DNA of 64,000 bases. Source: Actinomycetota bacterium (lineage in GTDB: Bacteria > Actinomycetota > Geothermincolia > Geothermincolales > RBG-13-55-18). Position 1 is the first letter of the stretch. Each line of letters begins with the position of its first letter. The notes below the pieces were generated by a model. That model had not been told where the DNA came from. It saw nothing but the letters and a program-made list of their open reading frames with translations, and searched no databases. The DNA is taken from the NCBI GenBank assembly GCA_014360645.1, contig JACIXD010000002.1:62001-126000 (forward strand). The letters are read 5' to 3'. Position numbers and translations under genes: made by a program. Positions 1 through 64,000 of the stretch are shown in pieces.

Positions 1-309
1 CACCGCTCTTTTCCTGAGAAGTGCGATGTTCTCCTCCACCGTGACCACCCCACCGCCGCAGGCGATGACCGCTCCGCCCTCCGCGAGCGCCCGTTCCAAG
101 GCCCGCGATTCCCTCTTCCTGAAGCCCTCCTCTCCCTCCCGCGAAAAGATCTCGGGGATGTCCCGGCCCGCCTCTCGCTCGATCTCCGCGTCCAGATCGC
201 GAAAGGGCATGCCCAGCCTGCCTGCAAGCAGGCGGCCCACGGTGCTCTTCCCCGCCCCCATGAACCCGATGAGGGCGATGCTCTTCTCGCGCGCGGAAGT
301 CTCGCTCAA
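1..309 (-). CDS. aroK: Shikimate kinase (partial, C-terminus beyond window)
   Basis: Shikimate kinase phosphorylates shikimate with ATP in the cytoplasmic chorismate pathway. About 103 N-terminal codons are present and the rest lies beyond base 1. The reading frame shows a Walker A loop (GFMGAGKST), the DLDAEIE shikimate/Mg site, a GEEGFRKRE segment and the ACGGGVV glycine motif, all in the family order. The start is taken as TTG at 309, because an in-frame stop lies at 358-360 and a GGGA stretch precedes the TTG. An upstream in-frame TTG is a weaker alternative. It follows aroC by about 90 bases and is probably co-transcribed with it. Confidence 0.9.
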   Translation of the reverse strand, partial: MSETSAREKSIALIGFMGAGKSTVGRLLAGRLGMPFRDLDAEIEREAGRDIPEIFSREGEEGFRKRESRALERALAEGGAVIACGGGVVTVEENIALLRKRAV

Positions 310-398
310 CGCGCGTCCCTTTTCTTGCCTTTCGCCGGGAAGCAACAGGAACGCCGCTTACTCTCGCCGAGCATGGAGTCCGGAATGTACATGAGCCC

Positions 399-1553
399 TC
401 AGAACCCCCGCACGTACTCCAACATCTCCCGGTAGCGCCGCTCTACCTCCCCCATGAAGTCGCCTCCGGTCTTCTCGAGCACGGCGTCCGCCAGCACCAG
501 GGCCACGGCGGATTCCGCGATCACCGCCGCGGCCGGCACGGCGCATACGTCGGCGCGCTCGACGGCGGCCTTGACCCTCTGCCTGCTGACGAGGTCCACG
601 GAATCGACCGCCTTCCTCATGGTGGGGATGGGCTTCATGGCGGCCCGCAGGACCACGGGCTCGCCGTTGCTCACCCCCCCCTCCATGCCCCCGGCGTGGT
701 TCGAGGTGCGGCGGAAACCGCTGCCGTCATGCACCATCACGTCCACGGCACGCGAGCCCGGAAGCTCGGCCAGGCGAAAACCGTCCCCTATCTCCACGCC
801 CTTCACTGCCTGTATGCCCATCACCGCGGCGGCCAGGCGGGCATCCAGCCTGCGGTCCCAGTGTACGTGGCTCCCCAGCCCCGGCGGGACGCCGAACGCC
901 AGCACCTCGAAGATACCTCCCAGAGAGTCCCCTGCCTCCGCGGCCTCATCGACGCGCGCCCGCATGCGGGTCGAGGCCTCGCGGTCCAGGCAACGCATGG
1001 GATCCTCGTCCACGCCCTCCAGATCTTTGACGGATAACCTACCCTTTTTTTCCGCCCCTATCCCTCCCACCGCCAGAACGTGGGAAACCACATGAATGCC
1101 AAGCCTTTCCAGCAACGCCTTCGCCAGGGCGCCGGCGCATACCCTTCCCACCGTCTCGCGCGCCGACGCTCGCTCCAGGATGTCGCGCAGATCCCTGGTG
1201 CCGTATTTGATGGCCCCCGCGAGGTCCGCGTGTCCCGGTCTCGGCGCGGTCAGCGGCTCCCCGGCCACCGCGCCCTCCACCCGCATCACCGGCTCCCACT
1301 TCCCGTGCTCGGCGTTCTCCACTACCAGCGTAACGGGGCTTCCCAGGGTCCTTCCGCCCCTCACCCCCGAGAGTATCCGCACCCTGTCCCCCTCCAGACG
1401 CATGCGCGCGCCCCTCCCGTAACCGAGCCTCCTTCGTGCCAGCTCCCTTTCCACACGCGCGGCGCTGACCTCAAGGCCGTGGGGAAGGCCCTCCACGATC
1501 ACCGCCATCGCCCTGCCGTGCGACTCTCCCGCGTCGAGAAACCTCAATCCCAT
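399..1553 (-). CDS. aroC: Chorismate synthase
   Basis: Converts 5-enolpyruvylshikimate-3-phosphate to chorismate using reduced FMN, the last step of the shared aromatic pathway. The 384-residue length is normal for the family. Family hallmarks include the N-terminal GESHG segment, RRLGYGRG near residue 45 (FMN/phosphate site), a GGMEGGVSNG loop near residue 290 and an MRKAVDSVD segment. The start is ATG at 1553 with GGAG about seven bases upstream. It is separated from the pilus genes by an intrinsic terminator, so it probably has its own promoter, although aroE of the same pathway lies upstream beyond the pilus block. Confidence 0.97.
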   Translation of the reverse strand: MGLRFLDAGESHGRAMAVIVEGLPHGLEVSAARVERELARRRLGYGRGARMRLEGDRVRILSGVRGGRTLGSPVTLVVENAEHGKWEPVMRVEGAVAGEPLTAPRPGHADLAGAIKYGTRDLRDILERASARETVGRVCAGALAKALLERLGIHVVSHVLAVGGIGAEKKGRLSVKDLEGVDEDPMRCLDREASTRMRARVDEAAEAGDSLGGIFEVLAFGVPPGLGSHVHWDRRLDARLAAAVMGIQAVKGVEIGDGFRLAELPGSRAVDVMVHDGSGFRRTSNHAGGMEGGVSNGEPVVLRAAMKPIPTMRKAVDSVDLVSRQRVKAAVERADVCAVPAAAVIAESAVALVLADAVLEKTGGDFMGEVERRYREMLEYVRGF

Positions 1554-1780
1554 CTTCCCACTCCGCCTTCACTGCCCGAACGTCTCCTGCCTGCCGTCAG
1601 ATCGACCGGATCACTCCGGCCGGTTCCGAACGCCGCCGCACGGCGTCATTTCAACCCGCCATCGTATGTCGCCGTCGGATTGCCCGGTTCCCTTATCTGT
1701 TTCCCTGCTCCATCTGCCCGCCATCGACCACCGAATCCCTTGGCGCCCAGGCTTCCTCCGGGCGCCCCGATCCTCCTCTC

Positions 1781-1812
1781 AATTTAAAAAGGGCGGCGTT
1801 TCCGCCGCCCTT
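1781..1812 (-). terminator. Intrinsic terminator after the pilus operon
   Basis: On the minus strand a perfect 10-bp G+C-rich stem (bases 1803-1812 pairing with 1789-1798) closes a four-base GAAA loop and is followed directly by a T-run. It lies 18 bases after the stop of the pilP-like gene and before aroC, so it should end the HTH-pilMNOP transcript. Confidence 0.85.
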
Positions 1813-1829
1813 CCTCCCTCCTCGATCCT

Positions 1830-2537
1830 CTATATCTTCCTCAGCTCGTTCTTCTTCAGCTCGTAGGTCTCGTCCCCGCAAACCACCACCACGGTGTCGT
1901 CGCTCTTCACCTCCTGGACCTTGAAGACCTCCGCGAACTCGCTCCCCGCCTTGAGCTTGGTATAGGTGTTGTCGTTCACCTTGATGTCCGCATACCTGAT
2001 GCCCCGCATCTCGTAGACATCCTTGAGCATCACCACCCTCTGGGGAACGCTGGTGGTCACCGGCAGCGAGCTGGAGGGGCTCGTCGCCGGCGCGGAACCC
2101 GTGGCGGCACCCTGCTGCTCGTAATCTGGGAATCCCAGCATCTGCCATTGCTTGTTGGCGAGGTTTCCGTCGCTGCTCCTCAGGTTTCCTGCCGTCCCCA
2201 TGAGGGGATAGAAGGGGTCGTTGAGCACCCATATCTCCACGTAGGGTATCTCTCCCATCTGCTGATCCGTCTCCTCCATGTGGATCTGGAATCTCTGTTC
2301 CACCACGCGCGAGGCCAGCCCATCTCCGTCGATCTCCACCCCGCCGTCGGGAGACACCAGGACCTGCGAGAGCGCCGTCCTTCCGGTCTCCCCCCTGCCG
2401 GGTCTGGCGGACATCATCAACACCGATACCACCAGTGTCGACAGCGCGAGCCCGCAAAGCAGGCGCACCGCCGCCCTTGCTCCCCGGTTCTCGATCCTCG
2501 CGCTGTCCCTCGTGCCGCTCTTACCTTCCATATCCAT
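1830..2537 (-). CDS. PilP-like pilus assembly protein (inferred from position)
   Basis: About 235 residues. There is a single N-terminal hydrophobic segment (roughly residues 25-45), then a polar region, a Ser/Thr/Pro-rich linker near residue 155 and a compact C-terminal part that starts at a VVMLKDVYEMRG stretch and looks beta-rich. A membrane anchor, a linker and a small beta domain are the layout expected of PilP, the inner-membrane lipoprotein-like partner of PilNO, and the gene is last in the pilMNO order. No lipobox was seen and sequence similarity to known PilP could not be tested, so the name is positional. The start is ambiguous between TTG 2540, ATG 2537 and ATG 2531, none with a strong ribosome binding site. 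Confidence 0.7.
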   Translation of the reverse strand: MDMEGKSGTRDSARIENRGARAAVRLLCGLALSTLVVSVLMMSARPGRGETGRTALSQVLVSPDGGVEIDGDGLASRVVEQRFQIHMEETDQQMGEIPYVEIWVLNDPFYPLMGTAGNLRSSDGNLANKQWQMLGFPDYEQQGAATGSAPATSPSSSLPVTTSVPQRVVMLKDVYEMRGIRYADIKVNDNTYTKLKAGSEFAEVFKVQEVKSDDTVVVVCGDETYELKKNELRKI

Positions 2538-2595
2538 CAACCCCGCTCGTCCTCATCAATGCATGCCTCAAGCCACGGCCGAAACATGTTCCGGC

Positions 2596-3198
2596 TCACT
2601 CGCCTCCGCCCCCTCCCCCGGCGGGAACGCCGGCGCCGACCATATTCTCTATGCCTTTTGCGGTGGTGAAGAATGCCCTGAACCTTATATTGATCTCCAG
2701 ATAGGGCAATCCGGCATCGCCGGGCTGTATGCTGAGGTAGACGATCTTGATGCACCTCGGCAGCCTCTCGATGTGATTGAAGAACTCCACCAGATTGAAG
2801 TATCTGCCGTTGAAGACGGTTTCGCAGGTAACCACGTAGAATCCCTGGGCGGCCACGGGCGTCTGGGGAGTGAAGGAGAAGAAATCCAGCCCCGCCTCTT
2901 CCGCCGCATGGTCGATCTGCTCGATGATGTCCGCGAGCTCAACCTGTTCGGGCATGCGCTCCTTTATCGCCTCTATCTGGCGCACGAACTGCTCCGGATC
3001 CTTCTCGTACTGGCGGAGCTGGTTCAGCCTGTTCATCTCCGTCTGTATCTTCGTCTCCACGGCGTCAATCTCTTCCTCGACGTCGCTCACCTTGCTGCGC
3101 TGCGGAAAGACGATGAGGAAAAGCGCCAGCACGAGGACGATGATGCATACCAACGCTCCCACCAGGAGCCAGATCCCGGCGCCGGCCCTTATCTTCAT
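2596..3198 (-). CDS. pilO: Type IV pilus assembly protein PilO
   Basis: Inner-membrane alignment-complex protein of about 200 residues. It has a short cytoplasmic N-terminus, one transmembrane helix (about residues 7-29), a coiled coil rich in Glu/Lys/Gln (about 33-75), then a ferredoxin-like periplasmic domain with the FNGRYFNLVEFFNHIERL segment typical of PilO. A Gly-rich tail ends the protein. The ATG at 3198 has GGAGG nine bases upstream. An ATG at 3204 overlaps the pilN stop (ATGA) but lies only three bases from the ribosome binding site. It works with PilN and PilM to couple the motor platform to the envelope. Confidence 0.92.
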   Translation of the reverse strand: MKIRAGAGIWLLVGALVCIIVLVLALFLIVFPQRSKVSDVEEEIDAVETKIQTEMNRLNQLRQYEKDPEQFVRQIEAIKERMPEQVELADIIEQIDHAAEEAGLDFFSFTPQTPVAAQGFYVVTCETVFNGRYFNLVEFFNHIERLPRCIKIVYLSIQPGDAGLPYLEINIRFRAFFTTAKGIENMVGAGVPAGGGGGGE

Positions 3199-3200
3199 GC

Positions 3201-4043
3201 TCATCCACCTCCCGAGACCTGGACCTGCTGCTGGGTCCCGGCATGCCAAACGGCCTTCTCCGGGTTCCACTGGCCTTGGATGACAAAGCGAATGGCCCAG
3301 TCGGAGTAAGACTGCTCCTGCTGCTCGAACACCCCGGGGGATGTCTCCACCGAAACCAGACGGGTCTCCTCTATGGTCTCCTGGGTGGAGGAGTTTATCC
3401 AAAGGTTCGACCACTCCTCCATGTTCTGCAGGCGCACGAAGAACTCCGCCACCTTTGGGTGTCCGCGGAAGTAATAGTAATAAGGATACGCGTCCAGGAA
3501 GCCGCGCGCCTTGAAGTCGCTGGCCCGCGGCAGCCAGGTCTGGATGCACAGCCAGGCAGGTGTGGCGTATCCCTCGATGGAGATGGGGGTACCCCCTCCT
3601 CCGCCAGTGGGAGCCACCGCTCCTCCGGTGACGGCCTCAAGGGGTTCGGCGTCGATCACCAGGCTGGTCAACCAGATGGCGGGCGCCTTGGGGTTCGACG
3701 CCGTGGCCAACCCCTCGGGAACGTACATGGCCAGGTCGTTGAGCATCTGCGCCCAGGCCACCCTCCCGCCGTTCGCCGCATCCAGGAGCTGCTTCATGGA
3801 CTTGAGCTCCGCCTGCTGTTTCTCGTATTTCTCTATCGGCCTGGTCTGCTTCTGGAGATCCTCCAGTTCCTGTTCCTTTTCCCTCAAGATGTCTTCCTTG
3901 CCCGCTTTTTGGGCGCTGAAGAGGAAGAAGAGGCCCACGATGACCGCAACCGTCACCACGCCCATGAGGATGAACCAGGGCGCCAACCTCGGCCTCTCCG
4001 CCTTCTCCTTTATCTCCGGCGGCAGCAGGTTTATCCTCGTCAT
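3201..4043 (-). CDS. pilN: Type IV pilus assembly protein PilN
   Basis: The protein begins MTRINLLPPEIKEK. The INLLP motif is the conserved cytoplasmic peptide of PilN that docks in the groove of PilM. A transmembrane helix (about residues 22-44) follows, then a coiled coil (about 50-90) and a periplasmic domain of about 190 residues with Gly/Pro-rich inserts. At 280 residues it is longer than a typical PilN of about 200. The start is ATG 4043, which overlaps the pilM stop as ATGA, with GGAGG seven bases upstream. Translational coupling with pilM is likely. Confidence 0.92.
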   Translation of the reverse strand: MTRINLLPPEIKEKAERPRLAPWFILMGVVTVAVIVGLFFLFSAQKAGKEDILREKEQELEDLQKQTRPIEKYEKQQAELKSMKQLLDAANGGRVAWAQMLNDLAMYVPEGLATASNPKAPAIWLTSLVIDAEPLEAVTGGAVAPTGGGGGTPISIEGYATPAWLCIQTWLPRASDFKARGFLDAYPYYYYFRGHPKVAEFFVRLQNMEEWSNLWINSSTQETIEETRLVSVETSPGVFEQQEQSYSDWAIRFVIQGQWNPEKAVWHAGTQQQVQVSGGG

Positions 4044-5101
4044 TCCACTACCTCCCGCAGCGCCAGCCCCACGCACACCGCCACCGCCGGCTCGATCTCG
4101 GCGAGCTCTTCGGGGGTGTACGGCAACCTGCCCATCTGCACGTTCTGGTATGGACGGCCCACCTCCACCGGCAGCCTGAGTCCCTTGTTCATCTCCTGGA
4201 TGAGGTTCACGGTCACGGAGCCGCTCCCGCTGACCACGGCTTTGCTGAAGTTCCTCTCCTGGGTCTGGGCGATGTAGTAGTCGATGGAACGCCTGATCTC
4301 GCCCACGAAATTGAATATCTCCTGCTGCAGGACCGACTCCGCCTCGGGGTTCAACAGCTTGCCGCGCCTGATCTCCTCCGCCTCACCCCACTCCAGGTCG
4401 AGCCGGTTCACGATGGCGCGCACGAAGTCATCTCCTCCTCGCAGCAGGAAGCGGGCGAAGCGCGGCACGTTGTCCTTGATGATGGCGATGTTGGTGATCC
4501 CCGCGCCCACGTTGACGAGGCATACCGCCTCCCCGCCCTCATATCCCGCGCGCAGCTCCTGCAGGGGGATAAGGGAGCGGGGAAGCGCGAAGGCCTTGAG
4601 GTCGATGGCCTTCGGCGTGAGGCCCGCCGCCCTGAGTACCTCCACGAAGCTCTGGATCATCTCCTTATGCGCGGCGACCAGGAGCACGGTGAGCATGCGC
4701 TCCTCCTCCGCGGTCATGAACTCCTCGATGATGTCAAAGTCAAGGATGGCGTCCTCGATGGGGATGGGGATGAACTCCTGCACCTGGAATCGCAGGGCGC
4801 CGTCCAACTCCTCTTTCTCCATGTAGGGGAGCTCGATGGGGCGGACGATCACCTTCTGGTTGGCGATCCCCAGGATCACCGACTTCTCCTTGATGCCCGT
4901 GACCTGCCACAGCTCCTTCAGGGACTCCACCAGGGTGACCCCGTCCTCCACCTCTCCGTCCCTCACCACGCCATCGGGGATACGCACAATGCCCAGCGTA
5001 TTCAGAACGGGCTCGCCTTTCTGAATGTCTACAGCCGCAACCTTCAGCGAGTTGGAGCTGATGTCCAGCCCCACCGCCGTCTCGGCTTTTCTTGGACTCA
5101 T
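4040..5101 (-). CDS. pilM: Type IV pilus assembly ATPase-fold protein PilM
   Basis: Cytoplasmic actin-fold protein that binds the PilN N-terminus and connects the motor ATPases to the alignment complex. The 353 residues show the actin/FtsA layout: VGLDISSNSLKVA phosphate-1 loop near residue 10, an LPYMEKEELDGALRFQ stretch near residue 95, a VNVGAGITNIAI phosphate-2 loop near 195 and an SGSGS adenosine loop near 292. The length is standard. Its ATG at 5101 overlaps the stop of the upstream HTH gene (ATGA), so the regulator and PilM are translationally coupled. Confidence 0.95.
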   Translation of the reverse strand: MSPRKAETAVGLDISSNSLKVAAVDIQKGEPVLNTLGIVRIPDGVVRDGEVEDGVTLVESLKELWQVTGIKEKSVILGIANQKVIVRPIELPYMEKEELDGALRFQVQEFIPIPIEDAILDFDIIEEFMTAEEERMLTVLLVAAHKEMIQSFVEVLRAAGLTPKAIDLKAFALPRSLIPLQELRAGYEGGEAVCLVNVGAGITNIAIIKDNVPRFARFLLRGGDDFVRAIVNRLDLEWGEAEEIRRGKLLNPEAESVLQQEIFNFVGEIRRSIDYYIAQTQERNFSKAVVSGSGSVTVNLIQEMNKGLRLPVEVGRPYQNVQMGRLPYTPEELAEIEPAVAVCVGLALREVVE

Positions 5102-5313
5102 CCTCTACCCCCAGTGTCCGTCCCGCTCACCTTCTGGGATCCGCGGTTCAGGTAATCGTTGACGTCGCTCTCTTTGATGCGGTAGTTCTTACCGACCCTT
5201 ATCGCCGGAATCTGGCCGCCCTTGACCAGCCGGTACACCGTCATGTTGGACACCCTCAAGATATTGGCCACTTCGTTGACCGTCAATAGTTTGTTGCTGA
5301 ACCGCTCCGCCAA
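5098..5313 (-). CDS. BldC/excisionase-type helix-turn-helix protein
   Basis: A 71-residue protein consisting almost entirely of one MerR-like winged HTH of the excisionase family. It runs LLTVNEVANILRVS, then a TVYRLVKGGQIPA turn, then a RVGKNYRIKESDV wing and a short polar tail. This is the layout of the small actinobacterial regulator BldC, which binds DNA as head-to-tail oligomers on direct repeats. The start is TTG at 5313 with GGAGG seven bases upstream; no in-frame ATG fits. It is the first gene of the pilMNO(P) operon and is preceded by a consensus-like promoter and by 11-12-bp direct repeats, so it may control its own operon. It could instead act on distant genes. Confidence 0.88.
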   Translation of the reverse strand: MAERFSNKLLTVNEVANILRVSNMTVYRLVKGGQIPAIRVGKNYRIKESDVNDYLNRGSQKVSGTDTGGRG

Positions 5314-5450
5314 CCGCGGACCTCCATCCTGTCCCCGCTCCCACTACCTTACTCTTGTGCACCCATGTCTCCAGAAAGTGCCAGTAATATTCATCGCCAA
5401 CATCAGCATCTGACTTTAGCTCTTTTTGCAAACTTCCACATTTTCTTAAT

Positions 5451-5480
5451 ATCTTAAAATTATTCAATTCTACTTGTCAA
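5451..5480 (-). promoter_or_regulatory. Promoter of the HTH-pilMNO operon
   Basis: On the minus strand a perfect TTGACA (5475-5480) is followed after 18 bases by TAAGAT (5451-5456), a good sigma-70-type pair in an AT-rich island. It faces the HTH gene, whose start lies about 130 bases downstream. Confidence 0.65.
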
Positions 5481-5527
5481 TAATAGACAGGAGCAACAGA
5501 AATGCCCCTTCCCGCCGCTCGCACAAT

Positions 5528-5561
5528 CCCTATACATTACCCTATACATACCCGACACATA
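5528..5561. repeat. Three 11-12-bp direct repeats upstream of the pilus-operon promoter
   Basis: Read on the plus strand, the units at 5528-5539, 5540-5550 and 5551-5561 follow the pattern CCCtAtACATa. The first two are near-identical and the third has two changes. They are spaced about one helical turn and lie 48-86 bases upstream of the -35 box. Head-to-tail spacing of this kind suits a BldC-like protein, which the first gene of the operon encodes. The operator role is inference. Confidence 0.6.
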
Positions 5562-5720
5562 CCACCGGTCTCATACAAGACAAAATTCAATAGACAGCCT
5601 CTTTAGACCTTTTTGTTTCCTCGCTACGCCCCGCGCTTTCAGAGAGCCCTCTCCCGCTTCGGAGCATTCACCCTGGCCCGTCCTAGCCTTACCGCGCGGA
5701 AAAGCCCTACGGCAGAGAGT

Positions 5721-6947
5721 TCATTGCTGGGACGTGAACTGGGTGATGAGTGAGAATATGGGCATGTACAGCGCGATGACGATGGTGCCCACCACCAGGC
5801 CCAGAAACACGATGAGCAGGGGCTCCAGCAGGGAGGTGAGGGCCTCCACCGTGGCAGAGACCTCGGAGTCGTAGAAATCCGAGACCTTGTTGAGCATGGT
5901 GTCCAGGGCCCCCGTCTCCTCGCCGATGGCCAGCATCTGGGTTACCATGGGGGGGAAGAGCGGGCTCTGGCCCAGGGGTCGCGCGATGGAATCCCCCTCC
6001 TTGACACCCGACCTGACGTTCTCCACCGCCTCCGCCACCAGCACATTGCCCACGGTGTTGGAGGTTATCTCCAGGGCCTGCAGGATGGGCACGCCGCTGG
6101 ACACCAGGGTCCCCAGGGTGCGCGAGAAGCGCGACAGCGCCATCTTGTGGAAGAGGCTCCCGAAGACGGGGAGCTTGAGCTTCAGGGCGTCGAGCTTGCG
6201 CCGCCCTCCCGGCGTCTTCAGCCATCTTCTCAGGAAAACCAGGCCCACGATGAGCAGTATTACAAGTATCGCGCCCTTCCAGCTGACCAGGAAATGGCTG
6301 ATGCTCATGATGATGCGGGTCAGGAAGGGGAGGGTCGCGCCTATCTGGCTGAACATCTTCTCGAAGGAAGGCACCACGAACACCAGCATTACGACGAGCA
6401 GGAGTATGGATATGGCGAACATGGCCACGGGATAGGTGAGGGCGGACTTTATCTTGCGCCTGATCTCGTCCTCGCTCTCCAGGGTGTTGGCGATGCGCAG
6501 CAGCACGTCGTCGAGGACGCCGCCGATCTCTCCCGCCTTCACCATGCTGGTGTAGAGGTCCTTGAAGATGTTGCCGTGCTTGGACATGGCCTCCGAGAGG
6601 GATCGGCCCATCTCCACCTCGTGCTGCACGTCCGCCACCACCTCGGAGAGCACCGGGCTCTCGGTCTGCTCCGAGAGGATGCTCAGGCACTTCACCAGGG
6701 GAAGGCCCGCGTTGATCATGGTGGCGAACTGGCGCGTGAAGACGGTCACGTCCTTGCCCTTGACCTTGGGCTGGAAGATGCGGATCTCCTTCTTGGCGAG
6801 GGAGACCTTCTCCTCCTCTATGGCGATGATGAAATAGCCCATCTCCCGCAACCGCTGCGAGACCAGGGCCTCGTTGTCAGCCTCCAGTTTGCCGGTGATT
6901 ATCTTGCCCTGTTTATCCCTTACCCGGTAGGAATAGGTCTGCGCCAA
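5721..6947 (-). CDS. pilC: Type IV pilus inner-membrane platform protein PilC
   Basis: Polytopic platform protein of the GspF/PilC family (408 residues), turned by the PilB and PilT motors. There are two copies of the T2SSF domain. The first spans about residues 65-190, with VFTRQFATMINAGLPL and the GEIGGVLDDVLLRIA motif. The second spans about 270-395, with FSRTLGTLVSSGVPILQAL and GEETGALDTML. Each is followed by long hydrophobic helices (about 165-190, 215-240 and 375-400). The start is TTG 6947 with a GGAG about nine bases upstream. It has its own likely promoter at 7010-7037. Confidence 0.95.
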   Translation of the reverse strand: MAQTYSYRVRDKQGKIITGKLEADNEALVSQRLREMGYFIIAIEEEKVSLAKKEIRIFQPKVKGKDVTVFTRQFATMINAGLPLVKCLSILSEQTESPVLSEVVADVQHEVEMGRSLSEAMSKHGNIFKDLYTSMVKAGEIGGVLDDVLLRIANTLESEDEIRRKIKSALTYPVAMFAISILLLVVMLVFVVPSFEKMFSQIGATLPFLTRIIMSISHFLVSWKGAILVILLIVGLVFLRRWLKTPGGRRKLDALKLKLPVFGSLFHKMALSRFSRTLGTLVSSGVPILQALEITSNTVGNVLVAEAVENVRSGVKEGDSIARPLGQSPLFPPMVTQMLAIGEETGALDTMLNKVSDFYDSEVSATVEALTSLLEPLLIVFLGLVVGTIVIALYMPIFSLITQFTSQQ

Positions 6948-7009
6948 GACCCCACGCTCCTTCTGCTAGACCCCCTCGTCCACGCCTTTCACGCCGAACC
7001 TGCCACGAA

Positions 7010-7037
7010 TGTATAACAACTTCAACATGAATGTCAA
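7010..7037 (-). promoter_or_regulatory. Promoter of pilC
   Basis: On the minus strand TTGACA (7032-7037), a 16-base spacer and TATACA (7010-7015) lie about 63 bases upstream of the pilC TTG, in the AT-rich gap between pilT and pilC. Confidence 0.65.
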
Positions 7038-7094
7038 AACTTTTACTCTTGTAACACTTTCAACAGTTCTTATCGGTTCTTGTCCCTGTTTTAT

Positions 7095-7145
7095 TTACGG
7101 CGACTTTTCCATACCGATCCCATATATCGTTTTTTTCGTCGTCAT
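7095..7145 (-). CDS. Possible 16-residue ORF after pilT
   Basis: A tiny frame directly after the pilT stop starts with ATG at 7145, has AGGAGA about six bases upstream, encodes a Lys-rich 16-residue peptide and ends in TAA. The ribosome binding site is better than that of many genes here, but nothing else supports it. It may be a leader peptide or chance. Confidence 0.2.
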   Translation of the reverse strand: MTTKKTIYGIGMEKSP

Positions 7146-7155
7146 ACTTTATCTC

Positions 7156-8223
7156 CTACCCTATTAGCCTGATCATCTCTTCGCGGTTGTTGCAGCGCCC
7201 CATGGCCACCTCGTAGCTGATGATCCCCCGTTTGTAGAGGGCGGCTATGGAATGGTCCATGGTCTGCATCTTGTACTGCCCCCCCGCCTGCATGGCGGAA
7301 TATATCTGGTGGGCCTTGGCCTCGCGGATGAGGTTGCGGATGGCCGAGGTGGCCACCATCACCTCCACCGCGGGGATGCGGCTCTGCCCGTCCTTGGTGG
7401 GCAGGAGCTGCTGGGTGACGATGGCCTGTATGGTCCCCGCGAGCTGCATGCGCACCTGCTGCTGCTGGTAGGTGGGGAAGACGTCGATGATGCGGTCGAT
7501 GGTCTGGGGCGCGTCCTGGGTGTGCAGGGTGGCGAAGACCAGGTGCCCGGTCTCCGCCGCCGTGAGCGCCGTGGAGATGGTCTCCAGGTCCCTCATCTCC
7601 CCCACCAGGATCACGTCCGGGTCCTGGCGCAGGACGTACTTCAGGGCGTTGGAGAAGGAATGGGTGTCGCCTCCCACCTCGCGCTGGTTGACGATGCACT
7701 TCTTGTGCACGTGCAGGAACTCGATGGGATCCTCCACGGTGATGATGTGCAGGTTGCGCGTCTCGTTGATGAGGTTGATCATCGCCGCCAGGGTGGTGGA
7801 CTTCCCCTGCCCGGTGGGGCCGGTGACGAGGATGAAGCCTCGCGGCAGCATGCAGAACTCCTCCAGCACCTGCGGGAGGTTCAGCTCCTGTATGGTCTTG
7901 ATGCGGTAGGGGATGATGCGGAAGGCCGCTCCGATGCTGTTGCGCTGGAAGTAGGCGTTGACGCGGAAGCGCGCGCTTCCGGGCACGGAATAGGATAGGT
8001 CGTACTCGAGGTTGCTCTCCAACTGCTCCCTCTGGCGGGCGGTGAGGATGCTGTAGACCATGTCCCTGGTGTCGTTGGAGGTCAGCCTGGGGTATTCTTC
8101 CAGGCGCACCAGCACCCCGTTTATGCGCATCACAGGCGGCGCTCCCACCGTGATGTGCAGGTCAGAAGCCCCCCTTACCAGGACCTCCTCCAGCAGTTCG
8201 TTGATATCGAGTTTCACAGCCAA
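7156..8223 (-). CDS. pilT: Pilus retraction ATPase PilT
   Basis: Hexameric cytoplasmic ATPase that powers pilus retraction and twitching. The 355 residues include an N-terminal PAS-like domain (about 1-100, with GASDLHI), a Walker A loop GPTGQGKST near 130 (Gln where Ser is usual), an Asp box (ITVEDPIEF), Walker B (ILVGEMRD) and a His box (TGHLVFATLHT). The C-terminal AIRNLIRE motif specific to PilT is exact. The start is TTG 8223 with GGAGG seven bases upstream. Gap to pilB: 176 bases without a recognised gene. Confidence 0.97.
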   Translation of the reverse strand: MAVKLDINELLEEVLVRGASDLHITVGAPPVMRINGVLVRLEEYPRLTSNDTRDMVYSILTARQREQLESNLEYDLSYSVPGSARFRVNAYFQRNSIGAAFRIIPYRIKTIQELNLPQVLEEFCMLPRGFILVTGPTGQGKSTTLAAMINLINETRNLHIITVEDPIEFLHVHKKCIVNQREVGGDTHSFSNALKYVLRQDPDVILVGEMRDLETISTALTAAETGHLVFATLHTQDAPQTIDRIIDVFPTYQQQQVRMQLAGTIQAIVTQQLLPTKDGQSRIPAVEVMVATSAIRNLIREAKAHQIYSAMQAGGQYKMQTMDHSIAALYKRGIISYEVAMGRCNNREEMIRLIG

Positions 8224-8399
8224 TGCCGTTCCTCCTCTCCCTTCGATACCCTATCCGGGACAGATGCCCATGCCCAGCATACCGCCGATCCGTGATGCCG
8301 GGGCGTCATCCCCGCACCCCGGGACGCTTACTCCTGTTCCTTCGCCGAACAGTTTGCGGATACCTTCCCGATTCTCCCTTTCTCCGCCGTACTCAGCGG

Positions 8400-10067
8400 C
8401 TACATGATGACCCTGAGCACCTCGTCGATGGAGGTGATGCCCTGCCTCACCTTTATGAAACCCTCGTCGCGCAGCGTCCTCATGCCTTCCGACTTGGCCA
8501 TCTCCGCTATCTCCACGTGGGGCGCGTTGCGCGCCACCAGGTGCTCGATGTTCTCCGTCACCTCCAGCACCTCATAGATGCCCACCCTCCCCTTGAAGCC
8601 GGTGTTGTTGCAGGCGGGGCAGCCGCGGGGCCTGAAGAGCACCTCGTCGGTCCTCTCGTCCCAGGGGAAACCTATCTTCGCCAGGTATTCCGGGTCGGGC
8701 TCGTAGGCCTCCTTGCAGCGTTCGCAAAGCCTCCGCGCCAGCCTCTGGGAGCTCACGCAGTCCACCGCCGAGGCGATGAGGAAGGGCTCGATGCCCATCT
8801 CCAGCAGGCGGGTGAGGGCGCTGGGGGCGTCGTTGGTGTGCAGGGTAGAGAGCACCAGGTGCCCGGTGAGGGCCGACTCGATGGCGATCTGCGCCGATTC
8901 CGGGTCGCGGATCTCGCCGATCATCACGATGTCGGGGTCGCAGCGCAGTATGGAGCGCAGGGCGGAGGCGAAGGTCAGTCCCGCCTTGTAGTGGACCTGT
9001 ACCTGGTTGATGAGGGGCAGGCGATACTCCACCGGGTCCTCGACGGTGATGATGTTGAGCTTTATGGAGTTGAGCACGTTGAGGGTGGCGTAGAGGGTGG
9101 TGGTCTTGCCGCTGCCTGTGGGGCCGGTGACCAGGATGGTCCCGTAGGGCTTGTGGAAGCTGCGGGAATATTTTTCCAGAAGGTCCTCGCTGAAGCCCAG
9201 TTCCTCGAGGCTCATGAGGGAGGCGCTCTTGTCCAGGATGCGAAGCACGACCTTCTCGCCGTGGATGGTGGGAAGGGAGGCCACGCGCAGGTCAACCGGC
9301 TTGCCCAAGATGTCCACCGAGGCCCTGCCGTCCTGGGGAAGGCGTTTTTCGGCGATGTTCATGTCCGCCATGACCTTTATCCTCGCCACCACCCCCGGAT
9401 GGATGGCCTTGGGGTTCCTCCTGATCTCGTGAAGCACGCCGTCGATGCGGTAGCGCACCCGCACGTCGTGCTCCATGGGCTCGATGTGCACGTCGCTGGC
9501 GCGGTCGTTCACCGCCTCGCTGATGAGGAGGTTGACGTACCTGACGATGGGGGCGTCGTCCGCCTCCGCCTCCTCCCCCGTCTCTCTCGTCTCCCCGGCC
9601 ATCTCCTCGCCGCCGATGTCCAGGTCGGTCTCGGTGCGGCAGTAGCGGTTGATGGCGGAGATGATGTCCTCCTTGGTGGCCACTAGGGGCTCTATGTCCA
9701 TGCCCGTCATGATGCGGATGTCGTCCAGCGCGAAGACGTTGGTGGGATCGGCCATGGCCACCAGCAACTTGTCCCCCTCGAAACCCACCGGGATGAGGGT
9801 GTAGCGCCGGGCCACCTCTGCGTCCACCAGCGAGGAGGCGGCGATGTCCACGTCGTAGTTGGCGAGGTCCACGTACCTGAGGCCGATCTGGCGCGCCAGG
9901 ATGGAGGTGAGGGCCCCCTCGCTGACCATCTTCATGTCGATGAGCACCCTGCCCAGGGTCTCCCCGGTCTCCTGCTGGCGCTGCAGGGCCTGCTCGAGCT
10001 GTTCCTCGGTTATGATGCGGTTCTTGACCAGTATCTGTCCCAGCTTTTCCTTTTTCGGCTTCTGCAT
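8400..10067 (-). CDS. pilB: Pilus extension ATPase PilB with MshEN-type N-terminus
   Basis: Hexameric ATPase for pilus polymerisation, about 555 residues. The N-terminal part (about 8-61) holds two MshEN-like repeats, KLGQILVKNRIITEEQ and TLGRVLIDMKMVSEGA, each followed by the L-x3-L-x2-Q ending. This repeat type binds cyclic di-GMP in MshE, although the leading Arg is Lys or Thr here. The motor core has GPTGSGKTT (Walker A), TVEDPVEY (Asp box), MIGEIRD (Walker B) and GHLVLSTLHTND (His box). A zinc-binding pair CERC...CPAC lies near residues 466-505. The start is chosen as ATG 10067 with GGAAAG upstream. A longer frame from TTG 10103 would overlap aroE. Confidence 0.95.
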   Translation of the reverse strand: MQKPKKEKLGQILVKNRIITEEQLEQALQRQQETGETLGRVLIDMKMVSEGALTSILARQIGLRYVDLANYDVDIAASSLVDAEVARRYTLIPVGFEGDKLLVAMADPTNVFALDDIRIMTGMDIEPLVATKEDIISAINRYCRTETDLDIGGEEMAGETRETGEEAEADDAPIVRYVNLLISEAVNDRASDVHIEPMEHDVRVRYRIDGVLHEIRRNPKAIHPGVVARIKVMADMNIAEKRLPQDGRASVDILGKPVDLRVASLPTIHGEKVVLRILDKSASLMSLEELGFSEDLLEKYSRSFHKPYGTILVTGPTGSGKTTTLYATLNVLNSIKLNIITVEDPVEYRLPLINQVQVHYKAGLTFASALRSILRCDPDIVMIGEIRDPESAQIAIESALTGHLVLSTLHTNDAPSALTRLLEMGIEPFLIASAVDCVSSQRLARRLCERCKEAYEPDPEYLAKIGFPWDERTDEVLFRPRGCPACNNTGFKGRVGIYEVLEVTENIEHLVARNAPHVEIAEMAKSEGMRTLRDEGFIKVRQGITSIDEVLRVIM

Positions 10068-10086
10068 ACGCGTCTTTCCGTCCTCG

Positions 10087-10971
10087 TCATCCCGACCGTT
10101 CAAGCGCCCGCCCGAGGGCCTCGCGCATCTCCTCCAGCGGCGGCTCCAAGCCCGTCCAGAGCCGGAAGGAGATGGCCGCCTGGTGCAACAGCATGCCCTC
10201 GCCTCCCGCCGTCATCGCTCCCCTCGCTCCCGCCTCGCGCAGGAAGGCGCCGGGCCCGCGCCCGTACTTCAGGTCCACCGCCCAGGTCCCAGGGGCAAGC
10301 TCCCGGTAGTCGAGGGGCAGGTCCTCTTCCCCCGTGAGGGGAGTGCAGTTCACCGCCAGGGAGCATCCCGCGATCTCTCGCATGCCCTCACGGTCGAATC
10401 CCTTAACTGATATCTCGGTCGAGGCCACCGCCTTCTTTAACGCCTCCGCGAGGTCATCGGCTCTGCGTCTCGTACGGTTGACCACCACGATGCGCGACGC
10501 CCCCTCCCTCGCGGCCGCCAGCGCCACCGCCCGCGCCGCTCCTCCCGCCCCGATGACCATGACCCCGGCACCCCTGACGGCGATGCTCCTCTCGCGCATG
10601 AAGGCGCGGAACCCCTCGGCATCGGTGTTGTGTCCCACCAGCACATCGCCCGCCGCGACCACGGTGTTCACCGCCCCCAGGACCTCCGCGTCACCTTCCA
10701 GGCGGTCCACGAGCTCCGCGACCCGCAGCTTGTGGGGTATGGTGACGTTGAAGCCGCGGAATCCCAGCGCCCTCAGCCCCTCAACCGCCGCCCCCACCTC
10801 CCCGGGCGCGGCGCGCAGGGGGAGGTAGACCCAGTTCATGCCGTAGTACCTGAAGGCGGCGTTATGCATGGCCGGCGACAGGGTGTAGGAGATGTCGTGT
10901 CCGAGGATCCCCGTGAGCTCGGTGTCCCCGTCTATTTCCACCTGCGTTCCCTCCGTCGCCGTTTGCTCCAT
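10087..10971 (-). CDS. aroE: Shikimate dehydrogenase
   Basis: Reduces 3-dehydroshikimate to shikimate with NADPH. About 294 residues. The N-terminal substrate domain has HDISYTLSPAMHNAAF and the catalytic GFNVTIPHK lysine loop. The NADP domain has IGAGGAARAVA and the NRTRRRAD dinucleotide-specificity loop, and the C-terminus has the GGEGMLLHQAA motif. The start is uncertain: ATG 10971 or TTG 10998, both without a clear ribosome binding site. It sits 20 bases before pilB, well away from aroC and aroK, which it normally accompanies. It may share a transcript with pilB. Confidence 0.95.
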   Translation of the reverse strand: MEQTATEGTQVEIDGDTELTGILGHDISYTLSPAMHNAAFRYYGMNWVYLPLRAAPGEVGAAVEGLRALGFRGFNVTIPHKLRVAELVDRLEGDAEVLGAVNTVVAAGDVLVGHNTDAEGFRAFMRERSIAVRGAGVMVIGAGGAARAVALAAAREGASRIVVVNRTRRRADDLAEALKKAVASTEISVKGFDREGMREIAGCSLAVNCTPLTGEEDLPLDYRELAPGTWAVDLKYGRGPGAFLREAGARGAMTAGGEGMLLHQAAISFRLWTGLEPPLEEMREALGRALERSG

Positions 10972-11053
10972 CCGCCAACGTCCCGGGCAGGCCGCCAACC
11001 ATAATATGTATCAGCCGGGAAGCGGCAATCAAGAGGAACGGTCCTAACAGACC

Positions 11054-11599
11054 CTATTTATCCAGGGTCTTGAGGATATCGTAGAGCAGCCCGAGGAGCA
11101 CCTTTTTCACGTCCTCCTTTTCCAGGGCGTTGCAGGGGATGATCTGGATGTCGCCGTCGATGTTGAGCTCCTTCCTGATGGTGTCGATCACCTGCGAGGG
11201 ATCCCCGTCGGGCATCCTGGTGGCCCCGATGACGTAGGGAGCGTCGGAGAGGGTGGCGAAGAACTCCAGGATGCGCCGTCCCTCGGCGAAGGTCTCCGGA
11301 CGGCTCGCGTCCAGCATGAGGATATAGCCCAGCATCCCCTCGGAGAGTATCTGCCACATGAAATCGAACCTCTCCTGACCCGGGGTGCCGAAGAGGTAGA
11401 GGACGATGTCTTTGGAGATGGTTATCCTTCCGAAGTCCATGGCCACGGTGGTCTCGGCCTTCACCCGGCGGGTGGAATCCGAAATGGCGCGCTCGGTGGA
11501 GACGATGGATATCTCGCTGATGCTCTTAATAAAGGTGGTCTTCCCCGCGCTGAACGGCCCGGTGACCACGATCTTGAAGGACCTCAACTGGCCATCCAC
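11054..11599 (-). CDS. Small Ras-like GTPase (MglA/CvnD type)
   Basis: A 181-residue P-loop GTPase. G1 is GPFSAGKTTFIKS, with the bacterial-type FSAGKT loop seen in actinobacterial conservon (CvnD) GTPases. G3 is FGTPGQERF in place of DxxG. The usual G4 signature NKxD/TKxD is replaced by GATRMPD, so guanine recognition may be unusual. Such GTPases work with Roadblock proteins as regulators, as in Myxococcus MglA/MglB. The gene lies three bases after the DUF4388 gene and downstream of three Roadblock genes. The start is GTG 11599 or TTG 11587, because the AAGGAG is very close to the GTG. Confidence 0.88.
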   Translation of the reverse strand: MDGQLRSFKIVVTGPFSAGKTTFIKSISEISIVSTERAISDSTRRVKAETTVAMDFGRITISKDIVLYLFGTPGQERFDFMWQILSEGMLGYILMLDASRPETFAEGRRILEFFATLSDAPYVIGATRMPDGDPSQVIDTIRKELNIDGDIQIIPCNALEKEDVKKVLLGLLYDILKTLDK

Positions 11600-11602
11600 T
11601 CC

Positions 11603-14600
11603 TTACAGTCTCTTGATGCCGTCGATTATCCTCATGATCAGGCTCTTGGTGACGGCCTTGTCCCTTTTTACCTTCGGGACCGGCTTCCCTTTATCTAATT
11701 CATCCGCCTCCACCACTTCTCCTTTCGGCTTCACGGGTATCTTTATCTTCTTCGTGGGCTGGGGAGCAGCGGCTCCCGTCAGTTCCGCGAGTTCCCTCTC
11801 GAGGGAATAGCTCTCCAGGTCGAAACCTTCCGCCTCCTCCTCGCCGTATGCCTCCGTCCTTGCGGCCGCCGCGCCTTCCGCTCCACCAAGCGTCGCGGGT
11901 ACTTCCTCCACCGTCGGCGCGTACGGCATGCCCTTTTCCCCGCCGCGCTCGGACAGTAAATCATGTGTACCGATAGCTGCCGCCTCTCCCATCTGCGCTT
12001 CGCCCTTCGAGGCGGTCTCGTCCGCAACCTCGCTGGTAAGACCTTCCAACAGGTCTATGGGCTGTTGGGGTGGGGCCTCCTGGGCGGGGGGCGCGGCCGC
12101 GGTCTCGGGAGCGGGGGCCTGGGCCGAGGGCGCGGGGGCGGCCATGGCCGCGGGCTCCACCGCCGGAGGGATCTCCGGGACGAAGGTCTCGGGCGGAACC
12201 GCGGCGGCGGGCGCCTCCGTCTCCGCTGTCTGTGCCCCTTCCGCGCCCGTCTCTATGAGGCTTTCGAGGATGTCTATGGGCTGTTGGGGTGGGGCCTCCT
12301 GGGCGGGGGGCGCGGCCGCGGTCTCGGGAGCGGGGGCCTGGGCCGAGGGCGCGGGGGCGGCCATGGCCGCGGGCTCCACCGCCGGAGGGATCTCCGGGAC
12401 GAAGGTCTCGGGCGGAACCGCGGCGGCGGGCGCCTCCGTCTCCGCTGTCTGTGCCCCTTCCGCGCCCGTCTCTATGAGGCTTTCGAGGATGTCTATGGGC
12501 TGTTGGGGTGGGGCCTCCTGGGCGGGGGGCGCGGCCTCCACCGGCCCTTCCGCGGCGAGGATCTCCTCCTCCAGGGCGGCTATCTCCTCCTGCAAGGGCA
12601 TGAGATCGGGAGACGACAGGGCTTTTTCCGCTTCAAGGATCTCCTTCTCGAGCTCCTCGATCTCGGCCATCAGCGGGCTGGCGCCTCCCACGGGGCCCCC
12701 ATCGTCCCCGGGTTCGAGGAGAGCCGGCGCGGCCTCCATATCGAAGAAGGTCTCCTTGCCGCTTCCCTGCAGAACCGCTTCCGCGATGGTCTCCGGCAGG
12801 GCATCCTCAACTTTCAGCGCGGTCTCGACGGGCGGCAGGTCCTCCAGCATCACGCTCTCCAGGACCTCCAGTCCCGGCCCCGCGCCCTCCTCGGCGAGGG
12901 CCACGTCCGCTCCGCTCGGCGCCTCGGCGAGGAGGGCGGTCTCCCGGACTGGCGCCGCTCCCTCCGCGCTTACGGGGATGTCCTCCAGCATCACGCTCTC
13001 CAGGACCTCCAGTCCCGGCGGTTCAAGGCCCACCCCGGAAACCGAGGCCGCCACCCTTTCCTCGACCTCCTCCAGGGGCAACTTCAGGGTGGCCGCCTCG
13101 CCGGGCGATTCCGGCTCCTCTTCCACCGGCGCCCGCTCCGGCTCCACCACGGCCCCGCCGCGCCGGAACGCGCCGCCCAGGATCTTTTCGGGGTCGATGG
13201 CCGCCCGCTCGGGAGGACGGAGACCTGCATCCGCAGCAACCTCCCTCTCCCTAGGAGAGATCTTATCCAGGTGGCTCTTCCACTCCTCCGGTATCTCCTC
13301 CGGCTCCAGTTCCGCTATCTCCTCATCCGCGGCCAGCCTGGCGATCTTTCCGTATTTCTTCTCCAGATAAGCCCTCTTGGCCGCCCTCGCCTCCACGCTC
13401 TCGTGCGTCATGGGTTCATCGGATGGGCGCCGTCCCTCCTCGGGGACCGCCGGCTCGGGCTCCCTTGTCCCCTCTTCCTCTTCCTCGTCGAGGCTGACTC
13501 CCTCCGGCAGCAGTTGGCTGATCTTCTTCTTGAGCTCTTCCAGCTCGGCTTCCTTGCTCTCTATCTGGAGAACCTGCTCGGCCTCCAGGGACTCCTCAAC
13601 CGCCGCCTCCTTCATCTCCCGTATGCGCTCCGACTGCTTTCTCAGCTCCTCCTCGAGCACGCTCCGGACCCTCGAGGGATCGGGCACGGCAGTGGGCACC
13701 TCCACCTCCGGCGCGGCCTCCACTCCCCCGCCCTCCCGCACCTCTGGCTCCATCTCTCGGGCATGCATTTGATCGAGTGACGGCTCGACCGGGGGGGCTT
13801 CCTCCTCCACCAGTATCAGCGGCTCGCTCTCCTCCCCCAGGTCTATCTCCACCGCCTCCAGGTCTGCGGCGACCGCGTTCTCCTCGCCCTCTTCCTCGCG
13901 GACCGCTTCCCCCTCCTCGGCTCCGAGCACGGGGGCGATCGCATCCTCGCGCACCCTTTCCTCCATGGGTGCCGGCGGTGCGGTCCCCTCCGGGGGCAGC
14001 GCGGTCTCCTCCAGCGAGGGCTCGCATGGGAGGGAGATATCGGGAAGCGATACCTTCGGCTCTTCCGGCGGCTGAGACGGCGCTTCCTCCTCCAGTACCG
14101 CTTCCAGCTCCATGATCCCCAAGGCCTCGCCCACCGCATCCGCGATACGCGAGGTCCTCTCCTCCTCGTATAGGAGGGCTTCCTCCGGCGTTGCCGCCTC
14201 CTCCCGGGGCGGGGCTTCCGGTGCCTCCGTCATGACGTCGGCCACCGTCTCCGCGACCTCCACCACCTCCTCCCCGGCCTCCTCCACGAACCCTTCCGGT
14301 TCTCCAGCGGGGAGCTCCACCACCGCGGGTTGGTCGCTCTCCACCCTTTCCAGCTCTTTCGCGAGCTGCTCCAGTCTGCGATCGGCCTCTCTTTCCGCCT
14401 CCCGGGGGGTCACGTTCTCCAGCAGGCCGGATCCTATGAGCCCGTAAAGGATCTTGCAGGTGTGCAGGGTGCTCATTCCCGTGAGCTCCACGATCTGGCG
14501 CACCGTCTTCTCGCCGTCGATGTGGGTGAGGACCATCCATTCCTCCGGCGTAAGGCTGATCTGCGCCGCCTCCCTGCCCTGCATAGAGGTCATCTTGAAC

Positions 14601-15118
14601 ACCACGTCGAGATTGGGGATCTTCTTCTCGATGCGGTTCCACTCATCGAGGCGGCGCGAACCCTCCATGATCAGCTCCTCGGTGCTGATGGAGAGTCCTA
14701 TGTCCTCCTCGGGGAAGACCACGCCGGGCTGGAAATCGAACTCGCCGTCCGACCAGCGCAGCATCTCGAACACCGCGTCCTGTATCTGCTCCTCCACGAA
14801 TACCTCGAGCTGCTCCTTGGTCAGGTATCCGAGCCGGATGAGGAGTTGGCCAAGCCTCTGCCCCCGCGCGGTGGTCTTCTGGAGCTGCAGGGCCTCCTCG
14901 AGCTGCGCCTTGGTGATTATCCCCGCGTTGAGTAGCTTCAGGCCCAGGGATTGGCGCTTCCAGTTGGTGGTTGCGAAGAACACCTCGCCGTTGCGGAAAC
15001 AGATATAACCCCTCGCCTGCCCGCGGGTGAGGTTCAGCGTCCCGTTCTTCTTGCCGAAGTTGAGCAGCTGGAAGAGATCGGGGATACTGAAGTCCTTCAG
15101 GCTTCCCTTGAGCGCCAT
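11603..15118 (-). CDS. DUF4388 (PATAN-type) scaffold with long acidic disordered region
   Basis: 1171 residues. An N-terminal DUF4388/PATAN-like domain (1-130) contains two MshEN-like stretches, [16 protein letters not shown] near 57 and [16 protein letters not shown] near 88. A winged-helix-like region (about 188-235) follows. The remaining roughly 900 residues are an acidic Glu/Ala/Pro-rich, presumably disordered linker. Within it, LE-V/I-LES-type peptides recur, two Glu-rich helices lie near 795-840, and a 73-residue block is exactly duplicated in tandem. The C-terminus turns basic ([10 protein letters not shown]; then [16 protein letters not shown]). PATAN proteins regulate PilB in cyanobacteria, so a role in pilus control or as a GTPase/Roadblock scaffold is plausible but unproven. 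ATG 15118 with a GGGAAGGA ribosome binding site. Confidence 0.85.
12053..12537 (-). repeat. Perfect 219-bp in-frame tandem duplication (2.2 copies)
   Basis: Bases 12053-12271 and 12272-12490 appear identical throughout, and a partial third copy of about 47 bases runs to 12537 before diverging. The unit is 73 codons, so the frame is kept. It encodes a Pro/Ala-rich linker ending in the [15 protein letters not shown] peptide. Identity at synonymous sites points to a recent duplication or ongoing homogenisation. Confidence 0.95.
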
Positions 15119-15304
15119 CTTCCTTCCCGTTTATTCATCTCGCTCCGCGGGCGCGCCGCAGGTGCCGCGCCGCTCCATACATTCAATATATATATTTCGT
15201 TAACCGCGCCGTTTTTGATTACCTTACTGTCCGGTGCCGCCGCCGCCCGTCCCCCGAGCGCCGGAGGACAACGTACGCCGGCCTCCAGAGCCTGCGCCCA
15301 CGTG

Positions 15305-15703
15305 TTATTCATACTCTATACGGAACTCCGACTTGATGATCTCGGCGATCTTCTTCGCCGCTCCCTTCACGTCGTACAGAACCAGCCCTAGCTTGCTCCC
15401 CTTGCGCACCAGGGCCGTGAGCACCGCATCCTCTCCCGCCGCCATGAGGAATACGTATCCGGAGTTGCCTTCCACGAAGACCTGGGCCAGCTCGCCCCTT
15501 CCCAGTTCCTCCGACGTCCTCTCCCCGAGGCTCAGGAGGGCGGCCGACATGGCGCCAAGCCTGTCCTCCTCCAGGGTGTTGGGTAGCACCGAGGCCATGA
15601 CCAGGCCGTCCATGCTCACCACCGCCGCCGCGTCCACCTCCGCCGACCTGGAGACCAGCTCGTTCAGGGCGTTGCGAAGTCTCTCCTCCCTGGATTCCGC
15701 CAA
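15305..15703 (-). CDS. Roadblock/LC7-domain protein 1
   Basis: A 132-residue single-domain Roadblock/LC7 (longin-like) protein. An N-terminal amphipathic helix precedes AAAVVSMDGLVMAS. A central LGERTSEELGRGELAQV helix-strand and a C-terminal GLVLYDVKGAAKKIAEII stretch follow. Roadblock proteins of this type dimerise and regulate small GTPases, as MglB does for MglA. It lies 186 bases before the DUF4388 gene. The start is TTG 15703 with GGAGG eight bases upstream. It has paralogues directly upstream at 15766 and 16205. Confidence 0.9.
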   Translation of the reverse strand: MAESREERLRNALNELVSRSAEVDAAAVVSMDGLVMASVLPNTLEEDRLGAMSAALLSLGERTSEELGRGELAQVFVEGNSGYVFLMAAGEDAVLTALVRKGSKLGLVLYDVKGAAKKIAEIIKSEFRIEYE

Positions 15704-15765
15704 GTATCAGACCTCCTAACCGAGTATCCGAAGTGACCGTTGACTCAGACTCACCCTCGCCTTCC

Positions 15766-16140
15766 CTATTCGAAAAGCCTGGCCAGCTCCTCGGCGGTGC
15801 GCTTGCCCTCCATGAACACCACCCCCATCTTGGCCTCCGGCTTCACCAGCAGCGAGAGCAGGGCGTCCGGGCCGCACTGCACCAGCAGCAGGTATCCCTG
15901 GTCTCCCTTGATGTATACCTGTTCCAGGTTGCCCCGCTTGAGGTCGCGGGCCGCCCTTTCCCCCATGCTGAGCACCGAGGCCGAGAGGGCGCCGATCATC
16001 TCCTCGTCGGCCTCGTCGGAGATATCCGACGCCAGCGCCATGGCATCGGAGCTTATCAACACCGCGGCCTCTATCTCCTGCAGATTCGATCTCAGGTTCC
16101 TGAGGACGGCGTTCATCCTCTCGATTCTTTCCGAAGCCAC
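15766..16140 (-). CDS. Roadblock/LC7-domain protein 2
   Basis: A 124-residue Roadblock/LC7 protein, closest in pattern to protein 1: AAVLISSDAMALASDI, then SMGERAARDLKRGNLEQVYI, then GVVFMEGKRTAEELA. The two share the MGER/LGER helix and the strand that follows, so they are probably tandem paralogues that may form heterodimers. The start is GTG 16140 with GGAGG about six bases upstream. 62 bases separate it from protein 1. Confidence 0.9.
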   Translation of the reverse strand: MASERIERMNAVLRNLRSNLQEIEAAVLISSDAMALASDISDEADEEMIGALSASVLSMGERAARDLKRGNLEQVYIKGDQGYLLLVQCGPDALLSLLVKPEAKMGVVFMEGKRTAEELARLFE

Positions 16141-16204
16141 CCTTACCTCCTGTAAGAACGCCCGCGTGCCGGCGCGGTCAGCGCCGGGCTGACCCGCCCC
16201 ATAC

Positions 16205-16558
16205 TCACAGCGCGGCCTCTATGGCCGGGAGGTATTTACGGATATCGTACCTGGCCTTTCCCAGGTTGGCCCCCGCCGGCAGGATGGAGACCAGTATGGC
16301 GTCCGCGCCCACGGCGCTCATCAGTATGGCCCCCTTCTCGAACTCGAACATCGCCTGCGCCATGGGGCCTTGGGCGAGCTCCAGGCCGATCACCTCGGCC
16401 GCGCCAAGTGAGCTGGGAGCGATGGCCCCCACGGCCTCGAGCTGGCTGGCGTCCTCGCCGGCGGTCTCGATGATGAACCCGTCCCTCCCGACCACCAGCG
16501 CGGCGCGCACGGTGCCGGTCGCCACCAGTTCCTCCAGGACCTTCCTCAGATCGGGCAA
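16205..16558 (-). CDS. Roadblock/LC7-domain protein 3
   Basis: A 117-residue Roadblock/LC7 protein, more divergent than the other two. VRAALVVGRDGFIIETA opens the fold, GPMAQAMFEFEKGAILMSAV forms the central strands and the end is GKARYDIRKYLPAIEAAL. The N-terminal and C-terminal helices are shorter. The start is TTG 16558 with GGAGG nine bases upstream. It is the first gene of the GTPase/Roadblock module. Three different Roadblock proteins with one GTPase suggest several alternative regulatory pairs. Confidence 0.88.
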   Translation of the reverse strand: MPDLRKVLEELVATGTVRAALVVGRDGFIIETAGEDASQLEAVGAIAPSSLGAAEVIGLELAQGPMAQAMFEFEKGAILMSAVGADAILVSILPAGANLGKARYDIRKYLPAIEAAL

Positions 16559-16984
16559 ACCACACCACCTCCTGCCCCGGGGAGAAATGCTCGTTCTCCT
16601 ACCTCTTTCATCGCCCGTTCCTCATCGACGATACCGTTCCCATTCCGCCTCCATTCGGCGCGCCGCAGATACCGCCATCCCCGGACGGTTGGACTCCTGT
16701 CCCCCGCGCCGCTCTAATGCATACATATCGTCATTTCGAGTATTTACTTGACCCGCGGCGAGGCCTTCATGCGTGGGCATACCGGGTCTCGACTCAGGCT
16801 CCGCACCTCAGGCCGGGATAACCCCGCCTCCCCCATACAGGGTGGGGCGAACCTCCCACCCCATATTACAGGTTAACGCCTTTCCTTTTCCATGCAGGCG
16901 CGAGGCTCCCGCTCCCATCCGGCTTCCGGCCACGGAGCGCCGTCCCTCCTCGCCGCCCCGGTATGCGGCGGGAGCCGCGGCGCC
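16559..16984. other. 426-base intergenic region before the Roadblock module
   Basis: No gene was found. A 7-bp inverted repeat (16840-16846 with 16855-16861) lies about 125 bases after the ferredoxin stop, without a T-run, so it is at best a weak terminator. An AT-richer island near 16720-16755 may hold the promoter of the Roadblock operon, but no convincing -35/-10 pair was seen. Confidence 0.5.
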
Positions 16985-17275
16985 CTAGAAGATGGCCCTG
17001 CATTTCATCTCCGCCCGGGGATCGCCGTCCGGCCGCCGCGACCCGTCATCCTCCACCTCCACGGTGATGGCCCGGGCGCGGCAGCCCAGCTCGCAGCTCA
17101 GGCACCTTATGCAGCTCTCGGGATTGGCCACCTGGGGCATTCCCTCCTCACCCCACTCATAGACGGGATACTGCGCTCCCCGCGTCTGAGGGCAAATCTC
17201 CATGCACTCACGGCAGGCCACGCACCTCTCTTCGTCCACGCGGATATGCGAGGCCGTAAGGTCCTTATCTTCCAT
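16985..17275 (-). CDS. 2x[4Fe-4S] ferredoxin-type electron carrier
   Basis: 96 residues with two cluster motifs, CVACRECMEICP (about 18-29) and CIRCLSCELGCRA (about 55-67). The spacing of the first is classical; the second has CxxCxxCxxxC without the usual Pro. An insert of about 25 residues separates the motifs. It is the last gene of the hydrogenase-like cassette, 21 bases after the large subunit, and would pass electrons to or from the small subunit. ATG 17275 with GGAGG six bases upstream. Confidence 0.92.
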   Translation of the reverse strand: MEDKDLTASHIRVDEERCVACRECMEICPQTRGAQYPVYEWGEEGMPQVANPESCIRCLSCELGCRARAITVEVEDDGSRRPDGDPRAEMKCRAIF

Positions 17276-17296
17276 CTCATACCTCCGGACACGATC

Positions 17297-18616
17297 CTAG
17301 TGCAGGGCACAGGGGATGCAGGGGGCGAAGGAGCGCGCCGCCGTTTCCAGCAGCACCGCGGCCCGCCTGTCCCCCTCCGGTCCCTCCCCCGCGGAACGGG
17401 CTCCCGCCAGCAGGCACCGCTCCAGAGCTCCGACGTTGAACTGCAGGGGGGCGGTGATGGAAAGGGTCTTTACCGTCCCCTCGGCGTCCAGCTCCAAACC
17501 GTAGACCAGCATCCCCTCCGGGGCCTCCACCGCCCCCGTCCCCGCGCCCCCGCCCGGGGACGCCGTGGCCCTCGATCCCTCGCCGGGAGATGCCCGCAGG
17601 AGCCGCGTGATCATCTCCCAGGCGTGGATCATCTCCAGTATCCTGGCGGCATGGGCGAGCATGCTGCGCCGGAAGGGAAATCCCCACTGCGTCTTGAGCT
17701 CCTCGAGTTCGGCGTCAGCCAGCTCGCTTCCGTACCCGCCGTACACGTTCACGCGGGCGAGGGGGCCCACGCGCACACTGCCCACCTCCCTGATCTCCGC
17801 CACCCGGATATGTGAGTGAGGGCTGTTCCGCTCCTCGATGCTCGCCTGCAACTCCTCGAGCGAGAGGTTGGCGCGCTCCCCCGCCCCCTCTTCGAAAAGG
17901 ACCGCCCTGCCGCCCAGCAGCCCCATCTCCCCTTCCGAGCGCAGGGCGAGGCACGGCGACGTCTCCTCTCCTAGGGATTCCACAACCTCCTCGTTACGGC
18001 GCAGGAGGAGCTTGATCAGCCGAGCCGTCTCCACCAGCAGCGACCTGGCCTCGCCCAGTTTCTCCGCCAGCCGACTTCTCCTCTCCTCTCCCATGGGTCT
18101 GACCACTCCTCCGGGCAGCACGTTCACGGCATGCACCGCCCTGCCCCCCGCCTCGCGGAGCACCAGCGTGCCCAAAGACTTGAGGGCCATGAACCTGCGC
18201 ACCACCTCCTCGTCCACGCGGTGGATGCTTATGATGTTGCGCAGGCCGGGGTCGGAGGACGGCAGCAGCAGGTCGGGCAGGCTGTGCACGGTCAGGGATA
18301 CCGCGTGGCGCTCCAGCAACTGTCCCCACATGCACAGCTCGCGCAGGAGTCCCGCCGCCGCTGGTACCTCGATGCCCAGTGCCGCCTCCACCGCCCTGGC
18401 CGCCGCCACCTGATGAAAAACGGAGTCCCCTCCGCAGATCCGCGACACCAGGGTCACAAGGTTGTCCACGTGGGAGCCCCTCGCGAAGAGGTCGAATCCC
18501 CGGTAGCCGAAGGCCTGCAGCCGCGCCTCTCCTGGACTGCCCCCCTCGTCCCTCACCAGCCTTATGGAGGCGTTGCCGCTGATCCTGGTCACCGGATCTA
18601 TCACCAGGTCCGCCAT
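17297..18616 (-). CDS. Degenerate [NiFe]-hydrogenase-like large subunit
   Basis: 439 residues with the fold signature of the group 3 [NiFe] hydrogenase large subunit but altered active-site motifs. The N-terminal RIEGH motif is RISGN (residues 11-15), so the proton-transfer Glu is lost. The L1 motif RxCGxCxxxH is RICGGDSVFH (59-68), so the bridging Cys is Asp64, encoded by GAC. The C-terminal motif DPCxxCxxH is APCIPCALH (431-439), with both Cys kept but Asp changed to Ala. The protein ends exactly at that His, so there is no peptide for a maturation protease to remove. Hydrogen activity is doubtful; a redox or sensory role with ferredoxin is possible. Confidence 0.88.
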   Translation of the reverse strand: MADLVIDPVTRISGNASIRLVRDEGGSPGEARLQAFGYRGFDLFARGSHVDNLVTLVSRICGGDSVFHQVAAARAVEAALGIEVPAAAGLLRELCMWGQLLERHAVSLTVHSLPDLLLPSSDPGLRNIISIHRVDEEVVRRFMALKSLGTLVLREAGGRAVHAVNVLPGGVVRPMGEERRSRLAEKLGEARSLLVETARLIKLLLRRNEEVVESLGEETSPCLALRSEGEMGLLGGRAVLFEEGAGERANLSLEELQASIEERNSPHSHIRVAEIREVGSVRVGPLARVNVYGGYGSELADAELEELKTQWGFPFRRSMLAHAARILEMIHAWEMITRLLRASPGEGSRATASPGGGAGTGAVEAPEGMLVYGLELDAEGTVKTLSITAPLQFNVGALERCLLAGARSAGEGPEGDRRAAVLLETAARSFAPCIPCALH

Positions 18617-18709
18617 ATGTCACCCTTCCCGGATCGCGGCGCCCGGACGCCCTCGCCCGACATCCTCTCCACGCCGCCAATTCGATCCTTCATGACGTCC
18701 TCGCTCCCG

Positions 18710-19618
18710 CTAGCGCCTTCCCTCCCCGCCCAGGCGTCGCAGCAGGGTGGCCGTGCCTCCCGGACGCCGCCTGCGCAGGAGCGGCTCGGCAAGGCAGTAC
18801 CTGAAAAAGCTGTGCGCGGTATCCTTTATCTCCCTTTCCAGCACCTCTTTCCGCTCCCCCGTCGCCCTCTCCATCCTCCGCAAGGTCTCCCCCTTAAGGT
18901 CCTGAAAGGGCGGGAGCAGCGCCTCGTCACAGGGACCCCTGCACCCTCCGCAGGGGACGCCGTAGGAACTGGGACAGAGCGCATTGCACCCGTCCCTGGT
19001 CAGGGGGCCCATGCAGATGAAGCCCTGCTCCAGAAGGCATTTGCCGGCCTCGGGCACCGAGGAGAGCAGCCTGCGGAGCCCCTCCCGCGTCCGCGGCGGC
19101 GAGGTCACCCCGCATTCGGAACACACCGTCGCTCCCAGGCGCGACGGAAGGGTTCCCGAGAGAGCCAGTTTTAAAAAGCCCTGCAAGAGATCCTCCGGGG
19201 GAGGGCACCCAGGCAGGAAGGCGTCCACGCTCACGTAGGCGTCCACGGGCAGGAGGCGCTTCACCCCCTGCGGCGCACCCTCGATAACCGCCCCCTCCCC
19301 GTATCGCATCCGCATCATCCTCTCCTCTGTCAGGAGGTCCGCCAGCCCCGGCACCCCGCCGAAACAGGCGCAGGTCCCCAGGGCTACCAGCTTATCCGCT
19401 TTCTGTCTCGCTTCCCTCAGCCTGCGGAAATCGTCTCCGTGCCTCACCGTTCCCTCCAGCAGCAGCAGGTCCACCTCCGGGAGCTCCTTCTGGTCGAGCA
19501 GGAAGGGGGCGTAGGGGATGGCGTTCTCGCCGATGAAGGTGTAAAAATATTCCTCCATGCTGAGGAGGACGTACTGGCACCCCAGGCAGGAACTCAGGGA
19601 AAGCACCGCAACCCGCAT
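18710..19618 (-). CDS. [NiFe]-hydrogenase-type small subunit (MvhG/sulfhydrogenase delta-like)
   Basis: 302 residues with the cluster ligands of an MvhG-like small subunit: SCLGC at 10-14, GTCACFGGVPG near 81-91, PGCPP near 135 and a Cys-rich C-terminal part (CSECG, then CNALCPSSYGVPCGGCRGPC) for further [4Fe-4S] clusters. There is no Tat signal, so it is cytoplasmic. All expected ligands seem present, unlike the partner large subunit. ATG 19618 lies three bases after the V4R-like gene, with GGAG upstream. Gap to the large subunit: 93 bases. Confidence 0.92.
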   Translation of the reverse strand: MRVAVLSLSSCLGCQYVLLSMEEYFYTFIGENAIPYAPFLLDQKELPEVDLLLLEGTVRHGDDFRRLREARQKADKLVALGTCACFGGVPGLADLLTEERMMRMRYGEGAVIEGAPQGVKRLLPVDAYVSVDAFLPGCPPPEDLLQGFLKLALSGTLPSRLGATVCSECGVTSPPRTREGLRRLLSSVPEAGKCLLEQGFICMGPLTRDGCNALCPSSYGVPCGGCRGPCDEALLPPFQDLKGETLRRMERATGERKEVLEREIKDTAHSFFRYCLAEPLLRRRRPGGTATLLRRLGGEGRR

Positions 19619-19621
19619 CTG

Positions 19622-20146
19622 TCACTCCAGCGTCGTCTTGAGCATCACCAGGCAGGAGGCCGGACCCGCGTGCTCGGTGCGCAGGTCCACCCTGCGCCCG
19701 AAAACGCTCTCCAACATGCCCGCGGCGTAGCCGTGCATGGTCTGGCAGGCGACCCCTCCCAGCGCCACTCCTGCTCCCAGGCAGGCGGTCCTGATGGGAC
19801 AGCGCTCGAAGAGTAGGCGGATGAACATCTCCTCCACCTCGTATACCCAGAAATCGTCATCTTCCTTGTTCTTCCAAAGAGAGACCTTCCACACCTCGGG
19901 TGAGCCCCGGAAGACCCATTTCAGCGCCTTCTCTATGTCGTCGGTGGCGTCGTAGGCGGAGGCCTCACGCTTCCCCAGGTCCTTGCCGGCGAAGTACATG
20001 AGCTGGGGGGTGGACCTCCCGGTGACCTCTCCCCCCGCTTGGTCGAAAACGGCCAGGGCCTCGGAAAGGGCGCGCAGGCGGTCCAGCAAGACCTCCGTTT
20101 CCTCCAGCATCTTCCACCTTTCGGGATCGAAGCCCTCTCGGGCCAC
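19622..20146 (-). CDS. V4R-domain-like protein linked to the hydrogenase-like cassette
   Basis: About 174 residues. A helical N-terminus (about 1-45) precedes a domain that resembles V4R/4VR (heme-NO-binding-like fold): GRSTPQLMYFAGKDLG, then FERCPIRTACLGAGVALG, then CQTMHGYAAGMLESVFGR with conserved Cys, His and Gly, and a final Glu...Cys strand. V4R domains bind small hydrophobic ligands or metals in sensory and accessory proteins. It is the first gene of the cassette and lies three bases before the small subunit. The start is uncertain: GTG 20146 (GGAG ten bases upstream) is preferred to ATG 20110. The family assignment is by pattern only. Confidence 0.7.
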   Translation of the reverse strand: MAREGFDPERWKMLEETEVLLDRLRALSEALAVFDQAGGEVTGRSTPQLMYFAGKDLGKREASAYDATDDIEKALKWVFRGSPEVWKVSLWKNKEDDDFWVYEVEEMFIRLLFERCPIRTACLGAGVALGGVACQTMHGYAAGMLESVFGRRVDLRTEHAGPASCLVMLKTTLE

Positions 20147-20497
20147 ATCTCGCTCACTCCGGCCGCCGCCCTGGCTCCGGAGGCGGGTTCCGCCGTAACG
20201 CGCCCCGGCCACCCGGCCGGGAGTCGCCACGCCGGTCTTTCCTCTCTACCCTTTTGCTCCCTAGATGTCTTCGGCTGATTCCAATTAAACATGAACCGCT
20301 TTCTCGCCGCCAGTGGGGCCAGGACTCGGCCCCGCTCCCCGCTCCCCCAGCCCGGCAAGCGGACCCCAAGAGGTCCTCTCGGTCTCCCTGGACCTCTTCC
20401 TTCACGCGCAGGAACTCGTCGTAGTCGGCGGTGAAGAAGTGGCCGCCGTCGCCCGCTGCCGCGCAAGTGACCGGCAAGCGGACCCCAAGAGGTCCCC
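20147..20497. other. Intergenic region with duplicated mltG 3' end
   Basis: 351 bases between the V4R-like gene and mltG. It contains the downstream copy of the mltG 3' end (20353-20455). The rest (20147-20352) shows no gene, clear promoter or terminator. Confidence 0.6.
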
Positions 20498-20574
20498 TCA
20501 GTCTCCCTGGACCTCTTCCTTCACGCGCAGGAACTCGTCGTAGTCGGCGGTGAAGAAGTGGCCGCCGTCGCCCG
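20353..20574 (-). repeat. Tandem duplication of the mltG 3' end
   Basis: Bases 20353-20455 and 20472-20574 match over 103 positions with two differences (period 119). The right copy is the true end of mltG: 77 coding bases including the stop, plus 26 bases beyond it. In the left, downstream copy the stop triplet is changed to CGA, so the copy is a non-functional remnant. Confidence 0.93.
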
Positions 20575-21541
20575 TGGCCACGTAGTAGAGGTAATCCACC
20601 CCGGCCGGATCCAGGGCTGCCTTGATGCTGGAAAGGCCTGGGCTGCAGATGGGAGCGGGGGGAAGCCCCTTGTGGAGGTAGGTGTTGTAGGGCGAGTTGA
20701 CCTTGAGGTCCTCGTAGGTGAGGACTTCCTTCCATTGCGGGAGCGCGTACTGCACGGTGGCGTCGATCTGGAGAGGCATATCCCTGCGCAGGCGGTTGTA
20801 CACCACCGCCGCGACCAGCGGCCTCTCCGCGTCCAGCACCACCTCGCGCTCGATGAGCGAGGCCACGATGACCGCCTGGTAGGGGGTGATGCCCAGCTCT
20901 CGCGCCCTGTCCCAGTCGAGGCCGGCGGTCTCCGCCCTGAACTGCGCCAGCAGGGTCTCGATGACCTCCCGGGGCGAGGCGTCGGCGGCGAGGTCATAGG
21001 TCTTGGGGAAGAGAAAGCCCTCCAGGTTGTCCTCGTTCTCCGGCGGCAGCAAGGGGACCTCGAACCCCCCTTCCGCGGCGGCGCGCAGGAAATCCTCCGC
21101 GCTCACCCCCAGTGCCTCCGCCACCCTGGCGGCGGTCTGGTCCACAGTGAGGCCTTCGGGGATGGTCAGGCGCACCTGGTACTGCGGTCCCGCCTCGAGC
21201 ATGGCGAACACATCTCCGTAACGCATGCCCGTGAAGAAGGTATAACGGCCCGGCTTGAACCTCGCCTGCCGGCCCTGCATCCAGGCCAAGAGGCGGAAGA
21301 TGGTGGCCGAGGTGACCACCTTCTCCTGGTGCAGCTTCTCGGCGATGCGCGCGGCCGTATCCCCTTCCTCGACGGTTATCTTCACCGGCGTATCGCCACG
21401 AGTGGGAAAGAAGTAGTGGTCCGCCAGCAGACCCGCCAGGATCGCCAGCGCCGCCACGGCGCATATCGATGCTATGAGCGCTTTCCTCTTTATCCCAGGC
21501 CTATTCCGCGGACTTCTGCGTGCCTTTTTCGTCTCCCGCAA
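20498..21541 (-). CDS. mltG: Endolytic murein transglycosylase MltG
   Basis: Membrane-anchored lytic transglycosylase that cuts nascent glycan strands. 347 residues. A basic N-terminus precedes one transmembrane helix (about 20-42). A LysM-like region (about 52-115) follows, then the YceG catalytic domain with VIVASLIEREV holding the catalytic Glu, LQIDATVQYAL and NSPYNTYLHKGLPPAPICSPG cut into standard motifs. The start TTG 21541 overlaps the end of ruvX by 41 bases and has GGAGAGG upstream. Its 3' end is duplicated downstream. Confidence 0.96.
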   Translation of the reverse strand: MRETKKARRSPRNRPGIKRKALIASICAVAALAILAGLLADHYFFPTRGDTPVKITVEEGDTAARIAEKLHQEKVVTSATIFRLLAWMQGRQARFKPGRYTFFTGMRYGDVFAMLEAGPQYQVRLTIPEGLTVDQTAARVAEALGVSAEDFLRAAAEGGFEVPLLPPENEDNLEGFLFPKTYDLAADASPREVIETLLAQFRAETAGLDWDRARELGITPYQAVIVASLIEREVVLDAERPLVAAVVYNRLRRDMPLQIDATVQYALPQWKEVLTYEDLKVNSPYNTYLHKGLPPAPICSPGLSSIKAALDPAGVDYLYYVATGDGGHFFTADYDEFLRVKEEVQGD

Positions 21542-21962
21542 TATCCTCTCCCGCCTTAGATGAGCGCTCCCGCTCCAGGAATGCCTGGAGGATCACCGCG
21601 GCGGCCTCGGCATCCGCGCCGCCGCGCGACCGCTTCCCCGCCTCGCTCAGCCTCCGCCTGGCCTCCACGGTGCTGAGGCGCTCGTCCCAGAGCACCACCC
21701 GGATCCCCCTCGCCTCCGCCAGCTCCCGTGCGTAGCGGCGCGTCTCCCGCGCCTGTTCGCCCTCGCGGCCGGAGAGGGTCAGGGGCAGCCCCACCACCAC
21801 CGTGTCTATCCCCTCGCTCTCCGCCTTCTCCTCCACGTAACGGCGCAGGGCCTCCGGATCAAGGTCGCGCAACACCTCCAGCGGCGAAGCGCTCATCCCC
21901 AGGGGGTCGGAGATGGAGACCCCGATCCGGCGCCGGCCGATATCCAAGCCCATGCTACGCAT
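21501..21962 (-). CDS. ruvX: RuvX/YqgF pre-16S rRNA nuclease family protein
   Basis: RNase H-fold protein of 153 residues, the YqgF family that finishes the 16S rRNA 5' end and was formerly called a Holliday junction resolvase. Motifs are MGLDIGRRRIGVS, VVVGLPLTLSG, LWDERLSTVEARR and a C-terminal DAEAAAVILQ acidic site. A polar tail of about 20 residues follows. The ATG overlaps the alaS stop by eight bases, with GAGG upstream. The alaS-ruvX-mltG order is common in Gram-positive phyla. Confidence 0.95.
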   Translation of the reverse strand: MRSMGLDIGRRRIGVSISDPLGMSASPLEVLRDLDPEALRRYVEEKAESEGIDTVVVGLPLTLSGREGEQARETRRYARELAEARGIRVVLWDERLSTVEARRRLSEAGKRSRGGADAEAAAVILQAFLERERSSKAGEDIAGDEKGTQKSAE

Positions 21963-24597
21963 CTCGTCCCTCGGGAGCAGACTTCATCTCCTCCACGAAG
22001 AGCGCCAGCGCTTCCTCCACGCCCTCCGGCCGTCCCCCTCCGCCCACGGCCATGTCCGCCCTGCCGCCGCCCCCGCCGCCCAGGAGGCGCCCGCATTTCC
22101 GCACCACTTGCACGGCGTCCAGTCCCGCCTCCAGGGCGTCCTTTCCCAGCGCTACCACCAGGTTGGCCTTGCCCTCTCTGACCGTGGCTACGCCCACCGC
22201 CGCCGCTCCGCGGTCGGAAAGGGCGCGCTCCGCGAGCTCCCGCAGCTCCTGGGGCGTCAGGTCGGGCACGCAGGCCGAGAGCACCATCCCCAGGGGGACC
22301 TTTTCCTCCCGCCACTCCACGCCCTCCTTGGCCAGGGCGGAGAGCTCCCCGCGCTCGCGCTTCCTGAGCTCCCCCTCCAGCTCCTTGACGCGCTGCTGCA
22401 ACCTGGCCACGCGTTCGGGTATTCTCCCCGCGTCCGTCTTCAGGGCCACGGCGACCTCCTCCAGCATCTCCCGGCGCTCCCGGAAGAGGCGGTACGCCTC
22501 CATGCCCGTTACCGCCTCCAGACGGCGCATGTTGGCGCCGATGCCGCTCTCCGCCGTGAGCACCAGCAGCCCGATCTCCCCCGTCCTCCCCACGTGGGTC
22601 CCGCCGCACAGCTCCCGGCTGATCTCGTCCACCTCCACTACCCGCACGTGCTCCTGGTATTTCTCTCCAAAGAGAGCGATGGCGTTGATGCTGGTGGCGT
22701 ACTCGTAGGTGGTGACGTATGCGCGGACGGGGAGGTCCTCCAGTATCTTGCGGTTGGCCAGCTCCTCCACCCGCGCCAGTTCCTCGCGCGACAGGGGGCC
22801 GAAGTGGGTGAAGTCGAAACGCAGCCGCCTCGGCTCCACCAGGGAGCCCGCCTGCTTGGCATGTTCTCCCAGCACCTGCCGCAGCGACCAGTGCAGGATG
22901 TGGGTGGCGGTGTGGTTCCTGCGAATGGCGTTTCGCCTCTCCACGTCGATGCGCGCCTCCACCTCGTCGCCTGCGCGCAGGACCCCCCGCGCCACGCGGC
23001 AGTGATGGGACACCAACCCCGGCGCCGGCCTGCGGGTGTCCGTGACCTCGGCCTCGCCCGCCCCGGAAGAGATGGTGCCGGTGTCGCCCACCTGTCCCCC
23101 CATCTCCCCGTAGAAGGGGGTGCGGTCCAGGATGACCTCCACCTCCTCGCCCTCGCCGGCCTCGGGTACCACCCGGCCCCCCTTCACCAGGGCCAACACC
23201 CGGGCCCTCTCCTCCGTCCTCTCGTATCCCGTGAACAGGCTCTGGCCGTAGTTGTCCAGCACCTCGTTATAGACCTCCGGCACCGCGGCGGCGTAGCCCT
23301 CCTCCACGCGCGCCGCCCGCGCCCGCCGGCGCTGCTCCTCCATGAGGGCCTCGAAACCCCCCTCGTCCAGGGAAAGACCCTTTTCGCGCGCCAGCTCGCG
23401 CGTGAGCTCGAGGGGGAACCCCAGGGTGTCGTGGAGGTGAAACACCACTTCTCCCGGGATCTCCTTCTCTTTGCCGTCCGAAATCCCCGCCACCGCCTCC
23501 TCGAAATAGGCCAGGCCGCTGCGCAGGGTCTGGGAAAAGCGCTCCTCCTCGCTGCGCACGATGGCGGTGATGAAGGCCGCGTTCTGCTTGAGCTCCGGAT
23601 AGGCGCCGCCCATGGTCTCGATGACCACCTCCGCCATGCGCGGGAGGAAGAGGTCCTCGATGCCCAGCAACCTGCCGTGGCGCACCGCCCTGCGGATGAT
23701 CCTCCTCAGGATGTAGCCCCGGTCCTCGTTGGAGGGCAGGACCCCGTCTCCCACCAGGAAGGTCATGGCGCGGGAGTGGTCGGCCACGATCTTCAGGGAA
23801 ATGTCCTTCTCGCCGCCGCGGGCGACCCCGCTCAGGTCGGCCGCCGCCTCCAGCACCGCCGCCAGGGTATCGGTCTCGAAGTTGTTCGCCACCCCCTGCA
23901 TGACCGAGGCCAGTCGCTCCAGACCCAGGCCGGTGTCGATGTTCTTGGCGGGCAGGGGATGCAGGTTCCCGTCCGCGTCGCGGTCGAACTGCATGAAGAC
24001 CAGGTTCCAGAGCTCCAGGAAGCGGTCGCAGTCACACCCCGGACGGCAGTCCGCGTTCCCGCAGCCGTGATCCTCCCCCTGGTCATAGAGCACCTCAGAG
24101 CAGGGGCCACAGGGACCGGTGGTGCCCATGTCCCAAAAATTGTCCTCCGCCCCCAGACGCACCAGGCGCTCCGGGGGGACTCCTACCACATCCTTCCAGA
24201 TGTCGTAGGCCTCGTCGTCCTCCTCGTACACGGAGCAGTACATGCGCCCCGGGTCCAGCCCCATCTCGGCGGTGAGGAACTCCCATGCCCAGGGTATGGC
24301 CTTTTCCTTGTAGTAATCGCCGAAGCTGAAGTTCCCCAGCATCTCGAAGAAGGTGAGGTGACGCGCGGTATGACCCACCTTCTCTATGTCCGTGGTGCGC
24401 ACGCACTTCTGGCAGGTGGTGGCGCGGGTGAACTCCGGACGTGCGCTTCCCAGGAAGTACGGTTTGAACTGCACCATCCCGGCGTTGGTGAGCAGCAGGG
24501 TGGGGTCGTCGGGCACCAGGGAAGAGCTCTTCACCACCCGGTGGTCCCTCGCCTGGAAGAACTCCAGGAACCTCTTCCTTATCTCCTCGCTCCTCAA
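21955..24597 (-). CDS. alaS: Alanyl-tRNA synthetase
   Basis: Class II synthetase of about 880 residues, the usual length. The N-terminal catalytic part has TNAGMVQFKPYF, TCQKCVRTTDIE and FFEMLGNFSFGDYYK. The editing domain has the zinc ligands HTATH and CGGTH. A DHHA1-like C-terminal part ends in a Gly-rich GGGGGGRADMAVGG. An internal Cys cluster (CGNADCRPGCDCD) near residue 180 may bind metal. The frame is open further upstream, but TTG 24597 has AAGGGG six bases before it and gives the family length. It is followed by ruvX with overlap. Confidence 0.96.
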   Translation of the reverse strand: MRSEEIRKRFLEFFQARDHRVVKSSSLVPDDPTLLLTNAGMVQFKPYFLGSARPEFTRATTCQKCVRTTDIEKVGHTARHLTFFEMLGNFSFGDYYKEKAIPWAWEFLTAEMGLDPGRMYCSVYEEDDEAYDIWKDVVGVPPERLVRLGAEDNFWDMGTTGPCGPCSEVLYDQGEDHGCGNADCRPGCDCDRFLELWNLVFMQFDRDADGNLHPLPAKNIDTGLGLERLASVMQGVANNFETDTLAAVLEAAADLSGVARGGEKDISLKIVADHSRAMTFLVGDGVLPSNEDRGYILRRIIRRAVRHGRLLGIEDLFLPRMAEVVIETMGGAYPELKQNAAFITAIVRSEEERFSQTLRSGLAYFEEAVAGISDGKEKEIPGEVVFHLHDTLGFPLELTRELAREKGLSLDEGGFEALMEEQRRRARAARVEEGYAAAVPEVYNEVLDNYGQSLFTGYERTEERARVLALVKGGRVVPEAGEGEEVEVILDRTPFYGEMGGQVGDTGTISSGAGEAEVTDTRRPAPGLVSHHCRVARGVLRAGDEVEARIDVERRNAIRRNHTATHILHWSLRQVLGEHAKQAGSLVEPRRLRFDFTHFGPLSREELARVEELANRKILEDLPVRAYVTTYEYATSINAIALFGEKYQEHVRVVEVDEISRELCGGTHVGRTGEIGLLVLTAESGIGANMRRLEAVTGMEAYRLFRERREMLEEVAVALKTDAGRIPERVARLQQRVKELEGELRKRERGELSALAKEGVEWREEKVPLGMVLSACVPDLTPQELRELAERALSDRGAAAVGVATVREGKANLVVALGKDALEAGLDAVQVVRKCGRLLGGGGGGRADMAVGGGGRPEGVEEALALFVEEMKSAPEGRDA

Positions 24598-24869
24598 GTC
24601 GTACCCCTTCCTCGTCAGGTCCCGCCCCGCCCTTGGACGCCAGGGCGTCCACTCGGGCTGCCCGAAGGCCTTGGGAGGCCTACGCGGCGCCTCGAAGCGG
24701 CCTTTTCGCCGCCCGGCGCGGCGGGCATGCCGTACGGGCAAGACACGTCACGCCTTGCGTTATAGGATATATGCCGGCGCGGTGGCTTTCCAGCTCTCGC
24801 GCCGCGGGGGGAGGTCCCATGCCGGAGACGATTCAGCCTGCCGGGATGGGCGGGTGCATCCCCGACCCC

Positions 24870-25256
24870 TTACCCGTCCTCTTCCGCCGGGGTCCGGGAT
24901 TCCACTCCGTCCCCGTCCTCGGGCCTCGCGAAGGCCCTCCTGGCGCCCATCCCCAGCGTCAACACCTTCACCAGGGGGGAGCTGAAGATCGACTGCGCCG
25001 CCCTGGTCATGGAATCGGCCCGCTCCGCCAGCCTCTGCACAGCAGCCAGGAGACCGTCCACGTAGCCCATCTCCGTGTTCACGTGGTCCATGGTGGTCTG
25101 CAGTTTTCCCATGAGGGGAATGACCTGCCTGCGGATGTCGTCCAGCATGCGGTTGGTGATGCTCATGGTGCGGGCCAGCTTGAAGGTAACCAGGGCGGCC
25201 GCGATCATGAACAGGCCGAAGGAGATGGCGCAGACCAGGGCCGCCACGCCGCCCAA
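24870..25256 (-). CDS. DUF948 membrane protein
   Basis: 128 residues. One N-terminal transmembrane helix (about 4-26) is followed by a long helical region (about 30-95) and a charged tail, the DUF948 layout. No enzymatic motif was seen. It starts with TTG 25256, one base after the iscU stop, with GGGGAGG about nine bases upstream, and lies upstream of alaS as in several actinobacteria. Function unknown. Confidence 0.85.
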   Translation of the reverse strand: MGGVAALVCAISFGLFMIAAALVTFKLARTMSITNRMLDDIRRQVIPLMGKLQTTMDHVNTEMGYVDGLLAAVQRLAERADSMTRAAQSIFSSPLVKVLTLGMGARRAFARPEDGDGVESRTPAEEDG

Positions 25257-25257
25257 T

Positions 25258-25656
25258 TCAGACTGCCTCCCCGGACGTACCGGTGCCCCCGGCGCGCCGG
25301 GAGAGATAATCCTCTATGGCCGCCCGAATGCCGTCCGCCGCGAGGTTGGAGCAGTGCATCTTCTCCTCCGGCAGCCCGTCCAGTGCCTCCGCCACCTGCT
25401 GGTCGGTTATGCGCATGGCCTCCTCGATGGTCTTTCCCTTCACCATCTCCGTGCCCATACTGCCGGAGGCCACCGCCGCTCCGCATCCGAAGGTCTTGTA
25501 CTTCACGTCCACCAGGCGGCCGTCCTCGACCTTTATATATACCTCCATCATGTCCCCGCATACCGGGCTTCCCACCTTGCCCACGCCGTCGCAGTCCGGT
25601 ATCTCGCCCACGTTGCGGGGATTCTGAAAGTGCTCGATGACCTTGTCGCTGTACAT
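25258..25656 (-). CDS. iscU: IscU/NifU-type iron-sulfur scaffold protein
   Basis: Scaffold on which [Fe-S] clusters are built before transfer to apoproteins. 132 residues. It begins MYSDKVIEHFQNPRNVG. The three ligand cysteines are in SPVCGD, TFGCGAA and KMHCSNLA. The start ATG 25656 has GGAG seven bases upstream; the frame is open further upstream but lacks family residues. The cysteine desulfurase is not next to it. A good promoter lies at 25697-25726. It could serve the Fe-S proteins in this window (IspG, IspH, QueH, the hydrogenase-like cassette). Confidence 0.95.
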   Translation of the reverse strand: MYSDKVIEHFQNPRNVGEIPDCDGVGKVGSPVCGDMMEVYIKVEDGRLVDVKYKTFGCGAAVASGSMGTEMVKGKTIEEAMRITDQQVAEALDGLPEEKMHCSNLAADGIRAAIEDYLSRRAGGTGTSGEAV

Positions 25657-25696
25657 GCCTTTTCTCCTGTTTATGCAGGTAATTTCGACGTTCCCG

Positions 25697-25726
25697 AGCA
25701 TAGCACCCGCTCTTTCAGGGTGTCAA
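25697..25726 (-). promoter_or_regulatory. Promoter of iscU-DUF948(-alaS)
   Basis: Perfect TTGACA (25721-25726), an 18-base spacer and TGC-TATGCT, an extended -10 (25697-25702), lie about 40 bases upstream of the iscU ATG on the minus strand. Confidence 0.7.
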
Positions 25727-25807
25727 CAAAGGCCCCCGTGGCGCAGGGCGTGCGGGTGGGGCAACCCCGGTCCCGGGGCCGGCGGCGGCAACCCGGGAGG
25801 TACACCC

Positions 25808-27226
25808 TCATCTCCCTGTTGGGCCCCCCTGGCGTCCCTCCCCGTCCCGGGAACCGCTCCCGGTCCCGCCGCGCTCATCGCCTCCGGATCCGCGGCGCCC
25901 TCCTTCCGTAGCTCCCCGGAGGCGCTCCATCCATCCCTCGGCCAGCTCGGCCTCCTCTCCCTCGCCGCCCGGCTCGTAGTATCTCCTGCCCTCCATGCCC
26001 CGCGGGAGGTATTCCTGCTCCACATAATGGCGGGGGAAGTGGTGCGGGTATAGATATCCGACTCCGTGCCCGAGCTCCGCCGCCCCCCGGTAATGCGCGT
26101 CCCTGAGATGGGGGGGCACAGGAGCTGCGGCCCCCTCCTCCACTTCACGAGAGGCCGCCGCTATGGCCCGGGTGGCGGAATTGCTCTTGGGAGCGAGGGC
26201 AAGGTAAAGGGCCGCATGGGCCAGGTTGAGACCGCATTCCGGCATGCCCACGTATTCCACCGCCCGCGCCGCGGCATCGGCGACCACCAGGGCGCGGCTG
26301 TCCGCCAGCCCCACGTCCTCGCTGGCGAAGATGACCATGCGCCGGGCGATGAAACGCGGGTCCTCTCCCGCCTTGAGCATGCGGGCCAGCCAGTAGACCG
26401 CAGCATGGGGATCGGAGCCGCGCATGGACTTGATGAACGCCGATATGGTGTCGTAATGGGAATCTCCCCATTTGTCGTAGAGCAGCGCCCTGCGCTGCGC
26501 CGCCTCCTCCGCCACCGCCAGGTCCACGTGCCGCCTCCCCCCTTTCTCCGAGGCCAGGAGCGCGGCTGCCTCCAGGGTGTTGAGGGCGGACCTGGCATCG
26601 CCCCCCGCCGTGCGCACGATATGCTCCAGGGCCTCCTCGTCCACCGCCAGTCCCGCGGACCCGAGTCCCCTCTCGGCGTCGGTTAGAGCCCTCTCCACCA
26701 CCGTCCTTATCTCCTCCTCACTCAAGGGCTCGAGTCGGAAGATCTTGGAACGCGAGACCAAGGCCGAGTTCACCTCGAAGTAGGGGTTCTCGGTGGTGGC
26801 TCCGATGAGCACCACGGTCCCCTGTTCCACCGCCGGAAGCAGGGCATCCTGCTGCGCCTTGTTGAAGCGGTGGATCTCGTCGATGAAGAGGATGGTCCTG
26901 GCGCCCTCCATGGCCAGCCTGTCCTCCGCCTCCCTGATCAGCGCGCGCACTTCCGCCACCCCGCTGGTGACCGCCGAGAGCTGCCGAAAGTGAGCTCGGG
27001 TGAGGTTGGCGATGATGGCCGCCAGGGTGGTCTTGCCCGAGCCCGGGGGACCCCAGAAGATGGCGGTCTGGAGGCGGTCCTCCTCGATGGCCCTCCTGAG
27101 GTAGGTGCCCTCTCCCACCACCTTCTCCTGTCCCACGAACTCCTCCAGGGTCCGCGGGCGCATACGCGTGGCCAGGGGGGCCTGCTCCCTTCCCAGTTCC
27201 TCCCTGCGGTATGTGAAGAGGTCCAT
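25808..27226 (-). CDS. rarA: Replication-associated AAA+ ATPase RarA/MgsA
   Basis: Clamp-loader-like AAA+ ATPase acting at stalled replication forks. About 472 residues. Motifs are [15 protein letters not shown], Walker [14 protein letters not shown], Walker [12 protein letters not shown], sensor 1 [13 protein letters not shown] and the MgsA C-terminal part with [19 protein letters not shown] and [13 protein letters not shown] Gly/Arg-rich tail of about 35 residues follows. The start is taken as ATG 27226 with GGAAGGG upstream; earlier in-frame codons lack homologous sequence. Confidence 0.95.
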
Positions 27227-27763
27227 GTCCGTCCCTTCCCCGGAGCCTCCGCCGGCGAAGCCATCCTCCTGCCTCAAGGCCATTATAAACGCGCGGCTGG
27301 ACATCGGCTCACGGAAAAGCCGCCGCCCTCCACGCGGGGTCCGAAGATGATCGCGGGGAGGGTGGGAAAGCGGCCGTGGAGGACGGGCCGCGGAGTCATT
27401 AAAAAGGATGGGCTCCACCCTGCCGTCCCCACCGCTATCTATGAACCTGCGCCCTCGCAGGTGGGCACCTACCTCGGGTCTCCGCAGTCCCCTACCCGGG
27501 ATCGGGGCATTGCGTCCTCCCTCGGAAAGCGGCTCCCTCGATCGAAGTGTTGGCTCAACGATAACGCACGGCTTCGACGCACAGGGTCGGGCCCAATTTT
27601 CCTCTCCTGGCCTTTATGCTACCACAACCGCCCGCCGCGTTCACTGACGCGGACACATCTTCCCCGCCCCCGCGGGCAGGGCGGAAGAGAGGCGCTCTGA
27701 CAACGCCCGGAGTGGGCGCGCTTTAAGGGTTTACGCCTCTCGTCCCGCGATGCCGTCGCAGAC
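27227..27763. other. Intergenic stretch upstream of rarA without a gene
   Basis: 537 bases, or 645 up to the satP-family stop including the duplicated end. No coding frame has a ribosome binding site or family motif. A short hairpin lies near 27706-27720. No strong promoter was recognised for rarA. Confidence 0.5.
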
Positions 27764-27952
27764 TCAGAGGTCCTCAGGGCGCTTGTAGCTCTCCTTCTCT
27801 CCCGCCGGCCAGATGGGAAAGAGGGTGCGGCCGTACATATCGTTTTCGCGACCCGCGTGGCCCGGGCGTCTTCAGAGGTCCTCAGGGCGCTTGTAGCTCT
27901 CCTTCTCTCCCACCGGCCAGATGGGAAAGAGGGTGCGGCCGTACATCTCGTT
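27764..27952 (-). repeat. Tandem duplication of the acetate-transporter gene 3' end
   Basis: Bases 27764-27844 and 27872-27952 match over 81 positions with two differences (period 108). The right copy is the last 26 codons and stop of the transporter gene. The left, downstream copy keeps the frame and the stop codon but has no gene body. Confidence 0.93.
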
Positions 27953-28480
27953 CAGCAGCTCCGCCACCGCCAGGTAGGCGGCCAGGGACCCGCAGACGAT
28001 ACCGATCACCCCCGCAACCTTCAGCAGACCGCCGTTGCCCCAGCCGAAGGAGATGGCCAGGAGGAAAAAGAGCACGATGAGGGTGGCGAATACCGCCTGG
28101 AGGACCCGGTTCACCTTGAAGGTGCCGATGAAAAGGAAGGTGGTGAACACGCCCCAGATGAAGAGGTACCAGGCCAGGCCCCGGTTGCTCGCCTCCAGTC
28201 CCAGCCGCTCCCCCAGGAAGGGTTTGCCGACGATGATGAAGACAAGGGTGAGCCAGAAGGACCCGTAGGCGATGAAGGCGGTGGTGCCGAAGGTGTTGCC
28301 CTTCTTGAACTCCATCACCCCGGCGATGATCTGGGCCAGTCCGCCCAGGAAGAGGCCCATGGCCAGTATGGATGCGTCCTGCTTGAAGAGGCCCGCGTTG
28401 TGCAGGTTCAGCAGGATGGTGGTGAGGCCGAAACAGGTCAGCCCCAGCACGGCCGGATTGGCGAGTTTTTCTTCTGTCAT
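27872..28480 (-). CDS. satP: GPR1/FUN34/YaaH-family acetate transporter
   Basis: About 202 residues with six hydrophobic segments, the SatP/YaaH layout. It begins LANPAVLGLTCFGLTTILLN, where the NPAPLGL-type motif is NPAVLGL. It takes up acetate or succinate, probably with protons. The start ATG 28480 has AAGGAG seven bases upstream. The gene follows acs by 55 bases, so uptake and activation of acetate are likely co-expressed. Its 3' end is duplicated downstream. Confidence 0.92.
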   Translation of the reverse strand: MTEEKLANPAVLGLTCFGLTTILLNLHNAGLFKQDASILAMGLFLGGLAQIIAGVMEFKKGNTFGTTAFIAYGSFWLTLVFIIVGKPFLGERLGLEASNRGLAWYLFIWGVFTTFLFIGTFKVNRVLQAVFATLIVLFFLLAISFGWGNGGLLKVAGVIGIVCGSLAAYLAVAELLNEMYGRTLFPIWPVGEKESYKRPEDL

Positions 28481-28535
28481 TGTTGCTCTCCTTTTTACTC
28501 CCTGCCCTGTTGCCAACGATGCTGCGACGCGGCCG

Positions 28536-30488
28536 TCACTGTCTTCTCTCCTGGAGCCTCCTCCCCTCCACCAGGGTCTCCACCACGGAGGGATCGGCCA
28601 GCGTGCTGGTGTCTCCCAGGTCCTCGCCCCCGGACCCCTCGGCTATCCTGCGCAGGATGCGGCGCATGATCTTTCCGCTGCGCGTCTTGGGGAGGGCGGG
28701 CGCGAACTGGATCACGTCCGGCGTGGCGATGGGCCCGATCTCCTTGCGGGCGTGGGCGGTCAGCTCCTTTCTCACCTCCTCTCCATCCAGGTCCTCGTAC
28801 TCCGCCTTCAGGGTGACGAAGGCGTAGATGCCCTGCCCCTTTATCTCGTGGGGCACTCCCACCACCGCCGCCTCGGACACGTAGCGGTGTCCCACCAGGG
28901 CGCTCTCCACCTCGGCGGTGCCGATGCGGTGACCCGAGACGTTGATCACGTCGTCGATGCGGCCTTCCATCCAGAAGAAACCGTCTTCGTCCACCCGGCA
29001 GCCGTCGCCGCTGACGTAATGTCCGGGATAGACGCTCCAGTAGTTCTTCACGAAGAGGTCGTGGTTGCCGTAGACGGTGCGCATCATCCCCGGCCAAGGC
29101 CTGCGCAGGCAGAGGGTCCCGCTCTCGCCCGGCGCGCACTCCCTGCCCTCCGGGTCCAGCACCACGGCATCCACCCCGAAGAAGGGGAAGCCCGCGGAGC
29201 CCGGCTTCATGGGGGTGGTGCCGGCGATGGAGGTGATGAGCACCCCTCCCGTCTCCGTCTGCCACCAGGTGTCGATGACCGGGCAGCGCCCTCCCCCGAT
29301 GCGCCGGTGATACCATAGCCACACCTCGGGGTTGATGGGCTCCCCCACCGAGCCCAGGACGCGCAGAGACGAAAGATCGGCGGTGCGCGTCCATTCCTCG
29401 CCCTCCCGGATGAGTGAACGCAGCACGGTGGGAGCGGTGTAGAGCGCGGTGACCCCGTATTTTTCCACAATCTTCCAATACCTGTCCGGCTGAGGGTAGG
29501 TGGGCACGCCCTCGAACATCACCTGCGTGACCCCGTTGGCGAGGGGGCCGTAGACGATATAGCTGTGTCCCGTCACCCATCCGATATCCGCCGTGCACCA
29601 CCACACGTCGTCGTCGTGGATGCCGAACACCCAGCGGTGGGTGAGCGAGGCGTGCAGCAGGTAGCCGGCGGTGGTGTGCAGGACCCCCTTGGGCTTGCCG
29701 GTGCTGCCGCTGGTATAGAGGATGAAGAGGGGGTCCTCGGCCTCCATCTCCGCGGGCGGGCAATGCGGCCCGATGTCCTCCGCCCCCATCTCCTCCTCCC
29801 ACCACAGGTCGCGCCCCAAGGCCATCTCCACCTCCGTCCCGGCGCGCCCCACCACGAAGACCCTCTCCACCCCGGTGGGCTCCGCGAGGGCCTCGTCCAC
29901 GTTCTCCTTCAGGGGGATGATCCTGCCTCCCCTCCTCACGGCGTCGCCGCAGACCAGGGCGCGACAGCCGCTGTCCAGGATGCGGCCCCGCAGGGCGTCG
30001 GAGGAAAAGCCCGCGAAGACCACGGAATGCACGGCGCCGATGCGTGCGCAGGCGAGCATGGCCACCGGCAGCTCGGGGACCATGGGCAGGTATATGCACA
30101 CGCGGTCTCCCCTGCCGATGCCGTGTTTTCTCAATACGTTGGCGAACCTGCAGACCTCCCCGTGGAGGCGGGAATAGGAGTATGTCTCGCCGGGACCCGG
30201 CTCGTCCGGCTCCCAGATGATGGCGGTCCTCTCGCCCTTGCCTTCCTCCAAGTGGCGGTCCAGGCAGTTGTGGGAGGCGTTCAGCCGCCCCCCCTCGAAC
30301 CACCTGCAGAGATAACCTTCCTGATCCCAGGTATGCACCTTCTCCCAGCGCCTGGACCAGGACAGGGATTCCGCCTGCTCCGACCAGAAGCCCTCGGGGT
30401 CCTCCAGGGAACGGCGGTGCATCTCCCGGTAGCGCCCCATGTCCCCGATATAGGACCTGGCGGCGCTCTCCTGCGATGGCATGATCAC
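28536..30488 (-). CDS. acs: Acetyl-CoA synthetase (AMP-forming)
   Basis: Activates acetate to acetyl-CoA through acetyl-AMP. About 650 residues, the normal length. Motifs are the P-loop YTSGSTGKPKG, WWQTETGG and the C-terminal TRSGKIMRR with the catalytic Lys that is often acetylated. The start is uncertain: GTG 30488 lies nine bases after GAGGAG, while ATG 30497 directly abuts it. It follows ispH by about 30 bases and precedes the acetate transporter gene. Confidence 0.96.
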   Translation of the reverse strand: MIMPSQESAARSYIGDMGRYREMHRRSLEDPEGFWSEQAESLSWSRRWEKVHTWDQEGYLCRWFEGGRLNASHNCLDRHLEEGKGERTAIIWEPDEPGPGETYSYSRLHGEVCRFANVLRKHGIGRGDRVCIYLPMVPELPVAMLACARIGAVHSVVFAGFSSDALRGRILDSGCRALVCGDAVRRGGRIIPLKENVDEALAEPTGVERVFVVGRAGTEVEMALGRDLWWEEEMGAEDIGPHCPPAEMEAEDPLFILYTSGSTGKPKGVLHTTAGYLLHASLTHRWVFGIHDDDVWWCTADIGWVTGHSYIVYGPLANGVTQVMFEGVPTYPQPDRYWKIVEKYGVTALYTAPTVLRSLIREGEEWTRTADLSSLRVLGSVGEPINPEVWLWYHRRIGGGRCPVIDTWWQTETGGVLITSIAGTTPMKPGSAGFPFFGVDAVVLDPEGRECAPGESGTLCLRRPWPGMMRTVYGNHDLFVKNYWSVYPGHYVSGDGCRVDEDGFFWMEGRIDDVINVSGHRIGTAEVESALVGHRYVSEAAVVGVPHEIKGQGIYAFVTLKAEYEDLDGEEVRKELTAHARKEIGPIATPDVIQFAPALPKTRSGKIMRRILRRIAEGSGGEDLGDTSTLADPSVVETLVEGRRLQERRQ

Positions 30489-30520
30489 CTGCGACATCTC
30501 CTCACCCCACACGTTCACGC

Positions 30521-31405
30521 CTATGCAGAGACCAGCCGATCCCGCACCTCTTCCACCATACGCAGGGGCGTGGAGGCGCCGCCCAGCACCGCCGCCTTCC
30601 GCGCCCCTTCCGATACGGGGATGTCCAGCTCCTCCGCCGTCTCCACCTTGAACACCCGCGCGCCGGCCATCTCGCAGATGCGGCGCAGGAACTCGGTGTT
30701 GGAGCTGTTCCTGCCCCCCACTACCACCACCAGGTCGCTGGCCAGCGCCAGCTGCAGGGCCTCCGCCTGGCGGGAGAGGGTGTTGCGGCACAGGGTGTTG
30801 ATGATCTTCAGCTCCATGACCTCGCGGATGAGCTCCGGGACCTCGTTGATGAGCCCGTCCACCAGGGACCGGAACATGAACAGGTCCACGGTGGTCTGAG
30901 CGATCAACCCCACCTTGCGGATCTTGCGCGGCCAGGCTTCCCACCAGTCCTTGAGCTCTTGGATCTCCTTGATGACCACCGCGTCACCGCCCACATGCCC
31001 CAGTATCGCCTCCACCTCGGGATGGTCGGCGTTCCCGATCACGAAGAGCCTGTAGCCCTCCCCCACCAGGCGCATGGCCGCCCGCTGCGCCTTCTTCACC
31101 GTGGGGCAGGTGGCGTCCACCAGGGTGGCCCCCATGCGCTGCAGGGATTCCGACTGGGAGGGGGGTATGCCGTGTGAGCGCACCACCACCCGTGCCCCGC
31201 GGAGTCCCACCGCCTCCCAGGACCCCTCGTCCTCGGGAAGGATTCGCAGCCCCTTCGCCTCCAGCTCCGCCACCACCTGGGGGTTATGTATGACCGGCCC
31301 CAGGGAGAAGACCCGGTCGGATGCCTTCAGGGTCTCCTCCACCATCCTCACGGCGCGCCTCACGCCGGGGCAGAACCCCGCGTACCTGGCTACGATGACC
31401 TCCAT
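30521..31405 (-). CDS. ispH: 4-hydroxy-3-methylbut-2-enyl diphosphate reductase IspH
   Basis: [4Fe-4S] enzyme that makes IPP and DMAPP in the last step of the MEP pathway. 294 residues. The three cluster cysteines are in GFCPGVRRA, DATCPTVKK and NTLCRNT. The catalytic Glu region (GNADHPEVEAILGH) and the VVVGGRNSSNT pyrophosphate loop are present. ATG 31405 with GGAGG five bases upstream. The other MEP genes here are ispG and dxr near 60-64 kb. Confidence 0.97.
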   Translation of the reverse strand: MEVIVARYAGFCPGVRRAVRMVEETLKASDRVFSLGPVIHNPQVVAELEAKGLRILPEDEGSWEAVGLRGARVVVRSHGIPPSQSESLQRMGATLVDATCPTVKKAQRAAMRLVGEGYRLFVIGNADHPEVEAILGHVGGDAVVIKEIQELKDWWEAWPRKIRKVGLIAQTTVDLFMFRSLVDGLINEVPELIREVMELKIINTLCRNTLSRQAEALQLALASDLVVVVGGRNSSNTEFLRRICEMAGARVFKVETAEELDIPVSEGARKAAVLGGASTPLRMVEEVRDRLVSA

Positions 31406-31653
31406 CTTATCCTCCGCGTCCTCGCCGCGGCCGCTCCCCGCCTTGCTCTCGTCTCTCCTTATCCACCCTTATCTTTCCCTTCCGGGGCTCCTCCCACCTC
31501 CCGCTCCCCGGGCCGTCGGCCCATCCGACATCCCGATATCCGCGCCGAACAGGCCCCTTCTCGACCAACGCACGGCCGCCTCGGGCAGCGCGCCCGCCCT
31601 CCCACATTCCATCCCGGAGCATCCCCTCATCCCCCGGCCATATACGCCACCCC

Positions 31654-33429
31654 TTAGACCGGGCGCAGGCGCAGCTCCCTCAGCTGTTCGGGGTACACCG
31701 CGTCCGGAGCCCCGGTGAGGGGGTCGCTTCCAGACTGCGTCTTGGGGAAGGCGATGACGTCGCGGATGGAATCCCTCCCCGCCATGAGCATGACCACGCG
31801 GTCGAGGCCGTAGGCGATGCCGCCGTGGGGAGGAGCCCCGTAACGCAGTGCCTCCAGGAGGAAACCGAACTTGTCCCGGGCCTCCTCCCGGGATATCCCC
31901 AGCACCGCGAACACCCTCTCCTGTACCTCGGGGTCGTGGATGCGGATGCTCCCTCCGCCCAGCTCCACTCCGTTCAGCACCATGTCGTAGGACAGAGAGG
32001 TCGCCTCCAGCGGCCTCTCCTCCAGGAAGTCCAGGCTGTCCCGGGACGGCGCGGTGAAGGGATGGTGGTTGCTCCTGTAGCGCTTCTCCTCCTCGTCCCA
32101 GTCGAAGAGAGGGAATTCGGTGACCCAGGCGAAGGCGAACCTCTCGCCGCGCGGGAGGTCGAAACGGCGGGCGCAGTAATCCCGCATCCCCGCCAGCAGG
32201 GCGCCGGTCTCCTCGCCGCCCGCCGCCAGCACCAGCACCTCCCCCTCCCGCAGTCCCGAGGCGCCTATCAGCGCCCTCCTCTCCTCCTCGGAGAGGAACT
32301 TTGCCACCGGGGACTTCAGGCCCTCGCCCTCGCGCACCATCCACACCAGACCCGAGGCGCCCAGACGCCGCGCCTCCTCCACCATCTCGTCCAGCTCGCG
32401 GCGCGGGGGCGACACCAGGCCGTCGATCCTGAAGCCGCGCACGCGGCCCCCCGCCTCCAGTGCGGAACGGAAGACCTTGAACCCGCTGCCAGCAAACACG
32501 GGGGAGAGATCCTTTATCTCCATGCCGTAGCGCAGGTCGGGGCGGTCGGTGCCGTAACGTTCCATGGCCTCGCGCCAGGTGAGGCGCGGGAAAGGGATGC
32601 GCAACTCCACGTCCAGGAAGCGCCGGAAGAGGTGGGCGAACATCTCGTCCATGAGGGAGATGACGTCCTCGGGTTCCACGAAGGACATCTCCAGGTCTAT
32701 CTGGGTGAATTCCGGCTGACGATCCGCCCTCAGGTCCTCGTCGCGGAAGCAGCGCGCTATCTGGTAATACCTGTCAAGTCCCGCCACCATCAGCAGCTGC
32801 TTGAAGAGCTGGGGAGACTGGGGGAGGGCGTAGAACTTGCCCGGCTGCAGTCTTGAGGGCACCACGAAATCCCTTGCCCCCTCGGGGGTGCTCTTGGTGA
32901 GGATGGGGGTCTCGATCTCCAGAAAGCCACGTGCGGAGAGGAAGCCGCGCACCTCTTCGGTGACCCGGCTGCGCAGGACCAGGGCCTCGCGGAGGTCCGG
33001 CCTCCTGATGTCCAGGTAGCGGTAGCGCAGGCGCAGGGCCTCGTCCACCTCGCTCTCCTCCTGGATCTCGAAGGGCGGGGTGAGGGACGTGGATATCACC
33101 CCCACCTCCTCGGCCATCACCTCCACCTCGCCCGTGGAGAGCCTGGGGTTTACGGCCTCTTCGGGACGCATCCTAACCCTGCCCCGGATGTAGAGGACGT
33201 ATTCCCCCCGCACCCCCTCGGCCACGGCGTGGGCCTCTGCGCTCACCTCTGGGTTGCACACCACCTGGACCAGCCCGCTTATGTCGCGCAGGTCTATGAA
33301 CACCACCCCGCCGTGGTCCCTACGCCTCTGCACCCAGCCGTTGAGGATGACCTCGCTGTCGGCGTGCTCGCGGCGCAGCTCCCCGCACCAGCGGTCGCGT
33401 TTTCTCCACTCTCCCCGATCCGTGCTCAT
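31654..33429 (-). CDS. aspS: Aspartyl-tRNA synthetase
   Basis: Bacterial-type AspRS of 591 residues. The N-terminal OB fold (about 1-110) has GWVQRRRDHGGVVFIDLRD. The class II core has motif 2 FRDEDLRADRQPEFTQ, the bacterial GAD insertion (about 290-420) and motif 3 GIAYGLDRVVMLM. The start ATG 33429 overlaps the hisS stop as ATGA. The hisS-aspS pair is a common operon. Downstream 31406-31653 is 248 bases without a recognised gene. Confidence 0.97.
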   Translation of the reverse strand: MSTDRGEWRKRDRWCGELRREHADSEVILNGWVQRRRDHGGVVFIDLRDISGLVQVVCNPEVSAEAHAVAEGVRGEYVLYIRGRVRMRPEEAVNPRLSTGEVEVMAEEVGVISTSLTPPFEIQEESEVDEALRLRYRYLDIRRPDLREALVLRSRVTEEVRGFLSARGFLEIETPILTKSTPEGARDFVVPSRLQPGKFYALPQSPQLFKQLLMVAGLDRYYQIARCFRDEDLRADRQPEFTQIDLEMSFVEPEDVISLMDEMFAHLFRRFLDVELRIPFPRLTWREAMERYGTDRPDLRYGMEIKDLSPVFAGSGFKVFRSALEAGGRVRGFRIDGLVSPPRRELDEMVEEARRLGASGLVWMVREGEGLKSPVAKFLSEEERRALIGASGLREGEVLVLAAGGEETGALLAGMRDYCARRFDLPRGERFAFAWVTEFPLFDWDEEEKRYRSNHHPFTAPSRDSLDFLEERPLEATSLSYDMVLNGVELGGGSIRIHDPEVQERVFAVLGISREEARDKFGFLLEALRYGAPPHGGIAYGLDRVVMLMAGRDSIRDVIAFPKTQSGSDPLTGAPDAVYPEQLRELRLRPV

Positions 33430-34742
33430 GGGCTCAGCTCCGTTCCGTCGGTGACCTCCATGCCGCCCGGGCGTCCTCCCCCCAGGCCTGACCCTCCGCG
33501 CATCCGCTCCCTCACCGTCCGCGGCAGGCGCTCTTCCTCGACCCTTTCCTGGGCGCCCGCTTCCAGGTCCCGAAGGGTGACGAACCCGCCCGCCATCTCC
33601 TCCTCGCCCACGATGGCCACCAGGCGGAACCCCTCCCTGTCGGCCTCCCGCATCTGGGCCTTGGGGCTGCGGCCCAGGTGGTCGAGGTCCGCGGGCAATC
33701 CAGCCTTCCTCAGCTCCTGCGCCAGGCTGAAGGCCTTCACCCGTGCCTCCGCTCCGATGGCGAGCACGAAGACCCCTCTCTCCTCCTCCTCTCCCGCCTC
33801 GGCCCCGGCGAGCATCACCCTCTCGAGACCGATGGAGAACCCCACCGCCGGGGTCGGCCTCCCGCCCAGCTCCTCCACCAGGCGGTCGTAGCGGCCCCCC
33901 GCCGCCAGAGCGTTCTGCGCCCCCAGCTCGGGATCGCGGAACTCGAAGACGGTGCGGGTGTAATAATCCAGCCCGCGCACCAGGCGCCCGTCGCGCCGGA
34001 AGGCCACGCCCGCCGTCGCAAGCAACTCCTCCACCGCCGCGAGGTGTTCGCGGCAAGCCTGGCAGAGGTACCCTTCCAGCTCCGGAGCCTCCGCGATCAC
34101 GCGCGAGCATCTCTCGACCTTGCAGTCCAGCACCCGCAGGGGGTTGGTGCGTGCGCGCCGCCGGCAGTCCTCGCACAGACCCTCCCGGTCTTTATCCAGG
34201 TAAGCGGCAAGGGCCGCCGCGTAAGCGGCCCGGCATTCCCCTTCCCCCACGCTGTTGATCACCAGTTCCGTCCTCACGCCCAGGCTTTCCAGGCAGTGCG
34301 CGCAGAGGGCGATGACCTCGGCGTCGCACCCCGGGAGGGCAGAACCGATCAGCTCCACGCCCAGCTGGCCGAACTGGCGGAACCGTCCCGCCTGCGGCCT
34401 CTCGTGGCGGAACATGGGTCCCTGGTAATAGAGCTTCACCGGCAGCCCCGAGGCGTCCATACGGTGCTGTACGAAGGCGCGCGCCACCCCCGCGGTGGCC
34501 TCGGGACGCAGGGTGAGGCTGCGGCCCCCCTTGTCGGTGAAGGTGAACATCTCCTTCTGAACGATGTCCGTCCCCTCGCCGATGCCGCGGGCGAAGACCT
34601 CGGTGTGTTCGAAGACGGGGACCTCGATCTCGCGGTAACCGTAGGCGCGGAAGAGGGCGGTGGCCGCCTCCACGACCCTCCGCCTCCTGCCGCTCTCGGG
34701 CGGGAGGATGTCCATGGTGCCCCTGGGCGCCCTGGCCTCCAT
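33426..34742 (-). CDS. hisS: Histidyl-tRNA synthetase
   Basis: Class II HisRS of about 438 residues. It begins near APRGTMDILP. Motif 2 is MFRHERPQAGRFRQF, the His-A and His-B elements are RGLDYYTRTVFEF and AAGGRYDRL, and an anticodon-binding domain is C-terminal. A Gly/Arg-rich tail of about 25 residues is added. ATG 34742 has GGGAGAGG nine bases upstream. A GTG at 34769 would overlap the upstream stop (GTGA) and is a fair alternative. Confidence 0.96.
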   Translation of the reverse strand: MEARAPRGTMDILPPESGRRRRVVEAATALFRAYGYREIEVPVFEHTEVFARGIGEGTDIVQKEMFTFTDKGGRSLTLRPEATAGVARAFVQHRMDASGLPVKLYYQGPMFRHERPQAGRFRQFGQLGVELIGSALPGCDAEVIALCAHCLESLGVRTELVINSVGEGECRAAYAAALAAYLDKDREGLCEDCRRRARTNPLRVLDCKVERCSRVIAEAPELEGYLCQACREHLAAVEELLATAGVAFRRDGRLVRGLDYYTRTVFEFRDPELGAQNALAAGGRYDRLVEELGGRPTPAVGFSIGLERVMLAGAEAGEEEERGVFVLAIGAEARVKAFSLAQELRKAGLPADLDHLGRSPKAQMREADREGFRLVAIVGEEEMAGGFVTLRDLEAGAQERVEEERLPRTVRERMRGGSGLGGGRPGGMEVTDGTELSP

Positions 34743-34765
34743 GCGCGCGGCCCTCTCCCAGTCCC

Positions 34766-35419
34766 TCACGGCCTTCCCGCCCCCCTCGAGCCCAGTCCCC
34801 TCAGGAAGGGGTTATGGGCCCTCTCCTCTCCCAGGGTGGTGGCGGGACCGTGCCCCGGCATGATGCGCGTGTCGTCGGGCAGTCCCCAGACCTTCTCCGC
34901 CACCGACCGCAGCAGGGTCTGCAGGGAGCCGCCCTTGAGGTCCGTCCTCCCTATGGAGCCCTGGAAGATGAGGTCGCCGCAGAAGAGATAGCCGGGGAGG
35001 TAGAAGCTGAGCCCGCCGGGGGTGTGCCCGGGGGTGTGCAGGACCTCCAACACCAGGTCACCGGCCTCCACGCGGTCGCCGTCCTCCAGATAACGGACCT
35101 GGCGGGGGCGGGTGGAGAGCACTCCTCCGGCCAGGCCTATGAGCCTAGTGCGCGGGCTGGCGAGGGCTCCGGCATCGTCGGCGTGGATGTACACGGGGGC
35201 CCCCACGGCATCGCTCAGCGGCCCCGCGCCCGCTACGTGATCCACGTGGCCATGGGTGCACAGGATGCCCACGCACTCCAGCTCCGCCCGGTGCAGGCGA
35301 GAGACGATGGTCTTCACCTCTCCCGCCGGGTCGATGACCACCGCCTGAGAACGTCTGTCGGGCGCCAGTATATAACAGTTGGTCGCCAGCATGCCCAGGC
35401 TGAGGGCGTCGATGAACAT
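34766..35419 (-). CDS. Metallo-beta-lactamase-fold hydrolase (glyoxalase II-like)
   Basis: 217 residues with the MBL metal motifs CTHGHVDHVAG, TPGHTPG, FCGDLIF and PGHGP. This pattern is that of hydroxyacylglutathione-hydrolase-like proteins, whose substrate is not known in such bacteria. It is located between dtd and hisS, as in many Gram-positive genomes. ATG 35419 with AAAGG six bases upstream. Confidence 0.93.
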   Translation of the reverse strand: MFIDALSLGMLATNCYILAPDRRSQAVVIDPAGEVKTIVSRLHRAELECVGILCTHGHVDHVAGAGPLSDAVGAPVYIHADDAGALASPRTRLIGLAGGVLSTRPRQVRYLEDGDRVEAGDLVLEVLHTPGHTPGGLSFYLPGYLFCGDLIFQGSIGRTDLKGGSLQTLLRSVAEKVWGLPDDTRIMPGHGPATTLGEERAHNPFLRGLGSRGAGRP

Positions 35420-35548
35420 GGCTCGCCTTTCCCTCGGTTTTTCAGGACATTATAACCCCTGGAGCGGAAGGGTCTCCACAGGGAGCCGCATGCGCGGGGG
35501 TTCCGTCTCACCGCACGCTCCCCTCTCCTGCCATATTTTGTCAGCCTG

Positions 35549-35592
35549 GTGGTCACCGGGCCGTCGTCGCTCGGTTCGACCTCCCGTGTGCC
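35549..35592 (-). repeat. Decayed copy of the dtd 3' region
   Basis: On the minus strand this segment encodes REVEPSDDGPVT, recalling MEVELTNDGPVT near the end of dtd (35684-35725). Eighteen bases around the GPVT codons are identical and the rest is about 70 percent alike (period 133). It lies in the gap after the dtd stop and looks like an older 3'-end duplication. Confidence 0.55.
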
Positions 35593-35629
35593 CTTTAGAC
35601 CGGCATGGGAAGCGCGCCCCGCGGGACCT

Positions 35630-36103
35630 TCAGGCGCCGCCCTCCCACGCCTCGCCCCGCGTGGAGGGGGATTCCAGGATGATGGTCACCGGGCCGTCGT
35701 TGGTCAGCTCCACCTCCATGTGGGCCTGGAAAACCCCCCTGGCAGGGGGGAATCCCGCGCGCGCGAAGGCCTCGCAGGCCATCTCGTAGACCTCCTGGGC
35801 CCGTTCGGGCGGCGCGGCCATGACGTAGCTAGGCCTGCGCCCCTTGCGCGCGTCCCCGTAGAGGGTGAACTGGGAGACCACCATAAGCTCTCCCCCCACG
35901 TCCCGGAGGGAGAGGTTGAGGCGTCCCTCGCCGTCGTCGAATATGCGCAGGTTGACCACCTTGTTGACCACGAAGTCGACGTCCTCCCCGCCGTCGTCCC
36001 GGGCTATCCCCAGCAGCACCAGGAGGCCTTTGCCGATGGCGGAGACCTCCTCTCCGTCCACGCGGACGCGACACGAGGAGACGCGCTGCACCACCGCCCT
36101 CAC
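35630..36103 (-). CDS. dtd: D-aminoacyl-tRNA deacylase
   Basis: Frees tRNA from D-amino acids. 157 residues. MRAVVQRVSSCRVRVDG opens the chain, with SQFTLYGDARKGRRP in the middle and the cross-subunit NDGPVTI (Gly-Pro) motif near the C-terminus. The start is GTG 36103 with GGAGG upstream. It is next to rel, a conserved pair. The tail after the GPVT motif is short and Gly/Glu-rich. Confidence 0.96.
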   Translation of the reverse strand: MRAVVQRVSSCRVRVDGEEVSAIGKGLLVLLGIARDDGGEDVDFVVNKVVNLRIFDDGEGRLNLSLRDVGGELMVVSQFTLYGDARKGRRPSYVMAAPPERAQEVYEMACEAFARAGFPPARGVFQAHMEVELTNDGPVTIILESPSTRGEAWEGGA

Positions 36104-36155
36104 GTGTCCCTCCTCCCCCAGGCGACCTCCCTCTCCGCCGCTGCGATCCCCGCCG

Positions 36156-38324
36156 TCATTTCATCCTCCGAGGCACCACGCGGTAGGCGTTGTAAACGGA
36201 GTCCACCTTGCGGATGTTGCGCAGGATGTCCTCGAGGTGGGCGATATTGGACAGCTCGAAGGAGAAGCGGCTCACGTTCACCCGCTCGCGGTTGATGTTC
36301 ATGGTGGCGGAGAGGATGTTCACGTGGTACTCGCCCATCACCGTGGTGATATCCCGCAGCAGGCGGGGGCGGTCCATGGCCTCCACGCATATCTCCACCT
36401 GGAAGGAGGTGGGCTGCTGGGTGTCCCAGCTGACCTCGATGCTGCGGTACTGCTGCTCGATCATGTGCAGGGCGTTGGGGCAGTCAGCGCGGTGCACGGA
36501 GACGCCGCGGCCGCGGGTGACGAAGCCGATGATGGTGTCGTAGGGCACGGGGTTGCAGCAGTGGGCGATGCGCACCAGCACGTTCTCCACCCCCTCCACC
36601 CTCACCCCCTTGGTATAGGCGGGGGGCTTGCGGCGCCGGGAGGGTACGGGGCGCTCCGGCTCCTCCTCCACCGGACCCAGCCTGGCGGTGACCACGTTCA
36701 CCACCTGCTGCGCGCTGGTCTTGCCCGCCCCGATGCTGGCGTAGAGGTCCTCGAGGGAGACGAAACCGTACTCCTCTTTGGCGATGGACTCCAGCATGTC
36801 GCTCCCCTGGATCTTCTGTACCGGGAGGCGCGCCTTGCGCATGGCCTTCACCAGCGTCTCCCTGCCCTCGTGGGCGTCCTCCTGCCGCCTCTCCCTGGTG
36901 AACCACTGCCTGATCTTGGTCCTGGCGCGCGCCGTGCCCACTATGTTCAGCCAGTCCTTGGAGGGCCCCGGGGAGGTGTTGGAGGTGATGATGGTGACGA
37001 TATCTCCGTTGCGCAGCCTGTATTCCAGCGGCACCAGCCGGTCGTTCACCTTGGCCCCCACGCAGTGGTGCCCCACCTCGGTGTGGATGGCATAGGCGAA
37101 GTCCACCGGCGTCGCCCCCCGGGGAAGGTCGATGACGTCCCCCTTGGGGGTGAATACGAACACCTCGTCCTGGAAGAGGTCGATCTTCAGGCTCTCCATG
37201 AACTCCTGGGGGTCCGAGAGGTCGTGCTGCCATTCCACGATGCGCTTTATCCAGGCCAGCCTCTCGCGGACGCGCTCCTGGGAGCGCTGCGCCTCCTTAT
37301 AGCGCCAGTGCGCCGCGATGCCGTATTCCGCCGTACGGTGCATGTCGTGGGTGCGTATCTGTATCTCCAGGGGCTTTCCCTGGGGGCCGATGACCGTGGT
37401 GTGCAGGCTCTGATAAATACCGAAGCGCGGCTTGGCGATGTAGTCCTTGATGCGCCCCGGGACGGGCTGCCACAGGGAGTGGATGATCCCCATCACCGTG
37501 TAGCATTCCTCCTTGGTGCCCACGATGACGCGCACCGCGAAGAGGTCGTAGATCTCGTCGAACTGCTTGCCCTGCTCCTTCATCTTGGAGTAGATGCTGT
37601 AGTAATGTTTGACCCTCCCGCCGATCTCCGCCTTGATGTGCGATTGTTTGAGCACCGCCCCCAGCTCCTTTTCCACCTTCTTTATGTACCCCTCCCGCTC
37701 CGGCCTGCGCTGGTTCACCATCTGCACGATCTCCTGGAAGCGCAGGGGATAGAGGGTTGCGAAGGCGAGGTCTTCCAGCTGCCATTTCAGCTGCGATATG
37801 CCCAGGCGGTGGGCGAGGGGGGCGTAGATCTCCAGGGTCTCCCGCGCCTTCTCGCGCTGCTTCTCCTCCGAGAGGTGGCCGATGGTCTTCATGTTGTCCA
37901 GGCGGTCCGCCAGCTTGATGATCACCACCCTGATGTCCCGGGCCATGGCCACGATCATCTTGCGGAAGTTCTCCGCCTGCTCCTCCTGGCGGTTGCGGAA
38001 GGTGATGCGGTCCAGCTTGGTGACGCCGTCGATGATCTCCGCCACCTCGGGGCCGAACCTTTTCTTGACCTCCTCCAGGGTGATCTCGGTGTCCTCCACC
38101 ACGTCGTGCAGGAGGGCCGCCGCCAGCGTGGTCTCGTCCATCTGCATGTCCGCCAGGATGTGCGCCACTCCCAGGGGATGCAGGATGAACTCCTCGCCGC
38201 TGCGGCGCAACTGCTCTGCGTGGTGGATGCGGGCGAACTCGTAGGCCTCGCGGATGAGCTTGGTGTCGCCCTTCCCGTTGTACGACTTGACCTTCTGCAG
38301 TAGCGCTTCTATGGACTGCGACAA
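36156..38324 (-). CDS. rel: Bifunctional (p)ppGpp synthetase/hydrolase Rel
   Basis: Makes and degrades the stringent-response alarmone. About 722 residues in four parts. The HD hydrolase domain (about 20-180) has HPLGVAHILAD and LLHDVVEDT intact. The synthetase domain (about 225-350) has DLFAVRVIV and YQSLHTTVIGP. A TGS domain (about 385-445) has VFTPKGDVIDLPRGATPVD, and an ACT domain ends the protein. The TTG at 38324 has GGAGG six bases upstream. A strong promoter lies at 38484-38513 with a leader of about 150 bases that contains a hairpin. Confidence 0.96.
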   Translation of the reverse strand: MSQSIEALLQKVKSYNGKGDTKLIREAYEFARIHHAEQLRRSGEEFILHPLGVAHILADMQMDETTLAAALLHDVVEDTEITLEEVKKRFGPEVAEIIDGVTKLDRITFRNRQEEQAENFRKMIVAMARDIRVVIIKLADRLDNMKTIGHLSEEKQREKARETLEIYAPLAHRLGISQLKWQLEDLAFATLYPLRFQEIVQMVNQRRPEREGYIKKVEKELGAVLKQSHIKAEIGGRVKHYYSIYSKMKEQGKQFDEIYDLFAVRVIVGTKEECYTVMGIIHSLWQPVPGRIKDYIAKPRFGIYQSLHTTVIGPQGKPLEIQIRTHDMHRTAEYGIAAHWRYKEAQRSQERVRERLAWIKRIVEWQHDLSDPQEFMESLKIDLFQDEVFVFTPKGDVIDLPRGATPVDFAYAIHTEVGHHCVGAKVNDRLVPLEYRLRNGDIVTIITSNTSPGPSKDWLNIVGTARARTKIRQWFTRERRQEDAHEGRETLVKAMRKARLPVQKIQGSDMLESIAKEEYGFVSLEDLYASIGAGKTSAQQVVNVVTARLGPVEEEPERPVPSRRRKPPAYTKGVRVEGVENVLVRIAHCCNPVPYDTIIGFVTRGRGVSVHRADCPNALHMIEQQYRSIEVSWDTQQPTSFQVEICVEAMDRPRLLRDITTVMGEYHVNILSATMNINRERVNVSRFSFELSNIAHLEDILRNIRKVDSVYNAYRVVPRRMK

Positions 38325-38483
38325 GGCATGCCTCCGGAATGTCCGCCGCTCCGGTCCTCTCCGCCGGGGAACCGGCACGCGGGAGCCTATATAGATGATA
38401 TTGCCATATCCGCCACGGCGCTGACCAGGGAAACGGGCGGGAGACCGCCCCTTTTTCTCGTCGAATCTGCTTGGTTTGTCAGG

Positions 38484-38513
38484 ATGATAGGGTGGTCTCT
38501 CAAACTTTTTCAA
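38484..38513 (-). promoter_or_regulatory. Promoter of rel
   Basis: TTGAAA (38508-38513), an 18-base spacer and TATCAT (38484-38489) on the minus strand. Transcription would start near 38477, leaving a leader of about 150 bases. Confidence 0.65.
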
Positions 38514-38526
38514 CCCAAAGCGCCTA

Positions 38527-38566
38527 CCGCAACGTTACAGCATCAGCGCCTGCTGCGACGTTGCGG
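38527..38566 (-). other. Stem-loop downstream of secF
   Basis: A perfect 9-bp outer stem (38527-38535 with 38558-38566), a 2x2 internal loop, a 5-bp inner stem (38538-38542 with 38551-38555) and an 8-base loop. It lies about 95 bases after the secF stop and just upstream of the rel promoter. There is no T-run, so it may be a 3' end stabiliser or a binding site rather than a classical terminator. Confidence 0.5.
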
Positions 38567-38660
38567 CATCGGGCGTGAATCGGGGGTGGGAAGGCGTCCG
38601 CCGCCCGCGGAGTCGCGGGCGAGAGGCGGCCCCCCGCCGGGCCGGGCTCCTCCCGGGGCG

Positions 38661-39884
38661 TTACTTCTTCTTCTTTTTCTTCTTCTTGCCGCCCGAGGGC
38701 CCCTTGGTGGTGGCCTTCTTCCTCTGGGCTGGGGCCGGCTTCCTCGCCGCCGCGGGCGCCGGCTTGCCCTTCTCGCCCCGCGCCTCTCCCTCCGAAGGCG
38801 CGCTCTCGCCGGCCTCAGAGGCCGCTCCTTCCCGCGCCGGCGCGGGCTTTTGGCCCTTACCGGCCGCGGCGGAGACGGCGTTCCCGGGGGTGGTTATGAG
38901 GATGGCTTCGCGCGCTCCCCTGGCCTCCACCTTCTCGCGCAGAGCGGCGTAGCGCGGCTCCCTCTCCTTCCATAGGGCCAGCAGGGGCGAGGCCACGAAG
39001 ATGGAGGAGTAGGCGCCCAGGAGAACCCCCAGGAAGAGGGCGAAGGCGAAGTCCTTGAGGGTCTCGCCGCCGAAGACGAGGATGGTGATGATGGGCAACA
39101 GGGTGGTGAGGGTGGTTCCTATGGAGCGCATGAGGGTCTGGTTTACACTCTCGTTCACCATGTCCGCGTAGGAGATCCTGCCGGAACGGGCCATCAGATT
39201 GGCATTTTCTTCCACGCGATCGAAGACCACGATGGTGTCGTAGAGGGAATAACCCAGGATGGTCAGGAAGGCGATCACCGTCACCGGCGTCACCTGCCTG
39301 CCCGAGAGCGCATAGATGCCCACGGTGATGACGGTGTCGTGCACCAGGGCGGCGATGGCGGTCACCGCCATCTTGAACTCCAGGCGCAGAGTTATATAGA
39401 CCAGGATCACCACCAGGAAGACCGCCAGGGCCACGAGGGCCTTTACGCTCACCTCGCGTCCCCACTCCGAGCCCACCTGCTCTTCCTGCAACTTCTCCTC
39501 GATGCCGTAGAGGTCGTCGATGCGGGAGGTGACCTCGGTAACGGTGTCCCTGCGCGCCTGGGCGTCCTGGATATAGGGCATGCGCAGGATGAGCACCGGC
39601 CCCGCGTCCGATTCTCCCGTCTGCACGATGCTCTTTTCCAGGCCCTGTCCGGAGTAATCTCCCAGGATGCCGCGGACTTCCTCCACGTCCGCGGGCCTAT
39701 CCAGTCTCACCTTGAGCAGGTACCCGCCTTTGAACTCTATGCCCAGGTTGAGGCCCACGGCGAACATGGCCACCAGGGAGAGGACGATGAGCGCCCCCGA
39801 GAAGGCGAACCAGTAGAGGTTGGGAGGCGCGAAGGCCCGCGCGCCCACCAGGTTGAACTTGACCTCCTTGCCGCGTACGAACAT
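38661..39884 (-). CDS. secF: Protein translocase subunit SecF
   Basis: Proton-driven accessory membrane subunit of the Sec translocon. 407 residues with six transmembrane helices and a periplasmic loop. Motifs include LNLGIEFKGGYLL, LRLEFKMAVTAIAALVHD and ILGYSLYDTIVVFDR. The C-terminus has an unusual extension of about 85 residues rich in Ala/Pro/Lys that ends in eight lysines. ATG 39884 shares one base with the secD stop. Confidence 0.96.
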   Translation of the reverse strand: MFVRGKEVKFNLVGARAFAPPNLYWFAFSGALIVLSLVAMFAVGLNLGIEFKGGYLLKVRLDRPADVEEVRGILGDYSGQGLEKSIVQTGESDAGPVLILRMPYIQDAQARRDTVTEVTSRIDDLYGIEEKLQEEQVGSEWGREVSVKALVALAVFLVVILVYITLRLEFKMAVTAIAALVHDTVITVGIYALSGRQVTPVTVIAFLTILGYSLYDTIVVFDRVEENANLMARSGRISYADMVNESVNQTLMRSIGTTLTTLLPIITILVFGGETLKDFAFALFLGVLLGAYSSIFVASPLLALWKEREPRYAALREKVEARGAREAILITTPGNAVSAAAGKGQKPAPAREGAASEAGESAPSEGEARGEKGKPAPAAARKPAPAQRKKATTKGPSGGKKKKKKKK

Positions 39885-41275
39885 CAGCCCTCACCCCCCG
39901 TGACCTCCCGGCCCACCCCCACGAAGCGCGGCCGGTTGTAGATCTTGAGCCGCGAGAGGAGGGACACCGCGGGGTGGGTGAAGAAATAGGAGATGAAGAC
40001 GTCGAGGATGGTGGCCAGCCCCAGGGCGAAGGCGAAGCCCTTCACCGCGCCCATGGCCAGTATCCAGAGGATGAAGGCGGTGATGAAGGTGGCCGCGTCG
40101 GCGGCGATGATGGTGCGGAAAGCCGACTTGTAGGCGCGGTCCACGGAGGAACGCAGGGTCTTGCCGTCGCGCACCTCCTCCTTCAGGCGCTCGAAATACA
40201 CCACGCTGGAATCGGCGGAGATGCCGATGGACACCACCACGCCGGCGATCCCCGCCAGGGTGAGCTTCCAGTCGAGGAACCTGCCTAGCAGGCACACGAT
40301 ACCGTAGACGAGCAGGGCGAAGATGGCCAGGGCTACGGTGGTCACTCCTCCCAATCCCCGGTACATAAAAGCCATGTACAGCACCACCAGCACCAGCCCC
40401 AAGAGCCCCGCCCAAAGCCCCTGGCGCAGGGAATCCCTCCCCAGGGTGGCGCTGATGTTCTCCACTAGGGGGTCGGGCTCGAACTCCACCGGCAACGCCC
40501 CCATCTTCAGCACCAGCGCTAGGTCGCGCGCCTCCTCGCGGGTGAAGCTGCCGGTGATCTCCCCTTTACCGTTCTCGATGGCCGACTGCACGGTGGGAAA
40601 AGATTCCAGGTTATAGTCGAGGACGATGGCCAGCTGTTTCTGGAGCAGCTCCTGGGTGAGGGAGGCGAACTGGGGAGTGGCCTCGTCGGTGAGGGTGAAA
40701 TCGATCTTGTAACCGCCCTTCTGCTCGTCCACCGCCGCTTCCGCCGAGGCGATGATGTCCCCGGTGAGGCGGGTAGGGCCCATGCGCACCTTGGGCTTCT
40801 CCTCCGTATCGGCCTTGCGGTACAGCAACACTATCTCCTGGTCCTTGAGGGCCTGGTAGGCCTCGATGTCCTCGGGGTCGGGGACGGTTATCTCCGTGCT
40901 CTCGTAGGCCTCGTCACCGGGGTAGATCACCTCCAGCACCTCTCGGAACTGGAGTTGGGCGGTGCTGCCGATGATGGAGAGCACCCGCTCCGTGTCCTGT
41001 ATGCCCGGGATCTGCACCAGGATGCGGTTGTTCCCTTGGGGCGCCACCACCGGCTCGGCCAGCCCCAGGGCGTTGACGCGGTTGCGTACGATGTCCGCGG
41101 CCTTGGCCATCTGCTCGCCGGACGCCTCTCCCAGCGCCTGCAGGGTGACGCTCACCCCTCCCTGCAGGTCCAGACCCAGCTGGGGCTCGTATCCGCCGAT
41201 GAGCACGGGAAGATAGATACCCAGCAGGACCGCCAGCAACACCGCGAGCAGACCAAGCGCCCTTCCGGTCTTCAA
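39884..41275 (-). CDS. secD: Protein translocase subunit SecD
   Basis: Partner of SecF. About 463 residues. An N-terminal membrane helix is followed by LGLDLQGGVSVTLQAL. A P1 periplasmic domain follows, then five C-terminal helices with GIAGVVVSIGISADSSVVYFE split as in the family. The frame opens at TTG 41281, which directly abuts GGAGG. TTG 41275, six bases after GGAGG, is the better start. Some 239 bases without a recognised gene separate it from yajC. Confidence 0.95.
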   Translation of the reverse strand: MKTGRALGLLAVLLAVLLGIYLPVLIGGYEPQLGLDLQGGVSVTLQALGEASGEQMAKAADIVRNRVNALGLAEPVVAPQGNNRILVQIPGIQDTERVLSIIGSTAQLQFREVLEVIYPGDEAYESTEITVPDPEDIEAYQALKDQEIVLLYRKADTEEKPKVRMGPTRLTGDIIASAEAAVDEQKGGYKIDFTLTDEATPQFASLTQELLQKQLAIVLDYNLESFPTVQSAIENGKGEITGSFTREEARDLALVLKMGALPVEFEPDPLVENISATLGRDSLRQGLWAGLLGLVLVVLYMAFMYRGLGGVTTVALAIFALLVYGIVCLLGRFLDWKLTLAGIAGVVVSIGISADSSVVYFERLKEEVRDGKTLRSSVDRAYKSAFRTIIAADAATFITAFILWILAMGAVKGFAFALGLATILDVFISYFFTHPAVSLLSRLKIYNRPRFVGVGREVTGGEG

Positions 41276-41514
41276 TCTCAACCTCCGCTCGTCTTCGTCA
41301 CCCTTGACCCGTACGACATGCGTCCCACGCCCCCACCGCGGCTCGCGGCCTCAGGCCGCCTGACGCGCCGATGACTCCCTGCAGGCGGGCCGCGGATTTC
41401 CTCTCACCGGCGAGACCTGGCGGCTTTCCGGCACGAGCTGGCGCTCGCGATAAGCCGGTGCCCCATCCCCGTGCCCGCACGTGCGGCGCGACATGCGCGG
41501 CTCTACGGCGGCCT

Positions 41515-41880
41515 TCAGCCCTCTTCCTCTTCTCCGGCCGCCTCCTCCCCGGACGAGACCTCCTCGGACGCGGAGTCCTCCTCCGGCTCCTCCTCGTCCC
41601 CGGGCCCCTCGCGGGAGGTGAAGGTGCGCGCTATGGCGCTCTTGGCCACGCGTATCTCCACGTCCTCGGCCACCTCCAGGAGCACGGTGTCCTCCTCGAT
41701 CTCGGTGATGGTGCCGTAGATGCCGGAGGAGGTCATGACCTCGTCGCCCGCCCGGAGGCTGTTGATGAGCTCCATCTGCTGGCGCATGCGTTTCTGCTGC
41801 GGCCTGATGAGCATGAAGTAGAATATGGCGATCAAGCCCACGATGAGCAAGATGGATATCCACTGGTTGCTGCCTTCCAT
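41515..41880 (-). CDS. yajC: Preprotein translocase subunit YajC
   Basis: 121 residues. One N-terminal transmembrane helix (about 9-26), then YFMLIRPQQKRMRQ, the YajC signature, and a small beta domain (LRAGDEVMTSSGIYGTI). A Glu-rich acidic tail of about 35 residues ends the protein. It belongs to the SecDF-YajC accessory complex and lies upstream of secD, downstream of tgt. Confidence 0.95.
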   Translation of the reverse strand: MEGSNQWISILLIVGLIAIFYFMLIRPQQKRMRQQMELINSLRAGDEVMTSSGIYGTITEIEEDTVLLEVAEDVEIRVAKSAIARTFTSREGPGDEEEPEEDSASEEVSSGEEAAGEEEEG

Positions 41881-41977
41881 ATCAGCCTGCCTTTCGGACC
41901 GTCCCTACCCGGCCCCGCCAGCGCGGGGCCACTCCTTTACTCTGTCAACCGCCGGGAAAAGACCGCTCTCCGCGGCC

Positions 41978-43129
41978 TCACCCGCCGGGAACGCGCTCCT
42001 CCCAGCCCTTCCATTCCCGGACCAACTCAAACATTCTACCAGCCTCGATCGCCGCCCTGCAATCCAGCATCAGGCGCCGCATGAAGGCCAGGTTATGCCA
42101 GGTGATAAGCCGGTGAGCCAGGATCTCGTTCAGGGTATGCAGGTGCCTGAGGTAGGCGCGGGTGAAGCGCCCGCACGCCGGGCACTCGCATCCCTCTTCC
42201 AGGGGACGGACGTCGGAGCGGTAGCGCGCGTTGCGCAGATTGAGCTTTCCCTCCCGGGTCATGGCCACGCCGTTGCGGGCCATGCGCGTGGGGAGAACAC
42301 AGTCGAAGAGGTCCACCCCGAGGGCCACCGCCTCCAGGAGGCTCTCCGGGTCCCCCACCCCCAGCAGGTGTCGGGGCCTGTCCTCGGGAAGTATGGAGAC
42401 CTGCACCTCCAGGCACGCCAGCATGACCTCCCGGGGCTCCCCCACCGAAAGCCCCCCGATGCCGTACCCTGGGAATCCCAAGGCCGCGGTCTCGCGGGCG
42501 CTCCTCTCCCTCAAGTCCTCGTGGACCCCGCCCTGCACTATCCCGAAGAGAAGCTGGTCGGGGTGGGTGCGCGCCGCCAGGGACCTGCGCGCCCATTCCA
42601 GGGTGGTCTCCACCGCCTCCTCCACCTCCCTTCTCGCGGCGGGATAGGCCACGCATTGGTCGAGGACCATGGCCACGTCGGACCCCAGCTCCTCCTGCGC
42701 CTTCACCGCGCCCTCCGGCTTGAGCAGGTGACGGCTGCCGTCGTAGATGGAGCGGAATTCGACCCCCTCCGGTTGTACGCGGAGGGTGGGAGAGAGGGAG
42801 AACACCTGGAAGCCCCCGCTGTCGGTCAGCAGAGGATACGGCCATCCCATGAAGGCATGCAGGCCGCCCATCTCCCGGATGAGCACCGTTCCCGGCCGCA
42901 GGAGCAGGTGGTAGGTATTGGCGAGGAGCATACGGTACCCCAAAGTCTCGAGCTCCCAGGGCGCCATGGCCTTGACGGTGGCGCGCGTCCCCACGGGCAG
43001 GAAGGCGGGTGTCTCCACCTCGCCGTGGGCGGTGCGCAGTAGCCCGACGCGCGCGCGGGTCGCGGCGTCGCGCTTCACCACCCGGAAGCCGATGTCCCGC
43101 TCCCCGCCTCTTTCGCCTCCAGATCTCAT
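41978..43129 (-). CDS. tgt: Queuine/preQ1 tRNA-guanine transglycosylase
   Basis: Exchanges guanine-34 for preQ1 in GUN-anticodon tRNAs. About 383 residues. Motifs are LLANTYHLLLRPG, TDSGGFQVFSL (nucleophile region), GIVQGGVHEDLR, GVGDPESLLEAV, and the zinc site CPACGRF with C upstream and a His. The start is ATG 43129 or ATG 43141; the latter overlaps the queA stop (ATGA). Neither has a strong ribosome binding site. Confidence 0.95.
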   Translation of the reverse strand: MRSGGERGGERDIGFRVVKRDAATRARVGLLRTAHGEVETPAFLPVGTRATVKAMAPWELETLGYRMLLANTYHLLLRPGTVLIREMGGLHAFMGWPYPLLTDSGGFQVFSLSPTLRVQPEGVEFRSIYDGSRHLLKPEGAVKAQEELGSDVAMVLDQCVAYPAARREVEEAVETTLEWARRSLAARTHPDQLLFGIVQGGVHEDLRERSARETAALGFPGYGIGGLSVGEPREVMLACLEVQVSILPEDRPRHLLGVGDPESLLEAVALGVDLFDCVLPTRMARNGVAMTREGKLNLRNARYRSDVRPLEEGCECPACGRFTRAYLRHLHTLNEILAHRLITWHNLAFMRRLMLDCRAAIEAGRMFELVREWKGWEERVPGG

Positions 43130-43137
43130 GCCGCATA

Positions 43138-44220
43138 TCATAAACAGGGGCCGGGAGGGGAGCAACACGGGGGCTCCCTCCAGCCGTGAGGATAGAGGAA
43201 GAGGCAGGCGTCCCCGAAGCTCAGAAAGCGGTAGCGCGCCTCCACCGCCTCGCGGTAGGCTTTGAGCACCAGCTCCCTTCCCGCGAAGGCGCACACCAGC
43301 ACCAGCAGGGTGGAGCGCGGCAGGTGGAAGTTGGTGAGCAGCAGGTCCACGGCCCGGAAGCGGTGGCCGGGGGCGATGAACAACTCCGTGGGGCCGCGGT
43401 AGGGCTCCAGCCCGCCCTCCCCCGCCGCGCTCTCCAAGGCCCGCACCACCGTGGTGCCCACCGCGAGCACCCTCCCCCCGCGCCCGCGCGCCGCGTTCAC
43501 CGCCTCGCAGGCGGCGGCGTCCACCTCCAGCTCCTCGCGGTGCATGCGGTGTCCCTCCAGCTCCTCTGTGGCTATGGGGCGGAAGGTGTCCAGGCCCACG
43601 TCCAGGCGCAGGAAGGCCAGGGTCACCCCCCTGCGTTCCAGCTCCTCCATGGCCCGGTGGTCGAAATGCAGACCGGCGGTGGGGGCGGCCGCTGAACCCG
43701 TCTCCGCGGCGTAAACGGTCTGGTACCTCTCGGGGTCCGCGAGCTTTTCCCTGATGTAGGGAGGAAGAGGAACCTCCCCCAGCCGCTCCACCAGCTCCTC
43801 CTGTAGCTCCGCTTCCCCGGGGCTCAGGCGGACCCTTATCCTCCCCTCCTCCCTCACCTCCAGCACCTCGGCCTCCAGCTCGCCCCGCCCGAAGACCACC
43901 CTGGCGCCGGGCCGCAGCCTGCGCGCCGGCCTGGCTAAGGCCTCCCACTCGCCGCCCCGGTCGCGGGAGAGAAGGAGCAGCTCCACCCCGCCTCCGGTCC
44001 CCGCCTTCTTCCCGCGCAGTCTCGCCCTCCTCACCCTGGTGCGGTTGAAGACCGCGCAGTCCCCTCGCTCCAGGTATTCCGGGAGGTCGGAGAAGCGGCG
44101 ATGGGAGATCTTTCCACTCTCGCAGTCCACCACCAGCAGGCGGGAGGCCCCTCGCGGCTCGGCGGGATGCTGGGCGATGAGTTCGGGGGGGAGGTGATAG
44201 TCGAAGAGGTCGGTCCTCAT
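43138..44220 (-). CDS. queA: S-adenosylmethionine:tRNA ribosyltransferase-isomerase
   Basis: Transfers the ribosyl moiety of SAM to preQ1-tRNA to give epoxyqueuosine. 360 residues. It begins MRTDLFDYHLPPELIAQHP, with VFNRTRVRRARL, PLPPYIREKLADPERYQTVYA in two motifs, PTAGLHF and LTNFHLPRSTLL. A short extra tail follows the FLYPHGW end. ATG 44220 with GGGGAG upstream. It precedes tgt, a frequent pair. Confidence 0.96.
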   Translation of the reverse strand: MRTDLFDYHLPPELIAQHPAEPRGASRLLVVDCESGKISHRRFSDLPEYLERGDCAVFNRTRVRRARLRGKKAGTGGGVELLLLSRDRGGEWEALARPARRLRPGARVVFGRGELEAEVLEVREEGRIRVRLSPGEAELQEELVERLGEVPLPPYIREKLADPERYQTVYAAETGSAAAPTAGLHFDHRAMEELERRGVTLAFLRLDVGLDTFRPIATEELEGHRMHREELEVDAAACEAVNAARGRGGRVLAVGTTVVRALESAAGEGGLEPYRGPTELFIAPGHRFRAVDLLLTNFHLPRSTLLVLVCAFAGRELVLKAYREAVEARYRFLSFGDACLFLYPHGWREPPCCSPPGPCL

Positions 44221-44239
44221 CTGGCTCCCCGCCGTCCCT

Positions 44240-44797
44240 TCAGCTCCCGCGCTGCCCGCCGCCCCCCCTGCGGCGGTCGTAGCGCTCGCGCTCACTGAGG
44301 ATGCAACCGCAGTAGGGCTGGGTGTAGAGCTTCCTCCTCCTCGCCTCCTCGAGGCAGGAACGGTAGCTCTCCCTTCCGTCCCAGACCACGAAATCCAGGC
44401 CGCGGCTGCGGCATATGGAAGCTCCCAGGCGGGAGAGGAGCTCGTGGTCCTGGTAGGGGCTGGCAAAGAGGGTGGTGGTGAGGGTCGCGTATCCCTCCTC
44501 GAGGGCGAAGTCGGCGGCGCGCCGCAGCCGCAGGCGGTAGCAGATCTCGCAGCGGGTCTCCTCGCGGTAGGCCACCGCCCTTATCCACTCCTCGGGCTCG
44601 TAGGGGAGCACGGTGTACACCAGCCCCTCCCCCATCATCAGCTCCTCGAAGCTCTCCAGCCTCCTGCGGTACTCGCGGTAGGGGTGCACGTTGGGGTTAT
44701 AGAAGAGGAAATGCGGGTCCCGCGAGGGAACGGCGACCTCGCGCCGGGCCGACAGCGCGCATGGGCCGCAGCACGCGTCCACCAGCAGTCCGCGCAC
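44240..44797 (-). CDS. queH: Epoxyqueuosine reductase QueH
   Basis: DUF208-family [4Fe-4S] enzyme that reduces epoxyqueuosine to queuosine, the non-B12 alternative to QueG. About 185 residues. The cysteine motifs are DACCGPCAL, TRCEICYRLRL and QPYCGCILSE. With queA and tgt it completes the end of the queuosine route. GTG 44797 has GGAGG eight bases upstream; GTG 44806 overlaps that site. Confidence 0.94.
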   Translation of the reverse strand: MRGLLVDACCGPCALSARREVAVPSRDPHFLFYNPNVHPYREYRRRLESFEELMMGEGLVYTVLPYEPEEWIRAVAYREETRCEICYRLRLRRAADFALEEGYATLTTTLFASPYQDHELLSRLGASICRSRGLDFVVWDGRESYRSCLEEARRRKLYTQPYCGCILSERERYDRRRGGGGQRGS

Positions 44798-44860
44798 AGA
44801 CCTCACCTCCCGTCGGCCTTTCGGGGTCGCCCGAGGGGTTGCGGTACCAGCCCCCCCGGC

Positions 44861-45916
44861 TTAAAAAAGAGTGTTTTCCCCACTTCTCGCCAGTCCCAGG
44901 TGGCGGTAGGCGTTGTCCGTGGCCACCCTGCCCCGCGGGGTCCGCTGCATGAATCCGATCTGCAGCAGGTAGGGCTCGTGGACCTCCTCGATGGTGTCGA
45001 TCTCCTCCCCCACCGAGACCGCCAGGGTGTTCACCCCCACCGGCCCGCCCCCGAACTTCTCGATGATGGTGAGGAGGATCATCTTGTCCACCTTATCCAG
45101 CCCCATCTCGTCCACCTCGAAGAGGGCCAGGGCCTCGCACGCCACCTCGAAGGTTATCCTGCCTCCCGCCCTCACCTGGGCATAGTCCCTCACGCGGCGC
45201 AGGAGGCGGTTGGCGATGCGCGGGGTCCCCCGCGAGCGCCGCGCCAGCTCGCACGCTCCCCCCTCGTCGATATCCACGGCGAGGATGCGCGCGGAGCGCA
45301 TGATGATGGCCTGCAGCTCCTCCCGGGTGTAATAATCAAGCCTGCTCTGCACCCCGAAGCGGTCTCGCAGGGGGGAGGTGAGCAACCCGGCGCGGGTGGT
45401 CGCTCCCACCAGGGTGAAGGGAGGGAGATCGAGACGGATGGAGCGCGCCGCCGGACCCTTGCCCACGATGATGTCCAGCTTGAAATCCTCCATGGCGGGG
45501 TAGAGGACCTCCTCCACCGACCGGTTCAGGCGGTGGATCTCGTCGATGAAGAGCACGTCTCCCGGCTCAAGGTTGGTGAGGATGGAGGCCAGGTCCCCGG
45601 CGCGCTCCAGGGCCGGGCCCGAGGTCTGGCGGCAGGTCACGCCCATCTCGTTGGCGATGATCCCCGCCAGGGTGGTCTTCCCCAGGCCCGGCGGACCGGA
45701 GAGGATGACGTGATCCAGGGGTTCCCTGCGCCCCCGCGCGGCGGAGATGAAGATCTCCAGGTGCTCGCGGATGCGGTCCTGGCCTATGAACTCGGAGATC
45801 CAGCGCGGCCTCAGGGTGAGGTCGAGGTCGCCCTCGTCCTCCAGGGGCTCCGGATCCAGCAGCCTACCGTCGCCCACTCCCAGGTCCCCGGCCATCTCCT
45901 CTCTGTCCTCTTCCAT
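44861..45916 (-). CDS. ruvB: Holliday junction branch migration ATPase RuvB
   Basis: AAA+ helicase motor of 351 residues. The N-terminal part is [15 protein letters not shown], with Walker [12 protein letters not shown], Walker [12 protein letters not shown], sensor 1 [11 protein letters not shown] and the C-terminal winged helix ending [15 protein letters not shown]. It lies 46 bases downstream of ruvA in the ruvC-ruvA-ruvB order. Confidence 0.97.
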
Positions 45917-45962
45917 GGGCTCCCCGTTCCTCTCCGGCGCGGCGCCTCCCGCAAGATGCGCT

Positions 45963-46553
45963 TCAGCCTCCTCCCAGGCGTTTCAGGGCGTAGCGCAGGA
46001 GGTCCTCGAGGCTCGGCTCGTCGGCGGCGTAGCCCTCCAGCGCGCGCCTGGCCTCCTGGGCTGAATATCCCAACTCCTTCAGGGCCTCCCTGGCCTCCCG
46101 AAGCATGTCTCCCCCCGCTCCTGCTGCGGGGGAGGCGACCTCCATGCCCTCCGGAACCAGCTTGTCCTTGAGCTCCACGATCATCCTCTGTCCGCTCTTC
46201 TTGCCCACCCCCGGCACGGAGGTGATGGCCTCCAGGTCCTCCGCGGCAAGCAGCCGCACGAAGGTGTCGGGGTCGTAGGCGGAGAGCACCGCCAGGGCCA
46301 CCTTGGGCCCGATGCCGGTCACGGTGATGAGCTTCTGGAAGACCTCTCGTTCCGCGCGGCCGGAGAAGCCGTAGAGCTGGAGGAGGTCCTCCTTGACGTG
46401 CAGGTAGCCGTAGAGCCTCACCCTCTCCCCCACCGCGGGAAGGCCCTGCAGGGTGTAGCCGGACACGAAGAGCCAGAGCCCCACCCCGCCCACGTCGATC
46501 ACCACCCCCTCGCCGCTCTTTTCCGACAGCACTCCCTGCACGTAATCGATCAA
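45963..46553 (-). CDS. ruvA: Holliday junction binding protein RuvA
   Basis: Tetrameric junction-binding protein of about 196 residues. It begins with an OB fold ([20 protein letters not shown]) and has two helix-hairpin-helix motifs ([13 protein letters not shown] and [17 protein letters not shown]) and a C-terminal RuvB-binding domain ([14 protein letters not shown]). The start is TTG 46553 with AAGGA upstream. A longer frame exists but adds unrelated residues. Confidence 0.96.
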
Positions 46554-46671
46554 CGCGTCCTTCCTTTCCGGTCCCCGCCATCCCGGGACGGACATGCCGC
46601 TCGGCACGCGCATGTCCCGCCTGCGCCCGGCATCCCGGGGCACCGCGACCCGCCGACCCGCGGAGGGAGGC

Positions 46672-47217
46672 TCATCCGCATTCCCTCTTCTTGTGCGGTG
46701 GCTTGCGGGAGCCCGCGCTCCGCTTCTTCTCCTCTATGCGGCCGAGCATCCTCTCGCTGTGGGCATGGCAGATGGCGAGGGCCAGGGCGTCGCTGGCGTG
46801 GGAGGATCCCGGGTCGTCCTCCAACCGCAACAGCGCCTTGACCATGTACTCCACCTGCTTCTTGTCCGCCCGCCCGTGACCCACCAGCGACTGCTTCACC
46901 TGCAGGGGGGTATATTCCTCCACCCCCACGCCGGCATGGGCCGCCGCCAGGATGATCCCTCCCCTGGCCTGGCCCACCGCCATGGCGCTACGGGCGTTGG
47001 CGCTGAAGAACAGCTCCTCCAGAACCACCAGGTCGGGCCGGTAGCGCGCTATGAGCTCGCTCACCTCGCGGTATATCTTAGCAAGGCGTGACGACATGCT
47101 CTCGCGTGGCGAGGTCTCGATCCCGCCGTAACCCAGGGCCTTTAGGGTATCCCCCCTCTTCTCCACCACCCCGTAGCCGGTGGAGGAGAGGCCGGGGTCT
47201 ATGCCCATGATGATCAT
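46672..47217 (-). CDS. ruvC: Holliday junction resolvase RuvC
   Basis: RNase H-fold nuclease of 181 residues. The acidic residues lie in MGIDPGLSSTGYG, VVLEELFFSAN and SSHASDALALAIC. A basic tail (KKRSAGSRKPPHKKR) ends the chain. ATG 47217 follows the yebC stop by 15 bases and lacks a clear ribosome binding site. Confidence 0.96.
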   Translation of the reverse strand: MIIMGIDPGLSSTGYGVVEKRGDTLKALGYGGIETSPRESMSSRLAKIYREVSELIARYRPDLVVLEELFFSANARSAMAVGQARGGIILAAAHAGVGVEEYTPLQVKQSLVGHGRADKKQVEYMVKALLRLEDDPGSSHASDALALAICHAHSERMLGRIEEKKRSAGSRKPPHKKRECG

Positions 47218-47232
47218 CGCGCGCGCCGCATC

Positions 47233-47988
47233 CTATTCCTCTGAGAGCTCCTCGAGGATCTCGTCCGGGATGTCGAAATTGGCGTACACCTCCTGCACGT
47301 CCTCGTATTCCTCCAGGGCGTCCACCAGCCGCAGAACCTTCTTCGCCGCCTCCTTGTCCAGTTTCACGGTGTTCTTCGGCAGCATGGTCACCTCCGCCGA
47401 GGCCGGCTCGAAGCCCTTTTCCTTGAGCGCCTCCAGCACGCCCCGGAAGGATTCGGCGTCGGTGACGATCTCCCAGTGGTCGTCCTCAGTGACCATGTCC
47501 TCGGCCCCCGCCTCCAGGGCCGTCTCCAGCAGCAGGTCCTCATCTATGCCCGTGTCCTTGTTGACGATGATGTTGCCCTTCTTCTCGAACATCCAGGCCA
47601 CCGAGCCCGAGGTCCCCAGGCTGCCGCCGGTGCGCGAGAAGATGCGCCGGATGTCCGCCGCCGCGCGGTTGCGGTTGTCGGTCATCACGTCCACCATGAT
47701 GGCCACCCCGTTGGCCCCGTACCCCTCGTAGACTATCTTCTCGAAGCTGTCGGCGGAGCCCTCCCCCGTGCCCCGCTTGATGGCCCTCTCGATGTTCTCC
47801 TTGGGCATGGAGTAACTCTTGGCCTTCTCGATGGCGTTGGCCAGGGCGATGTTCATCTCGGGGTTTCCGCCCCCCTCGCGCGCCGCCACGATGATGGCGC
47901 GGGAGAGCTTGCTGAAGAGCTGCCCGCGCTTGGCGTCCTGGGCTCCCTTCTTGTGCTTGATGGTCGACCACTTGGAATGTCCTGACAT
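47233..47988 (-). CDS. yebC: YebC/PmpR-family regulatory/translation factor
   Basis: 251 residues. The N-terminal MSGHSKWSTIKHKKG signature and the AAREGGGNPEMN segment are typical of YebC. These proteins are reported as DNA-binding regulators and as factors that relieve ribosome stalling at proline stretches. ATG 47988 has GGAGG upstream. It sits between pdxT and ruvC, the usual context. Confidence 0.96.
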   Translation of the reverse strand: MSGHSKWSTIKHKKGAQDAKRGQLFSKLSRAIIVAAREGGGNPEMNIALANAIEKAKSYSMPKENIERAIKRGTGEGSADSFEKIVYEGYGANGVAIMVDVMTDNRNRAAADIRRIFSRTGGSLGTSGSVAWMFEKKGNIIVNKDTGIDEDLLLETALEAGAEDMVTEDDHWEIVTDAESFRGVLEALKEKGFEPASAEVTMLPKNTVKLDKEAAKKVLRLVDALEEYEDVQEVYANFDIPDEILEELSEE

Positions 47989-48012
47989 CTCATCCTCCTG
48001 TCCCTGGAGCCT

Positions 48013-48609
48013 TCATCCTCGGGCGGCTCCCTCCACCATGCGCAGGAAAAAGCGGTGTACCCGGTCGTCCCCCGTGAGCTCGGGGTGGAACGCGGACACC
48101 AGCATACCGTCCTCGCGGGCGAGCACCGCCCGTCCGCCGTGCTCGCCCAGCACCTCCACCCCCGGGCCCGCCTCCTCGATCCACGGGGCCCGGATGAACA
48201 CCGCGCGGAAAGGCCGTCCGGCATCCTCTATCCCCCTCAGGTGCAGGTCCACCTCGAAGCTGTCCACCTGGCGCCCATAGGCGTTGCGGCGCGCCGTGAT
48301 GTCCATCAGCCCCAGCAGGGGCTGGTCGCCCTCCACCAGGCGGCTGGCGAGCATGATCAGGCCGGCGCAGGTGCCGTAGACCGGCATGCCCTGACGCACC
48401 AGCTCCCTCACTTCCTCGAGAAACCCGCAGGCGATCATGAGCTTTCCGATGGTGGTGCTCTCCCCACCGGGGATGATCAGCCCCGAGCAGAGATGGAGCT
48501 CGGCGGGATACCTCAGCGCCACCCCTCGAGCTCCTGTCCTATCCAGCATCTGTAGGTGCTCGCGTACCGCTCCTTGCAGCGCGAGCACGCCTATGGTAGG
48601 TTTCTTCAT
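48013..48609 (-). CDS. pdxT: Pyridoxal 5'-phosphate synthase glutaminase subunit PdxT
   Basis: Class I glutaminase that feeds ammonia to PdxS. 198 residues. It has GVLALQGAVREH, IIPGGESTTIGKLM, the catalytic Cys in YGTCAGLIML and the His/Glu pair in FHPELTGD. 24 bases separate it from yebC, and 214 bases without a recognised gene separate it from pdxS. Confidence 0.96.
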   Translation of the reverse strand: MKKPTIGVLALQGAVREHLQMLDRTGARGVALRYPAELHLCSGLIIPGGESTTIGKLMIACGFLEEVRELVRQGMPVYGTCAGLIMLASRLVEGDQPLLGLMDITARRNAYGRQVDSFEVDLHLRGIEDAGRPFRAVFIRAPWIEEAGPGVEVLGEHGGRAVLAREDGMLVSAFHPELTGDDRVHRFFLRMVEGAARG

Positions 48610-48823
48610 CCCTCTTTCTCTCCGGCATCCGCATACGCCCGCGGGGACAGGTCCCTCCGCGAGCGCGTCTTACGTTCCTTTGCCGCCCGCCGCGCCCCTT
48701 CCGAAACCGGGCGCTGCCCGCGGGGCCGGCCTCCGCCTCCCGCGTCCCGTCCCTCCCCGCGCCTCACTGCAGGGGACACGCTAAGGGCCGCGGAAGCATA
48801 CACCTCCCGGGCGCTCACGCCCC

Positions 48824-49708
48824 TCACCAGCCGCGGAACTGGATGAGGTTCTCGTGGCCGATCTCCGCTATCTCCAGCCCGGCCATGGCCTTGCCGATCC
48901 CCCGCGAGACCTCCGCCAGCACCTTGGGGTCGTCGTAATGGGTCACCGCGCGCACGATGGCGCGCGCCCTCGAGGCCGGGTCCTCGGACTTGAATATCCC
49001 CGAGCCCACGAAGACCCCGTCCGCCCCCAGCTGCATCATCAGCGCGGCGTCGGCGGGCGTGGCAATGCCTCCGGCGGAGAAGTTCACCACCGGGAGACGG
49101 CCGTTTTCCGCCACCCAGCACACCAGGTCGTAAGGGGCGCCCATCTCCTTGGCCACGCTCATGAGCTCGTCCCGGGGGGTCACGGTGAGGCGCGCTATCT
49201 CTGCGTTTATGGTGCGCATGTGCCGCACCGCCTCCACCACGTTTCCGGTGCCCGCCTCGCCCTTGGTGCGGATCATGGCCGCCCCCTCGCCGATGCGGCG
49301 CAGGGCCTCGCCCAGGTTTATAGCCCCGCAGACGAAGGGCACGGTGAAGCGCCACTTGTCGATGTGGTTCTTCTCATCGGCGGGGGTGAGCACCTCGCTC
49401 TCGTCGATGTAGTCCACCCCCAGGGCCTCGAGTATCTGCGCCTCCACGAAATGCCCGATCCTCGCCTTGGCCATAACCGGTATGGTCACCGCCTGCATGA
49501 TGGCCTCGATGACCCCGGGGTCGGCCATCCTCGCCACCCCCCCGGCGGCGCGGATGTCCGCCGGCACCCGCTCCAGGGCCATCACCGCCACCGCTCCGGC
49601 CTCCTCGGCGATCATCGCCTGCTCCGGGGTGGTCACGTCCATGATCACCCCGCCCTTGAGCATCTCCGCCAGGCCGGTCTTCACCCGTAACGTCCCTTTT
49701 TCTTCCAT
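48824..49708 (-). CDS. pdxS: Pyridoxal 5'-phosphate synthase subunit PdxS
   Basis: TIM-barrel synthase that makes PLP from ribose 5-phosphate, glyceraldehyde 3-phosphate and ammonia. 294 residues. Motifs are [26 protein letters not shown] (Lys), [16 protein letters not shown] (Lys) and [12 protein letters not shown] 49708 has GGAGG nine bases upstream. A strong promoter with a short hairpin in the leader lies upstream. Confidence 0.97.
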
Positions 49709-49742
49709 TTTCCGGTCCCTCCAGACCACCACCACTATAAAA

Positions 49743-49757
49743 AGCCCCCTGCGGGCT
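49743..49757 (-). promoter_or_regulatory. Hairpin plus T-run in the pdxS leader
   Basis: On the minus strand AGCCC and GGGCT form a 5-bp stem followed by TTTTTAT. It lies between the promoter and the ribosome binding site, about 35 bases before the pdxS ATG. It could work as an attenuator, but the stem is short. Confidence 0.4.
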
Positions 49758-49768
49758 CCCATGAACTC

Positions 49769-49797
49769 ATCATATCTCATACACTGACCCCTATCAA
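49769..49797 (-). promoter_or_regulatory. Promoter of pdxS
   Basis: TTGATA (49792-49797), a 17-base spacer and TATGAT (49769-49774) on the minus strand, each differing from the consensus at one position. Confidence 0.7.
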
Positions 49798-49945
49798 TCG
49801 AGCTCCCAGGCGCGCCTTCCGCGGCCAAACGGATACCGTACGCCCGTCTGCGGCAGGCGGCCACGGGGCCCGCGTACGCTTGCGGTAATCTCCGAATGCG
49901 CGCGCCCGCCACGTCCCCACCGCCTTCGCCGGGGCGTCAGCGACG

Positions 49946-51396
49946 TTGACCGCGGAGTCGCATGCCGACTTCCACGGGGTGTTAGAATACTCCCGGAAAC
50001 GATTTCTCTACCTGGAGGGGGAAGCCTACCAGAGAGGCTACGCCGAGGGGCGGCTGCGCCCCTCCGGCGTCTACAGGATGACGCGCGAGTTCCCCCAGAA
50101 CACGGTCTTCGATTTCCTGGCGGGCGTGGGCACGGAGGTCGATCTGAGGGCGAACCCCTTTCTCTGGAACCTGATATGGGCGCTTCTACAGACGCTGGTG
50201 GCCGCCAACCGGGACACCATACCCCTCGAGTTCATGGAAGAGATGAGGGGCATGTGCGACGCCTGCCGCGAGCTGGGGTACGACGTCTCCATGAAGGACC
50301 TCCTGACCCTGAACGCCGGCTTTGAGGTCCTGCAGAGCGTCATGGTCGGTTTCGAGGCCGTCTTCTGCAACCAGTTCGCGGTCTTCGGGGGGGGCCACGC
50401 AGGGTGGTGCGGTTTACCACGCGCGCGATTTCATGTTCCCCACCGGAGGGGCGTCTTCTCCGACGAGGCCATGTTCATGGTGCCCAGGCCCACGCAGGGA
50501 AACCCCTTCATCGCCTCAGCCGCCCCGGGCATGGTGGGCATCCCCACCGGCCTTAATGTCCAGGGGGTGAACTGCGCCGTGGACGTGGCCCGCTCCATGC
50601 TCACCAGGCCACTGGTCACCGGGGAAGGCCGCCTTCTCCTGTGCCGTGAGGTGGTGAAGTATGCCGGCTACCTGCAGGAGGGGATAGGGATGATAAAGCA
50701 GGCCGACCGGGCGGTTCCCCGGCTGTACCTGCTGGCGGACGGAAAAGCGCCGGATGCCGCGCTGCTGGAGGCCGCGGCCGGCAGCCTGTTGCCGCCAGAG
50801 AAGAACCTCAACTATTACCTCTCCCGACCGTTTGAGGGCCTCCTCGGAATATTCTTCCCCTCTCCCGCCCTTGACCGGGGGGACCCCGCCCGCATAGAGC
50901 TCGTGGAGGCGGAGCAGCCCGGGGTACCGGGGATTCCCCATCGTCCCGGGGGAATGGATGAGCTCGCGGCCGATCCGCGATGCCCGGAGCTCGACATGGG
51001 GTGATGGTCAGGGCCTCGGATTACCTCGACCCGGAATGGCTGTCCGGCCTGGGGATGCGCTACCTGCCGCTCGGAGTGACGGAACCGGTATGCGGGCCGA
51101 TCAACTTGCAGAGGGAGACCCTCCCGGACCTGGCAGCCGTGACCAATCACTACATCATCCCCCTGCTGGCGGCCACCTACCCCGCGCAATCAAAGAACAA
51201 GCTGCGTGCGTCTCACATCTTCTCCGCCGCCGGCACCTATACCGTCACCCTGACGGTCACCGATGACCGGGGCGCGAGCGCCACCGATTCCTGCATCGTC
51301 TTGGCGCGGGGGCGGCGAAGAGATCGTCCCGCCCCGCCCGCCCCTGCCCGCACTCCCGGAGGGAAGGAGCGGGCGTCCACAGCCGGGGATCCCTGA
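49946..51396 (+). pseudogene. Frameshifted C45-family acyltransferase/hydrolase with PKD-domain tail
   Basis: The only plus-strand gene. The frame from TTG 49946 encodes a peptidase C45-like (acyl-CoA:6-APA acyltransferase-type) protein: GYDVSMKDLLTLNA, then the nucleophile region CNQFAVFGG. A frameshift at a run of eight G (50387-50394) moves the conserved ATQGGAVYHARDFMF to another frame. A one-base deficit at 50448-50451 restores the first frame. A third shift at 50997-51000 leads to a stop, after which YLDPEWLSGLGMRYLPLG and TNHYIIPLLAATYP continue in another frame. The last part (51214-51303) is the end of a PKD domain (AGTYTVTLTVTDDRGAS). Decay, assembly error in G-runs or slippage are all possible. 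The start lacks a ribosome binding site. Confidence 0.8.
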
Positions 51397-51437
51397 GCCC
51401 GCTCGGAAGGGCTCGGGCGATGTGCGGTTGAGGGTAG

Positions 51438-51464
51438 CCCCCTCTCCAGCGGTAAGAGAGGGGG
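51438..51464. other. Stem-loop between the convergent C45-like gene and htpX
   Basis: A perfect 9-bp inverted repeat (51438-51446 with 51456-51464) with a 9-base loop lies between the plus-strand C45-like gene and the end of htpX. There is no T-run on either side, so it may be a bidirectional transcription or processing signal. Confidence 0.4.
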
Positions 51465-51514
51465 GTCGCGGGGACGCCTACGCCCCCCGTCGGTACATCC
51501 AGGTCGGGGAAGTG

Positions 51515-52504
51515 CTATTCGCGCAGCCTGGCCTCCATCATGGCCTGGTTGTACATCCCCTCCATGCCGGACATGGCCCGCAGGCGCCGGATGCGCTCCT
51601 CGACGGGCGGGTGGGTATCCCAGATGCTCGAGCGCGAGAAGTGTCCCGACCGGGCCTCCTTCTTGAAGGGCTGCACGATGAAGAGATGGGCGGTGGCCTT
51701 GCTGGTGCGCGGGAAGGGCTTGGCCTGGGTGGATAGTTTTTCCAGCGCGCTCGCCAACCCCTCGGGATACCGCGTCAGCTTCGCCCCCGTGGCATCCGCC
51801 AGGAACTCGCGCTTGCGCGAGATGGAGAGCTGCAGGAGCTGCCCGATGATTGGGGAGAGGATGAGGAAGACCAGGCCTATCACCAGGAGTACGGCCGCGA
51901 AGGCTCCCCCTCCCTCTCCGCCTCCCCCCCGGCCGCGGTCGCGGTCCCCGAACATGCCACCCCAGAAGATCATGCGCACCACGATGTCCGCGAAGATCAC
52001 CAGCAGCCCCACCAGCACCACCACCATGCACATGTAGCGGATGTCGTAGTTGCCTATATGGGACATCTCGTGGGCGATGACCCCCTCCAGCTCCAGGCGG
52101 TTGCAGTTCTCCAGCAGTCCCGTGGTCACGGCGATGGCCGCGTGCTCCGGATCCCTGCCGGTGGCAAAGGCGTTCATGGCCGGGGTGTCGATGATGTAGG
52201 TGCGCGGCGGCGGCAGTCCCGCCGCGATGGCCAGTCCCTCCACGGTGTTCACGTAGTAGGGGAACTCCTGTTTGGTGACCTCCCTCGCCCCCGCCGAGGC
52301 CAGGGCGATCTTGTCGCTGTTGTAATAGCTCACCAGCGAGGTGACGGTGGCGATGATGGCGGCGATCACCAGGCCGGTGATGGCGTAATCGAAACCCCAC
52401 ACGTAACCGACCGAGAACCCGATGATGAGGATCACCACGATGAAGGCGCTCACCAGCAGGGCGGATTTCATCTTGTTCTTGGAGATCTGGTCGTAGAAGG
52501 TCAC
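51515..52504 (-). CDS. htpX: HtpX-type M48 membrane metalloprotease
   Basis: Zinc protease of the inner membrane for damaged membrane proteins. 329 residues. Two N-terminal membrane helices (about 14-35 and 40-60), the zinc motif IAHEMSHIGNYD with a downstream Glu in REFLADATGAKL, and two more helices flanking a Gly-rich loop. The C-terminal part has SIWDTHPPVEERIRRL. The GTG at 52504 has GGGAG nine bases upstream. It follows lemA, a common pairing. Confidence 0.95.
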   Translation of the reverse strand: MTFYDQISKNKMKSALLVSAFIVVILIIGFSVGYVWGFDYAITGLVIAAIIATVTSLVSYYNSDKIALASAGAREVTKQEFPYYVNTVEGLAIAAGLPPPRTYIIDTPAMNAFATGRDPEHAAIAVTTGLLENCNRLELEGVIAHEMSHIGNYDIRYMCMVVVLVGLLVIFADIVVRMIFWGGMFGDRDRGRGGGGEGGGAFAAVLLVIGLVFLILSPIIGQLLQLSISRKREFLADATGAKLTRYPEGLASALEKLSTQAKPFPRTSKATAHLFIVQPFKKEARSGHFSRSSIWDTHPPVEERIRRLRAMSGMEGMYNQAMMEARLRE

Positions 52505-52545
52505 GGCCTTACGCTCCCCTCACCCGCGCCGGTCCTCCCCGGATC

Positions 52546-53109
52546 CTAGAACTGCACCTTGGGGGCCTCGCGCTCCGCCGCCACCTCGATCTCGAAGTAA
52601 TCGCGAGGCTGGAAGGTGCTCGAGAACATGCCCGCGATGATGTTGGCGGGGAAGCGCTGGCGGTTGGTGTCGTAGGTCATCACGCTGTCGTTGTAGAACT
52701 GGCGCGCGAAGGCGATCTTGGACTCCGTCCCCGAGAGCTCTTCCTGCAGCATGAGGAAATTCTGGTTGGCCTTGAGCTCCGGGTAGGCCTCCGCCACCGC
52801 GAAGAGGCTCTTCAGCGCCCCGGTGATCATGTTTTCCGCCTGCGCCTGTTCCTTCACCGTCTGGGCGTTTATGCCCATGTTGCGCGCCTGGGTTACCTTC
52901 TCGAAGACTTCCTTCTCGTGGCTGGCGTAACCCTTGACCGTCTCCACCAGGTTGGGGATGAGGTCGTACCTGCGCTTGAGCTGCACGTCGATCTGGTGCC
53001 AGGCGTTGTCCACCCGGTTGCGATCCCTCACCAGCTTGTTGTAGATGCCGATGACCGAGACGATGATCAGGAATACCAGAACCCCGATGATCACAAGGGC
53101 CCATACCAT
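52546..53109 (-). CDS. lemA: LemA-family membrane protein
   Basis: 187 residues. A single N-terminal transmembrane helix (about 3-24), then [20 protein letters not shown] split by the family's [16 protein letters not shown] motif. A helical bundle follows, ending with [12 protein letters not shown] and a short beta tail. Function unknown. ATG 53109 has AAAGGAGG seven bases upstream. Extended -10 element at 53136-53144. Confidence 0.95.
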
Positions 53110-53438
53110 GACCTTTCCTCCTTTCCTCCAGGGACATTCTAGCACAACGGCTCCGCGCTCTCGCCGCCCATTTACTGCCCAGGCTCCCCCGCGCCGCACC
53201 CGGGCGCCGCGGCTGCGGCTCCGCGGTCACTTCGTTTATCGTTCCCCCCCGCGCGCGGCTTAACCTCCGTTTTCCGCCTTTCTCGCCGGAGGCGAGTGCG
53301 CGTATACGAAGCCGCTTCCGCGCGGATGGGGAAGGCGTCCGACCGGCGGAGGCCGACATCCCCGGACACCTGCACGTTTTTTTCCGGCGTGAGCAAGGGT
53401 GCGACCGCCGTATCCCCGGACCCGGACCCCGGTTCCTC
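53110..53438. other. 329-base intergenic region upstream of lemA
   Basis: Contains the lemA promoter element and otherwise very G+C-rich sequence. No gene or convincing terminator for the LysE-family gene was seen. Confidence 0.5.
53136..53144 (-). promoter_or_regulatory. Extended -10 promoter element of lemA
   Basis: TGC-TAGAAT on the minus strand, an extended -10 with no good -35, about 27 bases upstream of the lemA ATG. Confidence 0.45.
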
Positions 53439-54077
53439 CTACCCGAGCAGGTGCGCCAGCCCGTCGCCCATGAAGCGCCCTCCGAGCACCACCAGGAAGG
53501 CCCCGCAGGCCAGGATGACGAGGTTGTAGGCGCGGTCGGAAAGGAAGCGCCTGCCCGTCACCACCAGCGTGGCTACCATGAAATACCAGAGCACGTCGGC
53601 CATGATGTGCCCGGTGTAGAAGGAGAGGACTCCCGCCACGCCGCGCTCCATGGACCTCAGCAGCCAGCTCAACCCGAAGGTGGCCCACCACAGCGACCAG
53701 TAGGGGTTGGAGAGGCTGGTGGTGAGGCCGGCCGCGAAGGGCCCCATGCGCCGCTGGTCGGTGGCGTGCAGGTCGACGTGGAGCTTTCCGTCCCTCACGT
53801 CGACGGCCATGCCCAGCCCCATCCAGAAGATGAAGGCCCCTCCCGCCACCCCCACCACGCCGAAAAAGAGGTCGTTTCCCACCACCCGGTCGAGGCCCAG
53901 CACCAGCAGCACAATGAGGGTCGCCTCCAGTACCGCGTGCCCCGCCACCAGCAGGGGCGCAGCCACGAACCCCCGGCGATACGACTCGTTGATGGTCACC
54001 GTGAGCAGGGGGCCCGGCATGAGGGCCCCGGAAAGTCCCACCCCCAGAGAGATGAAGAAGATGGCGACGAGGCTCAT
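53439..54077 (-). CDS. LysE/RhtB-family exporter
   Basis: 212 residues with about six hydrophobic helices. The LysE-family signature GVGLSGALMPGPLLTVTI near the N-terminus and SLSNPYWSLWWATFG near the middle are typical of amino-acid exporters. The substrate cannot be told. It starts at ATG 54077, three bases after the IMPase stop, so it belongs to the same transcript as the lipid genes, perhaps only by position. Confidence 0.9.
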   Translation of the reverse strand: MSLVAIFFISLGVGLSGALMPGPLLTVTINESYRRGFVAAPLLVAGHAVLEATLIVLLVLGLDRVVGNDLFFGVVGVAGGAFIFWMGLGMAVDVRDGKLHVDLHATDQRRMGPFAAGLTTSLSNPYWSLWWATFGLSWLLRSMERGVAGVLSFYTGHIMADVLWYFMVATLVVTGRRFLSDRAYNLVILACGAFLVVLGGRFMGDGLAHLLG

Positions 54078-54080
54078 CCC

Positions 54081-55043
54081 TCACCACCCGTAGTGCGCGC
54101 GCATGCGCTCCATGCCCGCATCGATCCGCTCTATGAGGGCCGTGAACAGCTCCCGGGAGACGGCGGCCACACAGGAGAGGTGACCCTCCCTCCCCGAGGC
54201 CAGCAGGGGATATCCCTCCAGGGGGCGACCGAAGGCGTCGCCTATGGCCACCCCCGCCTCCCGGGCGATGAGTCCCGCCGCCGCGAGGTCGTAGGAGGAA
54301 TTGTTGAGCACGTGGCCGTGCCCGGCGCGCAGGAACATGCCCTCCACCTGGGGGACCTCGCGTATCATGCGGTCCCCAACGTCCACGTAGGCGTCGAGCT
54401 GCCCGGTGAGCAGGCGGGTTATGCAGAAGGTGGCGCTGCCGAGGTCGAATATGCCTCCGTCCACGCTGGAGGTGTCGATGAGCTCCTCCAGCACCAGGGC
54501 AGTGGGCAGGGCGGGGCGGCCCCTGAAACCCAGGGTCCAGAAGAGGGTCGAGAGGTCGTGGTGGGGGTGGAGGACGATCTCCCTCTCCACTCCCTCGATG
54601 AGCATGCGCGCGCCGTTCCCCCGCACCGCCTCGAAGAGGGCGTCGTTCTTGATCTCCCGCACCAGGCCGTAGACCACGTCGCCCAGGGTGAGCGCCTTCT
54701 CCGCGCCTGGGTCGTAGGCCGCCGCGGCAATGGACACGCAGCATGCCTCGAGCCCCGCCGCCGCGGGACGCGTGCCGTCGATGGGGTCCACCACCAGCAC
54801 CCAGGACGGACGCCCTCCGCTCACCAGCCCCCGGTCCTCCGAGAAATAGGCCACCTCGGGCATCTCCGCCACCCGCTCCTCCACCCTCCTCTCCGCCACC
54901 TCGTCGATGGCGAAGGTGGAGTCTCCGCTGGCTCCCCTTCCTTCCATGCGCCGCGCCGCCTTCACCCCGAGGTGGGGACGCACCAGTTCCCGCACCTCGG
55001 CGGACAGCTCACGGCATACCTCCATGACCTCCTCAAGGCGCAT
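54081..55043 (-). CDS. Inositol-monophosphatase-family phosphatase
   Basis: 320 residues of the IMPase/FBPase superfamily. Metal ligands lie in YFSEDRG, the VVDPIDGT signature and the C-terminal YDLAAAGLIAREAG. After DPIDGT the usual TNF is replaced by RPAAAG, and an insert of about 60 residues follows. In the setting of phosphatidylinositol genes, myo-inositol or PI-phosphate is a likely substrate, but this is inference. It overlaps the end of pimA by 11 bases. Confidence 0.88.
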   Translation of the reverse strand: MRLEEVMEVCRELSAEVRELVRPHLGVKAARRMEGRGASGDSTFAIDEVAERRVEERVAEMPEVAYFSEDRGLVSGGRPSWVLVVDPIDGTRPAAAGLEACCVSIAAAAYDPGAEKALTLGDVVYGLVREIKNDALFEAVRGNGARMLIEGVEREIVLHPHHDLSTLFWTLGFRGRPALPTALVLEELIDTSSVDGGIFDLGSATFCITRLLTGQLDAYVDVGDRMIREVPQVEGMFLRAGHGHVLNNSSYDLAAAGLIAREAGVAIGDAFGRPLEGYPLLASGREGHLSCVAAVSRELFTALIERIDAGMERMRAHYGW

Positions 55044-56145
55044 GGCGCTCTTCCTTCCTCTCTCTTTCCCTCCTAATCTCCACCGCCTCCAGGTACGCCT
55101 CTTCCACCTTTTCTACCAGATTATCCCAGGAGAACTCCCGCGCCCTCTCCAGCGCCGCCCGGGCCATGGCCTCTCTCCTTCCCGCATCCTCCACCAACGC
55201 CAGCAGCGCATCGGAGAGCGCCGCCGCGTCCCCCGGCGGGACCAGCACGCCATCCACGCCGCCTCGCAGCACAGCCCGGTAGCCGGGGATGTCCGAGGCC
55301 ACCACAGGCACCCCGCAGGCCATGGCCTCGATGAGCACGATGCCAAAGCTCTCCATGCCCAGCGAGGGGGCCACCATGATGCGCGCCGAGCGGTAGGCCG
55401 CGGGGACCGCATCGTCCTTGAGTCTCCCCAACCATACCACTCCCTCGTCTCCCCTTCCCGGGTCATCGGCGCCCACCACCAGCAGGCGTACTTCAGGCCG
55501 CCTCGCCCTCACGGCGGGAAGGGCCTCGAGCAGCACCCCCAGCCCCTTGCGGGGCTCGTCCCGTCCCACGAAGAGGATATGAAACGCCCCGGGATCCAGT
55601 CCCTCCAGGGCGGGTCCTCCAGGCCGGAAGACCTCCCTATCGACGCCGTTTGGCAGTATGTGGTACTGCGATGGGAAATAATGCCCCACCAGGTCCAGGG
55701 CCGCCTGGCTGACCGCTGCCCTGACGTCTATCCTCGCCGCCAGCCGCCTCAACAGGGGAGAGGCGAGGCGGTATCCCAGGCTGCCTTTCTCCCGCGCGGC
55801 GTGAAAGGTGGCCAGCACGGCGCAACGCGAGAAGAGCAGGGCGAGCATGGAGACGCTGGGGATGAGGGGCTCGTGCAGGTGGAGGAGGTCGAAGTCCTCC
55901 CCGTCCAGGATGCGCCTTACCCGCGCCGCTGTGCGGGGTCCGAAGGAGAGGTTGGCCCGCGATCGGTTGGCCGGTACGGAGAAGGACCCTCCCGCGGAGC
56001 GGAAGCCCTCGCCGTCCCTTCCGCCGGGAGCCACCACCGTGACCGCGTGCCCGCGGCGCCGCAGTAGCTCGGAGAGCTGCTCGACGTGGCGGTTCACCCC
56101 ACCCGGGATGTCCCAGTCATACGGCGACACCATCGCTATGCGCAT
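55033..56145 (-). CDS. pimA: GT4 glycosyltransferase, PimA-like phosphatidylinositol mannosyltransferase
   Basis: 370 residues with the GT-B fold of family GT4. It has SPYDWDIPGGVNRHVEQL, LHLHEPLIPSVS, VGRDEPRKGLGVLLEA (nucleotide site) and PSLGMESFGIVLIEAMACG (EX7E-type motif). The PGGV loop and neighbours match PimA, which mannosylates phosphatidylinositol. It follows the acyltransferase gene by 143 bases, as in the mycobacterial pgsA-acyltransferase-pimA operon. Confidence 0.85.
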   Translation of the reverse strand: MRIAMVSPYDWDIPGGVNRHVEQLSELLRRRGHAVTVVAPGGRDGEGFRSAGGSFSVPANRSRANLSFGPRTAARVRRILDGEDFDLLHLHEPLIPSVSMLALLFSRCAVLATFHAAREKGSLGYRLASPLLRRLAARIDVRAAVSQAALDLVGHYFPSQYHILPNGVDREVFRPGGPALEGLDPGAFHILFVGRDEPRKGLGVLLEALPAVRARRPEVRLLVVGADDPGRGDEGVVWLGRLKDDAVPAAYRSARIMVAPSLGMESFGIVLIEAMACGVPVVASDIPGYRAVLRGGVDGVLVPPGDAAALSDALLALVEDAGRREAMARAALERAREFSWDNLVEKVEEAYLEAVEIRRERERKEERHAP

Positions 56146-56288
56146 GGACCTTTCCTTGACTCACCGTCCATCCTGCGTCCGTCCCGTCCCGCGACCCGGA
56201 GAGCCGCACAACGTGGAGGCCCGCCTCGCCCGGAAGACCCCGGCCACACGGCGCTTCCCACCGCGACGCGCGATGGCCGACCCCGGGC

Positions 56289-57215
56289 TCAACGCTTGTC
56301 CGCCGCGGCGTCCGGCTCGGACCTGAATATGGGCTGGAACATGTGCCACTGCGTGGGGTCCTCTCGGATGAAATCCTCAAGAACCCTTGCCAGTTTCTGG
56401 GTATTAACCTGCACGTCCCTGCGGGTGTCCCCGGTGACCTCCACCTCCAGGGGGGGACCCACGTAGCCGTGGTACCTGCCGTCCTTGCGGATGGTGAGGC
56501 AGGGGATGACCGCCGTGCCCAGCTTCACCGCCAGCAGCGCCGGACCTATGGGCATGAGGACCTTTTCCCCGAAAAACTCCACCTCCACCCCGCTCCCGGC
56601 GATGAGGCGGTCGGAGAGCAGGCATACCATGCCGTTCTGCAGCAGCACCTCTATCACCTTCTCCACCGTGTTCTCCCCCAGCGGGATGATGCGGATACCC
56701 ATACGCCTGCGCAGCTCGGTGTGGAACTCGTACATGGGGCGCGGCTTGAGCACCTCCGCCACCGCCCAGAATGAGGGGTATTTATGCCCCACCCAACCGC
56801 CTATCAGGTCCCAGCTCCCGTAGTGCGGAAGGGCGAGCACCGCGCCCTTTCCCTTCTCCAGGCACCGGTCGAACCACTCCGTGCCGTGGGGGACCACCAG
56901 GCGGTCCACCTCCTCGGGGGAGAGATGGTAACAGCGCAGGAAATCCACCCAGTAACGGGCGTAGTTGTGGAAGCTGCGGCGGGTCATGACCTTCCACTCA
57001 CGGCGAGACCCCTCGGGCCGGACGCGCCGCATGTTCCCGTAGACCACGGCGCGCTTTCTCCTGGAGAGGCGGTAGGCGACCTCCGCGATCCCCACCGCGA
57101 CGCCGTGGCTCACGCGTGCGGGCAGCATGCCCACCATTGCGCAGGATCCCCGGAAAAAATAGTACTTCAGGTAACCGGGGATGTCGTCCCAGGAGCGCTC
57201 TCTGTCTTCCGCCAT
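56289..57215 (-). CDS. LpxL/HtrB-type acyltransferase, PatA-like
   Basis: 308 residues of the lysophospholipid acyltransferase (LpxL/PatA) family. The catalytic HX4D motif is HYGSWD, preceded by KGAVLALP. Further family blocks are FWAVAEVLKPRPMYEF and CLLSDRLIAGSGVEVEFFG, and there is a C-terminal WHMFQPIF. The hydrophobic N-terminus attaches it to the membrane. By position it acylates phosphatidylinositol mannoside. ATG 57215 with GGGAGAGG upstream; 13 bases after the CDP-alcohol phosphotransferase gene. Confidence 0.9.
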   Translation of the reverse strand: MAEDRERSWDDIPGYLKYYFFRGSCAMVGMLPARVSHGVAVGIAEVAYRLSRRKRAVVYGNMRRVRPEGSRREWKVMTRRSFHNYARYWVDFLRCYHLSPEEVDRLVVPHGTEWFDRCLEKGKGAVLALPHYGSWDLIGGWVGHKYPSFWAVAEVLKPRPMYEFHTELRRRMGIRIIPLGENTVEKVIEVLLQNGMVCLLSDRLIAGSGVEVEFFGEKVLMPIGPALLAVKLGTAVIPCLTIRKDGRYHGYVGPPLEVEVTGDTRRDVQVNTQKLARVLEDFIREDPTQWHMFQPIFRSEPDAAADKR

Positions 57216-57228
57216 GGCACCCTCTCCC

Positions 57229-57864
57229 TCAGAGCCCTTCCCCGGAGGCGTCCTTCTCGCGCGCCCCCGCATAGACCACCGCCACGCGATGGGCCAGGGT
57301 CTCCACCGCCAAGGCCAGCACGACGTAGAGGGGCCCCCTGAAGACCCAGGGGTTCGAGGTCAGGCCGTACACGAACAGGGCCAGCCCGAAGAAGAGCAGG
57401 CGCAGGGGACGTGCGAGCAGGCCCACGTTGCAGGCGATGTCCAACCCTTCGGCCCGCGCCTTGACGTAGGATATCAGGGAGGAGAGCACCATGTAGGCCC
57501 CCACCATGAAGGCGATGTCGTAGATCTCCCGGTGGGCGAAGTAATACAGGGCGCCGAGGGAGAAAAAGAAGTCCGCCGCGCGGTCGGCGGTGGAGTCGTA
57601 GAAGGAGCCGAAGGTGCTGACGCGCCCCGTCAGCTTGGCCACCTGCCCGTCCCAGATGTCCAGCAGGCCGGCCAGGAAGAGCAGCCAGGCGCCGAGCACG
57701 AAGCGGCCCACCGCGAAGTAATAGCCCGAGAAGCCCGCCGCCACCACCGAGAGGGTGGTGATGAGGTTGGGCGAGAACACGCGCCCCAGCACCCAGCCCA
57801 GGGGATGGAACACGGCGCTGGAAAAGCGCCTCAGGCCCTCGTTGACGCTCCAGGTCCTCTCCAA
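57229..57864 (-). CDS. CDP-alcohol phosphatidyltransferase, likely phosphatidylinositol(-phosphate) synthase
   Basis: About 211 residues with several transmembrane helices. The catalytic pattern is DGQVAKLTGRVSTFGSFYDSTAD. It matches DGxxARx8Gx3Dx3D with Lys for Arg. The position upstream of an acyltransferase and pimA argues for inositol(-phosphate) as the acceptor. Glycerol-phosphate (PgsA) cannot be excluded. The TTG at 57864 has GGAGGG five bases upstream. Confidence 0.88.
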   Translation of the reverse strand: MERTWSVNEGLRRFSSAVFHPLGWVLGRVFSPNLITTLSVVAAGFSGYYFAVGRFVLGAWLLFLAGLLDIWDGQVAKLTGRVSTFGSFYDSTADRAADFFFSLGALYYFAHREIYDIAFMVGAYMVLSSLISYVKARAEGLDIACNVGLLARPLRLLFFGLALFVYGLTSNPWVFRGPLYVVLALAVETLAHRVAVVYAGAREKDASGEGL

Positions 57865-57983
57865 TTCTTCCCTCCCTTTCGATAACCGCGATACGCTGTC
57901 CCCGACGTAGCGCTCCTTTCCTGCCCGCCCGTGCCCCCGCCGTCGCACTCCGGCGGCGACGGCCGGCGCGACGCCCGCCTCCA

Positions 57984-58325
57984 TCAGGTCAGCGGACCGT
58001 AGAAGACGCTGATGATGGTACAGCTCTCGTCGCCGGTGAGAAAAGGCCCGTGGGCCGCTCCCGCCGGGAAGAAGGCGAAGTGGCCCGCGCGGTAGACCTC
58101 CTCCTCGCCGCCCTCCAGCCTCTGCCTCAGCTCACCCTCGAGGATGTAGGCCGCCTCGTCGGAGGAGATATGGGAATGTCCCGGCATCTCGCAGTGGGGC
58201 TCGAAGCGGATGAGCATGATCTGTCCGCCGCCCCGGGGGTCCATGTACAGCACCTTCATCTGTGCCCGGGGGAAATCCGCCGGAACCCACTCCAGGTTGT
58301 CCTGGTGCACCACGAACCTGTCCAT
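57984..58325 (-). CDS. Single-domain cupin protein
   Basis: 113 residues with one cupin barrel. Metal-type residues lie in EMPGHSHISSDEAAYILEGE and PAGAAHGPF. It resembles small cupins that bind metal or sense ligands. No substrate is known. ATG 58325 with AAGGAG upstream. It lies between proS and the CDP-alcohol phosphotransferase gene. Confidence 0.88.
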   Translation of the reverse strand: MDRFVVHQDNLEWVPADFPRAQMKVLYMDPRGGGQIMLIRFEPHCEMPGHSHISSDEAAYILEGELRQRLEGGEEEVYRAGHFAFFPAGAAHGPFLTGDESCTIISVFYGPLT

Positions 58326-58448
58326 GCCTCTCCTTTCCGCCGCCGTCAGCGTTCGCCGGATCCCTCCCGCCACCCCCACCGCCATATGACGGCGCCCGTC
58401 AGATCCAGGAAAGGGCGGACTCTCCGTGATCCTTGGCCCTTCACATCT

Positions 58449-60182
58449 CTATGGTTCCTCTTGGTTTTGTCCCATGTCCGGGGCTGACCCCATGGTATGT
58501 TCGAGGTGGGAGAGGAGTTCCTCGCTTCCCAGCAGGGTCTTCTCTCCCGTCGCCCTTTCCTGCAGCTCCACCAGTCCCTCGGCGTCGAAGGTCCTGCCGA
58601 TGACCGCGCGGTAGGGGATGCCGATGAGGTCGGCGTCGGCGAACTTCACCCCCGCGCTCTCCTCGCGGTCGTCAAGCAGCACCTCCCAGCCCCTCTCCCG
58701 GCAGCGCCGGTACAACTCCTCGGCGGCGGCGCGCCTCGCCTCCCGCTGGTAGTCGAGGGGGATGATGTGCAGGGCGGCGGGGGCGATCTCCAGGGGCCAG
58801 ATCATGCCGCGCTCGTCGTGGTGCTGCTCGATGACCGCGGCCATGAGCCGGGTGATGCCGATGCCGTAGCACCCCATGTACATGGGCCTGGTCTGCCCGC
58901 GCTCGTCGTCGTAGGTGCAGCGCATGGCCTCGGAGTACTTGAGGCCGAGCTGGAAGACCTGTCCCACCTCGATCCCCGCCTCCACGTGCAGGGTTCCGCC
59001 GCACCGCGGGCAGGCATCCCCCTCCCTTGCGGAGGTCACGTCGGCGAAACGGCCGGGGGCGAAATCCCTTCCCTCCTCCACCTCCACCAGGTGGTAGTCG
59101 GCCTGGTTGGCCCCGCAGGCCAGCCCGCCCGCGCCCCTCAGGGCCTCGTCCGCGATGACCTCCACCGCCCCCAGTCCCACGGGCCCCACGAACCCCTGCA
59201 GGTATTCCGGAAACCTCTTCCAGTCCTCCTCGTTGAAGAGGCGGAACTCGTCGGTGCCCAGGACGCGCCCCAGCTTGGTCTCGCTGGCCTCGCGGTCCCC
59301 CGGCACCAGCACCGCCACCGGCCTGTCCTCCACCAGGAACATCAGGCATTTCACGAAACGGGCCGCCTCCATGCCCAGGAAGGCGCTCACCTCCTCGATG
59401 GTGCGCCTTTCGGGGGTATGCACGCGGCTCGGGGGTCTCCCCTCTCCGCGCGGCGGCGAGGGGCGCCGGTACTCCGCCAGCTCCAGGTTGGCCGCGTACT
59501 CGCATTTCTCGCAATAGGCGATGAGGTCCTCCCCCACCGCCGCCGGCACCATGAACTCGTGGGAAACGTCTCCGCCGATGAGCCCGGTGGCTGCCTCCAC
59601 CGCACGCCAGGCGCACCCGCAGCGGGTGAACACCCGCGCGTAGGCGTCGTACATCTCCCGGTACGAGCGCCGCATTCCCTCTTCGTCACGGTCGAAGCTG
59701 TAGGCGTCCTTCATGATGAATTCCCGGCCGCGCAGCAGCCCGAAGCGGGGCCGGATCTCGTCGCGGAACTTGGTGCCGATCTGGTAGAGGTTCAGGGGCA
59801 GGTCCCGCCACGAGGACACGTTGTTGCGCACCAGGTCGGTGATGACCTCCTCGTGGGTGGGGCCGAGGCCGAAATCCCGCTCCGCGCGGTCCTTGAGGCG
59901 CATCATCTCCGGTCCGTATTTCGCCCAGCGCCCGCTCTCCTCCCACAGTTCCCGGGGCTGCATGATGGGGAGGATGACCTCCTGCGCCCCCGCGCGGTTC
60001 ATCTCCTCCCTCACCACCCGCGATATCTTCTGCACCACCCGCGTCCCCAGGGGCAGGAACTCGTAGATGCCCGCCGCCACCCTGCGCAGGAACCCGGCGC
60101 GCAGCAACAGGCGGTGGCTGGCTGTCTCCGCGTCGGCGGGGCTCTCCTTGAGGGTGGGGATGAACGCCCTGGACTGCCTCAT
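58449..60182 (-). CDS. proS: Prolyl-tRNA synthetase (bacterial type with editing insert)
   Basis: 577 residues. The class II core has LPIMQPRELWEESGRW, LGPTHEEVITDL and FRDEIRPRFGLLRGREF. A YbaK-like editing domain (about 225-380) is inserted between motifs 2 and 3, followed by CYGIGITRLMAAVIEQ and the anticodon domain (DDREESAGVKFADADLIG). ATG 60182 overlaps the ispG stop as ATGA. Confidence 0.97.
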   Translation of the reverse strand: MRQSRAFIPTLKESPADAETASHRLLLRAGFLRRVAAGIYEFLPLGTRVVQKISRVVREEMNRAGAQEVILPIMQPRELWEESGRWAKYGPEMMRLKDRAERDFGLGPTHEEVITDLVRNNVSSWRDLPLNLYQIGTKFRDEIRPRFGLLRGREFIMKDAYSFDRDEEGMRRSYREMYDAYARVFTRCGCAWRAVEAATGLIGGDVSHEFMVPAAVGEDLIAYCEKCEYAANLELAEYRRPSPPRGEGRPPSRVHTPERRTIEEVSAFLGMEAARFVKCLMFLVEDRPVAVLVPGDREASETKLGRVLGTDEFRLFNEEDWKRFPEYLQGFVGPVGLGAVEVIADEALRGAGGLACGANQADYHLVEVEEGRDFAPGRFADVTSAREGDACPRCGGTLHVEAGIEVGQVFQLGLKYSEAMRCTYDDERGQTRPMYMGCYGIGITRLMAAVIEQHHDERGMIWPLEIAPAALHIIPLDYQREARRAAAEELYRRCRERGWEVLLDDREESAGVKFADADLIGIPYRAVIGRTFDAEGLVELQERATGEKTLLGSEELLSHLEHTMGSAPDMGQNQEEP

Positions 60183-61297
60183 CTTCCTTCTTCTTCCCCT
60201 TCCTTATCTGTCAGATATTCCCTTTCCATCTTCTCTACCTCGGCGAGGAGCACCGCCAGGAGCTCCTCCTTCGCGTACCACCCCACCGGCTCTCCCCTGC
60301 GGAAGAGCAGGCCCCTGTTCCTGCCGCCCGCCACCCCCAGGTCGGCCTCCCTGGCCTCCCCGGGTCCGTTCACCGCGCAACCCATCACCGCCACCCGCAG
60401 TGGCGCCCGGCAACCCGCCAGCCGCTCCTCCAACTCCGCGGCGATGCCCGCAACGTCGATGCGGGTGCGGGCGCAGGTGGGACAGGCCACCACCTCCACG
60501 CCCTCGCGCCTCATCTCCAGGGCTCTGAGTATGGCCACCCCCGCCTGAACCTCCCGGAGGGGGTCCCCGGCCAGGGATACGCGGATGGTGTCCCCGATGC
60601 CCTCCGCGAGCAGGGTCCCGATGCCCACCGCGGAGCGCACCGTCCCCGTCCAGGGCGGCCCCGCCTCGCTCACCCCCACGTGCAGGGGGTAATCCACCTC
60701 ACGGGACAGCAGGCGGTAGGCCTCCACGGTCAGGGGCACCGAGGACGCCTTCACGGAGACCTTTATATCATAAAAACCGCATCCCTCGAGGACCCTTATC
60801 TCCTCCAGGGCGCTCTCCACCAGGGCCTCCGCGGTGGGGTGGCCGTACCTCTCCAGGAGGTCGCGGCGCAGCGAGCCCGCGTTCACCCCCACCCTTATGG
60901 GGACCCCGCGCTCTCCCGCCGCCTCCGCCACCTCCCGCACCTTCTCGGGACCCCCGATGTTCCCGGGATTGATGCGCAGCCCGTGCACCCCCGCCTCCAA
61001 GGCCGCGAGGGCCAGGGTGTGGTCGAAATGCACGTCGGCGACCACGGGGATGGGCGAGCCCTCCACGATCTCCCGCAGCGAGCGCAGGGCACGCCGCAGC
61101 AGGTGATCCTTCCGCAGGTTGGGCACCGCCACCCGCACGATGTCGCAGCCCGCCTCCGCCAGGCGAGAGATCTGCTCCAGGGTGGCACGGGCGTCCTCGG
61201 TGGGGGTGTTGGTCATGGACTGCACGCTCACCGGGGCGCCCCCTCCCACGGGGACGTCCCCGATCATCACGCGGCGGGTAAGTCTGCGCACGCTCAT
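60179..61297 (-). CDS. ispG: 4-hydroxy-3-methylbut-2-en-1-yl diphosphate synthase IspG
   Basis: [4Fe-4S] enzyme of the MEP pathway. 372 residues. The TIM barrel has GGGAPVSVQSMTNTPTED and LRINPGNIGG. Cluster cysteines lie in VACPTCARTRID and VMGCAVNGPGE, whose Glu is also a ligand. ATG 61297 overlaps the rseP stop as ATGA. The frame upstream is a shadow of rseP. Confidence 0.97.
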   Translation of the reverse strand: MSVRRLTRRVMIGDVPVGGGAPVSVQSMTNTPTEDARATLEQISRLAEAGCDIVRVAVPNLRKDHLLRRALRSLREIVEGSPIPVVADVHFDHTLALAALEAGVHGLRINPGNIGGPEKVREVAEAAGERGVPIRVGVNAGSLRRDLLERYGHPTAEALVESALEEIRVLEGCGFYDIKVSVKASSVPLTVEAYRLLSREVDYPLHVGVSEAGPPWTGTVRSAVGIGTLLAEGIGDTIRVSLAGDPLREVQAGVAILRALEMRREGVEVVACPTCARTRIDVAGIAAELEERLAGCRAPLRVAVMGCAVNGPGEAREADLGVAGGRNRGLLFRRGEPVGWYAKEELLAVLLAEVEKMEREYLTDKEGEEEGR

Positions 61298-62415
61298 GGG
61301 AAATTGATGGGGCTCGTGATGTCCAGCCTGAGGGTGAGGATGAAGAGGAGGGCGAAGAAGGCGAGCACCGCCACCGCCACCGGGTACAGCTTGCGCAGGT
61401 CCACCTCGCGTCCGGTGACCTTCTCGTAAAGGAGCACCGCCAGGTGCCCCCCGTCCAGGGGGGGCAGGGGCAGGAGGTTGATGTAGGCCAGGAAGAGGAG
61501 GATAAAGGAGAAGAAGTTGAGGAAGTAGAAGGTGCCTTCCTCGGCGATGCGGCCCGCGGTGCGCGCGATGCCGTAGACCGTCTGCGGCCTCTCGATGGTG
61601 GGCTCCGCGAGCCCCAGGAGCTGCTTGATGGTGGACCAGTTGAAGACGCGGTAGATGCCGTAGCCCACCCCGTAGGTGGCCTCTCCGAACCAGGAGAAGG
61701 TCTTCCCGGCGGCCCCCAGGAAGGAATAGTCTTCCATGTAGATGCCTGGCGACACCCCGAGGTAGCCGGTGCCGTCCTTCAGGGTCGCCAGGCGCACCGT
61801 CACCTCCAACTCCTCGCCGTCCCGGCGTACCAGGAGGGTGACCTCCTCGCCGGGGTGCGCTTTGATGAAGGAGCGCACCGCCTCCCAGTCCCCCACCTCC
61901 TCGCCGTCCATGGCCATGATGGTGTCGCCCACGCGCAGGCCCGCGGCGTAGGCGGGGGTCTCTGTCTCCTGCGATTCGTCCATGTACATACCCACGGAAG
62001 CGATGGTGTTGGTGGGCCTGTTGACGTCGGGATATCCCACCGTCCAGATGGTGAAGAACATGATGACCAAGGCCAGGAGCACGTGGGAGAGGGAGCCTGC
62101 GAAGATGATCCAGAAGCGCCTCCCGTAGGAGACACCCCGGTAGGAGCGGGGGAAGTCCTCGGGGCTCACCTCCTCCTCGGGGTTCATGCCCAGGACCTTC
62201 ACGTAGCCCCCCACCAGGATCCACTTGATGCCGAACTCGGTGTCCCCCCGCCGGGTGCTCCAGATGCGCGGCCCGAAGCCCACGAAGAACTCCGGGCATT
62301 TCACCCCCGCCAGGCGCGCGGCGATGAAGTGCCCCAGCTCGTGCACGATCACCAGCACGATGACGGCGGCGATGGTCGCCAGGACCGTGGTGATCACACC
62401 GCCTACCGATGCCAT
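61294..62415 (-). CDS. rseP: Site-2 protease RseP (M50)
   Basis: Intramembrane zinc protease of 373 residues. The first helix has the zinc motif VIVHELGHFIAARL. One PDZ-like domain (about 145-215) follows, and the C-terminal NLLPLPPLDGGHL holds the third zinc ligand. It may cleave anti-sigma factors. ATG 62415 with GGAAGG upstream. The dxr-rseP-ispG-proS order is common in Gram-positive phyla. Confidence 0.96.
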   Translation of the reverse strand: MASVGGVITTVLATIAAVIVLVIVHELGHFIAARLAGVKCPEFFVGFGPRIWSTRRGDTEFGIKWILVGGYVKVLGMNPEEEVSPEDFPRSYRGVSYGRRFWIIFAGSLSHVLLALVIMFFTIWTVGYPDVNRPTNTIASVGMYMDESQETETPAYAAGLRVGDTIMAMDGEEVGDWEAVRSFIKAHPGEEVTLLVRRDGEELEVTVRLATLKDGTGYLGVSPGIYMEDYSFLGAAGKTFSWFGEATYGVGYGIYRVFNWSTIKQLLGLAEPTIERPQTVYGIARTAGRIAEEGTFYFLNFFSFILLFLAYINLLPLPPLDGGHLAVLLYEKVTGREVDLRKLYPVAVAVLAFFALLFILTLRLDITSPINFP

Positions 62416-62608
62416 GTTCCTTCCGCCCTTTCCCTCTCAGGCCCGTCCGATCCCGCCATGGGCGTCGGGCGCCTCCTGCGTCCGCCGCCCTCCCTTGCCG
62501 GACCTCTTCTACCTCATATCCGGTCACCCAGCGACGCCGGCGCCTTCCTCGATCCCGCGGCCGCTCCCCATCTCAATCCCTTCAACAGGTGTATGCCCAG
62601 GTCGGGCG

Positions 62609-63784
62609 CTAGGTCTCCTCCCCATCGACGAGGTATGAGGCCTTCGCGCGCGCCCATTCCTCCACCGCCAGGACGTCGTCCAGTGAGCGCACCGGCTTGG
62701 GGACGTGCGCCTCCAGAGTCTCCCCTATGATCCTCTCTATGTCCAGAAAGCCGACCCTCCCCCGCAGGAAGGCCTCCACCGCCACCTCGTTGGCGGCGTT
62801 GAGCACCGCGGTGGCCGTCCCCCCTCTCTTTCCCGCCCGGTAGGCGAGCTCCAGGCAGCCGAAGGTCTCCCGGTCCACCTCCCCGAAGGTGAGCCTTCCC
62901 AGCTCCGCCAGGTCGGTGCGCCGGAAGGGCGGGCCCCACCGCTCGGGATAGGAGAGGGCCAGCGCTATGGGTAGTCGCATGTCGGGCACGCTGAGCTGCG
63001 CCGCTAGGGAGCCGTCCCGGAACTCCACCAGGGAGTGCACTACGCTCTGGGGATGCGCCAACACTTTTATCCTCTCGTAGGGCACCCCGAAAAGAAAGTG
63101 CGCCTCGATGACCTCCAGCCCCTTGTTCATGAGGGTGGCGGAGTCCACGGTGATCTTCTTACCCATGCTCCAGGTGGGGTGGGCGAGGGCGTCCTCCACC
63201 GTCACCTCCGCCAGTTCTGCCCGCGAGCGCCCGTAAAAAGGTCCTCCCGAGGCGGTGAGCACGATGGCCTCCACGTCGCCCGGGTCCTCGCCCCGCAGGC
63301 AGTGGAAGACGGCGCCATGCTCGGAGTCCACGGGGATGAGCTCGCCCCCGTTACGCAGGGCGCTCAACACCAGCTCCCCGCCCGCCACCATGCTCTCCTT
63401 GTTGGCGAGGGCCAACCTCTTGCCGGCCCCCAGAGCCGCCAGGGTGGGAGGGAGGCCCGCAGACCCCACGATGGCGTTGAGCACCGTGTCCGCCAGGGGA
63501 TAGGCCGCCGCCTCCAGCAGGCCCTCGGGTCCCGCCGCCACCTCCACGCCCGTGCCCCGGAGCCGGCGCGCCAGCTCCTCCGCCGCCTCCCCCTCCGCCA
63601 TGCATACCAGGGGAGGCCGGTACCTCCGCGCCTGTTCCTCCAGCAGGTCCACGTTGCGCTGCGCCGTGAGGGCCACCACGCGCAGGCGGTCGGGGTGGGC
63701 GTCCACCACCTCCAGGGCCTGGGTGCCGATGGAGCCCGTGGAACCGAGCACCGCCAGCCCCCGCGTCTCCTTGTAAGCTGCCAT
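62609..63784 (-). CDS. dxr: 1-deoxy-D-xylulose-5-phosphate reductoisomerase
   Basis: Makes 2-C-methylerythritol 4-phosphate with NADPH. 391 residues. The dinucleotide site is LGSTGSIGTQAL, with ALANKESMV, IPVDSEHGAVF, TASGGPFYG (substrate loop) and TVDSATLMNKGLEVIEA with metal ligands. ATG 63784 lacks a ribosome binding site and lies six bases after a perfect TATAAT, which suggests a leaderless transcript. Confidence 0.97.
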   Translation of the reverse strand: MAAYKETRGLAVLGSTGSIGTQALEVVDAHPDRLRVVALTAQRNVDLLEEQARRYRPPLVCMAEGEAAEELARRLRGTGVEVAAGPEGLLEAAAYPLADTVLNAIVGSAGLPPTLAALGAGKRLALANKESMVAGGELVLSALRNGGELIPVDSEHGAVFHCLRGEDPGDVEAIVLTASGGPFYGRSRAELAEVTVEDALAHPTWSMGKKITVDSATLMNKGLEVIEAHFLFGVPYERIKVLAHPQSVVHSLVEFRDGSLAAQLSVPDMRLPIALALSYPERWGPPFRRTDLAELGRLTFGEVDRETFGCLELAYRAGKRGGTATAVLNAANEVAVEAFLRGRVGFLDIERIIGETLEAHVPKPVRSLDDVLAVEEWARAKASYLVDGEET

Positions 63785-63790
63785 GGGACA

Positions 63791-63796
63791 ATTATA
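63791..63796 (-). promoter_or_regulatory. -10 box of dxr, possibly leaderless
   Basis: A perfect TATAAT on the minus strand, six bases before the dxr ATG. No good -35 is seen. The expected start point would be at or near the A of the ATG. Confidence 0.5.
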
Positions 63797-63862
63797 AGGG
63801 TTGGGGTGGGTTCGGCGCCCGTCCGCGTCGGCCTCACCGCCTTGGTACGGCGGGAGAGTTCC

Positions 63863-64000
63863 TTAACCCAGATGCCGTCGCGGCCTGCGGAAGTCGATTT
63901 TGCCGGAGGCCAGGTCGTAGTCCTGGGTACGAGAGTGCCTTGACCTCCGATGCCGTCGCGGCCTGCGGAAAAGACCGGAGATCGAGAGCGGCGCATAAAG
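63863..64000 (-). CDS. Possible partial gene at the right edge
   Basis: A frame open to the window edge that ends in TAA at 63863-63865. It encodes 45 residues with a repeated FRRPRRH peptide. No family was recognised. The repeated DNA beneath it makes it doubtful that this is a true C-terminus. Confidence 0.25.
   Translation of the reverse strand, partial: LYAPLSISGLFRRPRRHRRSRHSRTQDYDLASGKIDFRRPRRHLG
63871..63970. repeat. 22-bp direct repeat upstream of dxr
   Basis: Bases 63871-63892 and 63949-63970 are identical. The similarity continues to the left for about 17 bases with a few changes (period 78). It looks like another tandem duplication near the end of the gene that precedes dxr. Confidence 0.7.

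Follow-up and report, generated by a model that had tools for sequence, protein, structure and literature searches.

A hydrogenase-derived electron-transfer cassette without the residues of hydrogen turnover, and its possible sensory role beside a Roadblock/GTPase/pilus locus in Candidatus Geothermincolia

A four-gene cassette on the minus strand (positions 16985-20110) of a 64,000-nt stretch of DNA from an Actinomycetota bacterium of the Geothermincolia (GCA_014360645.1, contig JACIXD010000002.1, positions 62,001-126,000; hereinafter the window) encodes a V4R-like protein, a small subunit, a hydrogenase-like large subunit and a 2[4Fe-4S] ferredoxin. As read from the alignments, its Fe-S relay is intact and its large subunit has lost both the residues for H2 turnover and those that would hold Fe(CN)2CO. 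Rather than a hydrogenase, the product is probably a sensor of redox state or of a ligand, or else a new reductase. Taken as a whole, our reading is that of a four-subunit non-hydrogenase electron-transfer complex, with a soluble [NiFe] hydrogenase of group 3 (Mvh/Vhu type) as its putative ancestor, that most likely serves as a sensor for the adjacent Roadblock/GTPase/pilus system; we favor this statement only tentatively. Regulation of the GTPase/pilus system as the output of the cassette is likewise a guarded proposal, a function inferred without expression, interaction or biochemical data.

The first cassette gene (19622..20110) codes for a V4R/TRAPP-fold subunit of 162 aa when counted from the start conserved in the alignment, in an ORF that remains open to 20230. 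It is followed by a VhuG/MvhG-like small subunit (18710..19618; 302 aa; Oxidored_q6 E 2.8e-22, VhuG E 6.9e-49), the large subunit (17297..18616; 439 aa) and the ferredoxin (16985..17275; 96 aa; Fer4 E 3.2e-9). The ORFs and the large-subunit motifs RISGN, RICGGD and APCIPCALH, the last with a stop codon directly after it, are exactly as described in the original prediction, and conservation of these motifs in 14 genomes rules out chance or a frame error as their source. The homology of the large subunit to [NiFe] hydrogenases cannot be put down to chance (NiFeSe_Hases PF00374 E 1.3e-14; VhuA model, residues 1-404, E 9.6e-58), with the group 3 models VhuA, ShyA and FrhA matching best and NuoD matching weakly. 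Together with these matches, an AlphaFold model (pLDDT 90.3) with a TM-score of 0.95 to MvhA (5odc_F) bears out the [NiFe] fold that had been assigned to it.

The active-site positions of this fold have been rewritten. Asp64 (18425..18427) replaces the second L1 cysteine, a bridging ligand, and its GAC codon is two base changes away from a Cys codon, in agreement with the earlier observation that one change would not suffice. Homologues with this substitution do exist: within the window's family, each of the 14 large subunits carries CxxD plus CxxC, and position 64, Asp here, is Cys in the rest of the class and of the phylum. Close homologues with a normal CxxC, which would have refuted the original prediction, are thus not found in the family. 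Of the L2 residues kept in the window (CIPCALH, 17300..17320), C433 and C436 are invariant (14/14) and the terminal His439 is present in 12/14. Glu367 (17516..17518) occupies the place of the catalytic canopy Arg of the PRG motif and is Glu in 14/14 family members vs Arg in 30/30 and a further 40/40 canonical relatives. The family also has Leu at position 391 and Ala at 431 and is variable at position 13, the canonical L0 Glu, whereas E13, the four Cys, R367, T391 and D431 occur in all 40 further canonical relatives sampled from the phylum. T391, which hydrogen-bonds an Fe-CN ligand, is Leu in 22/22 sequences of the class clade. In total, 35 columns are fixed in both the window's family and canonical enzymes, and eight of them differ (V28P, C64D, S103R, L111H, R367E, H372Y, T391L and D431A), with D64, R103, E367 and L391 invariant in 14/14. 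By alignment, most of the eight are known first- or second-shell positions of the active site, and C64D, S103R, R367E, T391L and D431A lie on its motifs. The family therefore fails the four-Cys ligand criterion of group 3 [NiFe] hydrogenases (L1 CxxC, L2 CxxC) as well as that of a catalytic Arg, an L0 Glu, an Asp before PCxxC and a Ser/Thr at the CN ligand. At the level of aligned residues, an invariant Cys3Asp site has taken the place of the four-Cys one, and the former catalytic Arg is now an invariant Glu.

The V4R-small-large-ferredoxin order, proposed earlier as a conserved arrangement, is maintained across Ca. Geothermincolia, an entire class of bacteria not yet in culture, and so is its place after mltG and before Roadblock-DUF4388-GTPase-aroE-pilBTC. 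The large subunits of the class form a monophyletic clade (support 99/97) with the branching order expected of vertical descent. In other Geothermincolia families the four Cys are mostly kept, yet most of the other active-site losses are common to them. All four genes are cleanly absent between mltG and Roadblock in genome G303 and in families f5 and f7; the V4R gene occurs in 23 genomes, every one of which has the large subunit, and is missing from all genomes without it. The cassette genes come and go together. Absence of the cassette or of the substitution from related genomes had been named as a ground for refutation, which did not materialize. Outside the class, a pattern scan of 84,980 species genomes, together with 396 phylum genomes, returned only canonical large subunits among the matches read; the patterns were taken from an alignment, and weaker matches and metagenomes were not covered, so absence elsewhere is not proven. 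We found no literature report on this protein family or on the hydrogenases of its taxon.

We consider it very probable that the cassette encodes a functional, conserved complex. That it is instead a decaying pseudogene cassette could draw on further loss in sub-lineages (no terminal His in genus g6 of family f1; no second L2 Cys and no His in L033 of family f6), but the cassette is not decaying because dN/dS is 0.09-0.26, the 20 Fe-S cysteines of the partner subunits are invariant and the switched residues lie mostly on active-site motifs; frames are moreover open in nearly all genomes. Already contradicted by the dN/dS and the invariant residues (D64, R103, E367 and L391 in 14/14), decay has next to no likelihood. 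We are more confident still that the cassette is not a [NiFe] hydrogenase, since HypD tracks canonical enzymes (present in 24/24 genomes that have a canonical [NiFe] enzyme vs 0/7 that do not; Fisher p 3.8e-7) and shows no association with the cassette (19/24 vs 5/7, p 0.64), and since five genomes with the cassette, of which four are 95-99% complete, have no HypD, no full HypE (none above the cut-off) and no canonical [NiFe] hydrogenase. The [NiFe] cofactor requires Hyp proteins (PMC12134894), and the criterion of dependence on them, with HypD and HypE wherever the protein occurs, is not met. An active enzyme with an unusual Asp ligand, either an H2 enzyme or an H2 sensor of the HupUV/HoxBC kind, would be compatible with the three Cys kept and with the presence of HypD and HypE in the window's genome, which serve its own canonical (group 1) enzyme; it is already contradicted, and made highly improbable, by the HypD-less cassette genomes and by the absence of four residues, the Arg, Glu and Asp of catalysis and the Thr that binds CN. 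On the same grounds there is strong support for the original prediction that the complex has ceased to be a hydrogenase. A maturation scaffold for Fe(CN)2CO would recall HoxV and HupK, large-subunit look-alikes of which HoxV has no enzyme activity (PMC12134894). Such a scaffold would have to act with the Hyp machinery, a criterion not met by a cassette that occurs in genomes without HypD or a canonical hydrogenase, has its own small subunit with all clusters plus a ferredoxin, and in the window's genome is distant from the hyp genes (it is on contig C2 and HypD on C8); we reject this role as having almost no chance of being correct.

The electron-transfer partners are preserved, as originally predicted. 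All 12 Cys of the small subunit are invariant (21/21 sequences), including the proximal-cluster ligands C11, C14 (C11xxC14), C83 and C138, from which three [4Fe-4S] clusters are inferred; the eight Cys of the ferredoxin are invariant in 18/18. Loss of [NiFe] ligands with retention of the relay is also the hallmark of MBS (the membrane-bound sulfane sulfur reductase) and complex I, and the cassette meets this criterion. The specific MBS trait of a proximal cluster with one non-Cys-ligated iron is absent from its small subunit. The cassette also shows neither group 4 ancestry nor a membrane ion-pumping arm, and no membrane subunits are encoded in it.

The identification of a V4R-like protein as the first cassette gene stands by position and fold search and does not stand by the Pfam sequence cut-off, which the window protein does not reach (best V4R E 0.016; match in 4/13 family members). 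Its AlphaFold model (pLDDT 89.7) matches MopR/PoxR at E of about 3e-5 (Foldseek E 2.6e-5 to MopR), and structural matches extend to TRAPP/Bet3 proteins (Z up to 11.8, TPC6) and the V4R protein MJ1460 (Z 8.7). The V4R domains of PoxR/MopR are ligand sensors, and that of MsvR is a redox sensor (PMC3729527). The cassette protein has the fold and the cysteine-bearing C-terminal half in common with V4R/TRAPP (Bet3) proteins such as the PoxR/MopR sensor domains, MsvR, MJ1460 and TRAPPC3, but differs in sharing only about 10-17% identity with them and in being a free-standing subunit encoded with a redox complex.

Downstream on the same strand lie three Roadblock/LC7 genes, R1 (16205..16558; PF03259 E 2.2e-12), R2 (15766..16140; E 1.7e-15) and R3 (15305..15703; E 1.9e-18), a DUF4388 (PATAN-type) protein with a long low-complexity tail (11603..15118; PF14332 E 1.4e-37), a small Ras-like, MglA-like GTPase (11054..11599; ATP_bind_1 E 2e-15, Ras E 1.3e-6) and type IV pilus genes for a PilB-type ATPase (8400..10103; T2SSE E 5.9e-141, MshEN), a PilT-type ATPase (7156..8223; T2SSE E 8.7e-47) and a PilC-type inner membrane protein (5721..6947; T2SSF E 8.4e-67). 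Roadblock/LC7 proteins and a Ras-like GTPase in one cluster meet the criterion of an MglA/MglB-type system. MglA in type IV pilus control is regulated by MglB-type Roadblock proteins (PMC9481161), and PATAN genes are in some cases found close to that of MglA (PMC4316618). With MglA/MglB polarity switches that have PATAN proteins, the window shares the grouping of a small GTPase, Roadblock proteins, a PATAN-type DUF4388 protein and type IV pilus genes. Unlike in such systems, a hydrogenase-derived four-gene unit lies directly upstream, and no hydrogenase-derived input is described in the MglA/MglB literature examined. The GTPase is 84-99% identical in most genomes of families f1 and f2, and the cassette adjoins Roadblock-DUF4388-GTPase-pil in every locus long enough to tell. 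This synteny is weak evidence for a functional link between cassette and GTPase, as unrelated housekeeping genes (alaS, ruvX, mltG and aroE) are conserved in the same block; only adjacency is seen. The Roadblock/GTPase switch does not need the cassette, because f5, f7 and G303, and in part f3, have Roadblock and DUF4388 in its absence, and all but f7 have the GTPase as well. No single Roadblock paralogue cleanly tracks the cassette. R1 is confined to families f1 and f2 in the tree, R3 is of a core type retained where the cassette is absent, and R2-type proteins occur in cassette-bearing genomes; in f5, where the cassette is missing, a second, diverged Roadblock precedes R3, so no clean link emerges.

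In the mechanism we propose, electrons would pass via the ferredoxin and the three clusters to or from the rebuilt pocket, which may hold another metal or a bound small molecule (metal content cannot be read from sequence). The V4R subunit may bind a small ligand or sense redox state through its conserved cysteines, and, on weaker grounds, the Roadblock proteins might read the redox or ligand state of the complex and tune the Ras-like GTPase and type IV pili. The fullest version, in which a new Cys3Asp metal site, perhaps with Glu367, ends the Fe-S relay and its redox state and the V4R ligand sensor feed a Roadblock/Ras-like switch controlling type IV pili, is in our judgment unlikely. The main rival to the sensor is a soluble reductase of the MBS kind, whose clusters would feed electrons to a substrate in the former hydrogenase pocket, be it a sulfur compound, a quinone-like or a V4R-delivered molecule, with the motility neighborhood being no more than inherited gene order. 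The intact relay, the hydrophobic-ligand binding of V4R folds and the equally conserved order of housekeeping genes all fit such an enzyme, and there is precedent in MBS, which has kept only two of the four Cys and uses its proximal cluster to reduce polysulfide, and in complex I, which lacks all four (PMC7684303). Against it, all four proximal-cluster ligands are retained, unlike in MBS; a cluster-based mechanism has no need of three invariant Cys plus Asp, the two Cys remaining in MBS being dispensable (PMC7684303); and no catabolic genes adjoin the cassette. We regard the reductase as possible, though rather doubtful. The sensor proposal remains within the original prediction of a redox or sensing complex or a different metal site, which is consistent with all findings; neither sensing nor any metal has been shown.

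Compared with MvhAG/VhuAG, the group 3c enzymes linked to Hdr in methanogens, the cassette has the same fold, two-subunit core and three-cluster small subunit, but no RxEGH Glu/His, catalytic Arg, CN-binding Thr or Asp before PCxxC, Asp in place of the second L1 Cys, and V4R plus a small ferredoxin instead of an adjacent MvhD or Hdr. HupUV/HoxBC regulatory hydrogenases, which signal to a histidine kinase, keep a full NiFe(CN)2CO site, whereas the cassette lacks such a site and has Roadblock/GTPase neighbors. The idea of a hydrogenase-derived sensor and the lack of a C-terminal extension (PMC8229454) are common to both, and the latter could also be cited for an active hydrogenase. MBS and complex I NuoBD are likewise hydrogenase-derived pairs with the [NiFe] site lost and the relay kept, but as membrane-bound group 4 relatives (PMC7684303). 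Site loss with reuse of the relay was known from the membrane line; the cassette adds a separate instance from soluble group 3, with all proximal-cluster ligands kept and three Cys plus Asp invariant. Its stages lie within one bacterial class, from four Cys without cofactor machinery, through the replacement of Cys by Asp and of Arg by Glu in a single family, to further loss, and offer a natural series in which to study what a hydrogenase fold can do in the absence of hydrogen. A bacterial Ras-like switch may receive electron-wired input from the cassette; if the new-metal-site reading is true, a hydrogenase fold has been turned into an electron-wired sensor. In metagenomes, proteins of this kind probably carry hydrogenase annotations and are tallied under H2 metabolism, where they do not belong.

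Two smaller points concern the large subunit. It does end exactly at the last His, as noted originally, but this is no mark of degeneration, since in 11/40 canonical relatives from the phylum, too, the stop codon directly follows this His. The exchanges of Arg for Glu at 367 and of Thr for Leu at 391, missed by the original prediction, tell more than the motif changes it listed.

The best-supported reading of the four minus-strand genes at 16985-20110 (V4R-like, small subunit, large subunit and ferredoxin) is that this cassette encodes not a hydrogenase but an electron-transfer complex that works and whose pocket has been rebuilt. The reading frames lie at the positions of the original prediction, and translation bears out its large-subunit motifs RISGN, RICGGD and APCIPCALH, the last followed directly by the stop codon. 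The large subunit matches PF00374 (E 1.3e-14) and, over residues 1-404, the VhuA model (E 9.6e-58). Among solved structures, the closest to it are methanogen enzymes of group 3, and its AlphaFold model (pLDDT 90.3, from 22 relatives) resembles MvhA (5odc_F) with a TM-score of 0.95.

The window's assembly (3.38 Mb, 98% complete) belongs to a genus that also holds Candidatus Solincola daggyaiensis and Actinomycetota MAG Ch49, with Ca. Geothermincola as sister lineages, and Ca. Geothermincolia is the name of the class containing the group (PMC10746217). Large-subunit homologues with the same departures occur in the window's family, f1 (14 genomes), and in families f2, f4 and f6. In the tree, the class clade is monophyletic (support 99/97), apart from canonical relatives, and splits into two halves, (f1, f2) and (f4, f6), the branching order expected for vertical descent.

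The second L1 Cys is replaced by Asp (residue 64) in 14/14 f1 large subunits and is retained in f2 and f4. All 14 f1 sequences also carry Glu for the PRG-motif Arg and Arg at the canopy Ser/Asp position 103; the residue preceding PCxxC is Ala or Ser in f1 in place of Asp, and Thr391 is Leu across the whole class clade (22/22). In 35 columns, f1 and the canonical enzymes each have a fixed residue; it is the same residue in 27 and a switched one in 8, most of these at the active-site positions just named. Glu13, the four Cys, Arg367, Thr391 and Asp431 are found in 40/40 further canonical relatives from the phylum. In Desulfovibrio enzymes, it is established from structures that the counterparts of Thr391 (Ser/Thr) and the PRG Arg hold the Fe cyanide ligands. 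His68 and the three Cys that remain (61, 433 and 436) do not vary within f1. The changes are a concerted, later fixed redesign and not erosion, with a pairwise dN/dS of 0.09-0.26. Some large subunits of the clade (loci L033, L016 and L017) have gone further: in f6 the terminal His is lost together with the second Cys of L2, and in f1 genus g6 the His alone; the partners keep every cluster ligand.

The prediction that small subunit and ferredoxin keep their cluster ligands extends to the relatives: none of the 12 small-subunit Cys (C11, C14, C83, C138 and another eight towards the C terminus) varies among 21 sequences, nor does any of the eight ferredoxin Cys among 18. By homology, the two would form a chain of five [4Fe-4S] clusters with the rebuilt pocket at its end.

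The features that define a [NiFe] hydrogenase are missing from the complex. The cofactor maturation protein HypD is found in 24 of 31 class genomes, exactly those that also carry a canonical [NiFe] large subunit, and in 0/7 without one (Fisher p 3.8e-7); the cassette is present in 19/24 HypD genomes versus 5/7 others (p 0.64). No HypE above the family cut-off was found in the five cassette-bearing genomes without HypD, four of which are 95-99% complete and which include members with four-Cys large subunits. Since Hyp proteins are required for making NiFe(CN)2CO (PMC12134894), the cassette protein cannot carry this cofactor in genomes without HypD. The window genome has Hyp proteins serving a separate hydrogenase; that its own cassette protein likewise lacks NiFe(CN)2CO is inferred from the absence of the ligand and of the pocket residues. 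A distant large-subunit relative in G303, an f4 genome without HypD, is a 472-aa open frame (L131:1027-2442, contig C25) adjoining a NuoN/HyfB-like membrane protein; with RVCARS as its L1 motif and SFCACAYCMDH near its end, it has the look of a further group 4 (Ehr-like) large subunit without cofactor.

The order alaS, ruvX, mltG, V4R, small, large, ferredoxin, 2-3 Roadblock genes, DUF4388, GTPase, aroE, pilB, pilT, pilC, all pointing one way, recurs in every sufficiently long contig. The V4R gene occurs in 23 genomes, every one of which has the large subunit; genomes that lack the large subunit never carry it. In G303, both f5 genomes and f7, mltG is followed directly by the Roadblock genes with no cassette between, and in the f3 genome no cassette can be recognised from mltG to DUF4388. 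This co-occurrence and the whole-cassette absences at the same site argue that the four genes are one unit, present or absent together. That the cassette adjoins the Roadblock/GTPase/pilus genes is no more than a hint of a link, because the block's housekeeping genes also keep their order. Locus L154 (G321, f7) reads mltG-Roadblock-DUF4388-aroE-pilB without the GTPase, a gene that almost every other genome of the class carries.

The V4R-like gene most likely begins at 20110, a start placed from the conserved start in relatives. Its Pfam V4R match is weak (best E 0.016); the subunit model (pLDDT 89.7) matches the V4R sensor domains of MopR and PoxR (E about 3e-5), and also MJ1460 and TRAPP Bet3/TPC6 proteins (Z up to 11.8). 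C104, C122 and C153 are invariant in 13 aligned members, and V4R-type domains are known for small-ligand binding or redox sensing through cysteines (MsvR, PMC3729527; PMC10933270).

A sensing role is favoured, as an inference, because of the V4R subunit, the lack of catabolic neighbours and the invariable place before the Roadblock, PATAN-type DUF4388 and Ras-like GTPase genes. The V4R subunit and the rebuilt pocket, whose role is inferred, may act upstream of the Roadblock/GTPase system. PATAN proteins are sometimes encoded near MglA (PMC4316618), and a system of the Roadblock and Ras-like GTPase class governs type IV pili in Myxococcus (PMC9481161). The complex could instead be a reductase, with the hydrogenase-derived membrane-bound sulfane sulfur reductase MBS as precedent, in which loss of the [NiFe] cysteines is accompanied by polysulfide reduction at the proximal cluster (PMC7684303); the cassette, however, retains all four proximal-cluster ligands, and the three Cys and the Asp of its large subunit are strictly constrained. 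Like MBS and complex I, it reuses a hydrogenase relay and may work somewhat similarly, but with its group 3 ancestry, apparent solubility and other ligand pattern it is a member of neither. No earlier description of the complex was found in the literature searched, which did not extend to the article that probably describes the class or to most articles behind a subscription.

Downstream of the cassette, the DUF4388 protein (11603-15118) carries a long tail, acidic and rich in Ala and Pro, whose internal repeats are near-perfect, and its homologues range from about 900 to 1440 aa. The small GTPase (11054-11599) is 84-99% conserved in most f1 and f2 genomes, compared with 41-77% for the large subunit beside it, indicating that it is under much stricter constraint.
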